From contig JAQWNP010000014.1 of the NCBI GenBank assembly GCA_029268515.1, positions 62,001 to 126,000 of the forward strand: 64,000 bases of DNA, written 5' to 3'. Below the pieces are notes generated by a model. The model made no database searches. It was not told where the DNA came from and saw nothing but the letters and a program-made list of their open reading frames with translations. This DNA is from Phycisphaerales bacterium. Lineage in GTDB: Bacteria; Planctomycetota; Phycisphaerae; Phycisphaerales; SM1A02. Made by a program: the position numbers and the translations under genes. Below, in pieces: positions 1 to 64,000 of this stretch. Each line of letters opens with the position of its first letter. Position 1 is the first letter of the stretch.

Positions 1-2
1 CC

Positions 3-716
3 TTTGTCGATGGCACCATGGGTTCAGGAACTGCCAGATTGCATGCTCCATATACTGACGCGCCCAGTGCTTTGGGGCAGTGGGTTGAGATGGCGACCGA
101 CAACACTTTTGAAGCGTGGGGGGCCTTCTTGGCCGAGCAAGGGTATACCCCAGTTATGCATGTCATTGGTGATGCGGCGCTGACGCGAGCAATTGATATG
201 GTTGAATCGCATCAGTGGCGTACGCCACCAACATTTGAGCATGCTCAGCAGATTGCCTGTGATGATATGGCTCGACTGTCAGGCAGATTCGTATCAATGC
301 AACCTGAGCACCGACGTGTCGATGCAGCCGCACTGGTTCACAAGCTCGGTGCCACACGTATGCAGCAGAGTTTTCCATTTCGTTCACTCGTCGATCACGG
401 TGCCGTCTTAGCATTTGGTTCGGACTGGCCAGTCGTGACCAGTGATCCCTGGCAAGGCATGGCCGCAGCCATGATCTGTCCGAGTTTGGATGGATTTGAT
501 CGCACGCAGCAACTCACCGTTGAAGAGAGTTGGCGTGCTTATACGCATGATGCAGCAAGGATCTGTGGTTTTGATCGATCTGGAGCACTCAAGCTGGGGC
601 ACTTTGGCGACATTACGGTCATCGATCAAGATCCACGCGAGCTGGACTGGACATGCCAGCGGCCCAAGATTCTTTTGACGATCGTGGGTGGTAAAGTGGT
701 ATACGATGGACGTTGA
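3..716 (+). CDS. Amidohydrolase family 3 (YtcJ-like) metal-dependent hydrolase, C-terminal part
   Basis: The frame is open from the left edge, so the gene starts before the window and only about the last 237 residues are present. The visible N-terminal part reads FVDGTMGSGTARL, the usual mid-protein strand of YtcJ-like amidohydrolases (DGTLGSRTA type). It is followed by HVIGDAAL, which carries a metal-ligand histidine, then FEHAQQI with a second histidine, and FGSDWPV with the catalytic aspartate near the C-terminus. These enzymes are cytoplasmic or exported hydrolases acting on amide or cyclic C-N bonds, and the substrate cannot be told from sequence. The last strand (GHFGDITVIDQDP, then GGKVVYDG) is the small composite beta domain typical of the family. 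moaC follows 6 bases downstream on the same strand and may be cotranscribed. The family call is solid and the substrate is unknown. Confidence 0.85.
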   Translation, partial: FVDGTMGSGTARLHAPYTDAPSALGQWVEMATDNTFEAWGAFLAEQGYTPVMHVIGDAALTRAIDMVESHQWRTPPTFEHAQQIACDDMARLSGRFVSMQPEHRRVDAAALVHKLGATRMQQSFPFRSLVDHGAVLAFGSDWPVVTSDPWQGMAAAMICPSLDGFDRTQQLTVEESWRAYTHDAARICGFDRSGALKLGHFGDITVIDQDPRELDWTCQRPKILLTIVGGKVVYDGR

Positions 717-722
717 GCAGAT

Positions 723-1181
723 ATGAATGACGAACTCACACATCTTGATCAAGCAGGTCGAGCCCAGATGGTGGATGTCTCGAAGAAGCCACCAATGCAC
801 CGTCGCGCCCAGGCAGAAGGATTCTTTTGTTGCCAAGCTTCCACACTGGATCGCGTGATGGAGGGCGATCTGCCCAAGGGTGAAGTTCTGGCGGTGGCTC
901 GCATTGCAGGTATCAATGCTGCGAAACAGTGTGACAGTCTCATTCCGCTGGCCCATTCACTGCGCCTTGATCAGGTAGCGGTGTACTTTGAGCGTGCTGG
1001 CGATGACCGTTTGCGCGTGCGGGCTGAGGCGGTCGCAACTGGCCCCACTGGTGTGGAGATGGAGGCGTTAACGGCTGTAAGTGTCGCATGTCTCACGCTC
1101 TACGACATGACGAAAGGTGTCGATCGCCAGCTGCATCTCCAGGACATTCGTCTGGTGAGCAAAGAGAAGACGCCAATCTAG
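723..1181 (+). CDS. moaC: Cyclic pyranopterin monophosphate synthase MoaC
   Basis: MoaC acts with MoaA in the first step of molybdenum cofactor synthesis, making cyclic pyranopterin monophosphate from the GTP-derived intermediate. The 152-residue protein has the family's length and landmarks: LTHLDQAGRAQMVDVSKKP at the N-terminus, KGEVLAVARIAGINAAKQ, the loop SLIPLAHSL in place of the usual SLIPLCHPL with its His kept, TGVEMEALTAVSVACLTLYD, and the DMTKGVD segment with the conserved Asp and Lys. Two oddities are visible. Cys and Pro of the CHPL motif are replaced by Ala and Ser, and the C-terminus stops at SKEKTPI without the usual GGKSG motif. The start is the ATG just after the amidohydrolase stop. 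No other Mo-cofactor gene is in the window. The 3' end overlaps that of the convergent trpF by four bases. Confidence 0.9.
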   Translation: MNDELTHLDQAGRAQMVDVSKKPPMHRRAQAEGFFCCQASTLDRVMEGDLPKGEVLAVARIAGINAAKQCDSLIPLAHSLRLDQVAVYFERAGDDRLRVRAEAVATGPTGVEMEALTAVSVACLTLYDMTKGVDRQLHLQDIRLVSKEKTPI

Positions 1182-1855
1182 TCGTGGCTGCGAATTCGAT
1201 CGGCGGCCCGTACGGCTTGGCAGAATGCTCGGATGGCGCCGTGGTCCTTGACGCCAGGTGCTGATTCAACACCACTGCTGATGTCGACGGCCCATGGCCG
1301 CAAGAGTGTGATGACATCGCCGACATTGTCGGGCGTTAAGCCACCGGCCAGGATCAATGGACTGGTGAGCGTGTGGCGTATATCAACCAGGGGCTGATAA
1401 TTGAAACTGGCGCCACCGCCAGCTGAGGCACCATCAACCAAGACGGCATGAATCCCGGGGTGCTCTTGCCAGCGGTTGAGATGTGAACGACTAAAAGGAA
1501 AGCCGCGGATGACAATTGTTTTGGGCATCTGAGCAGATAGAGACGCAATGACTGATTCACTTTCTTGCCCATGCAGCTGAATTGCATCGACTGGTAATTT
1601 GGCGATCTCTTCGCTGGGTGCGTCAACATAAACGGCAACCGAAGTCAAAGTTGAAGGCGTCTGTGCCAGCAACGCCTTGGAAGTCTCCAAATCAACATAT
1701 CTTGGTGAGTTCTTGGCTCGGACAAAGCCAATACCATTGGCACCTTCTTGAGCAGCCACCTCAATGGCCTCTGGAGTGGATACGCCACAAATTTTTATCA
1801 GTGTGACGCGCGGTTGACCGTCAGCGATTGTTTTTGGAGGAAGTGTGAGTGTCAT
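1178..1855 (-). CDS. trpF: Phosphoribosylanthranilate isomerase TrpF
   Basis: TrpF converts N-(5-phosphoribosyl)anthranilate to the carboxyphenylamino-deoxyribulose phosphate intermediate of tryptophan synthesis in the cytoplasm. The 225-residue protein shows the (beta/alpha)8 family pattern. IKICGVSTPEA carries the catalytic Cys (about residue 23), GANGIGFV follows, VLVDGASAGGG carries the catalytic Asp, ILAGGLTPDNV is the phosphate-binding strand, and VDISSGVESAPGVKD closes the barrel. The start codon overlaps the stop of the upstream rhomboid gene in a TAATG arrangement, so translation is probably coupled. The first 18 residues are slightly longer than in many homologues, so a later start cannot be excluded. 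No other trp gene lies in the window, so trpF is separated from the rest of its pathway, as is common outside enterobacteria. Confidence 0.93.
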   Translation of the reverse strand: MTLTLPPKTIADGQPRVTLIKICGVSTPEAIEVAAQEGANGIGFVRAKNSPRYVDLETSKALLAQTPSTLTSVAVYVDAPSEEIAKLPVDAIQLHGQESESVIASLSAQMPKTIVIRGFPFSRSHLNRWQEHPGIHAVLVDGASAGGGASFNYQPLVDIRHTLTSPLILAGGLTPDNVGDVITLLRPWAVDISSGVESAPGVKDHGAIRAFCQAVRAADRIRSHD

Positions 1856-3072
1856 TAATCGCCGATTTCTTGAGTGAGATCATCAGCCAGCTTCTGCTGG
1901 GAAGATTGACGGAGTTTGCCGCGGAGCTCCTTGAGCAGAACCCGGGCTCGCTCGGGCCGTTGTAATCGTCTGAGGTAAAGTACCGCGAGCATGAGTTTGA
2001 CCTGAGGCACCTGTATAGAGTGCTTATATTTTTGTAAAAAGAGCTCGTAGGCTCGTGCAGCAGTTTCATTTTCGTTGTCCGCGCAGAGTTGACTCGCAAT
2101 ATCCATTTGATGAGCTTCTGGCAACGTGGCTTCTGGATCGACTTCGAGAAGGGCTTTGTATCGACCGGCGCCTTCGTTGAGTTCATGCTTCCGAATCAAT
2201 ACCCCAATCTGAGCTTTCGCTCGAGCGGCGGCTTCCTGAGCGGGGGTGAGGGGATCTGCGTTGAAGGACGATTGTTTGCTGGGAGGCTTGTTGTTGGATT
2301 TCATCGCTGGCGGCACATCGGTGTCAGGCTTTTCCCAGGTCACACCCTTCTGCTTGTTCACCTCACGTCTGAAAATGGCGCGACGTCTAGACTGCTTCCA
2401 GATCCAAAGCAGGTCAAAATCGCTGCTCTTTACAAACTTCGTGGCAAGAAGCACCATCGCTAATGTGAAGCCATAAACGTACCCAGCAATATGGGCGAGG
2501 TAAGCAACACGAGCTTCATTGCCTGTAATGAGCTGAGTGGTCTGACTAAAGAGATCAATGGCAAAATACAACAGGATGAGCCACAGGCTGGGAATCTGAT
2601 AAATACCGATGAGGAAAAAGACCAAGATCACGCGAACACGACTGCGAGGGAATAAGACGAGAAAGGCCCCAGTGACAGCGGCAATACTTCCGCTAGCGCC
2701 AATCACAGGGCTCGTGGACCAGGCTCCATGGACGATGGCAGCAACAATGCCGCCGATCAGATAAAAGGCCAGGAAGCCGATGCGACCCATTCGATCTTCG
2801 ACGGCACATCCGAATATCCATAGAAAGACCATGTTGAACAGCAGGTGAAAAAGATCATCTGGTGCATGCAAGAACTGGTAGCTGATGAGCTGCCACCAGA
2901 CAAAGTTCTCGCTATGGAACCGGCCCCAAGCCGTGAAGTCGCCGGTGGTGTAGAGGCTATAGAAAGCACCCAGCAGCATGATCAAATAGACCAACATATT
3001 GGCCACCAAGAGTGCCTGGGTGACGACTGGGCGTCGTTTGAGATTGACTTCGGTCTTGAGTGGGAAAAGCAT
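1855..3072 (-). CDS. Rhomboid-family intramembrane serine protease with cytoplasmic TPR-like tail
   Basis: Rhomboids cut single-pass membrane proteins inside the bilayer. The first half (residues 1-220) has about six hydrophobic helices and the diagnostic landmarks: HLLFN at 76-80 (HxxxN), GASG with nucleophile Ser127, and AHIAGYVYG with catalytic His194. The rest, residues 225-405, is hydrophilic, with a charged linker and then helical repeats rich in Ala, Leu and Glu (for example YKALLEVDPEATLPEAHQ) that resemble TPRs and may recruit substrates or partners. The ATG chosen gives a short basic N-tail before the first helix, although no clear ribosome site precedes it. trpF follows with an overlapping start. 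Rhomboid plus TPR fusions occur elsewhere. The substrates are unknown. Confidence 0.88.
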   Translation of the reverse strand: MLFPLKTEVNLKRRPVVTQALLVANMLVYLIMLLGAFYSLYTTGDFTAWGRFHSENFVWWQLISYQFLHAPDDLFHLLFNMVFLWIFGCAVEDRMGRIGFLAFYLIGGIVAAIVHGAWSTSPVIGASGSIAAVTGAFLVLFPRSRVRVILVFFLIGIYQIPSLWLILLYFAIDLFSQTTQLITGNEARVAYLAHIAGYVYGFTLAMVLLATKFVKSSDFDLLWIWKQSRRRAIFRREVNKQKGVTWEKPDTDVPPAMKSNNKPPSKQSSFNADPLTPAQEAAARAKAQIGVLIRKHELNEGAGRYKALLEVDPEATLPEAHQMDIASQLCADNENETAARAYELFLQKYKHSIQVPQVKLMLAVLYLRRLQRPERARVLLKELRGKLRQSSQQKLADDLTQEIGD

Positions 3073-3322
3073 TGTTGAAAATTAATCTAGGCCATTCTTG
3101 GGCGGTTGGAACCAAATATGGCTTGGTTACTGGTTTTGCATAGTCTATGCGGAGGATCTCTTAGGCTCATCCTATTCATCTGGTTGGCGATTGCCCAGCA
3201 AGTAGGGGGGCTCTATGATGGAAGCTTAGTCCGGGTGGCGAATCGGATCTTCGCCAAATGACCCTCAGTTTATTTTGTGAGATATCACTAGCAGGCTCCA
3301 GCAAGGAGTCGGGAGTTGACTA

Positions 3323-4477
3323 TTGACTGCTGTATCGACCGGTATGCCAGGTGTTGATAAGGGACTTGAGCACACAATTGCCTCAGAATCAGAGATGTCA
3401 TTCATCGATGGTGGGAAGGGTATTCTTGAATACGTGGGTATTCCAATTGGTGAGCTTGCTCAAAACTCCTCCTATGAGGAAGTTGTCTACCTGCTTTGGA
3501 ATAAGAAACTACCTACATCTGCAGAGCTCGAATCATTCATCAAAGAAATTCGTGATGCGAGTGATTTGCCAGAACAGATGTGGGATTTTATCAAGCAGAT
3601 ACCAGTCGATGCGCCACCGATGTCAGCGTTGCGGACCATGGTTTCGGCGCTCAGTCTCTACGACGCAGATGCAGAGTCGGAGTCCTTGGAATCCAATCGT
3701 AATAAATCCATACGAATTCTTGCCAGTATGCCAACCTTGATTGCAAACTTTGATCGGCACCGCAAACATCGCGAGTTTATTCGGCCAGACAAGAATTTAT
3801 CGATTGCGGCGAGTTTCATCAAAATGCTAACTGGCAAAGAGCCTACCGACAGTATGGCTAACGCACTTGATACATGCTTGGTTTTACATGTTGATCACGG
3901 TCTCAATGCATCTACGTTTGCAGCCATCGTGACAATTTCCACACTCAGCGATATGTATTCAGCAGTGACCACAGCCATTGGCACATTGAAGGGGCCACTG
4001 CATGGTGGTGCAAACGAGGCCGTGATGCGCATGCTCCAAGAAATTGGAGAGCTCGACAAAGTTCCAGCCTTCATCGAAGGTAAATTGGAGCGAAAAGAGA
4101 AGATTATGGGCTTCGGGCATCGTGTTTATAAAGTATGGGATCCACGAGCCATCTATCTACGCGGCTTTGCTGAGCATCTGGCAGCAGATACAGGCAACGA
4201 GAAGCTATTTGCGATGAGTGATGCCATTGAAAAGATTATGGAACAGCGAGTTGGTGATCGAGGCATCCATCCAAATGTGGATTTCTTCTCCGCCACCACC
4301 TATCGATCACTTGGTCTTGAGATAGATTTGTTCACGCCTATGTTTGCAATGAGCAGAGTAGCTGGTTGGGCAGGTCACTGTATGGAGCAGCTGGCAGACA
4401 ATCGTATTATGCGGCCACGTTGTGCCTACACAGGACCACATGATGCACCGTATACACCAATCGAAAATCGTGGTTAG
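3323..4477 (+). CDS. gltA: Citrate synthase
   Basis: This enzyme condenses oxaloacetate and acetyl-CoA to citrate at the entry to the TCA cycle. The 384-residue length matches the short bacterial type I citrate synthases (CitZ/PrpC-like) rather than the longer E. coli GltA. The motifs are clear: VDHGLNASTFAA, GPLHGGANEAVMRML with an active-site His, GFGHRVYKVWDPRA with the second His, and NVDFFSATTYRSLGL, whose catalytic Asp lies in the NVDF segment. The start is a TTG at 3323, chosen because AAGGAG (3303-3308) and GGGAG (3311-3315) precede it and no in-frame ATG comes earlier. The 250-base upstream gap separates it from the divergent rhomboid gene and contains a perfect 7-bp inverted repeat (TGGCGAA/TTCGCCA, 3236-3256) of unknown role. 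A methylcitrate synthase role is possible but less likely, as no prp genes are nearby. Confidence 0.93.
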   Translation: MTAVSTGMPGVDKGLEHTIASESEMSFIDGGKGILEYVGIPIGELAQNSSYEEVVYLLWNKKLPTSAELESFIKEIRDASDLPEQMWDFIKQIPVDAPPMSALRTMVSALSLYDADAESESLESNRNKSIRILASMPTLIANFDRHRKHREFIRPDKNLSIAASFIKMLTGKEPTDSMANALDTCLVLHVDHGLNASTFAAIVTISTLSDMYSAVTTAIGTLKGPLHGGANEAVMRMLQEIGELDKVPAFIEGKLERKEKIMGFGHRVYKVWDPRAIYLRGFAEHLAADTGNEKLFAMSDAIEKIMEQRVGDRGIHPNVDFFSATTYRSLGLEIDLFTPMFAMSRVAGWAGHCMEQLADNRIMRPRCAYTGPHDAPYTPIENRG

Positions 4478-4480
4478 TAC

Positions 4481-6796
4481 TTAGCCGCTTTTCTTTTCTG
4501 TCATTTGTGGGTACATGAGTATCCGGTCATGGCTCAGTAAAATGATGTCGTGAGCGCCGTCATTGGTCATGTCTGTAATGATGACCTGGCTAGGCTCGTA
4601 TTCTCTTCCCGCTCCACCAGAGAACAGCTTTGACTCGAAGACCTGGAAGCCTGTGACATATTTCAGATCGCCGTTCTTGGTAAACGTGAAGATCTCTAGC
4701 ATCTGTTCGCCACTATCGAGTGACACCATGTCGGTATAGCCGTCGGCATTGACATCACCGACAGAGAGCTCATGTTGCATGCGGCGTTCTTCATCGGTTC
4801 GCCAAGTGTTTGCTTCCTTGAGTGAATAACGATCCCCACTCAAGCGAATGACGGCAAAACCACTCTTGCCGATGGCAAGCACATCCGCATCGCCGGACCC
4901 AGCAAATGAGCCTGAGTAGATCGGGCCAAAATCAAAGTTCCTGACCGAGATGGCCTCTTTTTCGCTCCAGGGGCCCGTGGTGTCATTTTCTGAGTTCATA
5001 ATCAGGAGACGGTCATTTTCTTTGTCTGCAACGAGCAAGTTGCCATCGGGCAAGAGGTCGATCGCGACGAGATCGGCAGTTGAATCATGGGCGTTAATTT
5101 GCTCAATGACCTGCCATCCAGGACTAATGCCATTTCCCGGGTTCGGTTCGTAGCGGACACCCCGTACAAAGTTCTTATCTGCGATCAGGAGCTCTGCTTT
5201 TCCATCGAAGTCGATGTCTTTGACGGCGGTGTTGTCGCTTCCAGCTGCTTTGACCAAGCCGTATTGACCCATGCTGTCTGATTCAACCATTTCAAAGCCA
5301 TCATCAGTTGCATGCATCATGATCATGGGCCGGTCAGGGGTCATCAGTAGGAGGTCGGTCTTTCCATCCTGATCTGCATCAATAGCAAGAATGGCCTCTG
5401 GCGACTTTGTCAATTTGCCAAGTTCAAAACTGCGCCGTTGGCCATCCATATCAATCAGATCGATCATGTAATCACGGGTGGACTTGCCAATGACAGCGAC
5501 GGACATTCCATCATTGAGTTCGACAAGACTCAGCGCCAGTGGCGTGTGCCCGTCGGAAAGATTGAGTGGTCGTGGGAAGGGGATCTTGCCATCGGCGGTG
5601 ACATCGCTCCGTCCAACCACGCCTTCTTTTTCGCTCAGCACAAAAATCTCTGCCTGAGGATCATCATCAACATTGCCAGCGACGACTGATTTGACATCGG
5701 AAAGACCGGGATGCAGAACGCCAGCCTGCATACCTTTACCGGGGGTTTGCCGGTAGATGGCCAGGGCATTGGCTTCTGTGTCCGTGGCAACGAGATCTAA
5801 GAGTCCATCACCATCGGTGTCGATGACTGTTTGTTGGCGGCCTCGATTAGAGGGGTCGGTAAAGCTCTGGACTCTTAGCGAGGCTTCTCGATCGCCGGTT
5901 TCGGCGACGGCTTCTTTACTCACTTTATACAAAACGATACGTTTTGAGGCCTTCTCAATAACGGCCATACGCGCGGCGGGGTCATCGGGAAGTGTCACAG
6001 AGATGAACTCGCGTAGGGCGGGCATTTCAAATGGAATTTGACTGCCTATCGTCTTCATGCCTTGTTCAGTACTGCCAAGCCAAAGTCTGACAGGTGCTGA
6101 ACTTTCTGGAATGATTCCAGCGACATCTGTTTGTCCATCGCCGGTGAAATCTGACAGTCTAAATGCAGCGATACCTTCACCGGATGACAGCACCGTCTCT
6201 TGGCCCAGCTGATCGCCATCCATGGGCCAAATCCAGATGTCGCCTTCAACGAGACTCACTAATTCTGGTGCTGAATCACCGATGAGATTTGCCACAGCGA
6301 ACCCGCTTCGATTGGCGGTGAGGTTTTTGACGCGGTGGCGACGGCTGGTCTCAAAATTCCCCAGTGATGTCTGTTTGAGGAAGACAATCTCATCAGGGCT
6401 GCCAGCATAGATCAGGTCACTGAGTCCATCATTGTCAAAATCATGGATCGCAATGGCCATGACCTTATGCATGACTGAAATCTGTTCACGGTTAAACCGC
6501 CAGTGTTCGGGCAGTTCGTTGGCATGTTTGGGATTGGCTTGTTCAGAGGAGGGGCTTGCATTTTCTTTCTGCGTGAGCAGATCAATTCGGCTTGCACGGT
6601 TGTTGATTGCAATAAGGTCTTTCAGGCCATCATTATTAATATCGCTGATATAGATGGGTCCTGCGTCTCTGCCAATTTTAATCACTTCGAGGCCACCAAA
6701 ACCAAAGTGATCTGCCAGATCTGATTCCTGGCCCATGAGTGTGGTGGGAAGGCAAAAAGTCAGTAGCAGGCATGATGACAGAATAGAACGTGGCAT
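4481..6796 (-). CDS. Secreted FG-GAP/VCBS-repeat protein
   Basis: A 771-residue exported protein. It starts with a signal peptide (MPRSILSSCLLLTFCLPTTL, cleaved near GQESD) and a good GAGGAG ribosome site lies eight bases upstream. Nearly the whole mature chain is FG-GAP/VCBS repeats, seen as repeated calcium-loop motifs such as DINNDGLKDLIAI, DFDNDGLSDLIYAG, DFTGDGQTDVAG, DTDGDGLLDLVA, DADQDGKTDLLLM, DIDFDGKAELLI and DVNADGYTDMVS. These form a beta-propeller-like scaffold used for adhesion or ligand binding outside the cell, and no catalytic residues were recognised. Unlike the CRTAC1 proteins at 40665-42416 and 52005-53912, it lacks a C-terminal ASPIC/UnbV domain. It ends four bases from the convergent citrate synthase stop and is divergent from the protease gene at 6946. 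Its ligand is unknown. Confidence 0.8.
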   Translation of the reverse strand: MPRSILSSCLLLTFCLPTTLMGQESDLADHFGFGGLEVIKIGRDAGPIYISDINNDGLKDLIAINNRASRIDLLTQKENASPSSEQANPKHANELPEHWRFNREQISVMHKVMAIAIHDFDNDGLSDLIYAGSPDEIVFLKQTSLGNFETSRRHRVKNLTANRSGFAVANLIGDSAPELVSLVEGDIWIWPMDGDQLGQETVLSSGEGIAAFRLSDFTGDGQTDVAGIIPESSAPVRLWLGSTEQGMKTIGSQIPFEMPALREFISVTLPDDPAARMAVIEKASKRIVLYKVSKEAVAETGDREASLRVQSFTDPSNRGRQQTVIDTDGDGLLDLVATDTEANALAIYRQTPGKGMQAGVLHPGLSDVKSVVAGNVDDDPQAEIFVLSEKEGVVGRSDVTADGKIPFPRPLNLSDGHTPLALSLVELNDGMSVAVIGKSTRDYMIDLIDMDGQRRSFELGKLTKSPEAILAIDADQDGKTDLLLMTPDRPMIMMHATDDGFEMVESDSMGQYGLVKAAGSDNTAVKDIDFDGKAELLIADKNFVRGVRYEPNPGNGISPGWQVIEQINAHDSTADLVAIDLLPDGNLLVADKENDRLLIMNSENDTTGPWSEKEAISVRNFDFGPIYSGSFAGSGDADVLAIGKSGFAVIRLSGDRYSLKEANTWRTDEERRMQHELSVGDVNADGYTDMVSLDSGEQMLEIFTFTKNGDLKYVTGFQVFESKLFSGGAGREYEPSQVIITDMTNDGAHDIILLSHDRILMYPQMTEKKSG

Positions 6797-6945
6797 AGAA
6801 CAAGCTCCTCAGTGGTTCGCCAATGGTCAGTACGCTCCTGACGTACGTGGAACGCAGTCCAGAGAGGGATATACTACACTATGCGGTCTCGGCCATCTGG
6901 GGCCGCTGCGTGTATTTTTATGATCTGCTCATGCCGGAGAATGTT

Positions 6946-7923
6946 ATGCCAAATAGGATTAATTCATCGTTCTTTTGTCTGGCCTTGGCTATCGCCTCGA
7001 CGCTGTCAGCGGGTGTATTAGCAGACATCATTACTCTTAATGGCGGTGCTGAAGTCAAGGGCACAGTCGTCAAGCGTAATGATCGTGCGATCTGGATCGA
7101 TGTGGGGCCCGAAATTCTGATGTTCAACGTCGAGGACGTTGGCAATGTTGATCTTTCTGAATCAGAAGGCGTCATGAAAGTGAAGTCTGATTCGTTGTTC
7201 CGCACAGCAACAGATCTGCCAGAGCTGAGTCCACGCGAGCAGGCAAAACGCATTGGTCCAGCGGTCATCAAAGTCTCTACACCTGGAGGCTTGGGATCAG
7301 GGGTCATCATTAACGACAAGGGCAACGCTATTACGAATGCCCATGTGATCCAAGGCGAAACGAATCTAAGAGCAACGGTCTGGATCACACAGCCAGATGG
7401 CACGCTCAAGCGAGTCGTCATGGAAGATATCGAGATCGTTGCAGTCAATAATCACTTGGATCTTGCGCTTCTTCGTATTCCGGAACTTGATTCCAAAGGC
7501 ACCGCATTTGCTCCGCTGGAGCTTGCAGAGTCAGTGGAGATTGGTCAGCCCGTTTTTGCGATTGGAAACCCGCTTGGTTTAGAGCGAACAATGAGTCAAG
7601 GGGTGATTTCAACAACGCAGCGAAGTTTTGATGGAATCACTTACATTCAGACTGATGCAGCGATTAATCCAGGTAACTCTGGCGGGCCACTGTTCAACAC
7701 CAAAGGTGAGGTGGTCGGAATTACAAACATGGGAATCCTTGGTGGTGAAGCACTTGGTTTTGCAATACCAACAAGGTATTTGAAAGATTTTATTCGCAAT
7801 CGCGAAGCATTTGCGTACGACAAAGACAACCCCAATTCTGGGCATCGTTATCATCCGCCGCCTTCCCGTGAGGCTTTTGGGCCATCTCCGGGTCTTGATG
7901 ATTCGACGTCTGTGGCAGAGTAA
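6946..7923 (+). CDS. Exported HtrA/DegP-like serine protease without PDZ domain
   Basis: A periplasmic trypsin-like protease of family S1C. The start at 6946 was chosen because GGAG lies seven bases upstream and a standard signal peptide begins there (MPNRINSSFFCLALAIAST, cleaved after VLA). An in-frame ATG at 6931 and a longer upstream extension are less likely. Residues 28-70 form a small beta domain (LNGGAEVKGTVVKRNDRAIW) often seen in planctomycete secreted proteins. The protease domain carries the triad: His in ITNAHVIQ, Asp in NNHLDLALLRI and Ser in NPGNSGGPLFN. The protein ends soon after ALGFAIPTRYLKDFI with a Pro-rich tail, and there is no PDZ domain, so activation probably differs from DegP or DegS. 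It is divergent from the FG-GAP gene and followed by a secreted protein of unknown function on the same strand. Confidence 0.87.
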   Translation: MPNRINSSFFCLALAIASTLSAGVLADIITLNGGAEVKGTVVKRNDRAIWIDVGPEILMFNVEDVGNVDLSESEGVMKVKSDSLFRTATDLPELSPREQAKRIGPAVIKVSTPGGLGSGVIINDKGNAITNAHVIQGETNLRATVWITQPDGTLKRVVMEDIEIVAVNNHLDLALLRIPELDSKGTAFAPLELAESVEIGQPVFAIGNPLGLERTMSQGVISTTQRSFDGITYIQTDAAINPGNSGGPLFNTKGEVVGITNMGILGGEALGFAIPTRYLKDFIRNREAFAYDKDNPNSGHRYHPPPSREAFGPSPGLDDSTSVAE

Positions 7924-8004
7924 GAGCGACTTTCCTCCTTATGAAGGTTGAGAATTGGGTCTATTGACTAGCTGGAAGCGAATCCGAGAAAGGATGACTC
8001 TTTG

Positions 8005-9726
8005 ATGAAGTACATATTGGTTGGTGCGACAATATTGGGTGCAGCAAGCCTGGTTCAGGCAGACATTACGATGGCAGAGCTGTCGCCGAAAAACTCTATT
8101 GTCGTTGCTGGTTCAAACAACATGGAAAAAATGGTTGAGCAGGCAAAAGCGAGTGGTCTGATGGATATCTGGGAAGACGAGCGTCTCCAAGGTGTTCGAG
8201 ATCAAATGAACGAGCAGATGCTTGATCAAATGAAAGAGTTCAAGGAACAGTTGGATATTGAGGAGATGCCACCTTGGCCGAACGGGCCCGTGGGCATGTC
8301 AGTTTTCAGTGTGACTGATCCTGAGACAGGATTCACAGATCCTGGTGTTCTCGCGTATGCCTCGTATGACGGCGACTCTATCGCATTGGCGAAAGATGTT
8401 CTGGACAAGCTGATCGAAAAGGCTGAGGCAGAAGGTGAGATTGAGGTTGAGGAAAGTGATCTCGCTGGAGCAGATGTCCGTATTTTGCGAGCAAAAGTCA
8501 AAGAAGGCCCATGGGATTCTTTCCCAGCGATGTATCTGTTCCAGAAGGATGGGCACTTTCTTATTGGCAGCGACAGCGAGAGCGTCGCCCAGGCAATCGA
8601 AGTTATCGGTGGCGGTGATTTAGAAATGCTCAGCGCCGACAGTAACTACCAAGGCCTGCAAGAGCTGATGGGAGATAAGGGTGCTTACGTTTGTGTCATG
8701 ATGCCTGCCGTTTGGGACATGGTTGCCAGTACGGATAGCACTGGCATGTTCTTTATGGTCCAACCAACGATCAGTGCACTTCTTGGTGATCTGAAGTCAG
8801 TAGGTATGAGCATGGGCATGAATCATGGATCAGCCATGATCGAGGCGCAAATGGCCGCTTATATGCCAGAGGGCAAGACCGGTTTGATGTCTTTGATAGG
8901 CAAGAATGCAACGGTGGGTGATCTGCCGAGTTTCGTATCAAGTAACACGATCTCTGTGAGCGAGATGTCGGTCGATTTTGCGGGCATTATGCCGATGATG
9001 CAGAAGATCATTCGCTCGAGTCCAATGCTGGCCATGCAGGCACAGGAAATGATGACAGAGTGGGAGCCTCGCCTGACCAAGTTGTTTGGGTCGATGGGCA
9101 CACGTGTTTACAACGTGACCGCCGCGACAAAGCCCTACTCCATGGAGACCATTCACAGCACCTATGCGTTGGAGTGCAAAGATGCTCAGGCCTTTGAGAC
9201 GGCGCTGGCAGAAATTGCTCCAATGGCAGGCATGCAGCCTCGCGATTTTGTAGGCAATCGAATCTACTCCATGAACGCAGGTGGGGCAGGCGCTAGCTTT
9301 TCAATCGGTATCGGCGGTGGCTGGGTATTTATGGGCACCGATCAGTCAGTTGAGCAAGGATTGCGGAGTGCTGGTGCTGGGGATGTTGGAGCATTTTCAA
9401 CCAACGCCAGTTTCCGGACTGCCATGGCCACGCTGCCAGGTGACTCATTTGTGAGCTGGAGTTATACCGAGATCGTCGAATATCTTGAACTTGCGGCCGT
9501 GGAGATGGAAGCTGGGCATAAGGAAATGCTTGAGCAAATTAGGCAGTTTGATCCTGATGCAGCCGACGAGATGGCTGCTGAAGGCTTGGATTCTCCAATG
9601 AAGGATATGGATATGGAGCTTCTTCGCGAGTACTTTGGTGCGGTCGTGTCTGAGACGAAGTCTGTTGAAAATGGCTTTGTTGGTAAGTTCTATGTACTTC
9701 CAGGAACCAAGCGTCAGCAGGGCTAA
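8005..9726 (+). CDS. Secreted protein of unknown function
   Basis: A 573-residue exported protein that I do not recognise as a named family. The N-terminus is a signal peptide (MKYILVGATILGAASLVQA). The mature protein is acidic and methionine-rich (for example MDIWEDERLQGVRDQM and MMQKIIRSSPMLAMQAQEMM), with a glycine-rich strand near the middle (NAGGAGASFSIGIGGGW). The general style (self-similar alpha/beta segments, YLFQKDGHFLIGSDSESVAQ, and a C-terminal GKFYVLPG) resembles DUF3352-type secreted proteins, but this is a weak impression. AAGGA at 7990-7994 supports the ATG at 8005 over the TTG at 8002. A strong hairpin terminator at 9755-9792 ends the unit. High Met content might reflect metal binding or simply an amphipathic fold. 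Confidence 0.75.
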   Translation: MKYILVGATILGAASLVQADITMAELSPKNSIVVAGSNNMEKMVEQAKASGLMDIWEDERLQGVRDQMNEQMLDQMKEFKEQLDIEEMPPWPNGPVGMSVFSVTDPETGFTDPGVLAYASYDGDSIALAKDVLDKLIEKAEAEGEIEVEESDLAGADVRILRAKVKEGPWDSFPAMYLFQKDGHFLIGSDSESVAQAIEVIGGGDLEMLSADSNYQGLQELMGDKGAYVCVMMPAVWDMVASTDSTGMFFMVQPTISALLGDLKSVGMSMGMNHGSAMIEAQMAAYMPEGKTGLMSLIGKNATVGDLPSFVSSNTISVSEMSVDFAGIMPMMQKIIRSSPMLAMQAQEMMTEWEPRLTKLFGSMGTRVYNVTAATKPYSMETIHSTYALECKDAQAFETALAEIAPMAGMQPRDFVGNRIYSMNAGGAGASFSIGIGGGWVFMGTDQSVEQGLRSAGAGDVGAFSTNASFRTAMATLPGDSFVSWSYTEIVEYLELAAVEMEAGHKEMLEQIRQFDPDAADEMAAEGLDSPMKDMDMELLREYFGAVVSETKSVENGFVGKFYVLPGTKRQQG

Positions 9727-9754
9727 TTTGTAACAACATCAGTTGAAAAAATAG

Positions 9755-9792
9755 CAGGGCCTCTGATTCGTCAGAGGCCCTGTTTCATTTTT
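9755..9792 (+). terminator. Rho-independent terminator, probably bidirectional
   Basis: A perfect 12-bp stem (CAGGGCCTCTGA, 9755-9766, with its complement at 9771-9782) closed by a TTCG tetraloop and followed by TTTCATTTTT. An A-rich stretch before the stem (GAAAAAATAG) would supply a U-tract on the minus strand. It lies 28 bases after the stop of the secreted protein gene and about 60 bases past the end of the convergent mlaE gene, so it probably ends both transcripts. Confidence 0.93.
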
Positions 9793-9854
9793 GGTGCGTT
9801 TTTGATCAGGCAATAGTGAGCTTGGAAGCTCTTCATAGACGACGGCTTGTCAGT

Positions 9855-10715
9855 CTATGCCCAACTGAAGCAGTAAAAGAGGAACGTGAAGAAAAGATCT
9901 GCAATCACAACCGCAACAATCGTCTCAACAACAGTGTTGGTTGTGGCACGACCAACGCCTGCGGCACCTCCCGATACCGAGAGGCCGTTGTAACAAGCGA
10001 TGCACCCCAGAATGATGCCAAAGACACCTGCTTTGACAAGTCCTGTGACAAAGTCTGCTACATCGAGCTGCATCAGCGTGTTGGCCTTATAGACTTCATA
10101 TGGTACGTCCATAAATTCAATAGCCATGAAGCCAGCGGCGACCACTGCTATGACGTCCCCGAACACCGTGAGCAGAATAAGGCTCAGGGTTGTTGCCAGC
10201 ACGCGTGGTACAACAAGAAAGCGAATTGGATTAAGCGCATGAGCTTCCAGTGCTTCGATTTCTTCGCCGACAACCATCGTGCCCAGTTCTGCGGCAATCG
10301 ATGCACCTGCAAAGCCAGTGAGTACGATGGCAGAGATCAGTGGCCCTAGTTCCTTGAATACGGCAATGCCGACAATATTTGCGATTTTGTCGACCTGCCC
10401 AAATTCAGCAAGGGGTCCTTCCATCTGCAAAGCGAGTATGAGGCCAATGCAGGCACAAACTAATAAGACGATGGGGAGCGATCGCACGCCAACTCGAATG
10501 ATTTGTGTTACGAGGGCAGCTCGGCCAAATCGAACACGACGGTTGGTGGCTGATCGATAAACCCAAATAGCGACGGCTGACATGACGGTGGCAACGCCCC
10601 CGATCAATTCCAAGATGCCTCGTATCAGATGCCAGATTGATACCCACATGGCGCCCCATCGCTCAATGATGCGATAGGGAACCGAGTGTCTTGTCGTAGT
10701 CGCATTCTCTGTCAT
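9855..10715 (-). CDS. mlaE: MlaE-family ABC transporter permease
   Basis: MlaE permeases form the inner-membrane core of MCE lipid transport systems that move phospholipids between the inner and outer membranes. The roughly 286-residue protein has five or so hydrophobic helices and family landmarks: RFGRAALVTQIIRVGVRS, LILALQMEGPLAEFG, ELGPLISAIVLTGFAGASI and AAELGTMVVGEEIEALEA, which is the most conserved stretch, then NPIRFLVVPRVLATTLSL and the C-terminal VVIADLFFTF. The usual partners MlaF (ATPase) and MlaD (MCE protein) are not in the window. Instead it follows an RsbV-like STAS gene and an RsbW-like kinase gene on the same strand, with a 20-base gap. An in-frame TTG three bases earlier is an alternative start. 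The STAS neighbour might act as an MlaB-like partner, since MlaB is also a STAS protein. Confidence 0.9.
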   Translation of the reverse strand: MTENATTTRHSVPYRIIERWGAMWVSIWHLIRGILELIGGVATVMSAVAIWVYRSATNRRVRFGRAALVTQIIRVGVRSLPIVLLVCACIGLILALQMEGPLAEFGQVDKIANIVGIAVFKELGPLISAIVLTGFAGASIAAELGTMVVGEEIEALEAHALNPIRFLVVPRVLATTLSLILLTVFGDVIAVVAAGFMAIEFMDVPYEVYKANTLMQLDVADFVTGLVKAGVFGIILGCIACYNGLSVSGGAAGVGRATTNTVVETIVAVVIADLFFTFLFYCFSWA

Positions 10716-10738
10716 CAAAACCGTCTCGGGTGGCGAGC

Positions 10739-11089
10739 TTACTTAGTGTTCAATGCCTCTTCGATGCAATTGACGATGGTGAATACCATATCAAGTCTGG
10801 CGATCTCAAAGATTGAACGGACGCGTTCTTGTAAGTTGCACAGCACAAGCTTTGAATCATTGCGCCTTGCCACTTGCATGCCTTCCACAAGTGTCGCAAC
10901 ACCTGATGAATCCATGTAGGGCACGTTAGTGAGATCGATGACAAGCCGCTCAGGCATTTGGGCTTGAACTTCTCCAAGCCGCGTGCGTAGCGAGGCAGCA
11001 CAGGATAGATCGATATCACCAGTTGGCATCACAATCGTGGTTGTGCCATTGACTTCGATATTCAGATTGAGTTCCACCCCATCATTCAT
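10739..11089 (-). CDS. STAS-domain anti-sigma factor antagonist (RsbV/SpoIIAA-like)
   Basis: A 116-residue single STAS domain. In partner-switching systems such proteins bind a kinase/anti-sigma factor and release a sigma factor or other target, and phosphorylation of a conserved Ser turns them off. The sequence shows TTIVMPTGDIDL at the N-terminus, LVIDLTNVPYMDSSGVATL, where the DSSG serine is the phosphorylation site, and VRSIFEIARLDMVFTI at the end, all as in RsbV. The start overlaps the end of the upstream RsbW-like gene by eight bases, which strongly supports a functional pair. The mlaE permease follows 20 bases later. A role as the STAS subunit of an Mla transporter (MlaB) is the alternative. 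The adjoining kinase favours the partner-switch reading. Confidence 0.88.
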   Translation of the reverse strand: MNDGVELNLNIEVNGTTTIVMPTGDIDLSCAASLRTRLGEVQAQMPERLVIDLTNVPYMDSSGVATLVEGMQVARRNDSKLVLCNLQERVRSIFEIARLDMVFTIVNCIEEALNTK

Positions 11090-11591
11090 GTTGGTGCTGG
11101 CTTTCTTTTTGATTTTCCATTGATGGTGAGACTTTCTGGGCTTGATTGCCCATTCCTTGCTTACACATGGTCAAGCTCATGCCACCCTCTGAACGCATAG
11201 CGTAAGACACATCGTCCATGACTTCATTGATAATGTACACGCCGAGGCCGCCTGGACGTACCTCAGCGAGATCTCGAGAGCGGATCGTAATTGGATCGAC
11301 CTGTTTGGCCAGATCTTCGATCAGGAAGACTGCTGAGGGCGGCGTCTGGTTTTGAGTCTCTGTGAACATGGCTGAAAGCCAGATAGGGCCATCCATTCGT
11401 CGCTCATAGCCATGATTAATGACATTGCAGAGGGCCTCATCAATGGCCAGTCCAATCTGATTGCACTCCAGCTCAGAGAACCCAAAACGCCCAGCAGCAT
11501 GCGAAATCATGGCACGTACCCCAGCCAGCAAGCGTGGATCGCTCATCAACTGAACGGATAACTGAGCATCTTGTTTTGGGTTTGCTTTCAT
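11082..11591 (-). CDS. RsbW-like serine/threonine kinase, anti-sigma factor
   Basis: A 169-residue GHKL-type ATPase of the anti-sigma regulatory kinase group (HATPase_c_2). The N-box is LAIDEALCNVINHGYE (about residues 47-62), with the Asn that binds magnesium, and the G-box region is RPGGLGVYIINEVMDDVSY, typical of RsbW/SpoIIAB and their relatives. Such proteins phosphorylate the STAS antagonist encoded next door and hold a sigma factor or another output protein inactive. The C-terminal 30 residues are Gln- and Ser-rich and probably disordered. The gene is translationally overlapped with the STAS gene, and a small lipoprotein gene lies 37 bases upstream. No cognate sigma-B-like gene is adjacent, so the output is unknown. 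The LOV/SpoIIE phosphatase at 54348-55559 is a candidate upstream partner. Confidence 0.87.
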   Translation of the reverse strand: MKANPKQDAQLSVQLMSDPRLLAGVRAMISHAAGRFGFSELECNQIGLAIDEALCNVINHGYERRMDGPIWLSAMFTETQNQTPPSAVFLIEDLAKQVDPITIRSRDLAEVRPGGLGVYIINEVMDDVSYAMRSEGGMSLTMCKQGMGNQAQKVSPSMENQKESQHQHE

Positions 11592-11628
11592 ATTGACCTA
11601 TGAACCTGCTGTTCATTTTTTGCGAGGG

Positions 11629-11994
11629 TTACTTCTGTATACCTGAGGCCAGATCTGTGGGCGGTGGGGCTAAGGTCTGGCCCCAACTAATCCAACGCAA
11701 CATGGCTGGCCTCCTGATGGGACGAGGTTCATCATACTGATAACCCATTCTATCGCCGGTTATCTCGCTCAGCACATTGATGGCTGCAAATCGAACGGCT
11801 GGGTCACCAGCGTCGAGCTGCTGTATCAGCAAAAGCCGGGTCTTGGTGTCCTCAGTGCCGCGGGCGGCCAGGATTCCGCGAATACGAGCGCCGCTATCGG
11901 TGCCAGTGAGCGTGGCCGGAATAGTGGGTGCAGCGCAACTGGCCATCAATAGGCTCAAAAGGGCAATGAGTGGTAAGTGGCTTCTCCCGTTCAT
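11629..11994 (-). CDS. Small HEAT-repeat-like lipoprotein
   Basis: A 121-residue predicted lipoprotein. The ATG at 11994 starts a type II signal peptide ([20 protein letters not shown]), where the Cys would be lipidated. A TTG 51 bases earlier would add an unlikely hydrophilic extension. The mature part contains one HEAT-like pair of helices ([20 protein letters not shown], then [11 protein letters not shown]), a fold used for protein contacts. It then ends in a Pro- and Arg-rich stretch with a [12 protein letters not shown] motif. No enzymatic feature is visible. It leads the minus-strand series that continues with the RsbW-like kinase, STAS protein and MlaE permease, which would fit an envelope sensor or tether for that module, though this is only context. 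It is divergent from guaA. Confidence 0.68.
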
Positions 11995-12122
11995 CTGCTC
12001 AGGATACGCCGTATCGCCCCCAGAAAGCAATCGACCTAGCTGCAAGCAGGCATGGGAGGTACACTTGCCCCCTTACTCCCTGGTCGCCTCTCAAGAGGCA
12101 TTTCTCCTTCGTGACGGATTGC

Positions 12123-13739
12123 ATGACGATTGATCTAGCTCATGTCCACGCTGCTGCGGCCCAGGCTGACGTAGTGCCTATTCTGGATTTTGGAAGTCAG
12201 TACGCGCAGTTAATCGCTAGACGGGTGCGCGAAGCTGGGGCTTTCAGCATTCTGCTTGCGCCGGACACACCGGTTGATGTTTTGGCCCAGCTTAATCCCA
12301 AGGGCATTATCTTGTCTGGTGGGCCATCAAGTGTGTCGGCGGCGAATGCCCCAGTCTGTGATGACCATCTCTTTGAGCTGGGCGTTCCAATCTTGGGCAT
12401 CTGCTATGGGATGCAGCTTGCATGCGAAATTTTGGGTGGGCGAGTCGATGCCGCTGAGGCTCGTGAGTATGGTCGGGCGCGACTTGAGGTGATGCAGTCA
12501 GGCGGACTTCTAAAAGGGCTCCCAGAGAAGACGACTGTTTGGATGAGCCACGGCGATCAAGTGCAGCAGTTGGATAAGCACTTTGACACGCTTGCCCGCA
12601 CGGATACTTGTGCGTATGCAGCTGTTCGCCATAAAGAGCTTCCTCTTTATGGTCTTCAGTTTCATCCTGAGGTGACACATACACCACACGGAATTCAGAT
12701 CTTCCGTAATTTTCTATACGAGATTTGCGGATGCCGCGGGTCTTGGAAGATGAGTAATTTCTTGGAGACCGCTTGTGATCAGGTTCGTGAGCAGGTTGGT
12801 AATGGCCACGTCATCTGCGGGCTCAGCGGGGGTGTTGATTCGTCGGTCGTCGCTGCATTGCTGGCTCGAGCACTCGATGATCAGCTGACTTGTATCTTTG
12901 TCGATAATGGTTTGCTTAGAAAAAATGAACGAGAACTGGTTGAATCGACATTTAGGGATCACTTTAATATTGATCTTAAAGTGGTCGATGCGACAGCTCG
13001 TTTTTTAAAGGACCTCGAAGGTGTCACAGATCCGCAAGAGAAGCGGCGTCTGATTGGGCATCGTTTTATTGATGTATTCAAGGAAGAGTCTGAGAAGATT
13101 CAGGGCCTATCTGGTCAAGACCGTGAAGGATCTTCCCCGTGCAAGACTCAGTTTCTTGCGCAGGGTACTTTGTACCCGGATGTCATTGAATCTGGGCATG
13201 GTCATGCTGGTACAGCGGCCAATATTAAGTTGCATCATAATGTTGGTGGATTGCCTGAGGACCTTGGGTTTGAGTTGGTGGAACCACTTCGTGATCTCTT
13301 TAAAGATGAAGTGCGAAAATTGGGTGAGGTGCTCGGGCTTCCCGGTAGGATCATCTGGCGTCACCCGTTTCCAGGCCCAGGCCTTGCGGTGCGTATTATT
13401 GGTGAAGTGACACCCGAACGTCTTGATCTGCTTCGAGAATGTGATGAGATTGTTCTGGAAGAAATTATTGCGAACGAACTTTATCGTGTGACTGACCAGG
13501 TCTTTGCGGTTCTGCTGCCAGTCCAGTCAGTTGGGGTGATGGGAGATGGCCGGTCCTATGAGTCTGTGGTGGCGGTGCGTGCAGTGGAGACTCAGGACTT
13601 CATGACCGCGGACTGGGCGCGAATCCCTTATGACATCCTGGCGACCATCTCAAATCGGATCATCAATGAAGTGCCAGGTGTAAATCGTGTCGTCTATGAC
13701 ATTTCAAGTAAGCCACCAGCTACGATAGAGTGGGAGTAG
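12123..13739 (+). CDS. guaA: GMP synthase (glutamine-hydrolysing)
   Basis: GuaA aminates XMP to GMP with ammonia from glutamine. The protein (about 538 residues, the normal size) has the class I glutamine amidotransferase domain first: [28 protein letters not shown] with the catalytic Cys, and QFHPEVTHT with the catalytic His. The ATP pyrophosphatase domain follows, with the P-loop [15 protein letters not shown] and [14 protein letters not shown]. The dimerisation domain comes last, with [15 protein letters not shown] and the usual C-terminal KPPATIEWE. The ATG at 12123 begins about 16 residues before the first conserved strand. The frame is open for 51 codons upstream without family similarity, so the later start is preferred. 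It is divergent from the lipoprotein gene at 11994, with a 128-base promoter gap. Confidence 0.95.
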
Positions 13740-13805
13740 TTTTGCTGGTGTAGGCCATAGATCGCCTTGATTTCGAACAGTTTTGGCTGAAGGTAGTAAG
13801 AAGAA

Positions 13806-14774
13806 ATGAAAAACTTCACTACGAAAGTTTTGTCCTGTGCAGACATTTTATTTCTTCCATTTATTCTCTTGGCGGCATTGCTACTCAAGGCTTACAGGCG
13901 TTTGGGGTCGAAGCACTTAAGAGCAAGTACCAAAATGCTAAAAAGATTGGGCGTGTTCCCGATCATAGACCAGTACTACGAGCCAATGTTCAATGATGCC
14001 AATCTAACCAAGTCTTTGGCAGACAAGAGAGTTCTTCCAGGTCTCGATTTCAGAGAAAATGAACAGCTCAAATTGTTAGAAGAGCTCACTTTCCAAAATG
14101 AATTTGATGAGTTTTTAGAGGGCGAGAAAACAAAGCCTGCGGAAATGGCGTTTTGTTTAGGTAATGGAGCTTTCGAGTCTGGAGATGCCGAGTTCTTGTT
14201 CAATTTTATTCGGCACAGCAAGCCAAGGAAGGTTGTAGAAATTGGATGCGGTTCAAGTACAAAGCTCATTTCTCATGCTTCACAGTTAAACGAAATAGAC
14301 ACAGGTCAAATGTGTAACCACATTTGCATTGAGCCATACGAACAGTCATGGCTTGAGGGCTATCCTAAAATTAGTTTAATGCGAAGCAAAGTAGAGGACG
14401 TTGATTGCGAGGTATTTGAAAGTCTTGAAGAAGGCGATTTCTTATTTATAGACTCGTCTCACATCATTCGTCCTCAGGGCGATGTGTTGCATGAGTACTT
14501 GCGAATTATTCCCACGTTATCAAAGGGTGTGACTGTTCATGTGCATGATATATTTACGCCACGAGATTATTTAGATGTTTGGTTGCGTGAGAACGTCATA
14601 TTTTGGAATGAACAATATCTTTTAGAGGCCATGCTTAGTAAGAACTCTTCTTACGAAGTTGTAGCCGCTCTTAATCTGCTGAAACATGAGTATTTTTCAG
14701 ATCTTAAGAAGGTGTGTCAGTATCTGACAAGCGAGAGAGAGCCTGGTTCTTTTTACTTTAGAGTGTCCAGATAA
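13806..14774 (+). CDS. Membrane-anchored class I SAM-dependent methyltransferase-like protein
   Basis: A 322-residue protein with an N-terminal hydrophobic helix (ILFLPFILLAALLLKAY) followed by a cytoplasmic Rossmann-type methyltransferase domain. Motif I is KVVEIGCGSSTKLIS (residues about 140-155), an acidic CIEPYE ends strand 2, and DFLFIDSSHIIRPQGDV with VTVHVHDIFTPRDY form the later strands, as in the Methyltransf_24 group often found beside glycan synthesis genes. The substrate cannot be named. The coding sequence is visibly richer in A and T than guaA or dnaX on either side, with many AAA, TTT and ATT codons, and the gene stands alone between unrelated housekeeping genes. These are signs of horizontal transfer. 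AAGAAGAA just before the ATG is the only ribosome-site candidate. Confidence 0.75.
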   Translation: MKNFTTKVLSCADILFLPFILLAALLLKAYRRLGSKHLRASTKMLKRLGVFPIIDQYYEPMFNDANLTKSLADKRVLPGLDFRENEQLKLLEELTFQNEFDEFLEGEKTKPAEMAFCLGNGAFESGDAEFLFNFIRHSKPRKVVEIGCGSSTKLISHASQLNEIDTGQMCNHICIEPYEQSWLEGYPKISLMRSKVEDVDCEVFESLEEGDFLFIDSSHIIRPQGDVLHEYLRIIPTLSKGVTVHVHDIFTPRDYLDVWLRENVIFWNEQYLLEAMLSKNSSYEVVAALNLLKHEYFSDLKKVCQYLTSEREPGSFYFRVSR

Positions 14775-15005
14775 GCGGTCATGAGTATTGTCAATGAGCG
14801 GCACCATGTACAAGTTAGAATGGCGTGGACTATTGACTTTCAGCAAGAACGCAAGCGTAGATAAATGTGCAGAGTAGCGAAGGTGTTACACACGACTCAC
14901 GCATGAACTATGAGTGGTATAGAAATAGAGTAGAGAAGGCCATCGATGCGTTACTGCTGGGCCGTACTAAAAGGCCAGCCTGAGACAACGAAGTCATGGC
15001 AAAGA

Positions 15006-16259
15006 TTAACGGCGTGGGTTTCTATGAGAATTTCCGCGTGGTCTGGGGTGTGTTGGTGGCGTCTTCTTTTTTGGAATATCGGCTTCGGCTGCCGGGGTCT
15101 CACTTTGACCAGGCTGTCCATATTCGGCAAAGACCATCTGGCCCACAGAAGTCTGCAACGTGTTGCTGACATCGACCATAATGGACTGGCCAACGCTACC
15201 TCCAGCGCCGTCGATGACAACCATCGTTCCATCGGGAAGATACCCAATTCCCTGAGATGGTTCTTCGCCAACGCGCACGACAGTGAGTTGCAATTTTTCG
15301 CCCGGCGTTGCCTGCGGTCGTAGGGAATGCGAGAGAGCGTTCAGATTAAGGATCGGAATGTTCTTGATCCGGGCGAGTTTTTCGAGGTTGTAATCTGTCG
15401 TAACGATTCGGAATTGAGATTGGGCAGCAAGTTCAATGAGTTTGTTGTCGACGCCAATCGTTGGGAAGTCGGTACTGTCAATGGAGAACTGAGTGTGTGG
15501 TAGTTGTTGAAGGCGGCTGGCTGTGGCGAGGCCTTTTCGTCCCTTGGCTCTCTTGCTTGAATCACTTGAATCAGCAAGAGTTTGCAGTTCCATCAGTACA
15601 AACTCCGGCGCCACAAGAGGCACTTCAATCATGCCGGTTGAAACAAGCGGTTCGATTCTAGAATCTATGAACGCTGATGAATCTAGTAAGAGTGGCCGAC
15701 TTCCGCGTGACTGTTTTGTGAATTCGATATAAGGCACAACTAAACGAAAGCTATCTTTTGTGGTCAGCACGATGGAAATACACAAGTAGATGATGCTAAT
15801 GCCAATAGCGATCTTGATGATCTGAAAGGTCAGCGAAGTGGATTCATCCTCGGCAGTCCAAGAGATCGCTATCAGATCAAGAAGTGCTCCTACCGCAACA
15901 GTTGCTAAGAGCCCCGTAATGAGTCCGACTAAAATACTGAAAATGGAAGCAAGTTTTTTGTCAGGGGTAAGAATGTCAAATGCAACAATGACTGCTCCGA
16001 AAATCATGACGGAGATAACACCGTTCCATTGCTCTCCACTAATGATTTGTTGGTGGCTGGTGCTGTCCCCAAGGAAAATGACCACGGTCACAGCGAGCAA
16101 CAGGCCGAGGTAGATGGCTCTCAATGTAAATAAGACGAGATGGCTAGAGCGCTCCCTGGCTCCCTGTGCGTTGAGTGATGGTGCATCGACTTTCAACGCG
16201 GATATTTCAGCATCTTGTTGCTGGTAGGCGTCGCCTTGGGTGTGGGACTTTTCATTCAT
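15006..16259 (-). CDS. PIN/TRAM-domain membrane protein (YacL-like)
   Basis: A 417-residue protein matching the YacL/PilT-N plus TRAM architecture. Four hydrophobic helices lie at about residues 43-185 (for example VLFTLRAIYLGLLLAVTVVI). The PIN nuclease domain follows (LLLDSSAFIDSRIEPLV, VAPEFVLMELQTLAD, RIVTTDYNLEKLA) with the expected acidic residues, and then a TRAM RNA-binding domain (GEKLQLTVVRVGEEPSQGIG, then GYLPDGTMVVIDGA). Such proteins are thought to be membrane-bound ribonucleases, but their targets are not established. The N-terminal 35 residues and the C-terminal PAAEADIPKKKTPPTHPRPR tail are disordered. The gene stands alone, with a 230-base featureless gap on its 3' side and the SRP RNA gene divergent on its 5' side. 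Confidence 0.85.
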   Translation of the reverse strand: MNEKSHTQGDAYQQQDAEISALKVDAPSLNAQGARERSSHLVLFTLRAIYLGLLLAVTVVIFLGDSTSHQQIISGEQWNGVISVMIFGAVIVAFDILTPDKKLASIFSILVGLITGLLATVAVGALLDLIAISWTAEDESTSLTFQIIKIAIGISIIYLCISIVLTTKDSFRLVVPYIEFTKQSRGSRPLLLDSSAFIDSRIEPLVSTGMIEVPLVAPEFVLMELQTLADSSDSSKRAKGRKGLATASRLQQLPHTQFSIDSTDFPTIGVDNKLIELAAQSQFRIVTTDYNLEKLARIKNIPILNLNALSHSLRPQATPGEKLQLTVVRVGEEPSQGIGYLPDGTMVVIDGAGGSVGQSIMVDVSNTLQTSVGQMVFAEYGQPGQSETPAAEADIPKKKTPPTHPRPRGNSHRNPRR

Positions 16260-16460
16260 GGCTCGTTTAGTGTAACGCTGTTATGCCAGTGTCTCACTTG
16301 ATTTGGTCTTGAGTCAGGGGGAACGGGGGGGATACGGGAAAATTGGGATTGGTAGGGCGATCTCACGGGTTGCCTACGGACAACGGCTGGGGACATCTGG
16401 AGCAAAATGGAAGGCAGCATTGGTGTCTGCCTGCTGAGTGAGCTAGTATGCTCGTTCTAA

Positions 16461-16586
16461 GGTGTCTCAGGATGACGGCCGGGCCCATTGGACGGTCTGC
16501 TCGTGAATCTGGTCAGGGCTTGATCGCAGCAGCCATAAGCGGTGTAGTCCGGGCCGCTGGTGTCCTGGCCGTCTTCCCAGGACATC
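16461..16586 (+). ncRNA. ffs: Signal recognition particle RNA (4.5S-type)
   Basis: The domain IV signature is present: GGTCAGGGC (16511-16519), a short tip, then GCAGCAGCCATAAG (16526-16539), matching the bacterial GGUCAGG...GCAGCAGCC consensus that binds Ffh. The flanks can fold into one long hairpin. GACGGCC (16474-16480) pairs exactly with GGCCGTC (16567-16573), and outside it GGTGTC (16461-16466) pairs with GACATC (16581-16586), giving about 126 bases. A TATGCT box at 16447-16452 would place transcription start close to the predicted 5' end. It lies directly upstream of dnaX, the position of this gene in many bacteria. The tip is TTGATC rather than the usual GGAA-type tetraloop. The ends are approximate. 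Confidence 0.85.
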
Positions 16587-16618
16587 TCTTGTAAGTTCAT
16601 GATGAAGGTGCCTCGCTC

Positions 16619-18433
16619 GTGTCCTATACCGTACTTGCTCGCCGATACCGGTCGCGCAGCTTTGATGAGTTGATTGGACAGCAGCATGTCGCTCGCACGT
16701 TGCGGCATGCCATCGATAACGATCGAACTGCGCATGCCTATTTATTCTGTGGTACCCGTGGTGTCGGTAAGACTTCCATGGCACGGCTGCTTGCAATTGC
16801 CCTCAATGTCACAGATGACTTACAGGCTGCCGACGATATCAAAAACGCGATTCTGCAGGGTAATGATCTTGATGTCATTGAAATCGATGGTGCCTCAAAC
16901 CGTGGCATCAACGAAGCGCGTGACTTAATTGCTTCAGCTGGCTTAGCTCCAGCACGATGCCAATATAAAATCTACATTATCGATGAGGTCCACATGCTGA
17001 CCCGCGAGGCCTTTAATGCCTTGCTTAAGACGATGGAAGAGCCTCCATCACATGTGAAGTTTATTCTCTGCACAACTGAGCCACATCGAGTGCCCGCAAC
17101 CATTCAAAGCCGATGTCAGCGATTCGATTTTCGCCCTGTTTCGGCGGATGATATTGCCGCACATCTTGCCAAAGTGGTGGCGGCAGAGGGATTGAAGGCT
17201 GATGCAGAGGCCTTGATAGAAGTAGCCCGGATGGGTGATGGTTCCGTACGCGATGCGTTGAGCTTGCTTGATCGTCTGTTGGCGGGTGCAGGTGAATTGA
17301 CGCTTAGTGTCGTAACCGAATCCGTGGGGCTTGCTGATCGTACGTTGATCAGCTCTCTCGTTGATGCCATTATTGCCAATGATGCTGCTGACTCATTAAA
17401 AAGAGGTCAAGACTTGCTGGCGACAGGTATTTCAATCGATCAGGCTGTCGCTGGGCTCATCGAGCACTTGCATGCCATGCTCATCCTCTGCACCTGTGGT
17501 GCTGATGTTGAGACGCTGGAAATGACGGAACAGCGAAGGCAGGCACTCGTTGCTCAAGCAGCCCATTTTGATAGTGAGGGGTTGGTTTACCAGATGGCAG
17601 TCTGTGATGCACTTGCACGCAGTGTTCGTGGGTCAAGTGTGGCTCGGGCACAATTCGATGCGGCGATTGTCCGTATGGCTCATGCCCATCGATTCGCAGA
17701 TGTGCAGCTGGCAAGTAGCCAGGAGCGATCTCCTGAGCCGACTTTCAAAAAAAAAATAGAGACTAGTACGCCCGTCATTACTCAGAAAAAGCCAGCAGCT
17801 ATGGCCAGCTCGGCTGATGGCACGTCGCCAGAAAAGGTGGCCGCGGTTGTTGAGAAGGCGCCTGATGTCGCAATGCCCGAGCGCGTGGCTTCAGGGAATA
17901 TTCGAGTCAAAGTCAAGACTGCATCAAACGTACCGAGTCCCGCGCCCACCGCATCAAGTCAGGATGTCACAAGCCAGTCCCATGAGCGAGGTAGAGAAAT
18001 CTGGGCGCAGGTCATCAACGCTGCACGAGAATCAAGCGCCGAACAAGCTCGTACCAGCCAACTGGCCTATCAGACATTTGATGGCCGAACACTACAGCTC
18101 AGGCTGCAGGATGGTAGCGAGGCTCAAGCAAAGTTCTTATTGTCGCAAGTTGCGGTTATTGAAGAGCAGGTGGGGCGCGTTGCAGGAGAGTCACTTCGCG
18201 TTGAACTTGCATTGATTGATGAAGTGGCATCGTCTCATTCAGAGGGTGCCAGGGCCATAGAGTCTTCTTCAGAGAAAGACTCTAAACTGGAAGCTACAGT
18301 CGTTGTGGAGCAACGGCAGCCTAAGAAAGAGGCGCCTTCTCGAGCGTCCCTTGAGGACTCTGGGCCTGTGCGATTAGCACGAGAGATCTTCGATGGAATG
18401 ATTGTTCGGGTTGAGTCAGAGGAAAAAAGATGA
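16619..18433 (+). CDS. dnaX: DNA polymerase III subunits tau/gamma
   Basis: DnaX is the ATPase core of the clamp loader, and tau links the polymerases. The 604-residue protein starts at GTG with AAGGTG eight bases upstream. The AAA+ domain shows GTRGVGKTS (Walker A, residues 45-53), KIYIIDEVHML (Walker B, about 117-127) and IQSRCQRFDF (the SRC motif with sensor arginine). Domain III ends near residue 350 at RAQFDAAIVRMAHAHRF, followed by a Lys- and Ala-rich linker and a tau-like tail. Two features are unusual. The four-Cys zinc module normally found after Walker A is absent (residues 63-82 contain no Cys). A run of ten A residues at codons 377-380 is placed to yield a gamma form by slippage. 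The SRP RNA precedes it, and ybaB overlaps by ATGA. Confidence 0.95.
   Translation: MSYTVLARRYRSRSFDELIGQQHVARTLRHAIDNDRTAHAYLFCGTRGVGKTSMARLLAIALNVTDDLQAADDIKNAILQGNDLDVIEIDGASNRGINEARDLIASAGLAPARCQYKIYIIDEVHMLTREAFNALLKTMEEPPSHVKFILCTTEPHRVPATIQSRCQRFDFRPVSADDIAAHLAKVVAAEGLKADAEALIEVARMGDGSVRDALSLLDRLLAGAGELTLSVVTESVGLADRTLISSLVDAIIANDAADSLKRGQDLLATGISIDQAVAGLIEHLHAMLILCTCGADVETLEMTEQRRQALVAQAAHFDSEGLVYQMAVCDALARSVRGSSVARAQFDAAIVRMAHAHRFADVQLASSQERSPEPTFKKKIETSTPVITQKKPAAMASSADGTSPEKVAAVVEKAPDVAMPERVASGNIRVKVKTASNVPSPAPTASSQDVTSQSHERGREIWAQVINAARESSAEQARTSQLAYQTFDGRTLQLRLQDGSEAQAKFLLSQVAVIEEQVGRVAGESLRVELALIDEVASSHSEGARAIESSSEKDSKLEATVVVEQRQPKKEAPSRASLEDSGPVRLAREIFDGMIVRVESEEKR
17747..17756 (+). 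promoter_or_regulatory. A10 slippery run in dnaX, candidate gamma-producing slippage site
   Basis: Ten consecutive A residues encode Lys-Lys-Lys-Ile in the tau frame. With one A lost, the third Lys codon is followed at once by TAG. With one A gained, the reading is Asn-Arg-Asp and then TAG. Either shift therefore gives a 379 or 382-residue product ending just after clamp-loader domain III. A 6-bp hairpin (CAGGAG/CTCCTG, 17720-17735) containing a GGAG lies upstream. Thermus thermophilus dnaX makes gamma by transcriptional slippage on a comparable A-run, and E. coli does so by ribosomal frameshifting. The tau frame continues on both sides, so the run is not an obvious sequencing error. Confidence 0.65.
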
Positions 18434-18837
18434 TGTTTGACAATCTGAAAAATATGGCTTCCATGGCCGGTATGCTCAAAGATATGCCGCGAATAAAAGC
18501 GCAGATCGAGGAAGTCAAGGAGGAACTCGGTCGCATGCACGTCACTGGTGAGAGTGGAGGCGGTGCAGTTCGTGTTATTGCCAACGGTCACCTAAAAATT
18601 GAGTCTGTGGAAGTCGATCAAGCTTTGCTTTCTGGCCTTGTTGACTCAACTGATCCAGATGATTTGGCAATGGCTCAAGATCTCATTGCCGGTGCCACAA
18701 ATAATGCGCTTGAAAAAGCACGTGTGATGGCTGCGCAGAAATTCGCTGACGCCGCCGGTGAGATGGGCTTGCCAATATCAAATGAGATGATTCGTGGTTT
18801 TGGTGATCTCGGTGGTGCGATCGATCCATCAATGTAA
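18430..18837 (+). CDS. ybaB: YbaB/EbfC-family nucleoid-associated protein
   Basis: YbaB/EbfC proteins are small dimeric DNA-binding proteins almost always encoded between dnaX and recR, as here. The 135 residues show the family layout: an N-terminal helix rich in Met (MFDNLKNMASMAGMLKDMP), a long charged helix (RIKAQIEEVKEELGRM), then the beta sheet GGGAVRVIANGHLKIESVEV and a C-terminal helix. It is slightly longer than the E. coli protein (109 residues) because of extra C-terminal residues (GLPISNEMIRGFGDLGGAID). The first ATG overlaps the dnaX stop as ATGA and a second ATG follows immediately, so either could be used. recR follows after 16 bases. Confidence 0.93.
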   Translation: MMFDNLKNMASMAGMLKDMPRIKAQIEEVKEELGRMHVTGESGGGAVRVIANGHLKIESVEVDQALLSGLVDSTDPDDLAMAQDLIAGATNNALEKARVMAAQKFADAAGEMGLPISNEMIRGFGDLGGAIDPSM

Positions 18838-18853
18838 ACAGGAGTAGTAGCTG

Positions 18854-19516
18854 GTGAAGTCAGGCCAAGGCTCAGGGTATCCACAGGCAATCGATCGGCT
18901 TTTAGAGTCGTTTTCTAGCCTTCCAGGTATTGGCCGACGCAGTGCCGAGCGAATTTGCTTTCATTTACTGAAGCAGCCTGCTGATCATGTCATCGGGCTA
19001 TCACGAGCGATTTCGGATCTGGTGGAAAAAGTCACCTGCTGTCAGGTTTGCTTCAACTTGGCTGACGCGAGCCCTTGTCCAATATGTAGTAATGATGAAC
19101 GTGACGCCTCACAAGTGTTGGTCGTTGAGCAGGTCCGAGATCTACTGAGTTTTGAACAAACAGGAATCTATCGGGGTGTGTATCACGTTTTAACTGGTCG
19201 GATTGATCCGTTGGGGGGCGTGGAGCCCGCTGACCTAACCATTGCGCAATTGCGTTCAAGATTGCTTGATGCGAGCTGTAACGCCAGAGGAGTTCAGGTA
19301 GCAGAGGTCATTTTGGGGCTGAATCCAAATCTAGAAGGTGATGCAACAGCTCTCTATTTGGCAGAGTTACTAAAAGAACTGCCTGTTCGAGTCACCAGGC
19401 TCGCTCGCGGCGTACCGGCTGGTTCGCAATTGGAGTTCGCATCTACCGCAGTGCTGGCAGATGCGATTGAGGGAAGGCGTGCCATGCAGCAGGATGGGCA
19501 AGGGGGCGGCCGTTAG
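18854..19516 (+). CDS. recR: Recombination mediator protein RecR
   Basis: RecR works with RecO (and RecF) to load RecA on single-stranded DNA. The 220-residue protein has the helix-hairpin-helix (LLESFSSLPGIGRRSAERI), a four-Cys zinc finger (CCQVCFNLADASPCPIC) and a Toprim domain (VLVVEQVRDLLSFEQTGIY, then YHVLTGRIDPLGGV), followed by the Walker-B-like tail (VTRLARGVPAGSQLEFA). In E. coli RecR the Toprim Glu is in VVE, kept here. The start is a GTG with AGGAG at 18840-18844. Some 20 C-terminal residues after EFASTAVLADAIEGR form a Gln- and Gly-rich tail. It completes the ffs-dnaX-ybaB-recR cluster and is followed, after 115 bases, by rpoN. Confidence 0.95.
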   Translation: MKSGQGSGYPQAIDRLLESFSSLPGIGRRSAERICFHLLKQPADHVIGLSRAISDLVEKVTCCQVCFNLADASPCPICSNDERDASQVLVVEQVRDLLSFEQTGIYRGVYHVLTGRIDPLGGVEPADLTIAQLRSRLLDASCNARGVQVAEVILGLNPNLEGDATALYLAELLKELPVRVTRLARGVPAGSQLEFASTAVLADAIEGRRAMQQDGQGGGR

Positions 19517-19631
19517 ACAGCAGTAAGAACGGTTACGCATTACACTGTGACGTGACCAAGTCTGCAGCGGTGCAATATGCTCCGACTGCTCGCGTTGGTG
19601 ATGGATGAGATAATCGGGAGAAGGCCTGTCT

Positions 19632-21161
19632 ATGCGCTTCGATGCCAGTCAACATATGCGTCTCAACCAGCAGATGAAGCTGGCGCCCCGCATGATTCAG
19701 TCAATGGAAATACTCCAGATGCCTTTTGCAGAATTGCAGGAGCGCATTGAACAAGAATTGGAATCGAATGTGGCGCTTGAGGAGGCCGGTTCGAACCTGG
19801 AGCAATCGGGGGCTGAAGAAGCAGCTGGGGAGGTTGCCAATGACCAGCCACTTGATGACCAGGAGTTGGTGGTTGGCGATAATACCTCCGATGGTGCTGA
19901 GGATTTTGAGCGACTGAGCACGCTTGAATCATCGATGCCCGATAGTTTTGAAAACCAATACTCATCAGCTCATCGTGCATCTTCCGGTGAGGATCGTGAT
20001 CGTAAGATGGATGCAATGGCCAATGTTCAGGCTCGCTCTGAGAGTTTGCAAGAGCAGTTGCTGCATCAGTGGACATTTGCTGAGGTGAGCCCAGCCGTAC
20101 AGATTCTTGGTAAACGACTTATTGGATATCTGGAAAACGATGGTCTCTTTCACACGTCCGAGTCTGAGATATTAGAAGAACTTACATCGATACCTGATCT
20201 TGATATCAGTCCGGAGCTTGTGACGGAGGCGATTGAGGCTCTGCAACACTGGCTGGATCCACCTGGCTTGGCGGCCCGCTCCGTTAAAGAGTGCTTGTTG
20301 ATTCAAGTTGATTCACAGGATCGTCAAGATCCACAGCACGGCTTGGCATGGCAGGACGTTCGTCTTCTAATTACCTCTCACTTCGAAGATCTTCTGGAGA
20401 ACCGGCTGCCTCGCATTAGTGAAAGTAGCGAAATCTCAATGGATCGGATTCATGCAGCAATGGAACTGATGCATCGCCTGAAGTTGAGCCCTGGTCGCGA
20501 GCTTGTCAGTGAACAAGTTCAACCTATTATTCCTGACATTATGGTTGAGTATGACGAGCAAAAAGATGTCTACACAGCACGAATGAGTGATGGCACCTTG
20601 CCTCATGTGAGAGTGTCTTCTGACTATGAAAACATGGCAAAAGACAAGAAGGTTGAAAAGGAAACGCGTCGTTTTGTTGGAGACAGCGTTCGTCGTGCGT
20701 CCTGGCTTATTGATGCTATCAATCAGCGCAAGCACACGATGCTCCGGGTTGTTGGTGTTGTTCTTGCCAGGCAGCGAGACTTCTTTGATCAAGGTAAGCA
20801 ACATCTCAAACCGCTGCCAATGATCGAAGTAGCAGATCAACTCAACATTCACGTGGGAACAGTCAGTCGAGCTGTGGCTGAGAAGTGGATTGCAACGCCA
20901 CGCGGGGTTCTGCCATTGCGAATGTTTTTCTCAGGCGGCACGGAAACCAAGAGTGGTGAGCAAATGAGTTGGGGTGCGGTTAAGGAGACGCTCAAAGATA
21001 TTGTTGATCAAGAAGATAAGCAATCTCCACTGAGTGACGAGTCAATCGTGAAAGAGCTGAAGTCGAGAGGGATTGATATCGCTCGGCGGACAGTTGTGAA
21101 GTATCGTCAGCAACTAGATATACCGCCGGCACGGAGGCGCAAGGTATTTTCTGATAAGTGA
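19632..21161 (+). CDS. rpoN: RNA polymerase sigma-54 factor
   Basis: Sigma-54 directs transcription from -24/-12 promoters and needs AAA+ activators. The 509-residue protein has all regions. Region I is Gln- and Leu-rich (LNQQMKLAPRMIQSMEILQM and PFAELQERIEQELESN), followed by an acidic region II (residues 50-125, EEAGSN to DDQELVVGD). The core-binding domain comes next, then the helix-turn-helix (IEVADQLNIHVGTVSRAV), and finally the RpoN box ARRTVVKYRQQL near the C-terminus, which reads the -24 element. The ATG has AGAAGG seven bases upstream. No sigma-54 activator gene is in the window. The position after recR is probably its own unit, as the 115-base gap could hold a promoter. frr is convergent on its 3' side. 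Confidence 0.95.
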   Translation: MRFDASQHMRLNQQMKLAPRMIQSMEILQMPFAELQERIEQELESNVALEEAGSNLEQSGAEEAAGEVANDQPLDDQELVVGDNTSDGAEDFERLSTLESSMPDSFENQYSSAHRASSGEDRDRKMDAMANVQARSESLQEQLLHQWTFAEVSPAVQILGKRLIGYLENDGLFHTSESEILEELTSIPDLDISPELVTEAIEALQHWLDPPGLAARSVKECLLIQVDSQDRQDPQHGLAWQDVRLLITSHFEDLLENRLPRISESSEISMDRIHAAMELMHRLKLSPGRELVSEQVQPIIPDIMVEYDEQKDVYTARMSDGTLPHVRVSSDYENMAKDKKVEKETRRFVGDSVRRASWLIDAINQRKHTMLRVVGVVLARQRDFFDQGKQHLKPLPMIEVADQLNIHVGTVSRAVAEKWIATPRGVLPLRMFFSGGTETKSGEQMSWGAVKETLKDIVDQEDKQSPLSDESIVKELKSRGIDIARRTVVKYRQQLDIPPARRRKVFSDK

Positions 21162-21189
21162 TCGCATCTTTATTCGGCGGTATTGTTGC

Positions 21190-21756
21190 CTAGACTTGTT
21201 CGACTTCGTTTGCCTTTGCTTGGCTGAGCGCATCTATATCGCTTGACCATTTCTTTGTTAGATCTTCAATCTTGCTCTTGGCTCTCTTGCCATCATCTTC
21301 TGAGATTGAATTTTCTTTGTCTTTAACAAGTTGATCGATCTGTTTATTGGTATCGCGGCGGTCGTTGCGCATTGCAACCTTAGAGTCTTCTGCAAGCTTG
21401 CGCACTTGGGCTACCAGTTGTTGGCGGCGTTCCGAAGAGGGCGCAGGAATACTAACGCGGATACTGTCGCCATCGGCGCGAGGATTGAGCCCCAGATCAG
21501 CCGTTTCGATGGTACGCATGATTTCGGTTTTGGCAGATGGGTCGAATGGTTTGACAAGCAGCTGTGTTGAATCAGCCACACTAATAGCTGCAAGCTCACG
21601 AAGATCGGTCGGGCTACCGTAATAATCAACTTTGAGATATTCGATGAGAGCAGTTGTGGCTCGTCCTGTGCGAATGCCTCGAAGTTCTCGTGATAGATAC
21701 TCAAAACTCTTGCTCATTTTTGAATCACAAGCCGAGATAATCGGGTCAATAGACAT
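21190..21756 (-). CDS. frr: Ribosome recycling factor
   Basis: RRF splits post-termination ribosomes together with EF-G. The 188-residue protein is standard: an N-terminal helix (MSKSFEYLSRELRGIRTGRA, with the invariant R-GR-A stretch), the domain II strands (VDYYGSPTDLRELAAISVAD), PRADGDSIRVSIPAPSSERR, and the long C-terminal helices ending in KKWSSDIDALSQAKANEV. It lies 109 bases downstream of pyrH on the same strand. The pyrH-frr order is widely conserved in bacteria, so the two are probably cotranscribed. The usual upstream rpsB and tsf are not present, because the gene before pyrH is divergent. Confidence 0.96.
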   Translation of the reverse strand: MSIDPIISACDSKMSKSFEYLSRELRGIRTGRATTALIEYLKVDYYGSPTDLRELAAISVADSTQLLVKPFDPSAKTEIMRTIETADLGLNPRADGDSIRVSIPAPSSERRQQLVAQVRKLAEDSKVAMRNDRRDTNKQIDQLVKDKENSISEDDGKRAKSKIEDLTKKWSSDIDALSQAKANEVEQV

Positions 21757-21865
21757 TTCGATGGGGCTCCTGCGGTTAGCTGATTAAATTTGGCTCATCG
21801 ATTTAAGAAACTGGCATGATTCAAGCAAAAATATCACCCTAAATCACTGCGTGATGACGTATTAC

Positions 21866-22621
21866 TCAATAGGAGGATGCTGTTTGTGTTTTCTTTTTTC
21901 CGACATGTACCAAGGTGCCATAATCAGTATCCCCAAGGATCACGCGATGAATAGCTCCCTCAGCTCTGAAGTTAAAGATGACGACAGGGAGGTTATTTTC
22001 CATGCACATTGTCAGTGCTGTCAAATCCATGACCCCGAGCTGTTGCTCAATGGCTTCATGGAAGGTGATCTCGTCGTAACGAATTGCTTTTGGGTTGGTG
22101 ACAGGATCAGCGTCATAAACGCCGTCGACCTTGGTGGCTTTCAGCAGTACATCGGCACCAATTTCAGCGCCTCGCAAGGCCGCGCATGTGTCGGTGGTGA
22201 AGAAGGGATTGCCGGTGCCAGCAGCCAGAACCAGAATGCGTCCCTTTTCGAGATGCCGCATGGCTCTGGCCTTGATGAATGGTTCGGCAACTGCCGGGAT
22301 CTCAAGAGCACTCATAAGACGTACATCGCAGTCAAGCCCATTGAGCGCTTCGCGAAGTGCAAGCCCATTGACCACGGTGCCAATCATGCCCATATAGTCG
22401 GCGGTAGACTGGTCGAACCCAGTTTCCGATACCAGGTGCGATCCACGGACAATATTGCCGCCGCCCACCACGACGGCCACCTGGCACCCAGTGGAGGCAG
22501 CCAATTTCACTTGATTGGCGATGAAAGAAAGTTCAGACGGATCAATCCCTCGAGATCCAGGAGGGCAGAAAGTTTCGCCACTAATCTTCAAAATGACCCG
22601 TCTAAATGGGATATTGCTCAT
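21866..22621 (-). CDS. pyrH: Uridylate kinase (UMP kinase)
   Basis: PyrH phosphorylates UMP to UDP and belongs to the amino-acid kinase fold, unlike eukaryotic UMP kinases. Motifs in the 251-residue protein include VILKISGETFC with the phosphate-binding Lys, GCQVAVVVGGGNIVRG, ADYMGMIGTVVNGLALREAL, RILVLAAGTGNPFFTTDTCA, and ADVLLKATKVDGVYDADPVT, followed by the C-terminal NLPVVIFNF. The ATG sits at the first conserved strand. The 145-base gap to the divergent vWA gene must contain promoters for both directions. frr follows downstream. Nothing about the sequence is unusual apart from the short C-terminal extension KKKTQTASSY. Confidence 0.96.
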   Translation of the reverse strand: MSNIPFRRVILKISGETFCPPGSRGIDPSELSFIANQVKLAASTGCQVAVVVGGGNIVRGSHLVSETGFDQSTADYMGMIGTVVNGLALREALNGLDCDVRLMSALEIPAVAEPFIKARAMRHLEKGRILVLAAGTGNPFFTTDTCAALRGAEIGADVLLKATKVDGVYDADPVTNPKAIRYDEITFHEAIEQQLGVMDLTALTMCMENNLPVVIFNFRAEGAIHRVILGDTDYGTLVHVGKKKTQTASSY

Positions 22622-22766
22622 TGCGGCTCCGATCTTCCTTCCCAGTGGGAGTATCTAGGTCCTGATAAAGGGCATTGGACTCACCCTCACCCAGCCCGTC
22701 AAGACTACCTGAAAGCCGGCTCCAGGGTACCTATGATGATACCGACCCCGGCAGAAAGTCAGTACG

Positions 22767-23813
22767 GTGGTCAATGATCCTGTCGATGGAGGGCATGTGA
22801 CCCAAGAACCACGCCAAACTGAAGACACAACCCATCTGAGGCGCGCGGTCCACGATTTGCGATCCAGGATCGATGAATTGCAACAGGAGCAGGCTCAGTC
22901 ATCTCGACGGCGGTTGGTCAATTTAGCCATTTTTGCGGTGGCTTTGGCCATTGTGGTTCACATTGGAATCATGGTCTATCTCAATCTTCTCACACGAGAT
23001 GAAGCAGGCGCGCCGGAGCGGATCAGCCAAGATATTGAAATCGCCTTTCTTGATCAGGAAGAGCTTTCTCAATTGGAGGACAGTGATTTAGACGACCAGC
23101 TGTCGGAAGACACCATGACTACGGATGTGGTGCTTGACGCGGAGCCATTTATCCAGCTTGAGGCGGATGCTGTGGATACACAGCTTGCTACGAACAGTAG
23201 TAATATCGCGCCGGCACTGGGCGGTGCTGGCGGTGGTGGGGGTGGTTGGGGCAATGGTATGGGTGGTGGTGGCGCATCGACAACCTTCTTTGGTGTCACC
23301 AGCCGTGGCTCTCGGTTTGCATATGTTGTTGATCGATCTGGTTCAATGGGTGGTAATTCAACGGGTGGCATGCAAAAAATATCGGTTGCACTGAGGGAGT
23401 TGGCTCGCTCAATTACCAGCTTGCCTGATTCAGCAGAGTTCTACTTGTTGTTCTTCGACAGTACATTTTCCGCACCACCCATGCAGAAGGACTGGATGCC
23501 GGCAACACCCTATTCGGTGCGCAATGTCGTTCGATGGCTCAATCAGGTAGCACCAGGCGGAGGGACCCATCCGCGCGGCGCCTTCCAGCACTTGTTTGCA
23601 ATGGAAGAGCGGCCAGATGTGATCTTTTTCTTAACGGATGGAAAGCTGCAGGGGTTTACTTCGGGTGCGCTTGCAAAACTTAACAGCTCTGGGAAGCGCG
23701 TCGTGATCAATACGATTGCTTTCGGTTCTGATGCGGAGCAGAAAGTGCTTCGGGATATGGCTCGTGACTCAGGTGGCGAGTTTCGCTTCGTAAGTACTGG
23801 AGCACGCCCATGA
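22767..23813 (+). CDS. Membrane-anchored vWA-domain protein, first gene of an ExbBD operon
   Basis: A 348-residue protein with three parts. Residues 1-49 are cytoplasmic with a coiled-coil-like helix (HLRRAVHDLRSRIDELQQEQ). One membrane helix lies at 50-75 (LVNLAIFAVALAIVVHIGIM). The rest is outside the membrane: an acidic linker, a glycine-rich hinge (residues 151-170), and a von Willebrand A domain. The MIDAS metal site is intact, with DRSGSMG at 189-195, GGTHPRG and FLTDGKLQG. vWA domains of this kind bind protein ligands through a divalent metal. It is the first of eight overlapping genes and is followed, by ATGA overlap, by a secreted protein, ExbB and two ExbD. The start is GTG at 22767. 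A second GTG at 22797 lies just after GGAGGG and is an alternative. The molecular function is unknown. Confidence 0.85.
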   Translation: MVNDPVDGGHVTQEPRQTEDTTHLRRAVHDLRSRIDELQQEQAQSSRRRLVNLAIFAVALAIVVHIGIMVYLNLLTRDEAGAPERISQDIEIAFLDQEELSQLEDSDLDDQLSEDTMTTDVVLDAEPFIQLEADAVDTQLATNSSNIAPALGGAGGGGGGWGNGMGGGGASTTFFGVTSRGSRFAYVVDRSGSMGGNSTGGMQKISVALRELARSITSLPDSAEFYLLFFDSTFSAPPMQKDWMPATPYSVRNVVRWLNQVAPGGGTHPRGAFQHLFAMEERPDVIFFLTDGKLQGFTSGALAKLNSSGKRVVINTIAFGSDAEQKVLRDMARDSGGEFRFVSTGARP

Positions 23814-24952
23814 TCTGGAACTCTCAAGTTGGGCAAATTCTCATATGTCTGTTGGCCGTGGTTCTGATGAGTTCAGATGTAAAGGCTGACTCAGTAGATC
23901 GACGTGCTGGCGGTACGCCGATCGAAGGAGACATCAGGCAGATTACGCAATCAGGTGTTCAGATTCGTGATAAGAATGGAGTGACACACACAATTCCTTG
24001 GGATCGAATTCGTGATGTGCAGATGACCTATCGGGATCCAAGGCTTGAAGATTTTCTTCCCATGGCGGAGGCGTTATGGCGTGCTCGTACTCGTCTTGAG
24101 CGAGGTGATCGTACGCTTGCGGAACCAATCTTTTCACGGATCTTTACGCAAACGAGAGGTCAAGATCATGAGACCGCGTTGATGGTTGCTGAAGGCCTCA
24201 TGCGCGCTCGCTTAGCTCGTGGGGCGAATGCTGCGGCAGTTTTACCGATGCTAGAGGTCATACGCTTACGTCGAGCGGGTATTCGTTCTGATAGCTTTTC
24301 AATGCTGCCTGACATGTTCGATGAAGTCGTATCTGGTGAATCATTGTGTGTGCAACTACCGCCTCTGTTTGCTCGGACAGAGAGTCTTCAGTCATTGGTT
24401 AAGGCGATTGATTCATATGATGCTCTGGGAGATACATATGTAGAGCATCTTGCAAAGAGCTATAGGCGAGCTGCTGAAGCAGCACTGTATAGCGGGCAGG
24501 CCACAGAGGATCGTACGAAGGGCCATCGCCACTTTATTGATGATGTAATCGACGCGCACTGGAAGGTCGCTGCTCAATCACCATCACGTTCATTCCGATC
24601 TCAGTCTGACCTGGATGGGCAGCTTGACGAGCTGCCGCAGTGGGCGAAAATTTGGGCTTTGTATGCCCTTGGTGTTCAGAAGATGGGCTCTTCCGATCTC
24701 CAAAATCGCGATCGCGGTTTGGTGCAGTTAGCAAGCGTCGCATCCAACCGGGCAGATGAGTTTCCTTACATTACGGGATTAGCGCTAGATCGTTTGGCGA
24801 CGGAGCTCGAGCAAGATGGGCAGTTGGATTCTTCTCTAAGTTTGCGTCGGGAACTTCAGGTGCAGCTGCCACGTCACCCAATTCAACAACAAATTCCACC
24901 TTTGAAAAGAACAGTGGCTGATCGAGAAGAGCCGCAAGAGGATACCCAATGA
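23810..24952 (+). CDS. Exported helical protein of unknown function in ExbBD operon
   Basis: A 380-residue protein with a signal peptide (IWNSQVGQILICLLAVVLMS, cleaved near VKADS). Residues 30-75 form a small beta region (RQITQSGVQIRDKNGVTHTI, then PWDRIRDVQMTY) similar in style to the N-terminal domain of the protease at 6946. The remainder is helical, with Ala-, Leu- and Arg-rich pairs (LMVAEGLMRARLARGANAAA, RRAAEAALYSGQATEDRTKG) that suggest TPR-like scaffolding. No enzyme motif is visible. Its start overlaps the vWA stop (ATGA) and its stop overlaps the ExbB start in the same way, so production is tightly coupled to both. I infer that it is a periplasmic partner of the ExbBD motor or of the vWA protein. 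Confidence 0.72.
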   Translation: MIWNSQVGQILICLLAVVLMSSDVKADSVDRRAGGTPIEGDIRQITQSGVQIRDKNGVTHTIPWDRIRDVQMTYRDPRLEDFLPMAEALWRARTRLERGDRTLAEPIFSRIFTQTRGQDHETALMVAEGLMRARLARGANAAAVLPMLEVIRLRRAGIRSDSFSMLPDMFDEVVSGESLCVQLPPLFARTESLQSLVKAIDSYDALGDTYVEHLAKSYRRAAEAALYSGQATEDRTKGHRHFIDDVIDAHWKVAAQSPSRSFRSQSDLDGQLDELPQWAKIWALYALGVQKMGSSDLQNRDRGLVQLASVASNRADEFPYITGLALDRLATELEQDGQLDSSLSLRRELQVQLPRHPIQQQIPPLKRTVADREEPQEDTQ

Positions 24953-25719
24953 CTTCTATTGTGTTTGTGAATCTACTCGGAACGGTCGCGCCTGCTTCAG
25001 CAGAAGCATCATCTTGGTTTGACACCATTATTGCAGGCGGATTGGTTGGTTTTATTATTTTAGGCTTGAGTGTTGTTGCTTTGGCTTTGGTCATTATTCA
25101 CCTTGTGCAGATTCGTCGCACTGCTTTGTTGCCACCAGATCAAGTTGCGGCGCTCGATGCCATGTTGGCTGCTGGTGATGTCAACGGGTCACTCGAATAT
25201 TGTCTTGCGCCGGAGAATGATTCTTATTTGGTCCGAATTATGGCAGCAGGCCTTGGTCGGTATCAGCGTTCTGCATTCGGTGCCTTCGAAATCAAGAATG
25301 CCATTGAAGAAACGGGTGAGGATCAGACTGCTCGCCTCTATCGATCAACTGACGGCCTTGGGCTTATTGGGACTATCGCACCTTTATTGGGATTGCTTGG
25401 CACGGTACTCGGCATGGTTGGCGCATTCCAATCAATTTCCCGCGGTGCTGGTGGACAGCACGAGGAATTAGCGGGAAGTATTTCTCTGGCATTAGTGACG
25501 ACTCTACTTGGCCTCATTTTAGCGATTCCATGCGTCGCTCTTTTTACTTACTTTAGGAATCGCATTGATAGTTTGACTTCAGAAGCAGCAAATGAAATTG
25601 AACGTTTGATCATCTATTTAGAATCTGGTGTTGGCACTGGCGGTGGGCAGCAGATGCCGCCGGGCGCGCAGCCGCATCGACCAGTTTCACCGGCATCGCC
25701 AGGCAGAGTTATTAAATGA
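24949..25719 (+). CDS. MotA/TolQ/ExbB-family proton channel protein
   Basis: A 256-residue protein of the ExbB/TolQ/MotA family, which builds the pentameric part of proton-driven motors in the inner membrane. The first helix (IIAGGLVGFIILGLSVVALA) is preceded by a periplasmic N-terminus. A cytoplasmic loop of about 100 residues follows. The conserved second and third helices are GLIGTIAPLLGLLGTVLGMV and ISLALVTTLLGLILAIPCVA, with the TolQ-type Thr in GTVLGM and the GAFQSISRG segment. The C-terminus is Pro- and Gly-rich. The gene overlaps both neighbours by ATGA. Two ExbD genes follow directly, so a complete motor can be made from this operon. One ExbB with two ExbD is the layout of the Myxococcus AglRQS gliding motor (knowledge of that family), but no other gliding genes were recognised here. 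Confidence 0.93.
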   Translation: MTSIVFVNLLGTVAPASAEASSWFDTIIAGGLVGFIILGLSVVALALVIIHLVQIRRTALLPPDQVAALDAMLAAGDVNGSLEYCLAPENDSYLVRIMAAGLGRYQRSAFGAFEIKNAIEETGEDQTARLYRSTDGLGLIGTIAPLLGLLGTVLGMVGAFQSISRGAGGQHEELAGSISLALVTTLLGLILAIPCVALFTYFRNRIDSLTSEAANEIERLIIYLESGVGTGGGQQMPPGAQPHRPVSPASPGRVIK

Positions 25720-26150
25720 GGTTTCAACCCCGCAACGATCAGTCTCGTGTTTCAGCGATGGAGCTTACGCCCATGATCGATGTGGTATTCCTGCTTATTA
25801 TTTTCTTTATGCTGACTGCTCAGTTTATGAAAGAGACGCGTGCTGAGTTGGATTTGCCTGAAGAGGTTGGTGAGCAGCTTGAGTTTCCGGAAGAATCTGG
25901 GCTTGTTATCAATGTCACAAGAGATGGTGGCATCATCCTGTCTACGCAGGAAGAGCCGATGAACATTGATACTTTTGAGATGGTGTTATTGGCAGCAATG
26001 ACTCAAGATGCAGGTCTTACTGATGTGACAATACGTGTTGATCGCAATGCAACTTCTGGCGTACTCAATCGAGTTATTAAGCGACTTAAAGAGCAAGGCA
26101 TCGTTAATGCGAGAATTGCCACTGCGGTGCCACAAGGACGTGGTCCATGA
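25716..26150 (+). CDS. ExbD/TolR-family motor protein, first copy
   Basis: A 144-residue protein of the ExbD/TolR family. A short cytoplasmic N-terminus (MRFQPRNDQSRVSAMELTPM) leads to the single membrane helix IDVVFLLIIFFMLTAQFM, whose conserved Asp carries protons in this family. The periplasmic domain (LPEEVGEQLEFPEESGLVIN, VTIRVDRNATSG, KRLKEQGIVNARIAT) matches the TolR/ExbD fold and ends with the usual helix-strand pair. It overlaps the ExbB stop and the next ExbD start (ATGA both times). The two ExbD proteins differ in sequence, so they are likely to form a heteromeric rather than redundant pair. Confidence 0.92.
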   Translation: MRFQPRNDQSRVSAMELTPMIDVVFLLIIFFMLTAQFMKETRAELDLPEEVGEQLEFPEESGLVINVTRDGGIILSTQEEPMNIDTFEMVLLAAMTQDAGLTDVTIRVDRNATSGVLNRVIKRLKEQGIVNARIATAVPQGRGP

Positions 26151-26566
26151 GTCGCCGAAGAAAAAAGAGCCGAAGGCGTGTCGATCGAGTCGCAATCAGC
26201 TTGAGTAGCATGATCGATGTGACATTTCTACTTTTGCTCTACTTCATGATTACAACCATTATTATTGAGCCAGAGGATCGTCTTCGTCCTCAGCTGCAAA
26301 CAAGTAGTGAGTCTAATGCTGGAAGTCAGTTGCTCGATCCTCAAATTATTGAGGTAATCAATATCGAAGGTACACCGGTTTATCGAATTGGTGCCAGGGC
26401 AATGGCATCGCGCCAAGAGCTTGGTGATTTGCTCCGCCAACTGCCTAAGAGCGAAGGTCTTTTTGTGAAGGTTTATGATCGTGTTCCAGTTGGATTTGCA
26501 GTCGCTGCACTGCAAGAAGCAAATGATGCAGGTTTCGCCCAGGTGACATATGTGCCTTCTGAGTAG
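26147..26566 (+). CDS. ExbD/TolR-family motor protein, second copy
   Basis: A 139-residue ExbD/TolR relative. The N-terminus is strongly basic (SRRRKKSRRRVDRVAISLSS) and is followed by MIDVTFLLLLYFMITTIIIE, with the conserved membrane Asp. The periplasmic part (EDRLRPQLQTSSESNAGSQL, then VKVYDRVPVGFAVAALQEAN) is divergent from the first copy but keeps the family's layout. Its start overlaps the first copy's stop, and its last 17 bases overlap the start of the large repeat protein that follows. With ExbB it would complete a proton-driven complex, and the two different periplasmic domains suggest contacts with two different partners. Confidence 0.9.
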   Translation: MSRRRKKSRRRVDRVAISLSSMIDVTFLLLLYFMITTIIIEPEDRLRPQLQTSSESNAGSQLLDPQIIEVINIEGTPVYRIGARAMASRQELGDLLRQLPKSEGLFVKVYDRVPVGFAVAALQEANDAGFAQVTYVPSE

Positions 26567-29198
26567 CACCTTGTTTATTTCGGTTGTGATGGGTATGACC
26601 GGGTTGCAGCCAGCGGCCTCGCATGACGCCGTTTCTTCTTGGCTGGAACGACATGGCTTGGTGAGGCAACTTGCTATCCATCTTGAAGATCAATTGCCGT
26701 CATTACCAGCGAGCGAGCGCCCAGCATTTTTGCTCCGACTGGCTGAACTGTATGGTCTCCTTCTAGAGTCTGAAAATGAGGCACAGTCGCGGGAGGAATT
26801 AGAGCGAAGAGGGCGTGCGCTGTTAAGAAAGATCGGGCCCAATACGACCAGTGCGCTCACCTTGCGACTGGCCTTGGCTCGAGGCGCCTATCGTGGTGCG
26901 GAACGTTTGTCAGAACGTTGGCGTTTTCGAGCAGTCAGTGATCAAGATGAATCCTCCATTCGCGCTCTCTTTGAGGATGTCATTACAGATCTTTCAATGT
27001 TGGGTAATGAGATATCTCGCGAACTATCGACGGCGAAGCGGCGACTGGAGAATTCATCTCGCAGTGCAGCGGCGGTTGAAGTAGACCGCGTGCGACAGCT
27101 TGGCTCATTAAGAATTGAGGTGCAGTTCCTTTTAGGTTGGTCCAAGTATTACGCTGCTTGGCTGGGTGGTCCATCGCAACGCTTGCCCGAAGCAAGGGCC
27201 ATTTTCTGGTCACTCCTTGAGCCGAATCAGAGTTTTGCGAGTCCTGATAAGGTGGCCAAGAGTTCACTTGAGGTCGAGTATCTTGCTCGTTCTGTACTTG
27301 GGTTGGCTTTAATATCGAGCCGCAGCGGTCAACTAAAAAAAGCATTGCAATGGCTGGAGCTCCTGGAGGCAAATGATGTCTTCGAGAGTGTTCGTAACCA
27401 AGTGCCGACCTGGCGATTGGCAATTCAGCTTGAGCAGGGGCATTATGATCTGGCGCGGAAAATGATAGAGAAGCTGGTCCAGCAGGAGAGCGATCTGGCT
27501 CTCGCTGCAGTTGATGATCCTGTTGCCTCGCAGGTCGCATGGCTGCGTATGGCTGCGGTTGCTGGTCTATCTAGCGAGCCCCAAACAGAAACAAGCCGGC
27601 AGTTTGCTCGATGGGCTATTACCGAATTAGCTGTTCAGGAGCAGATGCAATCGGTTCTCGAGTTGGCTCGTCGCTTTGGCAGTGCTGCCATGGGAAAATC
27701 TGGATTTGCTATTGAATATGTCAATGCAGTGATGGCCTACTATGACCTGCGACAGAGGCACGGTGCGGAGGAACCAACTGAAGATCCTGAGCTTCTTGCG
27801 CTGTATGCGACAGTGGCGGAACAGTTCCAGGCTGCATTGGAGAGTCCCGATCGTTTGAACTATTCGGAAGCGATTATTGATGGTGAGCGTTTGCTCGCCT
27901 GGTCAGAGTATTTTCAGGGGCATTGGGAGCGTGCGGCAACACTCTTTGAGAAAGTATTAAATCAACAACGCCCTCCAGCATCGGCTGATGCTCATTGGAT
28001 GACAATCGTTTGTCTTGATTTACTTCGCAAAGATGCGCCAGATCAGGTGGATACCGAGCATCTTGGCGGGTTGGTCGAGTCATTCCTGCAAATGTATCCA
28101 ATGGACCAGCGGGCTGGTCAGCTGGTATTGCATCAAGCATTGAATCAAACCGCTGTATCTCAGCAAGCCGTTGATCGTCTTCTTCAAATTAGTTATGAAA
28201 GTGACGTCTACGATCAAGCACAGCAGCGGGCCGCTCAGATGCTCTATCAAATGTTTCGAGACTCAGAAGGATCTGAGCGGTTAGGTTTTGCCGCACAGTA
28301 TCTGGCGATAGCGTTACCGCTGATCACAGAAGATGCGGAGCGAATGAATGTGATCAGTAAGTTGGATGTCGATCGTTTGATTGCACGCTGTAGGCGTGTG
28401 TTGGATGTATCGTTAACCAAAGATGTCCGTCGAATGACTGCGGCCCGGCAAGCGTTGGGCGTTCTGGACATTGAGGAAATTGCCGAACAGTTGGAATCCT
28501 CAGAGATCGCCAACGAGCTCATCTACCTTCGCCTCAAGGAGAGGTTGTTTAGTGACGATGCTGATTCGGCACGCAAACTGGCTCAACAACTATATGAGAA
28601 GGAGCCGGAGGGGCTCTGGTCTCGGCAGGCTGCTCGTTTGATCTTCCGCGCGGCGATCGCTCGTAGGAAGGAAAACGCAGACAATCGTGACATTGATCAG
28701 GATGTCATGAAATACGGTGTGCGTATTCTTGATGAATATGCCAATGAGAACGAATCGCTGAAGCGTCCGAGTGTGCGGCAGTACACAATTGAAGTGGCGC
28801 GTAGTGCGTTGGAAGTCTGGGAGCGCAGCCAGGATCCGGAGGCGGGAGCGCTCGCGAGCAAGCTGTTCGGATCGCTACTGGAAGCATTCCCTAAAGATAG
28901 GTCCTTCTTGCGTGCATCTGCGGTTCTGTCGCAGTCACAGGGCGATTGGAGGGCTGCGATTGCAGCATGGCGCCGTCTTGTTAATGGCTTGCCAATGGAT
29001 AGTGATGGGTGGTACGAGGCGAAGTATCAACAGATCAGAATTCTTGCAGAACATGACCCGAAGGCAGCGCAAGACGTGATGCGCCAATTCAAAGTGCTCC
29101 ATCTTGATATGGGGCCTGAGCCATGGGGCGATTTGATGCGAGAATTGGATGCAGAGTTACAGATCACAGATCAACCTATCTCAGGTGGTGCCTTATGA
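26550..29198 (+). CDS. Large exported helical-repeat protein in ExbBD operon
   Basis: An 882-residue protein starting with a signal peptide (MCLLSSTLFISVVMGMTGLQ, cleaved near PAASHD). The rest is almost entirely alpha-helical, with TPR-like pairs scattered through it, for example LLRLAELYGLLLESENEAQS, LGLALISSRSGQLKKALQWL, LLAWSEYFQGHWERAATLFE and AVLSQSQGDWRAAIAAWRRL. Such a solenoid would be a periplasmic scaffold or a binding platform. No catalytic motif was found. The ATG lies inside the end of the second ExbD gene (17-base overlap), and the stop overlaps the next gene by ATGA. The size and place suggest it is the main periplasmic partner moved or held by the motor. That is inference from gene order only. 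Confidence 0.78.
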   Translation: MCLLSSTLFISVVMGMTGLQPAASHDAVSSWLERHGLVRQLAIHLEDQLPSLPASERPAFLLRLAELYGLLLESENEAQSREELERRGRALLRKIGPNTTSALTLRLALARGAYRGAERLSERWRFRAVSDQDESSIRALFEDVITDLSMLGNEISRELSTAKRRLENSSRSAAAVEVDRVRQLGSLRIEVQFLLGWSKYYAAWLGGPSQRLPEARAIFWSLLEPNQSFASPDKVAKSSLEVEYLARSVLGLALISSRSGQLKKALQWLELLEANDVFESVRNQVPTWRLAIQLEQGHYDLARKMIEKLVQQESDLALAAVDDPVASQVAWLRMAAVAGLSSEPQTETSRQFARWAITELAVQEQMQSVLELARRFGSAAMGKSGFAIEYVNAVMAYYDLRQRHGAEEPTEDPELLALYATVAEQFQAALESPDRLNYSEAIIDGERLLAWSEYFQGHWERAATLFEKVLNQQRPPASADAHWMTIVCLDLLRKDAPDQVDTEHLGGLVESFLQMYPMDQRAGQLVLHQALNQTAVSQQAVDRLLQISYESDVYDQAQQRAAQMLYQMFRDSEGSERLGFAAQYLAIALPLITEDAERMNVISKLDVDRLIARCRRVLDVSLTKDVRRMTAARQALGVLDIEEIAEQLESSEIANELIYLRLKERLFSDDADSARKLAQQLYEKEPEGLWSRQAARLIFRAAIARRKENADNRDIDQDVMKYGVRILDEYANENESLKRPSVRQYTIEVARSALEVWERSQDPEAGALASKLFGSLLEAFPKDRSFLRASAVLSQSQGDWRAAIAAWRRLVNGLPMDSDGWYEAKYQQIRILAEHDPKAAQDVMRQFKVLHLDMGPEPWGDLMRELDAELQITDQPISGGAL

Positions 29199-32173
29199 AA
29201 GAGAAGTCGGGCAAAAGTCCCTGTCAGTTCTTTCTTGGTGTCAGTGAAGATGCTGATGACAGGACGCTGCTTGGCCTTGCCGGTGGCGTCATGACGGTGG
29301 ATATGATCGAGTTTGCTTTGCGGCAACGTCTTATGGCGGTCTATCGTCATCCGCAAGGGCGGTCGCCTGAGGCTGATTTGGTTAAAAACAAACTACGTCA
29401 AGCGGCGTTGGTTCTGAGACGTCATGTCACGACAAAGGAACAGATACAACAATCAGCTTCGGCAGAAGCTCAGGATGCGGCATCGCGCGTGCGAGAGCCT
29501 TTGCGACGTATGAAGGAATCACGGCGCAGTGTTGCAAGCCAGCCGCAATTGACAGAATTTGATCGTTCGGTCATGGCGATACTCATTAGTAGTGGAGGTT
29601 GGAATAATGTTAGTCGAGGTCGTCTCATTGCCTTGGCATCAGCCAACCGAGTGCCGGTGGAGGCGCTTGGGAAAATTGTGACTGGCCTCGGTCAATATGC
29701 TCGATCAGGTTCTGGTCTCATGGCCCAGACGCTTCAAGATTCGCGGCGCGTTGATCCACTTCTATCAGGGCAGGGAAGGTCTCCTTATGCCAACAGAAAG
29801 TTGGAGCCGTCGGGATTCCTGGCTCGCGCCTTAGACATAACCCTAAAAACATTTTCACCTACTGATACAGGCTCTTTAGTGAGGTTCATCACACTCTTTG
29901 CCTTGATCGTTGTCTTCATTGGCATCCTCTTGATGCAATGGTTCGTTAAAACTGATGACAAACAGCAAGCTGAGCTTCGTTACAAAGAACCTCAACCGGC
30001 AATAACGCGCGTCGATGAGACGAATCAGAACACGCGGGCGATTGATGTAACGCCTTCGAAGTGGTTAGCGACATTTGCTCAACGGCCAACACTGGGCTTC
30101 TGGCTGTCGCCGCCAGCTGCAGCCGAAGCCGCTGATAAAGCTTCCATATTTGAATCGAACTTAAATAATCTAGCGAAGAAACTTGAGCAAGGGTCAAAAG
30201 ATCGTTCTCAAGTAGTCGGCTCATGGTCGGAAACGCTGGATCAAATTTCGAGGGGCTGGCTGCTAATGGATCGTCGCAGTCAGTATCGCCTTCGTAATGC
30301 AGTGATTGAAGTATTGGTTGCTGCCAGTGGCGATCCAGAAATGGTATCTCAGCTGATTGCTCGAATAGCGCCTTCTCAAAAACGTACGAGTACGCCATTA
30401 GATTTGTGGTCTGGTGCTTGGCGAGCAGGCATGCTCGGGGAGATATCTGGCAGCGATGTCATTGCGCCCAGTATTGTCCAAGAGGCACAGAGTCAGCTGT
30501 CGGTTTCTCTCTATGGCTTGCCACCGAGTGTTCAACGTAGCTTTGAAAACACGGCAAGGTGGTGGCTTGATTCACAGATTACGGCTCTTTGTGATGGCAC
30601 CGAATTCCTCGAAGATGGTTTAGATCGTTGGGACGCTTACTTAAGGGCTCATGATGCCATTGTCTTAGCCTCGCCATCTGGAACCAAGCATGGCGCTCTT
30701 CAGCAGCTCTCAATTGTGCAGGCACTGCGCATGCTGATGTCGAGTAATACGGACTTGGGTAGGTCTGGCCCATCGCAAGATGTCATGGGGCGGCTGCTTG
30801 AAGAACTGGATTTGTCCCGTAGCCTTGAGGCGAAGCAGGGACTTTTATCATTGTTTGAAAATGATTCTGTGACTTCCAACGATCTTTGGGTTCTTACGAG
30901 CCTTCTCAGTACGTTTGATTACGCGCCCTGGTTTTCTCAGGAGTTTGTGCTTGCTCCAGATGCGAAGATAGAGCAGCGTAGCCAACTGCGATTAGCCATT
31001 GAAAAAGCATGGCCTGAACTTGCAATTGGTGTCAGCCCGCGATGGAATCTATTGGGAGAGCAAGCACCCATTGATGCAGTTGTAGCCGAGCAATGGTTGG
31101 TACAGGCAGAGCAGTTGATGAGGCAGCCCGAATTGATGCGTCATGAGGACCTTGTGAGGCAAGCTTGGGCGTTTGCATGGCTGAACCAAGCAGCGGCGGC
31201 TATCGCTAGGAATCGGGAGTCAGAGGCCCAAATGGGAATGCAACGTGTGACGGAGTATGCTCAGCAGCCGCTGGCCCCGGTGGTTGCGCCTACGGTGACT
31301 ACAGGCGTTTTGGATGATGCTTGGGCCTCGAAATTTCGGAAGGCTAGAGAAGAGGTAGAAGAGCGACTTTATCTTCTCGGAGTGCTTCGGGCAGCGCCCG
31401 AGACCATTGACGTTGGTGAGGAGGGCGCCCAATTACTCGCCGAGGCAGCCTATTTTGCTCGTCCAGAGGAGGTCCGAGATGAAGTTCAGGCACTCTTGGT
31501 ATCTCGATATCAATCAGACTACTCAATAGCAATGGCGCTCTTGGAGGAGTTGTCTGATGCCCCTCGCTCAGCTTCAACCAGTGTCTTTATTCAGAACTAC
31601 ACACTTCATATTCTGCCCGCGTCGCATTCTGATCTCTGGGAATCAGAAGTGAGATTTTCACTGCTCAGGCACATTTTAATGATGCGTCGCCCAGAAAATA
31701 GTCAGATTGATAAAGCCGCCGAAGAGCTGGCAAAGGCATATGTGGCCCAGGCTCAGCTGGTCGGGCCTCGAAATACGACGCTGAGCACAAACAATCCAGG
31801 CGAAGCGATCAAAATGTTAGTGCAGCGATGGGACGACAAGATTGCTGGCGTCAGTCTTCCGCCGATTTCAGAAGATAATCGAGCCGATTTAGTGCGATGG
31901 GATGCTGCACGAAGAGCATTGGCCCAGGGGCCAATTCAGACTCTTGTGGCTGACCAGATTCGGGTTTTAGAAATACTCGCGTTCTTCGTAAAAACAGAAC
32001 ATCCAGCATCTCATGATCGTGTTGATGCTTTACTTGCGAACACGCTGGTAAAGCGAGGTGGTGATGAGCACGTTCTTCATCAGCTCGTTGAGGTTGAGCG
32101 CGCTATTGCAGCACTTTGGCGAATTCGATTGGCTGCATGGTTAGAGTCAATTGAGGAGGAAACCGATGGGTAA
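29195..32173 (+). CDS. Large single-pass membrane protein of unknown function in ExbBD operon
   Basis: A 992-residue protein. The ATG at 29195 overlaps the previous stop (ATGA), and an in-frame extension 72 bases upstream lies inside the preceding gene and is unlikely. Residues 8-70 form a compact helical domain (PCQFFLGVSEDADDRTLLGL, then RLMAVYRHPQGRSPEADLVK), which I think recurs in other planctomycete proteins but cannot name. A basic cytoplasmic stretch follows, then one membrane helix at about residues 225-248 (LFALIVVFIGILLMQWFV), and then some 740 residues of helical, Trp- and Gln-rich sequence outside the membrane. No enzyme motif is visible. A DNA- or peptide-binding N-domain linked through the membrane to a large periplasmic arm would fit a signal-coupled envelope machine, but this is speculative. 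Confidence 0.75.
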   Translation: MKEKSGKSPCQFFLGVSEDADDRTLLGLAGGVMTVDMIEFALRQRLMAVYRHPQGRSPEADLVKNKLRQAALVLRRHVTTKEQIQQSASAEAQDAASRVREPLRRMKESRRSVASQPQLTEFDRSVMAILISSGGWNNVSRGRLIALASANRVPVEALGKIVTGLGQYARSGSGLMAQTLQDSRRVDPLLSGQGRSPYANRKLEPSGFLARALDITLKTFSPTDTGSLVRFITLFALIVVFIGILLMQWFVKTDDKQQAELRYKEPQPAITRVDETNQNTRAIDVTPSKWLATFAQRPTLGFWLSPPAAAEAADKASIFESNLNNLAKKLEQGSKDRSQVVGSWSETLDQISRGWLLMDRRSQYRLRNAVIEVLVAASGDPEMVSQLIARIAPSQKRTSTPLDLWSGAWRAGMLGEISGSDVIAPSIVQEAQSQLSVSLYGLPPSVQRSFENTARWWLDSQITALCDGTEFLEDGLDRWDAYLRAHDAIVLASPSGTKHGALQQLSIVQALRMLMSSNTDLGRSGPSQDVMGRLLEELDLSRSLEAKQGLLSLFENDSVTSNDLWVLTSLLSTFDYAPWFSQEFVLAPDAKIEQRSQLRLAIEKAWPELAIGVSPRWNLLGEQAPIDAVVAEQWLVQAEQLMRQPELMRHEDLVRQAWAFAWLNQAAAAIARNRESEAQMGMQRVTEYAQQPLAPVVAPTVTTGVLDDAWASKFRKAREEVEERLYLLGVLRAAPETIDVGEEGAQLLAEAAYFARPEEVRDEVQALLVSRYQSDYSIAMALLEELSDAPRSASTSVFIQNYTLHILPASHSDLWESEVRFSLLRHILMMRRPENSQIDKAAEELAKAYVAQAQLVGPRNTTLSTNNPGEAIKMLVQRWDDKIAGVSLPPISEDNRADLVRWDAARRALAQGPIQTLVADQIRVLEILAFFVKTEHPASHDRVDALLANTLVKRGGDEHVLHQLVEVERAIAALWRIRLAAWLESIEEETDG

Positions 32174-32942
32174 TATCAAGCGAATCGCTGGGGTCGCTAT
32201 TTTGGGATTGGCTTTGACGAGTTTGTCGATTGCGCAGGTTGTACTTGTGGACGATGGGCTCAAAGTTCGTCTCGGTGAACTAGATCCTAGGGTTCCAATG
32301 CGCTACTTTGAACTTGCTGAAGAAGTGGCCGATTTTAGCTCTGAAGTGGAACCCACTGCATTAGCAAAGAAGCTTTTTGCATTGGCTGGTGGACTCGATC
32401 CTCAGCGTTTAGGAAGAAGTAGTTGTCTGGCATTGGCTGGATTAGAAGAAGACCATCAGAGAAGAAAACGACTCATCATGCTTGCGAATATGCTGGACAG
32501 GCAGTCATTGCGGCCGCAGGTCGGCTCGACCGGTGAATTACTATCTCGAAATCGTCCTGATGCGCTTGCAGTTGCAACAGCCATTTCGGCTTATCGAAAT
32601 GGCAATGGCCAGGACACCATTAGGATTCTGAAAGTGCCGGCTCGGCTAGCGCTGCTCAAACAAGTTGAGCATCTCATCCCAGGCGGTACTGATCGTTTGC
32701 TTGCAGAGGCAGCACGATATCAGCGGGGCAAAAGGCCACTGTTGTCGCAGGAAGAAATTAATAAGCTTCTGGAACTTGAGCTGGCATTGCTCGTGAATGA
32801 TCAACGAAGTTGGGGCAGTGAGTTGCTTCTTACGCAGGGGGCGCCGTTAGTGGAGGCCGATCCATCTCGATTAGCTGAGACCCTTGGTGTGGATATTAAT
32901 CGGCCTTACTTTCGTGATGGTGCATGGGTTAACCAACCATGA
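32166..32942 (+). CDS. Exported protein of unknown function, last gene of ExbBD operon
   Basis: A 258-residue protein with a signal peptide (MGNIKRIAGVAILGLALTSL, cleaved after SIAQ). The start at 32166 is set by GAGGAGG at 32153-32159, inside the previous gene. A TTG at 32151 would be too close to that site. The mature protein is helical with Leu/Ala pairs (LAKKLFALAGGLDPQRLGRS, DALAVATAISAYRNGNGQDT) and a C-terminal YFRDGAWVNQP. It belongs to no family I know. It ends the eight-gene unit and is convergent with an unrelated gene at 32994 after 51 bases. It is likely a further periplasmic component. Confidence 0.75.
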   Translation: MGNIKRIAGVAILGLALTSLSIAQVVLVDDGLKVRLGELDPRVPMRYFELAEEVADFSSEVEPTALAKKLFALAGGLDPQRLGRSSCLALAGLEEDHQRRKRLIMLANMLDRQSLRPQVGSTGELLSRNRPDALAVATAISAYRNGNGQDTIRILKVPARLALLKQVEHLIPGGTDRLLAEAARYQRGKRPLLSQEEINKLLELELALLVNDQRSWGSELLLTQGAPLVEADPSRLAETLGVDINRPYFRDGAWVNQP

Positions 32943-32993
32943 TTTGTCGTCGTTGGTTATGAGCATGCATCCCATCGCATGATGAAGGCAATC

Positions 32994-33455
32994 TTATTTT
33001 GAGTCGAGTGAAGCGAGGTGGCGCAGTCGGTAACGAATGATCTCCTTGAGATCATCCAGTAGGCCCGCTGCTGGAATAGACCAAACAGCCCACGTCGTAT
33101 CAAATGGACTGGCGCCCAGATCAAGGCCGTCACGAATCGCTCTCTTGAGTCGTTTGAATGGAACGGACTCAATGAAGCCAGGTGGCAAAGGAATGGCCAT
33201 CTGTACATCTTCAGGTGCTGGAATGAGGATCGCCATTGGATCCTCAAGTCCGGGGAGCATGTAAGCAATAGTCCATTGCCAACAGGGGCCAAACCAAATC
33301 AGCGTCTCGCTGACATCGGGTGTTTCAAGTAGATAGGCGCGAATTGTGTCAAATGGCGCTTCCCCAGCTTCTTCAATGTCGCTGCGTAGTTCCTGAACAG
33401 ATGGTGTATTAAAACTGTCTTTCCAAGGCAGCCTTTTTTCGTTCCAATGGTTCAC
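32994..33455 (-). CDS. Hypothetical protein
   Basis: A 153-residue soluble protein with no signal peptide, membrane helix or recognised motif. It is Trp-, Pro- and Leu-rich (LIWFGPCWQWTIAYMLPGLE, MAILIPAPEDVQMAIPLPPG) and ends in a helix (DDLKEIIRYRLRHLASLDSK). Its size and alternating strands with a final helix recall small alpha/beta barrels such as DUF3788-like proteins, but I cannot support that. It is convergent with the ExbBD operon and divergent from the transferase at 33631, and no functional link with either is visible. The frame is intact with an ATG start and codon usage like its neighbours, so it is probably a real gene. Confidence 0.65.
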   Translation of the reverse strand: MNHWNEKRLPWKDSFNTPSVQELRSDIEEAGEAPFDTIRAYLLETPDVSETLIWFGPCWQWTIAYMLPGLEDPMAILIPAPEDVQMAIPLPPGFIESVPFKRLKRAIRDGLDLGASPFDTTWAVWSIPAAGLLDDLKEIIRYRLRHLASLDSK

Positions 33456-33630
33456 CCGTTTGCTCCTCGTGCCATGGTGGATGCAGGTGTTGCTTCTGTG
33501 GTTAGATCAAGCGGGGCATTGTAGGCGATGATGAGGTGCATCGCATAGCCAGATAGAATGCACCGACTAGATTGGTCTTCGTGAGGCCTATTTGAGCCCG
33601 CGATGGCTTTTATTGAGCAGAAAGGCGTGA

Positions 33631-34431
33631 ATGAACAAAAGTGCGGAGCAACCTGTGGCCATCGTGATGGCAAAGTTCCCATCGCCGGGGCAGGTAAAGT
33701 CACGGCTATGTATGGGTGGGGCACTGACGCCCGTCGAGGCTGCTGATGTGGCGAGGCTCATGTTGCGTTGTGTTGTCACACGGGTTTCTCGGCGATGGCC
33801 GACCATCGTTGCCACCAGTCCTGATGATGAGCTACCTGCGATGGAGTCGATACTTGCGGATCTGGATCAAGCCAACGCTGTTGAAGTGATTGGGCAAGGC
33901 CGAGGCACACTTGGTCATCGCATGGACCGCATTTGGGAAGCGTATGGGGGCCAGCAGGGCATCGCCTTTTTTGGTGGTGATGCGCCTGATATCCCTGATC
34001 GTTATTTTGATCTTGTTGACTCGTTTTTGTCTAACGAAAAAGATGACCTGGCGGCATTGGGCGGTGCGCCCGATGGGGGCTACTGGACTTTGGTATCTAA
34101 ACGCTATGCTCCACAGCTCCTTGAGGGTATTCCTTGGTCTTCAGATGCGGTCTTCTCGGTCACCTGCCAACGTATCCATCAGCTTGGCCATCAGCCCGTC
34201 ATTTTCCCTGATTGGCCAGATGTCGATACCTTTGACGATCTGAAGAAGCTCTATCATCGGCTCTCAGAAAGCCAGGGTGAAGGTGTCCGTATCAACAAGA
34301 GCTTCAAGCCGGGGCTGAGTGGCTATGATGAGACACTGATGCGGGTCATGGAGTCCCTGCATAAAGGCATTGGCAGACTGATTTCGGATGATGCTACATT
34401 TCATTCACAGCCGCAATCAGATGAATCTTAG
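33631..34431 (+). CDS. DUF2064/TIGR04282-family nucleotidyl- or glycosyltransferase-like protein
   Basis: A 266-residue protein of the GT-A-like family described as rSAM/selenodomain-associated transferase 1 (TIGR04282, DUF2064). Diagnostic stretches are AIVMAKFPSPGQVKSRL at the N-terminus, GQGRGTLGHRMDRIWEAY, IAFFGGDAPDIPDRYF, GGAPDGGYWTLVSKRY, GIPWSSDAVFS and FPDWPDVDTFDDLKKLY. The fold is that of nucleotide-sugar binding transferases. The reaction is not established for most members. The ATG follows AAAGG at 33621-33625. A response regulator gene follows 11 bases downstream and is probably cotranscribed. No radical SAM or selenoprotein gene is near, so the usual context is missing. Confidence 0.85.
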   Translation: MNKSAEQPVAIVMAKFPSPGQVKSRLCMGGALTPVEAADVARLMLRCVVTRVSRRWPTIVATSPDDELPAMESILADLDQANAVEVIGQGRGTLGHRMDRIWEAYGGQQGIAFFGGDAPDIPDRYFDLVDSFLSNEKDDLAALGGAPDGGYWTLVSKRYAPQLLEGIPWSSDAVFSVTCQRIHQLGHQPVIFPDWPDVDTFDDLKKLYHRLSESQGEGVRINKSFKPGLSGYDETLMRVMESLHKGIGRLISDDATFHSQPQSDES

Positions 34432-34442
34432 GGAGTTTCAGC

Positions 34443-34961
34443 GTGCCAGATCTTCCTGTTGATATGACCCTTGAACTCGAAGCCGTCGATTTGTCTGAGT
34501 CTTCGATTCTGCTGGTTGATGACAACCTCCAGAATCTCGAATTGATGCAGGCCTATTTGGAAGAGTTGCCATGCAGCATTCGTACCGCTCATGATGGCCT
34601 CGAGGCGATTAAGTCAGTTGATGCTGACTGTCCTGACATGGTATTGCTTGATGTCATGATGCCACGCATGAGTGGCTTTGAGGTTTGTCAGCGGATCAAA
34701 TCTGCTCCATCAACACGCGACATAATCGTGATCATGGTGACAGCGCTTCATGAAGTAGGGGATTTTGAGCGCGCTGTCGAATGTGGTACCAATGATTTTA
34801 TAACGAAGCCGGTCAACAAATTAGAATTGCTGACTCGAGTCCGATCATTGTTAGAGCTTGCCTTGGTGAAGCGGCAGTACGATAAGCTGATCGCTATCAA
34901 GCAGGGAGCTGGCCTCGACCAACGCGGAAGTGGTCCGGAGTCATCTGTTGACGCAGATTAG
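34443..34961 (+). CDS. Single-domain response regulator
   Basis: A 172-residue protein made of one CheY-like receiver domain (residues about 20-140). The acidic pocket is SSILLVDDN, the phospho-acceptor Asp is in MVLLDVMMPRMSG, the conserved Thr is in VIMVTALHE, and the Lys is in DFITKPVNKLEL. After the receiver comes a helix (LLELALVKRQYDKLIAIKQG) and a short disordered tail, with no output domain, so it would act through protein contacts. The start is a GTG with GGGAG eight bases upstream. It is downstream of the DUF2064 gene. No histidine kinase is encoded nearby, so its partner is unknown. Confidence 0.9.
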   Translation: MPDLPVDMTLELEAVDLSESSILLVDDNLQNLELMQAYLEELPCSIRTAHDGLEAIKSVDADCPDMVLLDVMMPRMSGFEVCQRIKSAPSTRDIIVIMVTALHEVGDFERAVECGTNDFITKPVNKLELLTRVRSLLELALVKRQYDKLIAIKQGAGLDQRGSGPESSVDAD

Positions 34962-34989
34962 TTCTCTTGTGTCACATACGTAACAGATA

Positions 34990-35196
34990 TCAATGACATG
35001 CTCGCCTTGTTGTCGTCGCTGAAAAGTTATGCAGTCGCTGCCATCCAGGCATTGAAGGTTGTTTGGGATGTGTGGCATGCTCAAGATGGGACAGGTAGTC
35101 CCGAAGCGAAGCAAGATCAAAAGAACGAAGCCAGTTTTTTGGGGCGGTCGGATTGATTGCTTGTATTGAGTCTATTGCCTGAGTTTTTGTGATCAT
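34990..35196 (-). CDS. Short protein with helical N-terminal domain
   Basis: A 68-residue frame whose ATG at 35196 is preceded, eight bases upstream, by GAGGGAG, a strong ribosome site. The first 40 residues (TKTQAIDSIQAINPTAPKNW, then LRSFDLASLRDYLSHLEHA) form three amphipathic helices with the spacing of a small folded domain. I have the impression that similar short proteins are common in planctomycetes. The last 25 residues are basic and low in structure. It lies in a 380-base gap between the response regulator and the transglutaminase-like gene, downstream of the latter on the same strand. The function is unknown. Confidence 0.55.
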   Translation of the reverse strand: MITKTQAIDSIQAINPTAPKNWLRSFDLASLRDYLSHLEHATHPKQPSMPGWQRLHNFSATTTRRACH

Positions 35197-35342
35197 TGCT
35201 TGGGCTCCCTCATTCATTGGACAGGAAGCATCGGCTGGTTCTGTGTTTTGTATTGAATGGATAACTGCATGGGGACCTGCAGTTACTGCGCTAGACGTTA
35301 GTGCCGCCTGTCGAAAATAGGTTTCTGTCTCTTGTCAGGCGG

Positions 35343-36698
35343 TTAGACGCTCGGTGTTTCAATTTTGATTTCATTGGACTGAAGATACATTTCCTTATTG
35401 ATCTTTTCGCCATGGGCGTCAAATGCCATAATTGTGATGTAGTAGATCTCACTCGGATCGAGTTCAAGTGTGACTTGGGTATCTTCTGTTTGTATTAAGT
35501 CCACATCGTGCGGGGGCATTTGATACAACGCGTCATACATCTCAGGTTTCCAACCAGCGTCAGATGTCCAAAATGGCTTGGCTTTTTTGTTTCCCGACCA
35601 TCGTTGATAACTCCAATTGCGGGACTTGGAGCCAACGTAGACGCGATAACCAATCAAGTCGCCATCGACGTCGATCGAGGGAGACCAGCTGATCGTCGCT
35701 TTGACTGAGCCGGTTTCTTGCGAGGGCTCTAGCTTGACGCGATCAAAACTTGGTGGGCCTGGCTGATAGAGGTAGGGCGCGTCCTTGTAAGTCCAGTCTC
35801 CTGGAATGGCAGCATAATCTTCCCAGCCATAGTTGAACTCACCGGAGAGAGGTGCGTCTTTTTTGAATTTATAGTAGCGCCCATTGCCTCCACTGTTATG
35901 GAAACAGTGAATTGAGCGGTATGGCGAACCATTCTTGCGAACGCCACCATTGACTCGAAGTTCATATCGGTACGGTAGGGCGTCGATCCATCCGGGGTTT
36001 TCACTCAGTTGCTTCCACGAGGGAATGGTCCCATCATCGTTGAACAAAACGATGCCATTGCCACCAACCGAGTCTGCCCCAAAATAGTGCCATGCATCGT
36101 CGTAGTAAACCTCGGCGCTGCACTTGATTCCGAATTGAACTAGACGGGCGTCATATCCAGCAGCTTTCCAAAGATCGTAAACAACTCTTGCTGCATGCGT
36201 GCAATGCATTTCATTGACTTCTAGTAATACCAATGGGTCCCAGCAGCGTGTGCAGTCTTCATACATAGGACGGAGATGAGAGTGATAGCTGGCTCGATGA
36301 AGAAATTTCAGCATGGCCAGATGTCGTTGCTTGTTATTTTCTGCGTCTTTCGTAACAAGCTCAAACAAAGCTTTGAGCGCTTGTTGGCGATCTACGCCCG
36401 CTAGTTTTTCTTCAACTTCGGCGAGCATGGCATAGTCGTATCCACAGCCATCATCTTTATTGACTTCATAGCCGATGCGTTCGGGATCAAAGCGAGGATT
36501 TAAGAAATCAGATCCACGCAGCTCCATCGCTGTAGGGTCAAGGTTCTCAATGTACTGCTGCGTCTTGATCTGATCAACGGGCCAGAGAATCTGCGACCTT
36601 TGCGTGCTTTCTTTCTTGTCAGAGCAGTGGCAGAGCAAGAACGCGGCCATCGTTATCGTTGCAAGAACGGCTCTGTGTGAGAAGTCGATGTGTGGCAT
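35343..36698 (-). CDS. Transglutaminase-like lipoprotein with fibronectin type III-like C-terminus
   Basis: A 451-residue predicted lipoprotein: the signal peptide RAVLATITMAAFLLCHC supplies the lipidated Cys. Residues 150-240 have a transglutaminase-like core, with the catalytic Cys in NEMHCTHAARVVYDLW, then AGYDARLVQFGIKC, and the His and Asp in DAWHYFGADSV. The C-terminal 130 residues (GSVKATISWSPSIDVDGDLI, GYRVYVGSKS) resemble a fibronectin type III domain. Extracellular proteases or cross-linkers of glycan-attached proteins have this layout. The gene starts 46 bases inside the end of the glycosyltransferase gene upstream, so the two are coupled. A 7-bp inverted repeat (CCGCCTG/CAGGCGG, 35304-35342) follows the stop directly and may act as a terminator, though without a U-tract. 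Confidence 0.75.
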   Translation of the reverse strand: MPHIDFSHRAVLATITMAAFLLCHCSDKKESTQRSQILWPVDQIKTQQYIENLDPTAMELRGSDFLNPRFDPERIGYEVNKDDGCGYDYAMLAEVEEKLAGVDRQQALKALFELVTKDAENNKQRHLAMLKFLHRASYHSHLRPMYEDCTRCWDPLVLLEVNEMHCTHAARVVYDLWKAAGYDARLVQFGIKCSAEVYYDDAWHYFGADSVGGNGIVLFNDDGTIPSWKQLSENPGWIDALPYRYELRVNGGVRKNGSPYRSIHCFHNSGGNGRYYKFKKDAPLSGEFNYGWEDYAAIPGDWTYKDAPYLYQPGPPSFDRVKLEPSQETGSVKATISWSPSIDVDGDLIGYRVYVGSKSRNWSYQRWSGNKKAKPFWTSDAGWKPEMYDALYQMPPHDVDLIQTEDTQVTLELDPSEIYYITIMAFDAHGEKINKEMYLQSNEIKIETPSV

Positions 36699-38296
36699 TC
36701 GATATCCGATTGGTTTTGAATTTTAAGATTTGGTTCTTTGGCGTTATCGGCCAAAAGCGTTCTCTCTTCCATTGCAACTTCCGGGTGTAGATTATGGCTG
36801 GAAGCCCGGTTTTGCAAGAATGTCTCTCGAACAAGGCTGATTCCAATTGCTGAAAAACTGACTGAAAACAAGAAGATAAAAGGTGATCCCACCAGTGTTC
36901 CGGGATAAATACAAGTGACTACAAAACAGGCCATTAAGAGAGTGCCTAAGAGTATCTCACTTATTCCTTGAGTCGAGAGAGCATGGGTCTTTGCTGAAGT
37001 AAGTGGGTGCTGACTATTGAACTTTGGGGTTCGCACAAACGGAGTGTCGTGACCAACCACCGCTTCAAAAACACCACGGGTAACAATTAAACAAATGCCG
37101 ATGCCCAGTCCGAGCAGGATCGGTAGATTGAGTAAAGCTCGCAGACCTCGCTGCTGATTTTTGACTTGGGTCACCAGATAGAAAAGGCCTACAGCGCCCA
37201 TGCCAAGAGTGAGAGAGCCGACCCCAAGGGTCAAAGCCAGCCATTGAGGGATCTCTGACAGTGTGGCAAGTGTGGCAGTGGCTGGGATGGCAATCAAGGC
37301 TAGAAAGGCGATGGCGATGTAAAGCACTGGTGATGTGAGGTGTAGAACTGCTTCAGTTTTGCAACGAATTGGCGCCGGAGACAGAACGATCTGCCTCACA
37401 AGTTTAATCGCTGTTTGGGTGAGTCCCTTGTTCCAGCGGCGTTGTTGGTTGCAGAAGGCTCTGACGGTTGGAGGCAATTCAGCGGCCACTGAGACGTCTG
37501 GCCGGTACATAAACTTCCATCCCTTTAGTTGTGCACGATAAGAAAGGTCTGTGTCCTCTGTCAGCGTATCTTGTTGCCATCCGCCAGCATCATCGATGCA
37601 AGTTTTTCGCCAAATGCCAGCAGTGCCGTTGAAGTTGAACCATCGACCAGTCATTGCGCGGAATCGTTGCTCGAGTAAGAAGTGACCGTCAAGCAATGTT
37701 GCCTGGGCTCTTGTCAGCCAGTTCATCTCGGCGTTGATGTGTGACCAGCGAGCTTGAACCATTCCAACCTTTGGATCATCAAACTCAGGAAGCATTTGAT
37801 GTAAGAAGTCGGGCTTGGGTACAAAGTCAGCATCGAAGATAACCACGAGCTCGCCAGTGGCATGCTGTAGTCCATCTGCCAGTGCGCCAGCTTTGTAGCC
37901 CTGGCGGTGATTACGATGTCGATAATTGACGGGGTGGCCTTTTGCAGCAAAGTGATTTGCAGCGGCGGCGATCTGTTGTGCATCTTGTTGACTTGAGTCA
38001 TCAAGAACCTGGATCTGAAGCCTCTGGGCTGGGTAGTCGAGTTGGCAGGCAGCATTGATGACGCGCTGCGCCACGTTCGCCTCGTTGTACATTGGCAGCT
38101 GTACCGTGACCCGTGGTAAATCAGCTGGTCTTTTGGATGCCCACCATTGCGGGTCAATGGTTTGAGACTCTTTTGGTCTGGCCAGTAGGCTCAGCAATAC
38201 AGTGAGGCGATGCGCACCAAAGAGGCATATTGCAACCATTGGAGGAATATAAAGGCAAGCCAAGATCAGATGTGTTACTTGCATCAGATCTATCAT
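36653..38296 (-). CDS. Membrane glycosyltransferase family 2, cellulose synthase-like
   Basis: A 547-residue processive-type GT2. An N-terminal membrane helix (LILACLYIPPMVAICLFG) is followed by the catalytic domain: PRVTVQLPMYNEANVAQ, the nucleotide-binding Asp in IQVLDDSSQQDA, the DxD-like VVIFDADFVPKPDF, the TED motif in LTEDTDLSYRA, and QQRRWNKG, the QxxRW motif of the acceptor site. Four more membrane helices follow (for example VLYIAIAFLALIAIPATATL and LLGTLLMACFVVTCIYPGTL). This matches CESA/BcsA-related and glucomannan-synthase-like enzymes that polymerise and export a polysaccharide. No PilZ domain is seen. The sugar is unknown. The ATG directly follows GGAAG, and a second ATG 12 bases on is possible. 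It lies between the pseudopilin and transglutaminase-like genes. Confidence 0.88.
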   Translation of the reverse strand: MIDLMQVTHLILACLYIPPMVAICLFGAHRLTVLLSLLARPKESQTIDPQWWASKRPADLPRVTVQLPMYNEANVAQRVINAACQLDYPAQRLQIQVLDDSSQQDAQQIAAAANHFAAKGHPVNYRHRNHRQGYKAGALADGLQHATGELVVIFDADFVPKPDFLHQMLPEFDDPKVGMVQARWSHINAEMNWLTRAQATLLDGHFLLEQRFRAMTGRWFNFNGTAGIWRKTCIDDAGGWQQDTLTEDTDLSYRAQLKGWKFMYRPDVSVAAELPPTVRAFCNQQRRWNKGLTQTAIKLVRQIVLSPAPIRCKTEAVLHLTSPVLYIAIAFLALIAIPATATLATLSEIPQWLALTLGVGSLTLGMGAVGLFYLVTQVKNQQRGLRALLNLPILLGLGIGICLIVTRGVFEAVVGHDTPFVRTPKFNSQHPLTSAKTHALSTQGISEILLGTLLMACFVVTCIYPGTLVGSPFIFLFSVSFSAIGISLVRETFLQNRASSHNLHPEVAMEERTLLADNAKEPNLKIQNQSDIECHTSTSHTEPFLQR

Positions 38297-38337
38297 CTTC
38301 CGGCGACGAGCGTCTTAGCAACCGCAGTTATGTTTTG

Positions 38338-39159
38338 TCAGTTCGTTGTATTGACGTCGCTCAGCAGATTGTCTTTCGTTGCTTCAATCAACGCATCGTG
38401 TGTGCTGGAATCAAGTCCGCACACAGACGCTGCAGGGGAGAGATGGCCAAATTTTCCATCTGGTCCGGCTGATACAAAACGAATGCGTCGATTGAGAGCT
38501 GGGCCATACTTCAGTTCTAAGTGTGTTTGCTCAGTACCGTCGGTATCCACTGTGCCAACTGGTGTAACAGTGGATGGAAGCGCAACACCAGGATGCGTGG
38601 TATAGATCGGTGATCCCCATGCATCGAGCAAGGCCAGCCGGCCGCCATAGTTACTGAGTTCTGAATCGGCCTGTGAATTTGGTGTAATCCAATTTGGCCT
38701 GGGTTGTCCTGATTCAGGATAGCGAAACAAAAGATCAGAATCGATCTTGGCAAGAATCGCTCGTGACTTGGGATTGCGGTTGAGTACCTCCAGCAAGTCA
38801 CTAATCAAGTAAACATCAGTAGAGTCTTCGCACTGGCCAAAGTTGAGCCAAGGATCACTCATGTCAAAGTCATCTCTAGAGCCATTTGCACCATAGTCAG
38901 CACTTTGCCAAGTCAAGCTTCGGCCCGACTCTACTTCCCACTCTAATAGCGCGGTTTCAAGTAGCTCCATGGCAGCTTGTGTTCGCCTGATTTCAGATTG
39001 CTGCCAAATAGCCGAACCGACTCGAAGTGTGATGCCGGCAAGCAGGAGAATGATGCCAACCACAATGAGTAGTTCAATAAGTGTGAAAGCTTTTCGGGTT
39101 GCGTGATAGCTGCTCACATGGGTGGTGAGCTTCTGATCCAATAACAGTTGTTGTCTCAT
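38338..39159 (-). CDS. Type IV pilin-like/type II secretion pseudopilin
   Basis: A 273-residue protein with a class III prepilin signal: a 24-residue leader ending in RKA, cleavage before FTLIELLIVVGIILLLAG, and Glu at position 5 of the mature chain. Ala rather than Gly precedes the cleavage site. The membrane helix and the following amphipathic helix (ETALLEWEVESG) match the general secretion pseudopilin style (GspG-like). The C-terminal part ends in a region seen in planctomycete DUF1559-like pseudopilins (RRIRFVSAGPDGKFGHLSPA), the 'SAGPDGKFG' motif. No secretion ATPase or prepilin peptidase is nearby. It lies between an anti-sigma factor gene and a polysaccharide synthase gene on the same strand, which suggests coregulation by the ECF sigma factor upstream. 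Confidence 0.85.
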   Translation of the reverse strand: MRQQLLLDQKLTTHVSSYHATRKAFTLIELLIVVGIILLLAGITLRVGSAIWQQSEIRRTQAAMELLETALLEWEVESGRSLTWQSADYGANGSRDDFDMSDPWLNFGQCEDSTDVYLISDLLEVLNRNPKSRAILAKIDSDLLFRYPESGQPRPNWITPNSQADSELSNYGGRLALLDAWGSPIYTTHPGVALPSTVTPVGTVDTDGTEQTHLELKYGPALNRRIRFVSAGPDGKFGHLSPAASVCGLDSSTHDALIEATKDNLLSDVNTTN

Positions 39160-39177
39160 CGAGCTAATTCCTTAGAG

Positions 39178-40005
39178 TCAGGGGTCCCTGGCTTCTACTG
39201 GATTGTAGAACGAGTCCAGCAGGTAGGGCGACTCAAAGGGTGATAGTTCATAAAGAACGAGGTTATCGATGGTGCGGCGATGGAGGTGGAGGGGTTTTTG
39301 GACCGTCAGCGTCTCTGGCGGCATCTCTGCGGTTTGGCCAGATCGGTCTATAAACACGAGCAAAGGCTCTCCATCCACCCGGGCAAGCAGCTGGATCGTA
39401 TCTGGCGAAAGGGTGTTGGAATAGGCCAGGCCCAGTGCCTGCATATTCTCTGGAAGGGCCGCCATAAGCAGTCCCTGGCCGTAGCGGTCCTCAAAGGTGT
39501 CCGTAAACTCTGCGTCATCGGCACAGATCCAGGTCGGTTCAAAGCCTTCATCGAGGCTCTCGGTGTAGACCGTGGCCAAGCTTCGCCAGGCTTGGGGGGG
39601 ATACGTATTGTTGTTGGTTTGAGTGATGGAATAGGCATCCCATATCAGGGCAATTCCAACTGCTGCCATGAGCAGGGCTGCAACGGCTCCAATGATGGCA
39701 CGCCGACCTCCTCCGGCTGAGATTGAGAATTTCAATGGAGCAGCCGCTTCATCCTGAGCCTTCTTGCACATCAGCGCAAAATGCTCAGACGAAGGTGGTT
39801 CAGCAATCCTCCTTATTGATACATTCACTTGATTTTGAATGTCGATCTCATTTTGAAGTGTCTGGTCTTCACTGACTACCTGTAAGAATGCTGATTCCTG
39901 CTCTGCACTCAGCAAGCCATCAAGATAATCATCCATCAGAGCACGGGCTTCGTGAGCAGACATGCCATGAGGAGGATTCGATGGTGATTGAGGTGTTTGC
40001 GTCAT
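39178..40005 (-). CDS. Transmembrane anti-sigma factor
   Basis: A 275-residue protein downstream of, and overlapping by ATGA with, an ECF sigma gene. The N-terminal 80 residues (HEARALMDDYLDGLLSAEQE, then SAFLQVVSEDQTLQNEIDI) have the helical form of anti-sigma domains that clamp the sigma factor, but the zinc-binding HxxxCxxC motif is missing. One membrane helix follows at about residues 105-122 (AIIGAVAALLMAAVGIALIW), then a periplasmic domain (YTESLDEGFEPTWICADDAE and LYELSPFESPYLLDSFYNP). This places a sensor domain outside and a sigma-binding domain inside. The signal and the release mechanism are unknown, and no site-2 protease is encoded nearby. An alternative start at the Met 14 codons on is possible. 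Confidence 0.82.
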   Translation of the reverse strand: MTQTPQSPSNPPHGMSAHEARALMDDYLDGLLSAEQESAFLQVVSEDQTLQNEIDIQNQVNVSIRRIAEPPSSEHFALMCKKAQDEAAAPLKFSISAGGGRRAIIGAVAALLMAAVGIALIWDAYSITQTNNNTYPPQAWRSLATVYTESLDEGFEPTWICADDAEFTDTFEDRYGQGLLMAALPENMQALGLAYSNTLSPDTIQLLARVDGEPLLVFIDRSGQTAEMPPETLTVQKPLHLHRRTIDNLVLYELSPFESPYLLDSFYNPVEARDP

Positions 40006-40571
40006 ACAGTTGCCTCCTTGGTTGATGTTTCAGTCAACCAGGATCTCATTCGTTTTCGTGCACGGTGAACATGGCTCATCACAGTTCCTTCCGCCATATT
40101 CAATACTTGTCCAATCTTCCGGTAGGAATAGTCTTCCACGGTCCGAAGTAGAAGGCATGCCCGAGCATCGCTTTCCAGCCGCAGCAAGGCGGCTCGAGTT
40201 TGATCATCAAATGATTCAATATCACTAAAGAGTTGTCCCTTACCACTAATAATCGCATGCGGATGGAGGTGACTCGAATGAGTATCCGCTTCGATGAATT
40301 CTAAAGCATCGGCTGAGGCTCTCTGTCGTTTCTTTCGACGTGCCATATTGAGTGCTGAGAACCGTACAATTTGGCCCATCCAGGCCTTGAATTCAGTGTC
40401 TGGATCGAATTGTTTAAGCTTACGCAATCCAACCAATGCAGCTTCCTGGACCGCGTCTTCCGCGAGGTTTCGGTCCATGAGAATGCCATAGGCGATGCAC
40501 CACAAAAATCTGGCTCCTTCCTGAAACCGCGTGGCAAAGTCATCTTCACTTAATACTCCTCTCCTAGGCAT
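40002..40571 (-). CDS. ECF-type RNA polymerase sigma factor
   Basis: A 189-residue sigma-70 family protein of the extracytoplasmic function class. Region 2 is FLWCIAYGILMDRNLAEDAV, with QEAALVGLRKLKQFDPDTEF and FKAWMGQIVRFSALNMARRK (the -10 binding helices). Region 4 is LRLESDARACLLLRTVEDYS, followed by the helix-turn-helix YRKIGQVLNMAEGTVMSHVH, with the RARKRMRSWL recognition end. The linker between them is longer than usual and acidic. The anti-sigma gene overlaps by ATGA, and pseudopilin, glycosyltransferase and transglutaminase-like genes follow, which makes them likely members of its regulon. An inverted repeat (ATGGAGG/CCTCCAT, 40570-40614) starts at the ATG itself and runs upstream. 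It could be an operator or affect translation. Confidence 0.9.
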   Translation of the reverse strand: MPRRGVLSEDDFATRFQEGARFLWCIAYGILMDRNLAEDAVQEAALVGLRKLKQFDPDTEFKAWMGQIVRFSALNMARRKKRQRASADALEFIEADTHSSHLHPHAIISGKGQLFSDIESFDDQTRAALLRLESDARACLLLRTVEDYSYRKIGQVLNMAEGTVMSHVHRARKRMRSWLTETSTKEATV

Positions 40572-40664
40572 GGAGGTGGGCTCCGCGTTTTTGCTGGCCA
40601 GACCTGGCCTCCATAGGCAAATGTGCCCTTGTTGCTAGATCCTTGCAGTTTTTAGAGGGCTTTT

Positions 40665-42416
40665 TCACTTATTCTGATCTCCAGGTGCTTCAGATTGCCT
40701 GAGTCGATGCACTTGGTTGGCTTTGAGAGGGCCGAAGGTCGCTTGCGAGCCATCTTGCCAGCGAATCTGGACCTCTTTCAAAACGGTTTCTTCTCCTAAG
40801 CCCAGGTGTGTAATGGGGGTATTGGCAGCCAGATAGCTACCGTCGGTGCGAACCGAAATGAGTTGTTTTCCTCGGCCACTTGAAGCAAGAATTTGAGCCC
40901 CTAGGGCTGGAGCACCATTGTGATCAAGGATGACAAGATCGACCCAGTTGCCACGTTGTGCCACCTGATTACGGAGAAAAGATGCTGGGGCATCACGATT
41001 GACCACAATTACATCAATGCCTCCATCATTATCTAGATCACCGAATGCGGCCCCTCGACTCGTGGCGTATATCGGTTCTGCTGTACCGCCAAGGGGCATC
41101 ACAGGCTTGAACCTTTTGCCATCGCCAGCAAGCAGCATATTTGGCTCTGCATAGACATCATCAGCCAGCGAATCGGGTGTCGCAGTGACAGTGCCATTGG
41201 CTTCGTAGAGATCAAGCAAGCCATCATTGTCGAAATCAAACAGGCCAAGACCAAACCGTGTGTAGGGGCGAGTGAGTGGTCGCAGTCCCGTCTTGCCTGT
41301 TGCATCAGTGAAGTAGTCGCCCTGATTAAAAAAGAGGGAATCCGATTCTCCACCGAGATTACCAATGAGTAAGTCTAGATCACCATCGGCATCAATATCT
41401 TTAATGTCAATGCCCATGCCCGCCTTTGCTTTTCCTTCTTCGTCCAGTGCGGTACCAAGTTGCATTGCGACATCTTTGAAATGTGCGTTGCCCATATTCA
41501 TCCAAAGGCGGTCGGGTAGGCCATCATTGGCAACGGCCAGATCGATCAGTCCATCATGATTGATGTCAGCAGCGACCACGCCGAGTCCAGTGCCTGGCTT
41601 GATATGGATTCCTGCCTCGCTGGTGACATCTGCAAAGGTGCCATCGCCTTGATTGAGGTAAAGCGTGTCAATTGCAGGCGCGTTGTATTCGGCTGGTAGG
41701 CAGAAGTCCACGGCGCCAGCAGTATTGAAGCAGACGCGTTCACCGTCGACGGTCCAGTTCAGATAGTTGGCTTGAAATAGATCGAGGTCACCATCATTGT
41801 CGGCATCAAAGAAAGTGGCACCTGTGCCCCAGCCGGGATGCCCGACTTGAGCTTGTGCGGTGACGTCTGTGAAATGTCCAGTGCCATCATTATTGAGAAG
41901 CACATTGGGGCCCAGATTTGAGACATAGAGGTCAATATCACCGTCTTGGTCATAATCTCCGGTGGCGACGCCCATTCCATAACCAGTGTCTGAAGCGCCA
42001 CTATTTGCCGTGACATTCTGAAAATTCCCGTGCCCATCATTTTGGAACAACGCATTGCCAATTGACTGCGTACGGCCTTCGCGTAGATTGCCGCCTTGCA
42101 CGAAATAGACATCGAGATCGCCATCTCCCTCCATGTCGAATACGGCGACACCGCCGCCAATGATTTCGGGTAACAAGAAATCTTCGTTGTGGCCCGAATG
42201 CCATGTGAAGTCAAGTCCATTTGCTTTGGCCACTTCTTCGAACCAGGGTGGAGAATCTACTTCGGCTTTCGTGGGGCGTGGTTGGGTGGCGGGGATCGGA
42301 TCTTTTTTGTCACAGCCCGCACCAAGGCAGCACAGAAGAGCAAGTGTGATTGAGCATAGCGACGCAGGGCGCATTCTTATGAGTTTCATTAATAGGGCTA
42401 ACAAAATTGAGCTCAT
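40665..42416 (-). CDS. CRTAC1-family lipoprotein (FG-GAP repeats plus ASPIC/UnbV domain)
   Basis: A 583-residue predicted lipoprotein (signal ending SITLALLCCLGAGC). The mature chain has about seven FG-GAP/VCBS repeats with calcium loops (DMEGDGDLDVYFVQGG, DYDQDGDIDLYVSNLG, DADNDGDLDLFQANYL, DINHDGLIDLAVAN, DIDADGDLDLLIGNLG, DFDNDGLLDLYEANG, DLDNDGGIDVIVV). It then has a C-terminal ASPIC/UnbV domain (GAPALGAQILASSGRGKQLI, LGLGEETVLKEVQIRWQDGS). In the planctomycetes such proteins are numerous and their role is not known. Propeller-based binding or electron-transfer partnership has been proposed for relatives. The gene overlaps the upstream TPR lipoprotein gene by ATGA. An ATG nine codons later would also keep the lipobox. 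It matches the CRTAC1 gene at 52005 in build. Confidence 0.9.
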   Translation of the reverse strand: MSSILLALLMKLIRMRPASLCSITLALLCCLGAGCDKKDPIPATQPRPTKAEVDSPPWFEEVAKANGLDFTWHSGHNEDFLLPEIIGGGVAVFDMEGDGDLDVYFVQGGNLREGRTQSIGNALFQNDGHGNFQNVTANSGASDTGYGMGVATGDYDQDGDIDLYVSNLGPNVLLNNDGTGHFTDVTAQAQVGHPGWGTGATFFDADNDGDLDLFQANYLNWTVDGERVCFNTAGAVDFCLPAEYNAPAIDTLYLNQGDGTFADVTSEAGIHIKPGTGLGVVAADINHDGLIDLAVANDGLPDRLWMNMGNAHFKDVAMQLGTALDEEGKAKAGMGIDIKDIDADGDLDLLIGNLGGESDSLFFNQGDYFTDATGKTGLRPLTRPYTRFGLGLFDFDNDGLLDLYEANGTVTATPDSLADDVYAEPNMLLAGDGKRFKPVMPLGGTAEPIYATSRGAAFGDLDNDGGIDVIVVNRDAPASFLRNQVAQRGNWVDLVILDHNGAPALGAQILASSGRGKQLISVRTDGSYLAANTPITHLGLGEETVLKEVQIRWQDGSQATFGPLKANQVHRLRQSEAPGDQNK

Positions 42417-43837
42417 CTTCTATTGCGATTGAGAATATCTTGAACTTGAATAACAAACGGGTCATTGGGACGAAGCATCTGGGCTCTTTTGAGATAGTCC
42501 CTGCCTTCTTGCTCATCACCGAGATTGATGACAGCAAGTGCTAAGCCAGCCCAAGCAGTGGATGATTCTGGAGCAGAATCAGTAGCGGCTCTTAGTTGGC
42601 TACGAGCCTCTTCGAAGCGTCCGTTAGTGAGAAGTACTTGTCCATACATGATTCTGTCATTGTTCTGGTCAGCACCCAGTGAAAACGCCCTGTCAAGCGC
42701 ATCAATGGCTTGGGGTTGTTGGTCACTGCGGAGATAAACTCTGGCAGCCTGAAGATATGCGGCAGGCAGATGGGGCATGAGCTTGATTGCGAATTGTGCA
42801 TGGTTAAGTGCTGGCTGGAGTCGATCCTGTTTACTGTACATGACTGATAGATTGATATGGGTAACGCCTGCATCAGGATGAGCGCGAGCGTTTGTGCGAA
42901 GCACCTCGATAGCCTCATTCAAACGGTTGGTTGCAGCGTAGGCTGCAGCAAGTGCATTCGCTATTTCGACAGGTTGCTGGCCTTCTTCTTGGAGGGCACG
43001 AAGAATATCAATGCCTTGCGTGACTTCACCTCGGGATAGGTGATTGAGTGCGCCTGTGTACTGAGTTTCGAAGCCGCGTTTTAGAGAAAGCATTTCCTTT
43101 TTCCAGGGATCATTCAATCTGATCTTTTCGCCGCTTGCCTGAGCCAGCTCCATGCGCGCTCTTTCAGGCTGGCCGGTGCGCTGGTAAGCGGTGCCTAATA
43201 GCTGATGAATGTAGGGATGGTCGGCACCATCGGCACAGAGCTGCTCCAGAATGTCACGAGCCAATTGAGGTTGCCCTGTCTGCAGTGCCATTCTCGCTCG
43301 CATCATTCGTACTTCAAGGTTCTTGTCGTCAAGCGCCTGGGCCTTGGCAATCTCGCGCTCAGCCGCATCAGGATTGCCGGCATCAAGATTAATCATTGCC
43401 TTTCGATAGTAGATCGGTAGGTAGTCAGGTCTTAAGTGCTCGGCTTGTGAGAGGTAGCTTAAGCTTTGTTTTGTTTTGCCTTGCTCGGCATCAAGTAGTG
43501 CGAGTAAATACCAAGCCTCTGGTATCTGGGCATCGAGGTGAAGCGTCTGGATATAGGTCTCCATGGCGAGCCGATCAAAGCCGTTGGCGTTATAAGCTTG
43601 GGCCAGCCTAAGACGTAAGAATGGATCCTTAGCATTCGTATTAACCGCATTGAGGCATTGCTTGATCAGTGCGGCCGCTTGGGGGTCGAGACGGGTATCA
43701 GCGGGCAATGCTGAGGTTTTGTTTGAAGTCAGTTTGGGGAGCTGTGTTGAGGGGTCGGATCGGCCTACATCGCTGCAGCCGCCTCCATTGAGTACAGCCA
43801 GCACGAAGAGAATGAGGATGGTCAGGCGACAGTCCAT
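42413..43837 (-). CDS. TPR-repeat lipoprotein
   Basis: A 474-residue lipoprotein: MDCRLTILILFVLAVLNGGG precedes the lipidated Cys, so the ATG at 43837 is preferred over an upstream TTG that would add 12 residues. The rest is tetratricopeptide repeats, about ten, such as FLRLRLAQAYNANGFDRLAM, AWYLLALLDAEQGKTKQSLS, YIHQLLGTAYQRTGQPERAR, GVTHINLSVMYSKQDRLQPA and STAWAGLALAVINLGDEQEG. It would act as a protein-binding scaffold on the periplasmic face. The stop overlaps the CRTAC1 start (ATGA), so the two probably form a complex. The nitrilase gene is divergent, 176 bases away. The same TPR with FG-GAP pairing recurs in the gene at 44964, there fused in one chain. Confidence 0.88.
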   Translation of the reverse strand: MDCRLTILILFVLAVLNGGGCSDVGRSDPSTQLPKLTSNKTSALPADTRLDPQAAALIKQCLNAVNTNAKDPFLRLRLAQAYNANGFDRLAMETYIQTLHLDAQIPEAWYLLALLDAEQGKTKQSLSYLSQAEHLRPDYLPIYYRKAMINLDAGNPDAAEREIAKAQALDDKNLEVRMMRARMALQTGQPQLARDILEQLCADGADHPYIHQLLGTAYQRTGQPERARMELAQASGEKIRLNDPWKKEMLSLKRGFETQYTGALNHLSRGEVTQGIDILRALQEEGQQPVEIANALAAAYAATNRLNEAIEVLRTNARAHPDAGVTHINLSVMYSKQDRLQPALNHAQFAIKLMPHLPAAYLQAARVYLRSDQQPQAIDALDRAFSLGADQNNDRIMYGQVLLTNGRFEEARSQLRAATDSAPESSTAWAGLALAVINLGDEQEGRDYLKRAQMLRPNDPFVIQVQDILNRNRR

Positions 43838-44013
43838 GCTTCGATGATACGAGGCCGACCTTCTGGCGACCAATCTGACAGCGAGTGGCTTAGGATTTGG
43901 GTTGTGTGAGCTTATGAAAACGCTCGCGATATTGAGCTTTTCATCGTTCTAGTGGGGTATCATCATGAGATACAAGGGGCTTCAGGACTGTTTGAACGCA
44001 AGGGTAAATTATC

Positions 44014-44967
44014 ATGACCGGGCTCTACTACGCAGCAGCATGCCAGACTGCATTTGAATCACCAAAAAGCAGAGAGGAGATTGCGGTACGTACCGACCGT
44101 ATGTGTGAGATCGTGGAGCAAACGGTTACGGGCTACGAACCGTTCTTTGATGTGCGGCTCTTTGTTTTTCCGGAATTTGCCCACACCCCGCCTTGTTACC
44201 CAGATATTGCTCGTTTGAGAGAGCATCTAGCTGTTGAGTTACCCAACGAGCACACTCGAAAATACGAAGACGTTTGTCGCCGCTGGGGATGCTATATCCA
44301 GACAGGTACTTTTCTTGAGATCGATCCCAATTATGGTTCTGATGTGCTTTTCAATACGACGCTTCTGATCGGTCCTGATGGCGTGCTGTCAAAGTATCGA
44401 AAAGTAAATCCATGGTTGCCCTGGGAAGTTCATACCAGTCCACATGATCTTGCTTCCTATGAGGAGTGTGTTTTTCCAGTGGTTGAGACACCGCTGGGCA
44501 AATTGGGCGTCGCCATTTGTTACGACTGGCTCTTTCCAGAGACCATTCGACAGATTGCATCGAATGGCGCTGAAGTCATATGCCGCGTATCCGCATACAT
44601 GGATCCTTGGGGCGCATCGCCACCGATGGATTGGTGGACTCTTTTTAATCGAGCAAGAGCTGCTGAAAACACAGCGTTTGTGGTGGCCGCCAATCAAGGC
44701 GCATCGATGTCAAGTTACCCGCCTTTTAGTTGGCCTGGCGGCAGCATGATTTTAGATTATGACGGGCGCATCTTGCAGCAGGCAGAGGCAGGTCCGGGCG
44801 AGCGTGTTGTGGTGGCACCAATTGCGATTGATGTCTTGCGTCAAGAGAGAGCTCGTCGCCGCGGTCACCTCATGAATGAGCACCTACGTTCAGAGGTTCA
44901 TACATACATGCAGAAACCAGTCTTCCCAGCCGCAACCAAAGAACAGGTGATCGGAGAATCAACTTGA
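44014..44967 (+). CDS. Nitrilase-superfamily carbon-nitrogen hydrolase
   Basis: A 317-residue member of the nitrilase superfamily, enzymes that hydrolyse nitriles, amides or carbamoyl groups. The Glu-Lys-Cys triad is visible: FPEF (Glu54), YRKVNPW (Lys130) and AICYDWLFPE (Cys169). The dimer-interface Glu follows at RAAENTAFVVAANQ, and the C-terminal stretch SMILDYDGRIL matches amidases of the AmiE/formamidase and N-carbamoylase types. The substrate cannot be assigned. It starts at ATG with AAGGGT upstream and its stop overlaps the next gene by four bases (TTGA), which ties it to a large TPR/FG-GAP lipoprotein. The ArgR gene further downstream suggests a nitrogen connection, though this is only context. 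No signal peptide is present. Confidence 0.9.
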   Translation: MTGLYYAAACQTAFESPKSREEIAVRTDRMCEIVEQTVTGYEPFFDVRLFVFPEFAHTPPCYPDIARLREHLAVELPNEHTRKYEDVCRRWGCYIQTGTFLEIDPNYGSDVLFNTTLLIGPDGVLSKYRKVNPWLPWEVHTSPHDLASYEECVFPVVETPLGKLGVAICYDWLFPETIRQIASNGAEVICRVSAYMDPWGASPPMDWWTLFNRARAAENTAFVVAANQGASMSSYPPFSWPGGSMILDYDGRILQQAEAGPGERVVVAPIAIDVLRQERARRRGHLMNEHLRSEVHTYMQKPVFPAATKEQVIGEST

Positions 44968-47900
44968 AAGAGACAGTGCACGCATTAGGGCTGTTTTTAA
45001 TGATTTTTTCTTGGCAATTGCTGCTAGCGAGTTGTGACTCGTCTAAAAACAGTCAGCAGCAATCAGAATCGCCCAGCTCTCAAAAGTCGGCGATTAATGG
45101 GCAGGCAGATGCCGATGCAGTAGCGGCAAACAATCGTGGTGTTGCGCTGATGGGGCAGTATCAGTATCAGGCTGCCTATGACGAGTTTGCTACTCTGATT
45201 GAGCAGTATCCAGGTTGGCCAGAGGTTGAGGTTAACTTGGCTATCGCCCAAATGAATCGTCAGACACCAGGCGATGAAGAAGCAGCTTCACAGCGACTCG
45301 ATCGGGTGTTGTTGGATGATCCAAAACTACTTCGTGCTCGGTACACGGCAGCACTTCTTGCATGGTATGTGGGAGATGTTGAGATTGCGAAAGAACACTT
45401 CGAGCGTGTTGTGAACGCTGATCCATCAGATGCTTTTGCCGCGTATTACTTAGGTCAGTGTGCGATGGAGGCAGGGAATTACCGCGAGGCACTTAAGTGG
45501 TTTGATCGCGCATCTCAAACAGATCCATACCTGAGAAGTACATACTATGGAAAGGTGCAGGCTTATCAGAGACTGCGTCAAACTGATGAGGCTGCGCAGG
45601 CGTTAGTCATTTTTAACGACCTTGCGAACAATCCACGGTCGATGTTGGCTGAGATTAAATACACACGGATGGGTCCGAAGGCCGAAGCAGAGGTCGTCGA
45701 TTTCTCGGGTTTTGAGAAGGCGCCCGCGCCATCCGGCGATATCTTTGCGTCACCAGTCGCTCTGGGCTCTTTGGATCAGGGCAACATACAGAAGTGGTCC
45801 GTGTTGCCCGGTCGACCTAGTGTCAGTATGACGCTTGCTGATATGAATGGAGATGGTCGGGTAGATCTGTTTATTGCTGGCGCCCGCGGTGTTGATTCGA
45901 ATACCAATCTTGTTTATCTGCAGCAGCCAGATGGGACACTGGCTCCTGGTGTCTCTCCACTGAGCAATGTTGATCAAGTTAATGCGGCATTATGGGGTGA
46001 TGTTGACAGTAATGGGCTCACGGATGCTTATCTATTGCGCGAGGGCGCAAATCAACTCTGGTTACAAGTCAACGCTGGTGTGTTTGAGAATGTGACTGAA
46101 GAGTCCAAGACGGAAGGTGGTGATTTCAATACGGTCGATGGTGCACTGTTTGATGCTGATCATGATGGAGACCTCGATCTTTTCTTAGTTAATGTTGATG
46201 GTCCCAGTGAACTTTTGAACAATGATCGAACGGGTGTTTTTCGAGCGCTGGGTAAGAGTCAGGAGTTGGCAGGTAGGGGGCAGGGTGGCCGGCAGGTGCT
46301 GATTGCAGATCTCGATGCAGATCGAGATACAGACATTGCAGTCTTTTATGACGAGCCGCCTCATGAGGTCTTCTACAATGATCTGGGGTGGTCTTATCGA
46401 CCTGCCGATGGTTTTCAATATCTTGAGTCATCAGCAGTTGATGCAGCTGTTGCCGGTGATATTGATGCTGATGGTGAAATTGATCTTCTTACCATGGATG
46501 TTTCGGGAAATTTGCGTCGCTGGCAACCCGACGACTCAGGTGTCTGGCGAGCTGGCGGCGGATCTGGTCCACTGGACGAAACCCACCTTGCTCCACTTCG
46601 ATTAGCCATTGCCGATGTCAATGGAGATGGCGTGATGGACATTGTGGGGCCAGATGCCAGTGGAGCATGGAGTGTGCAAGGGCGTGGTCTTCTGAAGTCA
46701 GATAATCAGGGACTTTTGGCAGGGACACCTCATGGGCCTTTGTTAGTTGGTTGGACATTGGCAGTACTTGATGCTTCTCAGGGCCCATCTATCATTGGTT
46801 TACCGGCTGAGGGCCAGCCGATCATCTGGTCGCCGGGACCAGGCCGCTTCCCATTTGTCACCGTGTCTCTGAGTGGCCGTGAAGATACCGCCAGCTCGAT
46901 GAGATCGAATGCCTCTGGTATTGGCTCTCTTATGGCAGCTCGCGTCGGAAGTTCATGGATTATCAACCATGTACTGCGTTCGAGTTCTGGGCCTGGCCAG
47001 AGTCTCCAGCCGATTCCAATTGGTCTTGGTGGTGCCGATCGCGTGGACTTTGTGTCTATTGATTGGTCGGATGGGGTCTATCAAACGGAACTTGATCTTG
47101 CGCCTGGTAAGCAGCACAAGATTGTTGAAACGCAGCGGCAGCTGGCATCTTGCCCAGTTCTCTTTGTGTTTGATGGTGAGTCATACCAATTTGTAAGCGA
47201 TGTACTGGGAGTCGCTGGCTTGGGCTTCTGGGTTGGGCCAAATCAAACAGCACCGTTTCGTTCATTCGAGAATTTTCTGCTTCCACCAGACCTGTTGAAA
47301 TCAGATGGATCAGGATATCGCATCAAAATCGGTGAACCAATGGAAGAAGTTTGTTACTTAGATGCCGTACGCCTTGTTGCCTATGACGTTCCCGATGGTG
47401 TCTCTATGTTCCTGGATGAGCGAATGGGCACGGGTAAGCCATTGCCAACAGGAAAGGCATTGTTTTACAAGCACCCTCAGTTGCCGGTGCATGCGACATC
47501 GAAAGATGGAGATGAAGTCACATCATTGTTGGCAGAGGCCGATCAGCAGGCAGTGTCGCCAGGTGCGCTCGATGATCGGTTTATTGGTCTTTTGCAGGAG
47601 CCAGCGTGTGTCACAATTGAGTTCGGTGAGCCGCTTGATGGTCAGGTCGGTGATCCATGGCTCTTAATTGATGGCTGGATTGAATATCCTTACTCACAGA
47701 CACACTTTGCGGCCTGGCAAGCGGGACTGAAATATGAGTCATTGACAATTGAGGCGCGTGGTGCTGATGGCCAGTGGTATCTGTTGCATGACAAAGTTGG
47801 TTATCCAGCAGGTATGCCTCGTCTAGCATCAATTCCACTTATGGGTATTCCTCAGGGGAGCACTGCTCTTAGGCTCAGTACAACACAAGAGATCTATCTT

Positions 47901-48371
47901 GATCGAGTTCAGGTTGTTTGGGCTGAGCCTTGCGAATCTTGTGATCAAAATACTGCCTTGCTTAGTCGTGCAGATTTGATGTCCAGTGGTTTTCCAGAGA
48001 GAACGACAGGCGATCAGCGTTTGCCTGGATACGATGATATGAAGCGAGTGCCATTTTGGGATACGAAGGCGCAGGCCGGCTGGTATACCGAGTTGGGGTC
48101 AGTCGAGCCTCTGCTGGAGTCAAAAGATAGTGCTGTTGCGATCATCGGAACAGGTGAGGAGGTTGAGCTGTGTTTCGATCTTCTGCCTGATGTTCCCGAT
48201 GGTTATCACAGATACTTTGTTGTAGAGACAGATGGTTGGTGTAAAGACATGGATCTCTATACACATGATGGTGAAACGGTTCTGCCATTACCATCACTTG
48301 AGCAATTTGATGCCGCTCACGTTGATGGTCTGCATGAGCGTTTTAATTCGCGTTACCGTTCAGGGCGATAA
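44964..48371 (+). CDS. Giant lipoprotein with TPR, FG-GAP and ASPIC/UnbV domains
   Basis: An 1135-residue predicted lipoprotein with a TTG start supported by GGAG seven bases upstream and a signal peptide ending LLLASC. Residues 55-215 are TPRs (AANNRGVALMGQYQYQAAYD, YLGQCAMEAGNYREALKWFD). Residues 275-600 hold FG-GAP repeats (DMNGDGRVDLFIAG, DADHDGDLDLFLVN, DLDADRDTDIAVFY, DIDADGEIDLLTM, DVNGDGVMDIVGPD). Residues 635-720 form an ASPIC/UnbV domain (VDFVSIDWSDGVYQTELDLA). A C-terminal region of about 400 residues follows (CPVLFVFDGESYQFVSDVLG, CVTIEFGEPLDGQVG, CESCDQNTALL, VELCFDLLPDVPDGYHRYFV). I do not recognise that region as a known domain, and it includes a CxxC pair. It overlaps the nitrilase stop and is followed by argR after 21 bases. 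Confidence 0.87.
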   Translation: MKETVHALGLFLMIFSWQLLLASCDSSKNSQQQSESPSSQKSAINGQADADAVAANNRGVALMGQYQYQAAYDEFATLIEQYPGWPEVEVNLAIAQMNRQTPGDEEAASQRLDRVLLDDPKLLRARYTAALLAWYVGDVEIAKEHFERVVNADPSDAFAAYYLGQCAMEAGNYREALKWFDRASQTDPYLRSTYYGKVQAYQRLRQTDEAAQALVIFNDLANNPRSMLAEIKYTRMGPKAEAEVVDFSGFEKAPAPSGDIFASPVALGSLDQGNIQKWSVLPGRPSVSMTLADMNGDGRVDLFIAGARGVDSNTNLVYLQQPDGTLAPGVSPLSNVDQVNAALWGDVDSNGLTDAYLLREGANQLWLQVNAGVFENVTEESKTEGGDFNTVDGALFDADHDGDLDLFLVNVDGPSELLNNDRTGVFRALGKSQELAGRGQGGRQVLIADLDADRDTDIAVFYDEPPHEVFYNDLGWSYRPADGFQYLESSAVDAAVAGDIDADGEIDLLTMDVSGNLRRWQPDDSGVWRAGGGSGPLDETHLAPLRLAIADVNGDGVMDIVGPDASGAWSVQGRGLLKSDNQGLLAGTPHGPLLVGWTLAVLDASQGPSIIGLPAEGQPIIWSPGPGRFPFVTVSLSGREDTASSMRSNASGIGSLMAARVGSSWIINHVLRSSSGPGQSLQPIPIGLGGADRVDFVSIDWSDGVYQTELDLAPGKQHKIVETQRQLASCPVLFVFDGESYQFVSDVLGVAGLGFWVGPNQTAPFRSFENFLLPPDLLKSDGSGYRIKIGEPMEEVCYLDAVRLVAYDVPDGVSMFLDERMGTGKPLPTGKALFYKHPQLPVHATSKDGDEVTSLLAEADQQAVSPGALDDRFIGLLQEPACVTIEFGEPLDGQVGDPWLLIDGWIEYPYSQTHFAAWQAGLKYESLTIEARGADGQWYLLHDKVGYPAGMPRLASIPLMGIPQGSTALRLSTTQEIYLDRVQVVWAEPCESCDQNTALLSRADLMSSGFPERTTGDQRLPGYDDMKRVPFWDTKAQAGWYTELGSVEPLLESKDSAVAIIGTGEEVELCFDLLPDVPDGYHRYFVVETDGWCKDMDLYTHDGETVLPLPSLEQFDAAHVDGLHERFNSRYRSGR

Positions 48372-48392
48372 CACGGAGCTGGAGCCGAGCTG

Positions 48393-48848
48393 ATGACCAC
48401 CCGTGAACAGCGACATCAAACAATGACTGACCTGTTGGATCGTAATCAGATTGACAGTCAAGAACAGCTTCAGTCACTGCTTGAAACTGAGGGCATTCAG
48501 ATCGCTCAGGCCACCTTATCCAGAGACTTAGAGGTACTGGGGTACCGAAAGGGCGAGAGAGGCTATGCAGCCAGTGGTTTGAGTCGGCTTGAGCGGGGCG
48601 AGCGTCGGCAGCTCACCAAAATGCTCAGGGGCCATTGCCAGAGCATCCGCACTACCGGAATGATGGTGGTCATGTTGACAGAGGCAGGCAAGGCTGGCGA
48701 CCTGGCGCAGGCAATTGATAGCCTCAGCCTCCCAGATGTTCTCGGCACTGTTGCGGGGCAAGATACCGTCTTTATTGCGACATCCTCGCCAGGCCAGGCC
48801 TTGGATTTATGCCGTCATCTCAGCCGCTGGGGGGCGGATCGGCTTTAA
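48393..48848 (+). CDS. argR: Arginine repressor ArgR
   Basis: ArgR represses arginine synthesis genes and activates catabolic ones with arginine as ligand. The 151-residue protein has a winged helix N-domain (IDSQEQLQSLLETEGIQIAQ, ATLSRDLEVLGYRKGE), the hinge, and a C-terminal trimerisation and arginine-binding domain that ends in GTVAGQDTVFIATSSPGQAL, close to the GTIAGDDT loop of the family, with the Asp that binds arginine. It starts at ATG after GGAG. It is 21 bases downstream of the giant TPR/FG-GAP gene and may share its transcript. No arginine genes lie in the window. A weak hairpin (TGCTG/CAGCA, 48859-48872) with a short T-tract follows the stop. Confidence 0.88.
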   Translation: MTTREQRHQTMTDLLDRNQIDSQEQLQSLLETEGIQIAQATLSRDLEVLGYRKGERGYAASGLSRLERGERRQLTKMLRGHCQSIRTTGMMVVMLTEAGKAGDLAQAIDSLSLPDVLGTVAGQDTVFIATSSPGQALDLCRHLSRWGADRL

Positions 48849-49142
48849 GCCCTTTGATTGCTGAATACAGCAGTTTCTCAAGTGGATAAAGCATGAATAT
48901 ATGCATAATTTGCTCACTTAACTCGTCTAAAATGGGTCTAGCCGTATTATCTCTTGAATAAGCCGTCCTGGTGACGATCTGGTTTTACTTGAAGTGAATA
49001 AGCACTTTGGGCTCGCTCATCTGAGTAAAATGGCGAGCAAACTGATGAGAAGCTGCCTTTTTGGGCAACTTAGTGATGGCCCTTGATGTCATCGTTGGCA
49101 TGGAATTTAGGCCCACAGAACACCACACAAGGTGAGATTGAT
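48849..49142 (+). promoter_or_regulatory. Gap between argR and cytochrome gene with ArgR-box-like palindrome
   Basis: This 294-base stretch codes for nothing convincing. At 48893-48906 is ATGAATATATGCAT, a near-perfect palindrome (one mismatched pair) that shares the TGAAT half-site of ArgR operators in other bacteria. It lies 45 bases after the argR stop. A weak hairpin precedes it, and a second small hairpin-like GCCTTTTTGGGC follows near 49054. A frame extending back from 49143 to 49083 exists but lacks a ribosome site. The region should hold the promoter of the cytochrome gene. Assignment of the palindrome to ArgR is a guess. Confidence 0.35.
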
Positions 49143-51983
49143 ATGGCAGCAGGAAGTCCAACGGTGGGACGCAAGCCGACTGGAGCTCGTCGGAAATACG
49201 TGCCAGTGGTTGGGCCGCGGCTGCGGGTCGTCCTTATGGCCATCTTTGCGCTCTTTGCGCTCCTGGCAGTCAATTCTGTGTATTTAGTCAGTGTTTCAGT
49301 TCTGGGTTGGACAACAGGGCAGTCCTACGAGAATTGGTTCTACCTGATTATGTTCCTGGTCCACCTGATCCTGGGTTTGATCATTGTGGTGCCGGTGATT
49401 GTCTTTGGGCTCATTCACATGAAGAATGCTCGCAATCGCCCCAATCGTAGGGCGGTCCGAGCTGGTTACGCGTTGTTTGCGACAGCGCTGTTGCTTCTGA
49501 TCAGTGGGATTGTGCTCATGCGGATCGATGGCGTCATTGTCATCAAGAATCCCACTATTCGCGCTGTGGCCTATTGGGCTCATGTCATTTCACCGCTGGC
49601 GGTTGTTTGGCTCTTTACGTTACATCGTCTTGCGGGTCGTGGAATTCGCTGGAGGGTCGGTGGCGTTGTGGCTGCCGTTGCGGCGTGTTTTGCTGTACTG
49701 GTGTTGATCTTTCAGGCACAGGATCCGCGCGCTTGGAATGTTGAGGGAAATCCTGACGGAGATCAGTACTTCTTCCCGTCTCTGGCTCGAACCGTGAGCG
49801 GCGACTTTATTCATGAAGAAGTACTTCAGAATGATGAATATTGTTTGGAATGTCATGCTGATGTTCATGATGCGTGGTCGCATAGTGCTCATCGATTTAG
49901 CTCGTTTAATAATCCGGCCTACTTATTCTCAGTTCGGCAAACTCGTGAGCATATGCTCGAACGTGATGGCACGGTCAATGGCTCCCGCTTTTGTGCCGGT
50001 TGTCATGATCCTGTGCCTTTCTTTTCGGGGTCGTTTAACGATCCAAACTACGACGATGAAAACGATCCAACCTCTCAAGCGGGTATCACATGTACAGTCT
50101 GTCATAGCATTTCTCATGTGAACTCTGTGCAAGGTAATGCTGACTATACGATCGACGAACCTGTTCACTACCCCTTCGCAACGTCCAAGAATAGTTTTCT
50201 ACAATGGGTCAATAGGCAGTTAATTAAAGCCAAGCCCGCATTTCATAAAAAGACATTTCTTAAGCCATTGCATAGCTCGACGGAGTTTTGTGGCACCTGT
50301 CATAAAGTGCACTTGCCGCCTGAAGTCAATGACTACAAATGGCTGCGTGGGCAGAACCACTACGATGCCTTTTATCTCAGTGGTGTCTCAGGCCAGGGTG
50401 TTTCCAGTTTCTATTATCCACAGGTCGCGGAGACCAACTGTAATAGCTGTCATATGCCTTTGGTAGCCTCAGATGACTTTGGTGCACGGCCAGATCGAGA
50501 TGAATCAGGTGAGATGAAGGTGCATGACCACATGTTCCCCTCAGCGAACACCGCTATTCCTGCAATGATTGCAGCGCGGGATCCGCAGGGACTGGAGATG
50601 CGTGACCCTGATGCAGCAATAAAAGCTCATCAAGAGTTTTTAGACGGTGTATTGCGAGTGGACATCTTTGGTGTGCGAGAGAACGGCAAGATTGATGGAA
50701 AACTTGTGGCGCCCTTGCGTCCTGAAATTCCAATACTGGAGCCAGGTAGAGATTACCTCTTTGAGATTGTCATACGTACAGTCAAAATGGGTCATACATT
50801 TACACAGGGGACGGCGGACTCGAATGAAGTCTGGCTTGATGTGACGGCATCAATCGATGAAGAAGTGATTGGTCAAAGTGGTTCGCTGGATCCAGTAAAC
50901 AATGCGGTAGATCCATGGTCGCACTTCGTGAATTCGTTTGTGTTAGACCGAGAAGGAAATAGGATTAATCGGCGAAATGCTGAGGATATTTTTACTGCTC
51001 TATACAATCACCAGATACCTCCAGGGGCTGCTGATACGGTTCACTATCGTTTGCATGTTCCAGAAGATGCTACCGGCGCCATTGAATTAGATGTCAAGCT
51101 CTTGTACCGGAAGTTTGATACTGAATACATGGCGTTGATTCATGGCGATTATGATTTTCGCAATGAGTTGCCAATTACAGTTCTCGCCACTGATCGAATA
51201 ACGCTTCCGGTCGCAGGCCAGGGCGACATTGCATCTCAGGACGAGCCCTTGATTCCAACATGGCAACGATGGAATGACTATGGAATTGGCCTGCTGCGAA
51301 AGCCCGATCAAGGTCAGTTGCGTCAAGCTGAAGAAGCGTTCGAACAAGTAGAATCGCTAGGCCGTCCTGATGGGCCTATCAACTTGGCTCGTGTGTATCT
51401 CAATGAGGGGCGTGTGACAGAAGATGCACCAGCAGCGCTACAGCGGGCTAGAGATTTTGATCCACCTGCACGTGAATGGTCCCTGCTCTGGTTTAGTGGT
51501 TTGGTTAATAAGCAAAATGGGAATCTTGATGAGGCCATCAACAATTTTCAACAGATTGTCGATGGGGGATTTGAACAAGCGGCTGGCCGTGGGTTCGATT
51601 TTTCGAAAGATTACCGGATGCTCAACGAGTTGGCTGGCACACTTTATGAGCGAGCAAAGCAGGAGCGGGGTCCCGCCCGTCGAGATCAGCGGGTCAAACT
51701 TATGGACAGGGCGCTCGGTTATCTGCTCTTAGCCTTGGAATATGACCCAGAGAATGCAACAAGTCACTATCTTCTGAAGCAGATCTACACCGATCTGGGC
51801 AATGATGAACAAGCCATGGTGCATGCTGAAAAGCACGCATATTATAAGGTTGATGATAATGCGCGAGAGCAAGCGATTACTGCTGCTCGCATGAAGTATC
51901 CAGCAGCGGACCATGCGGCCGAATCAGTAGTCATCTATGACCTTGACAGAGAAACCATGAACGATGAATCAACAGGGCCTTGA
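49143..51983 (+). CDS. Membrane multiheme c-type cytochrome with C-terminal TPRs
   Basis: A 946-residue protein. The ATG at 49143 has AAGGTGA seven bases upstream. Residues 25-210 hold four or five membrane helices (VVLMAIFALFALLAVNSVYL, LIMFLVHLILGLIIVVPVIV, ALFATALLLLISGIVLM). The extracytoplasmic part has five CxxCH heme sites: CLECH (about residue 233), CAGCH (284), CTVCH (317), CGTCH (383) and CNSCH (433), with Cys-rich spacing like cytochrome c554/NrfB-type proteins. A beta-rich domain follows (ILEPGRDYLFEIVIRTVKMG, then HTFTQGTADSNEVWLDVTAS), and from about residue 710 there are TPRs (LRQAEEAFEQVESLGRPDGP, WFSGLVNKQNGNLDEAINNF). It would carry electrons across or along the periplasm. 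A CRTAC1 gene follows 21 bases downstream, suggesting a joint complex. Confidence 0.9.
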   Translation: MAAGSPTVGRKPTGARRKYVPVVGPRLRVVLMAIFALFALLAVNSVYLVSVSVLGWTTGQSYENWFYLIMFLVHLILGLIIVVPVIVFGLIHMKNARNRPNRRAVRAGYALFATALLLLISGIVLMRIDGVIVIKNPTIRAVAYWAHVISPLAVVWLFTLHRLAGRGIRWRVGGVVAAVAACFAVLVLIFQAQDPRAWNVEGNPDGDQYFFPSLARTVSGDFIHEEVLQNDEYCLECHADVHDAWSHSAHRFSSFNNPAYLFSVRQTREHMLERDGTVNGSRFCAGCHDPVPFFSGSFNDPNYDDENDPTSQAGITCTVCHSISHVNSVQGNADYTIDEPVHYPFATSKNSFLQWVNRQLIKAKPAFHKKTFLKPLHSSTEFCGTCHKVHLPPEVNDYKWLRGQNHYDAFYLSGVSGQGVSSFYYPQVAETNCNSCHMPLVASDDFGARPDRDESGEMKVHDHMFPSANTAIPAMIAARDPQGLEMRDPDAAIKAHQEFLDGVLRVDIFGVRENGKIDGKLVAPLRPEIPILEPGRDYLFEIVIRTVKMGHTFTQGTADSNEVWLDVTASIDEEVIGQSGSLDPVNNAVDPWSHFVNSFVLDREGNRINRRNAEDIFTALYNHQIPPGAADTVHYRLHVPEDATGAIELDVKLLYRKFDTEYMALIHGDYDFRNELPITVLATDRITLPVAGQGDIASQDEPLIPTWQRWNDYGIGLLRKPDQGQLRQAEEAFEQVESLGRPDGPINLARVYLNEGRVTEDAPAALQRARDFDPPAREWSLLWFSGLVNKQNGNLDEAINNFQQIVDGGFEQAAGRGFDFSKDYRMLNELAGTLYERAKQERGPARRDQRVKLMDRALGYLLLALEYDPENATSHYLLKQIYTDLGNDEQAMVHAEKHAYYKVDDNAREQAITAARMKYPAADHAAESVVIYDLDRETMNDESTGP

Positions 51984-52004
51984 GCCCTTGGGCAGAGCAC
52001 TTTC

Positions 52005-53912
52005 ATGACCAATGTCAAAAATTCTATTGACCCCAAAGAGTCATCGGCAAGAGATACCCCTGACACAGACGGCAGCCAGCAGTATGTGCCAGAAGACGAT
52101 GCCATTATTGGCACGTTTTTCTGGTGGTCACTGTCGTGCTTTATAGGTGTCGGGTTGGTTATTGTGATCGTGGTATTGGTAATCAATTTTTGGCCAGCGC
52201 CTGAAGAGATTATTCAGGACAAAGACGTTGGAGCTATCAAGCCATTAGTTGCAGATGTAACTGTTCTGCCTGAGGTTGCATTTAAAGATGTTACAGCGGC
52301 CTCTGGTATTGACTTCATACATACCAGCGGTGCTCGTGGGGAGAAATTACTTCCTGAGACAATGGGAAGTGGCGCAGCATTTTTTGATTTTGACGGCGAT
52401 GAAGACCAAGATTTATTGCTCATTAATGCTCGGCCGTGGCCCCATACACAAGGCGATTCTTCAGAAGTGCCATCAATAATGGCTCTTTATGAGAATGATG
52501 GTGCCGGCCAATTTTCAGATGTTACTGATGGCAGTGGTTTGAACGTCCCTCTTTATGGCGTTGGTGTTACTGCGGGTGACTACGACGGAGATAACCAAAT
52601 TGACATCTTTGTTTCATCTCTTGGTCAAAATGTCCTCTTTCGTAATAGAGGGAATGGTCAGTTTGAGGATGTCTCTGAACAGGCGGGTGTGTCAGGTTCA
52701 GGAGATGCATGGAGTACCAGTGGCGCCTTTGTTGACTATGACAATGATGGAGATCTCGATCTCTTTGTCACAAACTATGTGCAATGGACTGAGGAGATTG
52801 ATCGCTCCCTTCATTTTTCACTCAATGGTGTTGATCGAGCTTATGGTCCGCCAACCCTCTATAAGGGAAGCCACTCAAATCTTTATCAGAACAGCGGGGA
52901 TGGCACGTTTGTAGATGTCTCGCAGGCAGCAGGAATCCAGGTTGACAGCCCGCACGGCAGTGGTGCTATGGGAAAAGGGTTAGCCGTCATGCCAGTTGAT
53001 TATGATTTAGATGGGGATATCGATCTGATTGTTGCGAACGATACGGTTCAGAACTTTCTTTTTGATAATCAAGGGGATGGCACTTTTTTAGAACGTGGTG
53101 CTGCATCAGGATTAGCATTTGCATCAGATGGCCAGGCGACTGGAGCCATGGGTATTGACGCGGCAGATTATCGAAATGATGGGTCTTTGGGAGTTGGAAT
53201 CGGAAACTTTGCCAACGAAATGACCTCGCTGTATGTCACGCAAGGGCAAGATGGTTTCTTTGCTGATGAGGCCATTGGCGAGGGCATTGGATCGCCGACG
53301 CGGCCGCTCTTGTCATTTGGTCTTTTCTTCTTTGATTATGACCTGGATGGCCGCTTGGATCTCTTTCAGACGAATGGTCATTTGGAGGAGACGATCAATG
53401 AAGTTCAAGCAAGCCAGTTTTACCGGCAGCCAAGTCAGTTATTCTGGAACTCGGGGCCTGGCCAACGTTCGACATTCAAGATTGTGCCTGCCGAGAAAAC
53501 AGGGGATCTGGCCATTAAGACCGTCGGTCGAGCGGCTTCATATGCAGATATCGATGGGGATGGCGATCTAGATATTTTGATTACGCAGACTGGTGACCGT
53601 CCAATCTTGATGCGTAATGACCAGGAACTGGGGCACCATTGGATTCGGCTGCGTTTGGCCGGTGATGGAAAGAATCCAGATGCAATTGGTGCTCGCATTG
53701 AACTGACAGCCAATGGTGTCACTCAGCGACGTCAAGTCATGCCAACCCGAAGCTACCTCTCTCAAGTAGAGTTGCCTATTACCTTTGGCCTAGAAGATGC
53801 GGATCACATTGACTCTCTTCTGATTACATGGCCCGACGGTTATGAGCAGTTCATCGAAGGTCTGGAGATCGATCGTTTTCATGTGATCTCCAAAGAAGAG
53901 CCAGCATCATGA
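52005..53912 (+). CDS. Membrane-anchored CRTAC1-family protein (FG-GAP plus ASPIC/UnbV)
   Basis: A 635-residue protein anchored by one N-terminal helix (SLSCFIGVGLVIVIVVLVIN, about residues 45-65) rather than by a lipid. Outside it has FG-GAP/VCBS repeats (DFDGDEDQDLLLIN, DYDGDNQIDIFVSSLG, DYDNDGDLDLFVTNYV, DYDLDGDIDLIVAN, DYDLDGRLDLFQTNG, DIDGDGDLDILITQTG) and a C-terminal ASPIC/UnbV domain (AIGARIELTANGVTQRRQVM, then DHIDSLLITWPDGYEQFIEG). It shares its build with the lipoprotein at 40665. It is 21 bases downstream of the multiheme cytochrome gene and overlaps the RidA gene by ATGA. One repeat near residue 390 (DYRNDGSLGVGIGN) has a degenerate metal loop. The function is unknown. Pairing with the cytochrome suggests a redox-linked surface complex (inference). 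Confidence 0.89.
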   Translation: MTNVKNSIDPKESSARDTPDTDGSQQYVPEDDAIIGTFFWWSLSCFIGVGLVIVIVVLVINFWPAPEEIIQDKDVGAIKPLVADVTVLPEVAFKDVTAASGIDFIHTSGARGEKLLPETMGSGAAFFDFDGDEDQDLLLINARPWPHTQGDSSEVPSIMALYENDGAGQFSDVTDGSGLNVPLYGVGVTAGDYDGDNQIDIFVSSLGQNVLFRNRGNGQFEDVSEQAGVSGSGDAWSTSGAFVDYDNDGDLDLFVTNYVQWTEEIDRSLHFSLNGVDRAYGPPTLYKGSHSNLYQNSGDGTFVDVSQAAGIQVDSPHGSGAMGKGLAVMPVDYDLDGDIDLIVANDTVQNFLFDNQGDGTFLERGAASGLAFASDGQATGAMGIDAADYRNDGSLGVGIGNFANEMTSLYVTQGQDGFFADEAIGEGIGSPTRPLLSFGLFFFDYDLDGRLDLFQTNGHLEETINEVQASQFYRQPSQLFWNSGPGQRSTFKIVPAEKTGDLAIKTVGRAASYADIDGDGDLDILITQTGDRPILMRNDQELGHHWIRLRLAGDGKNPDAIGARIELTANGVTQRRQVMPTRSYLSQVELPITFGLEDADHIDSLLITWPDGYEQFIEGLEIDRFHVISKEEPAS

Positions 53913-54298
53913 AGGACCGGCAGTACATTTCATCTGGTACACCTTGGGAAGAACAGGTCGGATACTCGCGGGCGATTCGTGTTGGCCATATGGTCTTTGT
54001 TACCGGTACCCTTGCCGCTGATGAGCATGGTCAAGTGTATGCCCCAGGCGATGCGTTTGAGCAGACTTGCTATGCACTAAGAAAAATTGAATCAGCCCTG
54101 ACTGAGGCTGGAAGTTGTTTAAAAGATGTTGTGCGAACACGAATCTACATCACCGATATGGCTTACGCAGATGAAGTGGGGCGGGCTCACAAAGAATTGC
54201 TGGGTGATATTCGGCCAGCCACAACAATGGTCTGTGTAAGCGGGCTCTGGGGAGAGGGCAGTGTGGTTGAGATCGAGGTTGATTCGGTGATTAGCTAA
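53909..54298 (+). CDS. ridA: RidA-family (YjgF/YER057c/UK114) protein
   Basis: RidA-type enamine/imine deaminases remove reactive 2-aminoacrylate and similar intermediates of amino-acid metabolism. The 129-residue protein has the fold's landmarks: SGTPWEEQVGYSRAIRVGHM at the start, VFVTGTLAADEHGQVYAPGD, LTEAGSCLKDVVRTRIYITD with the conserved Arg that binds the substrate carboxylate, and the C-terminal TTMVCVSGLW, VVEIEVDSVIS. The Glu in VEIEV is the expected final active-site acid. Its start overlaps the CRTAC1 stop (ATGA). The last 46 bases of the gene, plus 24 bases beyond it, are duplicated at 55592-55661 on the far side of the LOV gene. Confidence 0.92.
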   Translation: MKDRQYISSGTPWEEQVGYSRAIRVGHMVFVTGTLAADEHGQVYAPGDAFEQTCYALRKIESALTEAGSCLKDVVRTRIYITDMAYADEVGRAHKELLGDIRPATTMVCVSGLWGEGSVVEIEVDSVIS

Positions 54299-54322
54299 GC
54301 GAATGCACTACGAACTCGTCAC
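54253..54322 (+). repeat. 70-bp imperfect direct repeat, left copy
   Basis: This copy covers the last 46 bases of ridA (through its TAA at 54296-54298) and 24 more bases. Those include a minus-strand match to the final codons of ytoQ (Val-Thr-Ser-Ser-stop). It matches 55592-55661 at 64 of 70 positions without gaps, and five of the six differences are transitions. Similarity stops sharply at both ends. The LOV/SpoIIE gene lies between the copies, so the pair marks the borders of a 1269-base insertion (54323-55591). Confidence 0.9.
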
Positions 54323-54347
54323 CTCCTGGAAGAAGGGGGATGACATG

Positions 54348-55559
54348 TCAACAACTGTCCTTCCCAATTTGTATCCCCAAGATGGAAACATCATCATCAT
54401 TTTTATTGTTGCTGGCCGTCTGGAGAACTGCTTGCATCGTTTCATCGATACTTGCTTGTAAAGTGATCGCACGGTGACGTATCAATTCTGCCATAAGACG
54501 CTTCATCCCAAACATCTCGCCGTTGGTATCTGCCTGTTCAATCGCACCATCGCTGTAGAGGTAGATGCGGTCGCCATGCTGATAAGAAATTTCCTGCAAA
54601 TGGTAATTGGGGTCCGGTACGATTCCAACCGGAAAGCCGGTGGACTTGATTTCTATCGCCTCATTGTTCCGTACCAGGATCGGTGCTGGATGGCCGGCGG
54701 AAACAAATTGCAACGTTTGGTTGTTTGGGTTCAGCACCGCATAGCAACAGGTGAAAAATTTCGAAAAATCTCGATTCATTTGAAATGATTGGTTCAATTG
54801 TTCCACCGCGGCGACCGGATTTTGGCGCAATTCCAACGGCATTCTGGACAGCCAGCAACTTAAGGTCGTGGACAAAAGAGCGGCTGCAACGCCATGCCCG
54901 CAGACATCTAAAAGGTAAAAAGCAAACTGGTTGTTTTTCATTGTCAGCACATCCAGAATGTCACCGGCCAATTCGTCACAGGGTCGGAACGCCCAAGCAA
55001 CCTGGATGTCGTCGAGTTGCGGAATGGAAGTTGGCAAAAGAGCCTGCTGGATTTTGGCCGCTGCCATAAGCTCATTTTTCATGCGAAGATTGGCTGCAGC
55101 AAGGCTGGCATTGGATTCAATGAGGTTTTGCTCTGCCCGTCGGCGACGACTCACATCTGATTGAACTCCAATCAAATGAGTCGTTCTTCCGGAGGAATCC
55201 CGAATAGGCGTAATAGACAGACGGTTCCAAAACGGGGTTCCGTCCTTGCGATAGTTGATCAGTTCGACTTCGCAATTACGATCTTCCTCAATCGCATTGC
55301 GTATTGCCCGAACCGCATCTGGATCTGTTTTAGGCCCCTGAAGAAATCGACAGTTGGAACCCAAAGTTTCCTCCACGCTGTACCCTGTCAGGCGTGAGAA
55401 ACCCTCATTGATGTAAATCAGTGGCCGGTCTTCAGCCAGGGCGTCGGCAATGGTAATTCCCTCTGCTGCGGCATCAAAAGCGCGGTCTTTTAAAAGCAGT
55501 TGCTCCATGACGTTTTTGTCACTCAAGGCGGAACGCAATGGGTGGTTTTCAGGAGGCAT
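54348..55559 (-). CDS. LOV-domain blue-light receptor fused to SpoIIE/PP2C phosphatase
   Basis: A 403-residue cytoplasmic protein. Residues 25-137 are a PAS domain of the LOV class: GSNCRFLQG carries the photo-adduct Cys70, and the flavin contacts Arg71, Gln74, Asn102 and Asn112 (INYRKDGTPFWN) and Gln133 (GVQSD) are all present, so light-dependent FMN adduct formation is expected. A helical linker (AAANLRMKNELMAAAKIQQA) leads to a SpoIIE-type PP2C domain with the metal Asp residues in LAGDILDV, LDVCGHGVAAALL, YSDGAIEQAD and NKNDDDVSIL. This resembles RsbU-like phosphatases that dephosphorylate RsbV-type STAS proteins. A STAS/kinase pair lies at 10739-11591. The gene sits alone between 70-bp direct repeats and is convergent with ridA. 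CCGGAAAAG precedes the ATG. Confidence 0.93.
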   Translation of the reverse strand: MPPENHPLRSALSDKNVMEQLLLKDRAFDAAAEGITIADALAEDRPLIYINEGFSRLTGYSVEETLGSNCRFLQGPKTDPDAVRAIRNAIEEDRNCEVELINYRKDGTPFWNRLSITPIRDSSGRTTHLIGVQSDVSRRRRAEQNLIESNASLAAANLRMKNELMAAAKIQQALLPTSIPQLDDIQVAWAFRPCDELAGDILDVLTMKNNQFAFYLLDVCGHGVAAALLSTTLSCWLSRMPLELRQNPVAAVEQLNQSFQMNRDFSKFFTCCYAVLNPNNQTLQFVSAGHPAPILVRNNEAIEIKSTGFPVGIVPDPNYHLQEISYQHGDRIYLYSDGAIEQADTNGEMFGMKRLMAELIRHRAITLQASIDETMQAVLQTASNNKNDDDVSILGIQIGKDSC

Positions 55560-55591
55560 GTTGGCTTTTCCGGTAACACATTGAATGGTCC

Positions 55592-55661
55592 AGAGGGTAG
55601 TTTGGTTGAGATTGAGGTTGATTCGATGATCAGCTAAGCGAATACACTACGAACTCGTCAC
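55592..55661 (+). repeat. 70-bp imperfect direct repeat, right copy (ridA 3' relic)
   Basis: This copy reads as the last residues of a RidA protein (GSLVEIEVDSMIS, then TAA), differing from the intact gene by two conservative changes, and runs into the true 3' end of ytoQ. No ridA coding sequence lies before 55592. The copy therefore either regenerated the ridA end during insertion or is what is left of a duplicated ridA gene. It matches 54253-54322 at 64 of 70 positions. Confidence 0.9.
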
Positions 55662-56090
55662 ATATTTGAGAATTTTGACGACTTGCTCAGGGGTTCTGGC
55701 GACCGCTAAAGCGGCAGCATCGACTTCCTTGAGTGCGTGATCGTGTTCTTCTGGATGGAGGGTAATGATCGTTTTACCCTTCGCAGCGGCATAGCCAGCA
55801 TCAAAAGCTGCATTCCACTGTCTGTATTGCTCACCAAACCGTATGACCACAACGTCTGCATGATCAATCATTTTGCGTGTACGCATCGCATTGATTTTAG
55901 CCGCCTTGTGATCTTTCCAGAATGTTTGTGTTTCAGTGCCGAGCGTTGCTTCGCCGCAGTTATCACTCGCTTCGTGATCAGTGACAGGCGTGCATACATC
56001 GATGGGTAGCTTTAGGCTGTTGATGCCATCAAAGATCACATTGCGCCACGATGTATGGATCTCGCCAGAGAGGTAGATAGTCCAATTCAT
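55647..56090 (-). CDS. ytoQ: YtoQ-family protein
   Basis: A 147-residue protein of the YtoQ family, related in fold to nucleoside 2-deoxyribosyltransferases. The sequence follows the family closely: MNWTIYLSGEIHTSWRNVIF, then TPVTDHEASDNCGEATLG, FWKDHKAAKINAMRTRKMID, ADVVVIRFGEQYRQWNAAFD, AGYAAAKGKTIITLH and TPEQVVKILKYVTSS. The biochemical role is not established. Its 3' end faces ridA and the LOV gene. The final four codons are inside the right 70-bp repeat, and a copy of them is seen beside ridA at 54308-54322. This suggests that ridA and ytoQ were once direct convergent neighbours before the LOV gene entered. Confidence 0.9.
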   Translation of the reverse strand: MNWTIYLSGEIHTSWRNVIFDGINSLKLPIDVCTPVTDHEASDNCGEATLGTETQTFWKDHKAAKINAMRTRKMIDHADVVVIRFGEQYRQWNAAFDAGYAAAKGKTIITLHPEEHDHALKEVDAAALAVARTPEQVVKILKYVTSS

Positions 56091-56191
56091 GAACTGATTG
56101 TAGTGACTCTGTCTACTTCTGAGCAGGGGTACTGCTCGCTATTTGAGTTGAGTTCATCGATCCATCGTCTGGCTGTATTCAATTGTCGAGT

Positions 56192-56230
56192 GCAAAAAGA
56201 AAACCCCCCGACCAGAAGGCCGGGGGGTTT
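56192..56230 (-). terminator. Rho-independent terminator for the minus-strand dockerin gene
   Basis: On the minus strand a 10-bp stem (AAACCCCCCG at 56201-56210 paired with CGGGGGGTTT at 56221-56230) encloses a small extended loop. It is followed by TCTTTTTGC, a U-rich tail. It lies 60 bases after the stop of the gene at 56290-58719. The plus-strand reading gives a weaker tail (TTTGTTATC), so the minus orientation is preferred. Confidence 0.88.
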
Positions 56231-56289
56231 GTTATCTCTCTTACGAGAGCCCTACTCCAGAAGGAGTAAGGAATCGGTACAGCGATTGC

Positions 56290-58719
56290 TTAGTCGCAGA
56301 GCTGATAAGCAAAGCTAGTAAAGCCATCTGGTTCTAGATCAGGGATGTTGGCACAAGTGTCGCCAATCTCATCTCCATCAGTGTCTTCCAGATATGGTCC
56401 CACGCGGTGGAAAGGACCTGCAGAAGCTGCGCAGAAATCATCGAGTTCAACATTCCAAAGGAAGTGCTCTTGGTCATCCAAGGTATCAATGACGCCGTCG
56501 CCATTGTTGTCGTTGTAAGCACTAAATGGAAGATCATCGAATTCTGGAACCATAAGAACTTGAATATTAGGAGCAACAGTGAGAGCAGTATCAAGAGTCA
56601 AAGATACCTCTACTGTTTCACCAATATTCCAGGCATTGCCAGTCCACTGGAATCCTAGGGTACCCAGGCCAGTGAATAATTCTTGTTCCAGAAGCAGTGT
56701 TGGATGTGTTGAAGCATCACACCAGCTGATGGTTTCAAGATCTACTCCAGTGATGTCGTAGAAACGAACTCGTCCATCTACACCTGGAGTTCCTGTACCG
56801 GAACCGGGTGCGGATGAAAGGTCAGCCCACATCAAACGAGCTTGCTGGAAAGTTACGCCAGTTGCGCCTGAGTTGAACTCAACAGACATGTTGTACTGCA
56901 TGTCAGGGGTGCCGTCGCCATCGGTGTCGATGGGATCTCGGTCATCCATGAAGAATGCAGTGTTGCCGTGAAGGCCATTGTTGACAACATTTGTTGGGTA
57001 TGAAGGGCTACCGTTGCCACAACTACTTGGTCGCTCATATGCAGGATCGCATAGGAACGTTTCAACAGTAAGTATGCCTGCACCTTGATCGCCATCATTC
57101 CAACCGCCGACGCGGATAAGAACAACGTCGCCAGTAACAGCTCCGACTGTGAGGTCAGAGTGATACGTGCTGCTGACATCGACGCCATCGTCACAGGTTG
57201 CGCTATCGTCATTGCAGCCTGCTGGAACCATGGTTGCACAGTCACGAGCTAGGAAATCTGCTTCGCTTGAGAAGACATATGCCACGAGGTCCGTGTCATA
57301 GCTTGTTGTGCCTGGAGTTGCGCAGGTTGTTATGCGAACGCCACCATCTGCAACTGCTGTCGTCTTGTACCAAAGGTCTTGGTAAGTCTGACCGTCATAC
57401 TCATCACACAGTGCTGTGCCGTCAGTAGTGGCACCAGTTGTGTCATATGAGGTGGACGAATCCATTGTCAGTGCATATGCACTTAGGTCTGCATCGCAAT
57501 TGTCATTTGGAAGTGCTGCGCAAACGAGTGAAGGATCAGAGCAGGGAAGCCCGTCTGAGAAGTTTCCGCCACTTGCTTCACACAAGGCAAGATTCGTGTC
57601 ACTGCAAGTGCCTGTTGAGCTATCGCAACATGACCAGTCTGGCCATGCATCAGCGCAATCGACAACACCATCAGTGTTAATATCGTTTACTGCTGAAGCA
57701 TTGATCCAGTAGGAAGCGATGAGTGGATCATTAGGCTGTGCTTGGGCAGAACATTCATCGAATGTTTGCTCAACACAAGAACCATCTACGTAGAGGCAGA
57801 AGCCTAGATCGCCACAGCTGGCGCCGCTCTTACCAAAATCAACGAGCAGGGCAGAGAAGTCTGCCAGGTCTACAGCACAGTCACCTGAGCAATCAAAGGT
57901 GCCATCAGAGTTATCAGGATCAGGACATGGAGCACCGTCACCTACTGGTCGAGGATCTGTTTCTGGGTCAACAGCAGCGCCGAATGAAACGAGCATCGCA
58001 CTGAAGTCACTAAGATCGACACTGCCGTCAGCACGGTCTGGGATGTTGATTTCGTCGCCAGTATCAGGCAAGCCATCTGGGCCATCGCCGTTGCTATATG
58101 CGCCTGAACCACTTTGGTCCATGGTACATAAAGGGTTTAGGCTTGGGCCACAAAGTGCTTCTTCGCCCTCTGCTTGGTATAGAAAGTTCAAGCTTCCTGA
58201 AACGCAAGTCGCATCAAGTGCGCCTACGCCATCGTCATAACTTTCATAGAACTCTAAGTTCAAGAAGCCGTCAGCCAACGCAATAGCTGGAATGCCTGCG
58301 CCTTCAAGCTCAATCAACGCAAGGTTCATTGGAGTCGTAGGGCCATTGTCTACCGCTGGGTCACCAGTGGTGCATTGTGCTTGCAAGCCACTGCCGTCAC
58401 CAGAAGTATTGGTCCAACTGCCATCATAGAGGCCGAGTGTTACCAGGCCTCCTTCAGCATTGTTACCAAACAAGACTGTAGCCTCATTGACCCAGCTAGT
58501 GCTCTCTGTGCATAGAACGATATCGGTGTAACCGAGATGCGTCACAAGTGAGTTTATGCCAAGGTCAATACTTCGAGTTTCATTATTCGTAGAACCCTGG
58601 CCGTCCCAGAATTCCGCACCAGCCATGTCCTCGTTGTGGTCACTAGCGAGTGAACTTCCGAGAACCATAGTAATTGTCACGACTCCTGGTGCAACAAGAG
58701 TCACTGTCTTATTTCTCAT
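56290..58719 (-). CDS. Large secreted protein with internal dockerin-like repeats
   Basis: An 809-residue exported protein. The ATG at 58719 has GGAGG ten bases upstream and begins a signal peptide (VTLVAPGVVTITMVLGSSLA). An upstream extension from 58812 is not supported. After a beta-rich region come two dockerin-like loops in mid-protein (GSVDLSDFSAMLVSFGAAVD and CAVDLADFSALLVDFGKSGA) and Cys-rich modules (CGDLGFCLYVDGSCVEQTFD, CCDSSTGTCSDTNLALCEAS). A C-terminal beta domain ends in a calcium-type loop (DTDGDEIGDTC). The internal position of the dockerin-like pair is unusual, as such pairs are normally terminal. The protein is probably displayed on or released from the cell. Its ligand is unknown. 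A terminator at 56192-56230 follows. Confidence 0.82.
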   Translation of the reverse strand: MRNKTVTLVAPGVVTITMVLGSSLASDHNEDMAGAEFWDGQGSTNNETRSIDLGINSLVTHLGYTDIVLCTESTSWVNEATVLFGNNAEGGLVTLGLYDGSWTNTSGDGSGLQAQCTTGDPAVDNGPTTPMNLALIELEGAGIPAIALADGFLNLEFYESYDDGVGALDATCVSGSLNFLYQAEGEEALCGPSLNPLCTMDQSGSGAYSNGDGPDGLPDTGDEINIPDRADGSVDLSDFSAMLVSFGAAVDPETDPRPVGDGAPCPDPDNSDGTFDCSGDCAVDLADFSALLVDFGKSGASCGDLGFCLYVDGSCVEQTFDECSAQAQPNDPLIASYWINASAVNDINTDGVVDCADAWPDWSCCDSSTGTCSDTNLALCEASGGNFSDGLPCSDPSLVCAALPNDNCDADLSAYALTMDSSTSYDTTGATTDGTALCDEYDGQTYQDLWYKTTAVADGGVRITTCATPGTTSYDTDLVAYVFSSEADFLARDCATMVPAGCNDDSATCDDGVDVSSTYHSDLTVGAVTGDVVLIRVGGWNDGDQGAGILTVETFLCDPAYERPSSCGNGSPSYPTNVVNNGLHGNTAFFMDDRDPIDTDGDGTPDMQYNMSVEFNSGATGVTFQQARLMWADLSSAPGSGTGTPGVDGRVRFYDITGVDLETISWCDASTHPTLLLEQELFTGLGTLGFQWTGNAWNIGETVEVSLTLDTALTVAPNIQVLMVPEFDDLPFSAYNDNNGDGVIDTLDDQEHFLWNVELDDFCAASAGPFHRVGPYLEDTDGDEIGDTCANIPDLEPDGFTSFAYQLCD

Positions 58720-59526
58720 GGCTTTCCAGCCTCCTTCTTCTCTTCTGTTTCCAAACAAAAAAAGCGGACGATGTACCGATATGTGATCTATCCGTCTAAG
58801 TTGAGCACCCATGCAACGAGCATAGAGTGCTGATAACTTCGATTCTTTGGTGTTGGAAGTTTCTTCCTCTCGTAGCTTCCAAAACCGTTAGCGGAGCATT
58901 TGCTTGTTGCAAACTTCCTAAGTTGTCAAGCGACCAGCATGGGGGTGATATGAGCTAGTCGCAACCTCTCCTACTCAAACGTCTTACCCAATAATGCGAC
59001 TGTGAGAAGCATTATTATCGAGACCCTAGCCAGATCCTTACCATAGGGGATAAGTACCATGGTTCTTATAGGCAAAGGGAAGAATGTTTAGCTTCCTGGA
59101 CCTACGTCCCCTCCCAGAAACACTCTTTGCATTATCTTCCTTTAGGGGCACATCTTGCAAGTGAAAAGATGCCGCTAAATTAAGACGATTTCTTATGCCT
59201 TCAGTATGACCGCTATGAGGCGGTCCGGCCAGAGAAACCATGCACAAAAATGCAGGTAAATCTCTCAGACCTGCCTTATTACGCGCATCTGAGCCGGATC
59301 TGCCTACGCAGATTTGGTCCACTTCTTCGTTTTAAAGGGGCATGAGGGTGTTTTCTTGACGCTTTGCAGCCGTACCTTGGCTTATTGAGCGATAAAATCA
59401 GGTTTAGGAGCTAGATAGCCCGTTCTGGGAGATATATCTTAGCCACGCCCTGGCCAAAGAATGTTTGAGGCATGCACTTTTGGGTAAGAGAGCCAATATG
59501 GTTACTGACTCCAAATAGAGCCTCAT
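58720..59526 (-). other. 807-base intergenic region rich in hairpins
   Basis: This stretch lies between two minus-strand secreted-protein genes and shows no convincing gene. Three compact inverted repeats occur in a row: GACCGC/GCGGTC (59208-59225, 6-base loop), GCAGGT/ACCTGC (59252-59274, followed by ATTTTTG on the minus strand) and ATCTGC/GCAGAT (59298-59313, 4-base loop). They lie 3' of the gene at 59527-61242 and could be a terminator with an attached structured RNA, or part of the leader of the downstream gene. A 94-codon minus-strand frame at 59038-59322 covers them but lacks protein-like composition. The remaining sequence near 58720-58900 should hold the promoter of the 56290 gene. 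Confidence 0.4.
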
Positions 59527-61242
59527 CTAGGGACTTGTCTGTCCATCATTGAGGGATCCGGGTGTGCTGGCTGTAAAGGTCGTCCAGGTGAAGTCTTCAT
59601 AGGCGCTGCCCGAGCCGGTGAGTCCAATAGATGAACCCAGTCCACTTGAGCCCGATTCAGCAATTGGTATAGCAATGCTATTTTGGCCATCCGCAGGGCC
59701 ATCGGTTGCCGTAAATTGGCCCTCATAGCTTAAAAACTGTGACACAACGCCATCTATCAGAATAGCGATGCCATCGGGGCTCCCATTTTGGATCCCTGCC
59801 TGGTTGCGGTGGTAGAGCCTTCCGCCACCCACGTTGTCACCAGCAATAAAGTCGCTTGAGAGCGTCCAGGGGCCTTGATAAGTGGTGCCGCCGCTTCCGT
59901 TATAAAGGTAGACCTCTACATCCGCAGGATTGAGGCCATCAGATATGTAGATTTCTAGGAACTCTCCTGTGTCACCGCCGGCATTGTCATAGTGAAGTTC
60001 ATTGAGCCATGCCTGCTCGACTGGTTCGATGCAGGGGTCGCCATCACAAGTGACATCGTCGCCGAGGTATGACCCTATCAAGCTGCCGCATTGTGCTTCT
60101 GTCATCACATCGCAAGAGTTTTCAGTATCCCCAATGGCGACATAGCAACATGCTCCAGTGACTTCTGGTTCACATACTTGGCCCCATTGGACCAGCATAG
60201 CGCTGAAGTCTTGGAGATCGACTTGGCAATCACCATTGGGTAAGGGCGCGAAATCTGAAAGCGGTCGGAAGGTCCCGTCGCCGGCAGTGCCAAATTCAAC
60301 CAGGAGTAAGCTGAAATCTGAAAGGTTTACGATTCCATCAGGCTCGCCAGGTTGGCCATCTCCTGAAGTATCAGCACCACATTCTTCGGCAACTGTCAGA
60401 TCACAGGGGTCGAAGTCATCGTTAATCGAAATACCAACAGATTCAACCAGATGCATCGATGAAAAACCAATCTCTGACGTTGTAGCCCAATCGGTGAGGC
60501 CACACTGTGTGGCTTCTGTGCGAACCCAGGAGTTGTCAGATTCACCAGCACTGTTGCTGCCAATGAGGAAAAACCCTGGCACTGGGAATTCGGGACTTCG
60601 TTGTTCAGGGACAATGATCTCGATGAAAAGCCGCGTATCTGGAGGTAGGCTCACCGGTGGATTGAAGGTCGCAGTACTGATCTTGGGAAATCCATCAGCC
60701 TCTAGGAAGGTGAGATCAGTGCTGCCAAGGAGTGTCATACTATCTGTATTAGGTCTTTCAATGCCATCGTCATCAAGATAGGCGTTGATTGTAAGCGTGA
60801 TGTCCTGATTGTTTGACTGAGCTCCAAGAGTCACACAATCTAGAAGTGTTGGTTGTCCAGCAGCTGGGCCAACGGAAAGATCATGATGGCGGCCAAACCA
60901 GTGTTGATAGTGGCCTAGCCCAGTGCTACAGAGGACGGAGTTGTCTGCCTCTACTGATGTTGGATCAGTGCTCTGTGTATAGACAAAATCACTGCAAGTT
61001 CCCATGGAGCGAAACGCAGTGTTTTGGGTATCCCGTTTCGGTTTTGCATGTCGAAATGCGCTGCTTGACTTGGAGAATTGAGGTCCATTTTCAGGAACAG
61101 TCATCGGACGATCCGAAATTTGTTCCATTACAGGCGCCGTGCCCGCTGCCAAGCAGATTGAAGCGCTACTGAGCATGCAGCTCAATGCAGATGCAATGAG
61201 AAATGTTGGGTTGGGAGTCACCGATAGATTCCTATAAAGCAT
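59527..61242 (-). CDS. Secreted dockerin-like protein with C-terminal lamin-tail-like domain
   Basis: A 571-residue exported protein. The ATG at 61242 opens a signal region (LIASALSCMLSSASICLAAG), and a TTG seven codons earlier is less likely. Residues 80-290 are beta-rich (CSTGLGHYQHWFGRHHDLSV, LPPDTRLFIEIIVPEQRS). Two dockerin-like loops follow (GIVNLSDFSLLLVEFGTAGD and CQVDLQDFSAMLVQWGQVCE), then a small Cys-rich module (GACCYVAIGDTENSCDVMTE). A C-terminal region begins WLNELHYDNAGGDTGEFLEI and ends ASTPGSLNDGQ, which matches the lamin-tail/endonuclease-associated beta domain of many secreted bacterial proteins. It lies 70 bases downstream of another lamin-tail protein gene on the same strand and may be cotranscribed. 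The function is unknown. Confidence 0.83.
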   Translation of the reverse strand: MLYRNLSVTPNPTFLIASALSCMLSSASICLAAGTAPVMEQISDRPMTVPENGPQFSKSSSAFRHAKPKRDTQNTAFRSMGTCSDFVYTQSTDPTSVEADNSVLCSTGLGHYQHWFGRHHDLSVGPAAGQPTLLDCVTLGAQSNNQDITLTINAYLDDDGIERPNTDSMTLLGSTDLTFLEADGFPKISTATFNPPVSLPPDTRLFIEIIVPEQRSPEFPVPGFFLIGSNSAGESDNSWVRTEATQCGLTDWATTSEIGFSSMHLVESVGISINDDFDPCDLTVAEECGADTSGDGQPGEPDGIVNLSDFSLLLVEFGTAGDGTFRPLSDFAPLPNGDCQVDLQDFSAMLVQWGQVCEPEVTGACCYVAIGDTENSCDVMTEAQCGSLIGSYLGDDVTCDGDPCIEPVEQAWLNELHYDNAGGDTGEFLEIYISDGLNPADVEVYLYNGSGGTTYQGPWTLSSDFIAGDNVGGGRLYHRNQAGIQNGSPDGIAILIDGVVSQFLSYEGQFTATDGPADGQNSIAIPIAESGSSGLGSSIGLTGSGSAYEDFTWTTFTASTPGSLNDGQTSP

Positions 61243-61312
61243 AGTGGAACGTGTCCGTATCAACAGGGGCTCTGTTTATCTAAATGCAAAGACCTTTAGG
61301 TAAGGCTGGGCA

Positions 61313-63907
61313 TCAATCGCAAACGGTGCCGTATGCGACTAAGAATGCTGAGAAGTCTCCAAGATCCACAATCCCGCTGTCATCCAGATCATAGATTGGA
61401 AGATCGGCTGGATTGGTTGAGCCAAAGGCAACAAGGAAGCCCGAGAAGTCAGTCAGGTTGACGACGCCATCCCCGGAGAAATCTCCAGGACAATCGTTTG
61501 GTCCACCATCGCACTCAGGATTGACACTGCCAGGAGTATCAACACTGGCTGGATCATTGACGTCATAAAGACCAATAGCCCAAGTTCCAGTATCAGAACA
61601 GCGGTAGACATGACTGGGCATGAAATCACCATCTGGTCCGATCACAACTCCGCAGTAGTAAAAGTCACCAGGTGGATCAGATCCATTTGGCGATTCAACC
61701 ACTGAAATACAGTCGACGATATCGGTATAGGGGGCCATGTCAGCGGTGCCATCACCATCTGAATCGATCATCATATCGATCACGCCATCTTCATCGACAT
61801 CAAGATCCGTACCAGGCACCACACTTGTGACCAAGTTGGCGACTAAGAAGTAAGTCAAGTTGTCAGAGTTCTCGAAGTTCAGTTCATTGTCGTTTGAAGA
61901 CAGTACTAAGTCAGCGATTCCGGCGCTGTCATGTGTGTCTTCAGTTACGAGGACGAGGCCATCAGACTGGACAGTGATGCCATCAAGTCGGACCACACAC
62001 TCAACAACGCCGTTGCCGGTCGTGCTGGTGCCTTCGCCAATGGCGATGAAGGCAATACCTGTGAGTGACGTGCCTGAATCAGCTTGGAGTTCGAAGAATT
62101 CCTGTGGGTCTCCACTGCCTGGCTCATCGATACGAAGCTCGCTGAGCTGCAAGCTTTCTGGCGGAGTTACTTCACACTGATCTGCCAGGCCATTGCCATT
62201 GCCATCGGTCAGCACTCCAGAGGCAAAGTCACAGCTGTCCAGAACGTTGTTGAGGTTGCAGTCATTGCCAGCGAGTTGGCAGCTATCAAGCTTGCCATCG
62301 CCATCACAGTCAAGGCTCGGATCAGCATCAATTTGGCAAGCATCACCAATAGAGTCTTGGTCACAATCCGCTTGGTCTGCATTGGGAATGGTGGGGCAGT
62401 TATCAGTTGCATCAGGAACACCATCGCCATCAGCATCGGCTTCAACGGAGCATCCAGCGAATGGAGTGCCATCCTGCATCGTGCCAGCGGAGTGAGTTGA
62501 TCCGCTGCTCATGCTTGCAGAGCTATGTTGGACCAATGGATCGAGCCCCGTGATATCTGGATCGCGTGTGACGGATTGGTCGCCGTTAGCTTCGCCTCCA
62601 TAAGCGTAGGTTGCCAGGACAGCGCCGCCAGCATCACTCAATGAGATAGTGTCGCCACCATTATTGAAGCCCAAAGAACCGCTGGAAGAAGTTGTCACGG
62701 TAGCGCCGCCAAATTGTCCAACAGGTGATCCACCGCCGAAGACAACAACCGCGCAGTCAGCAGTCACTATTGTCCCTGCATCAAATACATGACGAACAGA
62801 AACAGCATCAGTGATTTGGTAGCCAGAGATATCTTGGTCAACGCCACTGATATTGACGAGCTCGATAAACTCATCTTGAGTTGAACTGTTGTTCCCGTCA
62901 TTGTTGGCATCATTGACTGAGCCAGGATCGGCCAGAATCTCATTAATGACCCAGACGCCTTCGCAGCCGTCGAGAATGCCATTGGCATCACTATCTAGGC
63001 TTGGATCAGCAGCGATGTCGCAGCTATCTAGAATGCTATTGTTATTACAGTCATTGCCAGCAATCTCACAGCTATCAAGGACGCTGTTGTTGTCGCAGTC
63101 AAGGCTTGGATTTGCCTGTATGTCACACACATCACCGATGGAATTTTCATCGCAGTCAGCTTGATTTGTATTGAAGATGGTGGGGCAGTTATCCGTGTCA
63201 TCGGGAATGCCATCACCATCGGTATCGAGGCCGATCGCCTCGCAACCCGAGAATTGTTGGCCATCGACCAGTTTTCCTGGGCTGTATAAGGATCCTTCAC
63301 TATTGGTTGCATCAGTATGGATCACATAGGTGGAGCCGGTGATATCCGGATCTAACGTTATAGAGGCGTTTTGGCCACCTTCTGAGCCATAGGAGACTGA
63401 ACTAAGAATAATTCCATTTTCATCTGAAATCGTGACGGTGTCGCCGCCATTGGTCAAGCCCAGGCTATTGCCACTGGCTGTTTGTACTAACGCGTTACCA
63501 AATGGGCCAGTGGGTGAGCCGCCACCAAAGACGACCGCTACACAGTTCCCCGCGATAATCGAACCCTCTGGAAATTCATGGCGAGCTTGAGCGGCATCAG
63601 AAATCACCCAGCCACTGACATCTAGGTCGACGGAGCTTGTGTTCGCGATCTCAATGAACTCGTCTTGGCTAGAGTCGCGTACGCCATCATTGTTGGCATC
63701 GCCAGTAATTCCACTTGCCGGATCAGCGTGAATTTCGTTAAGGATAAATGGTTCACTGCCTAGGCTTTTGTAAGTGTTGGCTTGGTGGCGATGGCCGATG
63801 CTGTTGCTTCTGTCTGCTGCGCCGAGCATGACACAAAGGCTAGCAGCGGTTGCTGATGTCAAACAGAGATTAACGATGCTCTTGTGGCCTCGAACTTTGC
63901 TGAACAT
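61313..63907 (-). CDS. Secreted protein with duplicated lamin-tail/TSP3 modules and C-terminal GC-type dockerin
   Basis: An 864-residue exported protein starting with a signal peptide (IVNLCLTSATAASLCVMLGA), with AGAGGA just upstream of the ATG. Two copies of the same module follow. A lamin-tail-like domain (FILNEIHADPASG at about residue 54, and WVINEILADPGSVNDANNDG at about 320) is each time followed by thrombospondin type 3 calcium repeats (DTDGDGIPDDTDNCPTIFNT and DADGDGVPDATDNCPTIPNA, then CDENSIGDVCD and CDQDSIGDACQ). A third beta domain follows (LQLSELRIDEPGSGDPQEFF). The last 60 residues are a pair of dockerin-like loops (GVVNLTDFSGFLVAFGS, GIVDLGDFSAFLVAYGTVCD), the GC-type dockerin of Phycisphaerae. 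It is probably a calcium-stabilised cell-surface protein. The 93 bases after it hold only its upstream region. Confidence 0.87.
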   Translation of the reverse strand: MFSKVRGHKSIVNLCLTSATAASLCVMLGAADRSNSIGHRHQANTYKSLGSEPFILNEIHADPASGITGDANNDGVRDSSQDEFIEIANTSSVDLDVSGWVISDAAQARHEFPEGSIIAGNCVAVVFGGGSPTGPFGNALVQTASGNSLGLTNGGDTVTISDENGIILSSVSYGSEGGQNASITLDPDITGSTYVIHTDATNSEGSLYSPGKLVDGQQFSGCEAIGLDTDGDGIPDDTDNCPTIFNTNQADCDENSIGDVCDIQANPSLDCDNNSVLDSCEIAGNDCNNNSILDSCDIAADPSLDSDANGILDGCEGVWVINEILADPGSVNDANNDGNNSSTQDEFIELVNISGVDQDISGYQITDAVSVRHVFDAGTIVTADCAVVVFGGGSPVGQFGGATVTTSSSGSLGFNNGGDTISLSDAGGAVLATYAYGGEANGDQSVTRDPDITGLDPLVQHSSASMSSGSTHSAGTMQDGTPFAGCSVEADADGDGVPDATDNCPTIPNADQADCDQDSIGDACQIDADPSLDCDGDGKLDSCQLAGNDCNLNNVLDSCDFASGVLTDGNGNGLADQCEVTPPESLQLSELRIDEPGSGDPQEFFELQADSGTSLTGIAFIAIGEGTSTTGNGVVECVVRLDGITVQSDGLVLVTEDTHDSAGIADLVLSSNDNELNFENSDNLTYFLVANLVTSVVPGTDLDVDEDGVIDMMIDSDGDGTADMAPYTDIVDCISVVESPNGSDPPGDFYYCGVVIGPDGDFMPSHVYRCSDTGTWAIGLYDVNDPASVDTPGSVNPECDGGPNDCPGDFSGDGVVNLTDFSGFLVAFGSTNPADLPIYDLDDSGIVDLGDFSAFLVAYGTVCD

Positions 63908-64000
63908 GATTGGATTCCTCTTTCTCTCCGGTCCACCTATTTTTGATAGGCGGTGACTGTGGGCATTGCTTCGTGGACATTCTGTGCGATGAAGTACGAC

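Follow-up and report, generated by a model that had tools for sequence, protein, structure and literature searches.

A LOV-SpoIIE gene between duplicated ridA/ytoQ junctions in a Phycisphaerales genome, a probable case of insertion with long target duplication

A gene for a predicted LOV photoreceptor lies between two diverged copies of the convergent ridA/ytoQ junction in the 64-kb stretch of Phycisphaerales DNA analysed here (the window). We consider it probable (roughly 0.7) that this gene is a horizontally acquired one-gene cassette which was put into the junction by a target-copying process, i.e., an insertion with long target duplication. In the host genome we recognised another two inserts built in the same way, and the LOV gene itself was found at a second, unrelated site in a relative. 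The host genome (G000) is a draft assembly in 20 contigs, with 99.5% completeness and 4.2% contamination.

The repeat pair and its cargo

A repeat search of the 64-kb window returned 54253-54322 and 55592-55661 as a 70-nt direct repeat with 91% identity, and it was the sole pair with a length ≥ 50 bp, identity ≥ 80%, E ≤ 1e-4 and a spacing of 300-6000 bp (self-match within the window: blastn E 2e-21). The initial annotation had described an ungapped match at 64/70 positions, diverged mostly by transitions, and both statements were confirmed by the search and a recount (five of the six differences are transitions). To the left, ridA (Rid family, Ribonuc_L-PSP; 53909-54298, plus strand; PF01042, E 6e-23) is an intact ORF, and to the right the convergent ytoQ (YtoQ family, nucleoside deoxyribosyltransferase-like; 55647-56090, minus strand; PF11071, E 6e-64; TIGR03646 above cut-off) is intact as well. 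The left copy consists of the last 46 nt of ridA, including the stop codon, and 24 nt that end in the last four codons and the stop codon of ytoQ on the opposite strand, while the right copy has the same 46 nt of ridA followed by the true ytoQ end; the gene map thus agrees with the earlier description of each copy as bearing both gene ends. The copies are separated by 1269 bases with a single gene (54348-55559, minus strand, 403 aa), and ORFs together with domain matches bear out that nothing but the LOV/SpoIIE gene is held there; two overlapping antisense ORFs (104 and 94 aa) in this interval came from a mechanical ORF list and were not counted as genes. The structure of the repeat supports the proposal that ridA and ytoQ were once convergent neighbours, and the entry of a one-gene cassette with duplication of the target and preservation of both gene ends is likewise supported.

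The 70-bp sequence had two strong matches in the host genome, the next-best having E 0.10 and 0.19. The suggestion that the same 70 bp might border other inserts was not borne out, as no third significant copy was found in the host genome. A ridA match was present in 57/181 genomes of the family, part of which were used for the locus comparison; with flanks of up to 1.5 kb, ridA was adjacent to ytoQ in none of 45 ridA loci and 11 ytoQ loci of relatives.

The 403-aa protein joins a LOV domain and a SpoIIE domain in a single chain (PAS_9 and SpoIIE in Pfam; PF07228, E 4e-47), and its translation contains GxNCRFLQ, which we take to be the LOV core motif. It matched 164 PDB sequences, of which the best 60 (E 7e-38 to 1e-26) include LOV domains of phototropin, aureochrome and blue-light receptors. 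Based on these matches, the cargo is predicted to be a LOV photoreceptor with PP2C/SpoIIE output. Of 400 order genomes sampled from a larger group, three had the gene at E ≤ 1e-55, namely the window's own genome, the sister genome G001 and G174, and the next full-length relatives in a scan of genome contigs reached at most 46% identity. The gene had no PADLOC match, no occurrence on viral contigs was confirmed, and all 743 plasmid records matching it fell below 60% identity.

Related loci in a sister genome and in UBA3158

G001 belongs to the same genus as the host, and its contig C27 (L047, also L068) has the gene order of the window, i.e., an FG-GAP gene (named by eye), ridA and the LOV gene, the LOV proteins of both genomes sharing 92% of their amino acids. 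Beyond the LOV start in G001 follows a short flank and then at least 111 bp of decayed ridA (L047:3374-3484), after which the contig ends. This stretch covers ridA codons 57-95 and is identical to the window's ridA in 95 of 115 columns, with four gap positions and a broken reading frame. At the 29 sites that separate the two ridA genes, the decayed copy sides with the window's ridA 23 times, with the ridA of G001 itself 5 times and with neither once; the agreement at 23/28 sites (p = 0.0009, the sites lying on one stretch and not being fully independent) suggests that the decayed copy probably derives from a relative of the window's ridA.

Because G001 retains decayed ridA codons 57-95 at the same place, the 70 bp of the window can be read as the survivor of a longer duplication. 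The original duplication probably began near codon 57 of ridA and extended into the final four ytoQ codons (54079-54322, 244 bp, here given as ~245 bp), a length that rests on one G001 contig which ends inside the decayed ridA and the first ~200 bp of which look foreign. The window's right copy represents what is left of the 3′ end of a second, decayed ridA, and we infer that most of the right copy of the ~245-bp duplication was later deleted in the window genome. The 70-bp duplication of the initial annotation is real, but it was longer originally. The same annotation had held that a right copy running into a second ridA would speak against the insertion; such a second ridA is indeed present in G001, yet it is a decayed duplicate of the target, and it extends the idea of an insertion more than it overturns it. 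The window's right copy favours neither ridA clearly: in the fitted stretch, 7 sites agreed with the window's ridA, 6 with that of G001 and 2 with neither, and within the 46-nt repeat the counts were 6 for the window's ridA and 2 for that of G001. Gene conversion, which may lie behind the 91% identity of the window copies, was also considered. The start of the G001 contig (L047 1-200) is AT-rich and without a Pfam match, and its translation resembles another protein, presumably DNA gyrase B; in view of this foreign-looking start, the contig may be chimeric there.

Divergence between G000 and G001 was uneven in dS (LOV 0.30; other genes 0.33, 0.59, 1.05, 1.28, and 2.4) as well as in third-position identity (LOV 0.82; FG-GAP, RimO and ridA 0.42-0.54; two further genes 0.81 and 0.73), and the low divergence of the LOV gene alone is therefore no proof of transfer between the two. 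Its use as such proof was dropped, since another gene is equally close (dS 0.33), and it was kept as a supporting observation only. Along L180 9763-11136 (G000) and L195 159-1532 (G001), the two genomes differ by 11%, against 23-28% in ridA, RimO, FG-GAP and gene B; judging from this difference, the two lineages may commonly exchange genes.

The third genome with the LOV gene, G174, contains the contig L069 of Phycisphaerales bacterium UBA3158 (over 3224 bp, L166 does not differ from L069). Its LOV protein is 88% identical to that of the window at the amino acid level, against 65% for RimO, and GC3 there is 0.70 vs. 0.52. On one side of the gene lies an SDR-like gene (without a Pfam match) and on the other a dockerin-type gene, both identified by eye, and in G176 (L170), which belongs to the same genus as UBA3158, these two genes occur without the LOV insert, i.e., as an empty site. 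The flanks of the UBA3158 insert match one another (L069 3494-3334 and 1515-1351; 0/500 shuffles as good), and both match the same stretch of L170 (0/500 shuffles each; core block of the right flank, 0/2000). As judged by these alignments, the LOV insert of UBA3158 is bordered by a target duplication of ~160 bp, at a site unrelated to ridA/ytoQ. A duplicated 3′ end of the SDR gene was suggested by alignment and failed the shuffle test (71/2000 and 347/2000), so that the duplication was put at ~160 bp only.

Within the UBA3158 cassette, one stretch is collinear with window positions 55557-55696, i.e., with the decayed ridA end and the ytoQ end (94/143 columns, E 3e-10; a longer alignment starting at 55572, 0/500 shuffles). 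Taken alone, the ridA-like block was significant (0/2000 shuffles) and the ytoQ block weak (23/2000). The final bases of the window repeat, (AA)CTCGTCAC, recur at the left edge of this cassette, at a distance of 22 nt from the LOV stop codon. From these shared pieces we infer that UBA3158 got the cassette from a window-like locus and not the reverse. For the part of the UBA3158 cassette that separates the LOV start from the junction piece, no convincing ridA alignment was obtained (6/500 shuffles, mostly owing to the LOV flank; direct comparison with ridA, 158/500). The cassette edges in the window can be described by the same comparisons. At the left edge, the 25 nt from the repeat to the LOV stop codon (54323-54347) have only the last bases, TGACATG, clearly in common with G001. 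On the other side (within 55560-55591), the first ~14 nt of the LOV 5′ flank are common to UBA3158 and largely to G001, and the ~18 nt that follow, collinear with UBA3158 and of putative ridA identity, may be a remnant of the duplicated ridA.

Other inserts and mobility signatures

The host genome was surveyed over 1.504 Mb (47%) for direct repeats ≥ 30 bp with ≥ 85% identity, 200-12,000 bp apart and with E ≤ 0.01. This yielded eight pairs. Three of these, one at the window locus and two on contig C6, are gene-junction repeats that enclose an insert. A further two were rejected as paralogous dockerin-type ends, and the remaining three form one set of short repeats at the start of C14 (1-56, 2844-2883, and 3262-3309; 3.3 kb). 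Looser settings added a paralogous gene pair (L213) and a 34-bp pair; at L184, L213 and L215 the paired sequences are paralogues, either C-terminal or over the whole gene, and not insertions.

The first insert on C6 is bordered by 50-bp repeats with 98% identity (C6:131087-131136 and 132694-132743; L180 11087-12743), and its cargo is a single gene of 493 aa with GRAM and HNH domains. Its neighbours are an RHS-repeat-like gene, whose match falls just short of the Pfam cut-off, and a cupin gene; within the repeat, one gene ends and the cupin gene after it begins. In G001 these neighbours are uninterrupted and the 50 bp occur once, in the overlap of two alignments (L195 1483-1532), which makes this an empty site. 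At E ≤ 1e-30, the HNH gene was found only in the window's own genome among the 400 order genomes, and no occurrence on viral contigs was confirmed; the profile matches of its protein to type II restriction enzymes, PtuB and IscB were weak or below cut-off. In the second insert on C6, 73/73 identical repeats (C6:107109-107181 and 113922-113994; L179 7109-13994) enclose 6.7 kb with four genes, none of which has a Pfam match. Its neighbours are convergent, an M24 aminopeptidase gene on one side and a UvrD-type helicase gene on the other; the 3′ ends of both are contained in the repeat, and no tRNA was found nearby (ARAGORN, 20-kb stretch). Counting the LOV gene twice, there are thus four insertions at unrelated sites with differing cargo, and the length of the duplication differs between them (50, 73, ~160, and 70 bp, the last from ~245 bp). 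Empty sites were found for the HNH gene and the UBA3158 LOV gene. Both neighbours read as intact ORFs in all three inserts of the host genome, and the UBA3158 insert is intergenic.

In two other genomes, G010 and G046 (200 kb each), eight repeat pairs were obtained and no such insert was recognised. One of the G010 pairs belongs to an element in tRNA-Arg(tcg) (L239, on C1 of G010, 4858-14021) with identical 49-bp repeats and a 532-aa integrase-like ORF (named by eye), which has the look of a conventional insertion and is a contrast case. The remaining pairs, one of 72 bp in G046 among them, are situated within or next to ORFs.

A profile scan covering the window insert, the HNH insert and the 6.7-kb cluster revealed neither integrase nor transposase, and the earlier observation that no integrase is inside the window insert is upheld by its content of one gene only. 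Inverted terminal repeats are likewise absent from the outer 60 nt of the LOV and HNH inserts, where the best local matches are 8/9 bp and 5 bp, respectively. A shared attachment sequence was not seen either, as the repeats at the window, HNH and 6.7-kb loci look unrelated by eye and the LOV gene occurs at an unrelated site in UBA3158. The integrase-like event offered in the initial annotation is disfavoured on the same grounds: the same LOV gene sits at an unrelated UBA3158 site, and the other inserts of the host use unrelated 50- and 73-bp repeats. Ku (PF02735) had no match in four genomes (0/4; in a control set of 14 genomes it matched in Bacillus subtilis only), which makes classical end joining an unlikely route.

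Origin of the insert and relation to known systems

If the LOV gene came in with a long target duplication, synthesis of DNA at the ridA/ytoQ junction could have switched to incoming DNA, copied the LOV gene and rejoined the chromosome upstream of the exit point (microhomology-type template switching), and because of this upstream return the insert and the direct repeat would arise in one step. This mechanism is our best guess; end joining of a long staggered break by a non-classical route would leave the same scar. Selection would favour insertions that spare both neighbours, and since such insertions would survive best, the survivors in tight junctions would be those with a duplication. The LOV gene would later have spread again, taking part of the duplicated junction along. 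It is also conceivable, though rather improbable, that a dedicated integration process with an unrecognised enzyme is at work, in which cuts or strand jumps would occur ~50-250 bases apart, bare genes without end sequences would be taken up and the neighbours would be restored.

The same final anatomy would be reached if the ridA-ytoQ junction had been tandem-duplicated first and the LOV gene had entered later, or if one homologous crossover had brought in a LOV circle with a ridA/ytoQ piece. In pneumococcus, duplications linked to transformation have been documented (excerpt of PMC3784515), for moved genes of Arabidopsis the preferred model involves circles formed from tandem duplicates (excerpt of PMC2869330), and the G001 copy could have come via homologous recombination in ridA or ytoQ. 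The HNH insert, however, lies between 50-bp copies that are single in G001, and the UBA3158 insert lies between copies of a sequence that is single in L170, while a separate earlier duplication for each site is less economical and a donor circle would require unrelated target homology at each of the four sites; we regard an early duplication or a circle as unlikely. A relic of a site-specific integrative element, with a gene 3′ end as attachment site and the integrase lost, would explain why insertion took place at gene ends and why a repeat restores them, and the tRNA-Arg element of G010 has such repeats. That element, on the other hand, has its repeat in a tRNA gene and the integrase-like ORF inside, while no integrase was seen in the window, HNH and 6.7-kb inserts, the repeats of which vary in sequence and length, and the same LOV gene occupies two unrelated sites, all of which makes a relic of this kind very unlikely.

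Known transposases produce target duplications of about 2-14 bp. An ordinary transposon, an insertion sequence or a transposon-captured gene would fit the one-gene cargo with direct repeats at its ends, but with repeats of 50-73 bp or more, no inverted terminal repeats and no transposase seen, such an origin is extremely improbable. Chance or an assembly artefact has to be weighed as well, as the compared genomes are drafts, several of them metagenome bins, and the G001 contig has its foreign-looking start. Against this stand the E-value of 2e-21, the differences between the copies, which are like those of real diverged copies, and the decayed ridA, the second LOV site and the empty sites in separate assemblies, and we consider an artefact highly improbable. 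Insertion with long target duplication thus remains the preferred reading.

Insertion with long target duplication was found by comparing two Helicobacter pylori genomes and was tied to restriction-modification genes (Nobusato et al. 2000, Gene 259:99, as related in PMC1643837 and PMC3031569); it is also mentioned in passages of PMC4978471 and PMC3154945. Like the Helicobacter cases, as far as these passages describe them, the HNH insert and the LOV insert of UBA3158 are present in one genome and absent from a relative, and the inserts studied here are flanked by long and variable target duplications, direct repeats of tens to hundreds of bp around the insert being present at the window locus (70 bp) and elsewhere (50 and 73 bp). 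Unlike them, the cargo consists of a LOV-SpoIIE protein, an HNH-GRAM protein and a Pfam-less cluster, with no restriction-modification system, the host is of the Phycisphaerales type, and the LOV cassette moved again with part of its first target. Restriction-modification cargo is a feature of the first cases and not of the mechanism. Elsewhere among bacteria, direct repeats at small variable segments are common: 10-18% of such segments carry them when E. coli, S. aureus and S. pyogenes are compared, and 66-94% of these repeats are < 30 bp (excerpt of PMC2884548); those segments, as portrayed there, are likewise short and bordered by repeats, whereas the repeats described here measure 50 to ~245 bp and hold both gene ends. 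Transposed genes of Arabidopsis have flanking direct repeats homologous to the target site, mostly of genic sequence (excerpt of PMC2869330), but they come from a plant genome, and in that excerpt the authors favour circles from tandem duplicates. Within our limited library, no literature on target duplication in planctomycete horizontal gene transfer was found. The minimal mobile elements of Neisseria are whole-gene cassettes between conserved neighbours, without mobility genes as in the present case, but they are exchanged by homologous recombination in these neighbours and are not known to leave a target duplication. The ridA/ytoQ case belongs to a known but mechanistically unexplained kind, and what is new is the cargo, the lineage and an element that moved twice.

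Gene gain is mostly credited to transposases, integrases or the exchange of homologous flanks, none of which is in sight here. Instead, single genes appear to enter tight junctions and to leave a long duplicated target as a scar. This shows a route by which genes can be inserted into dense genomes with their neighbours unbroken, and by which a cassette can move on together with a piece of its earlier target. Half of one genome yielded three such scars and a relative a fourth; with empty sites for two of the four, they form a set on which models of the mechanism can be tried, and a little-understood route of gene gain thereby becomes testable.
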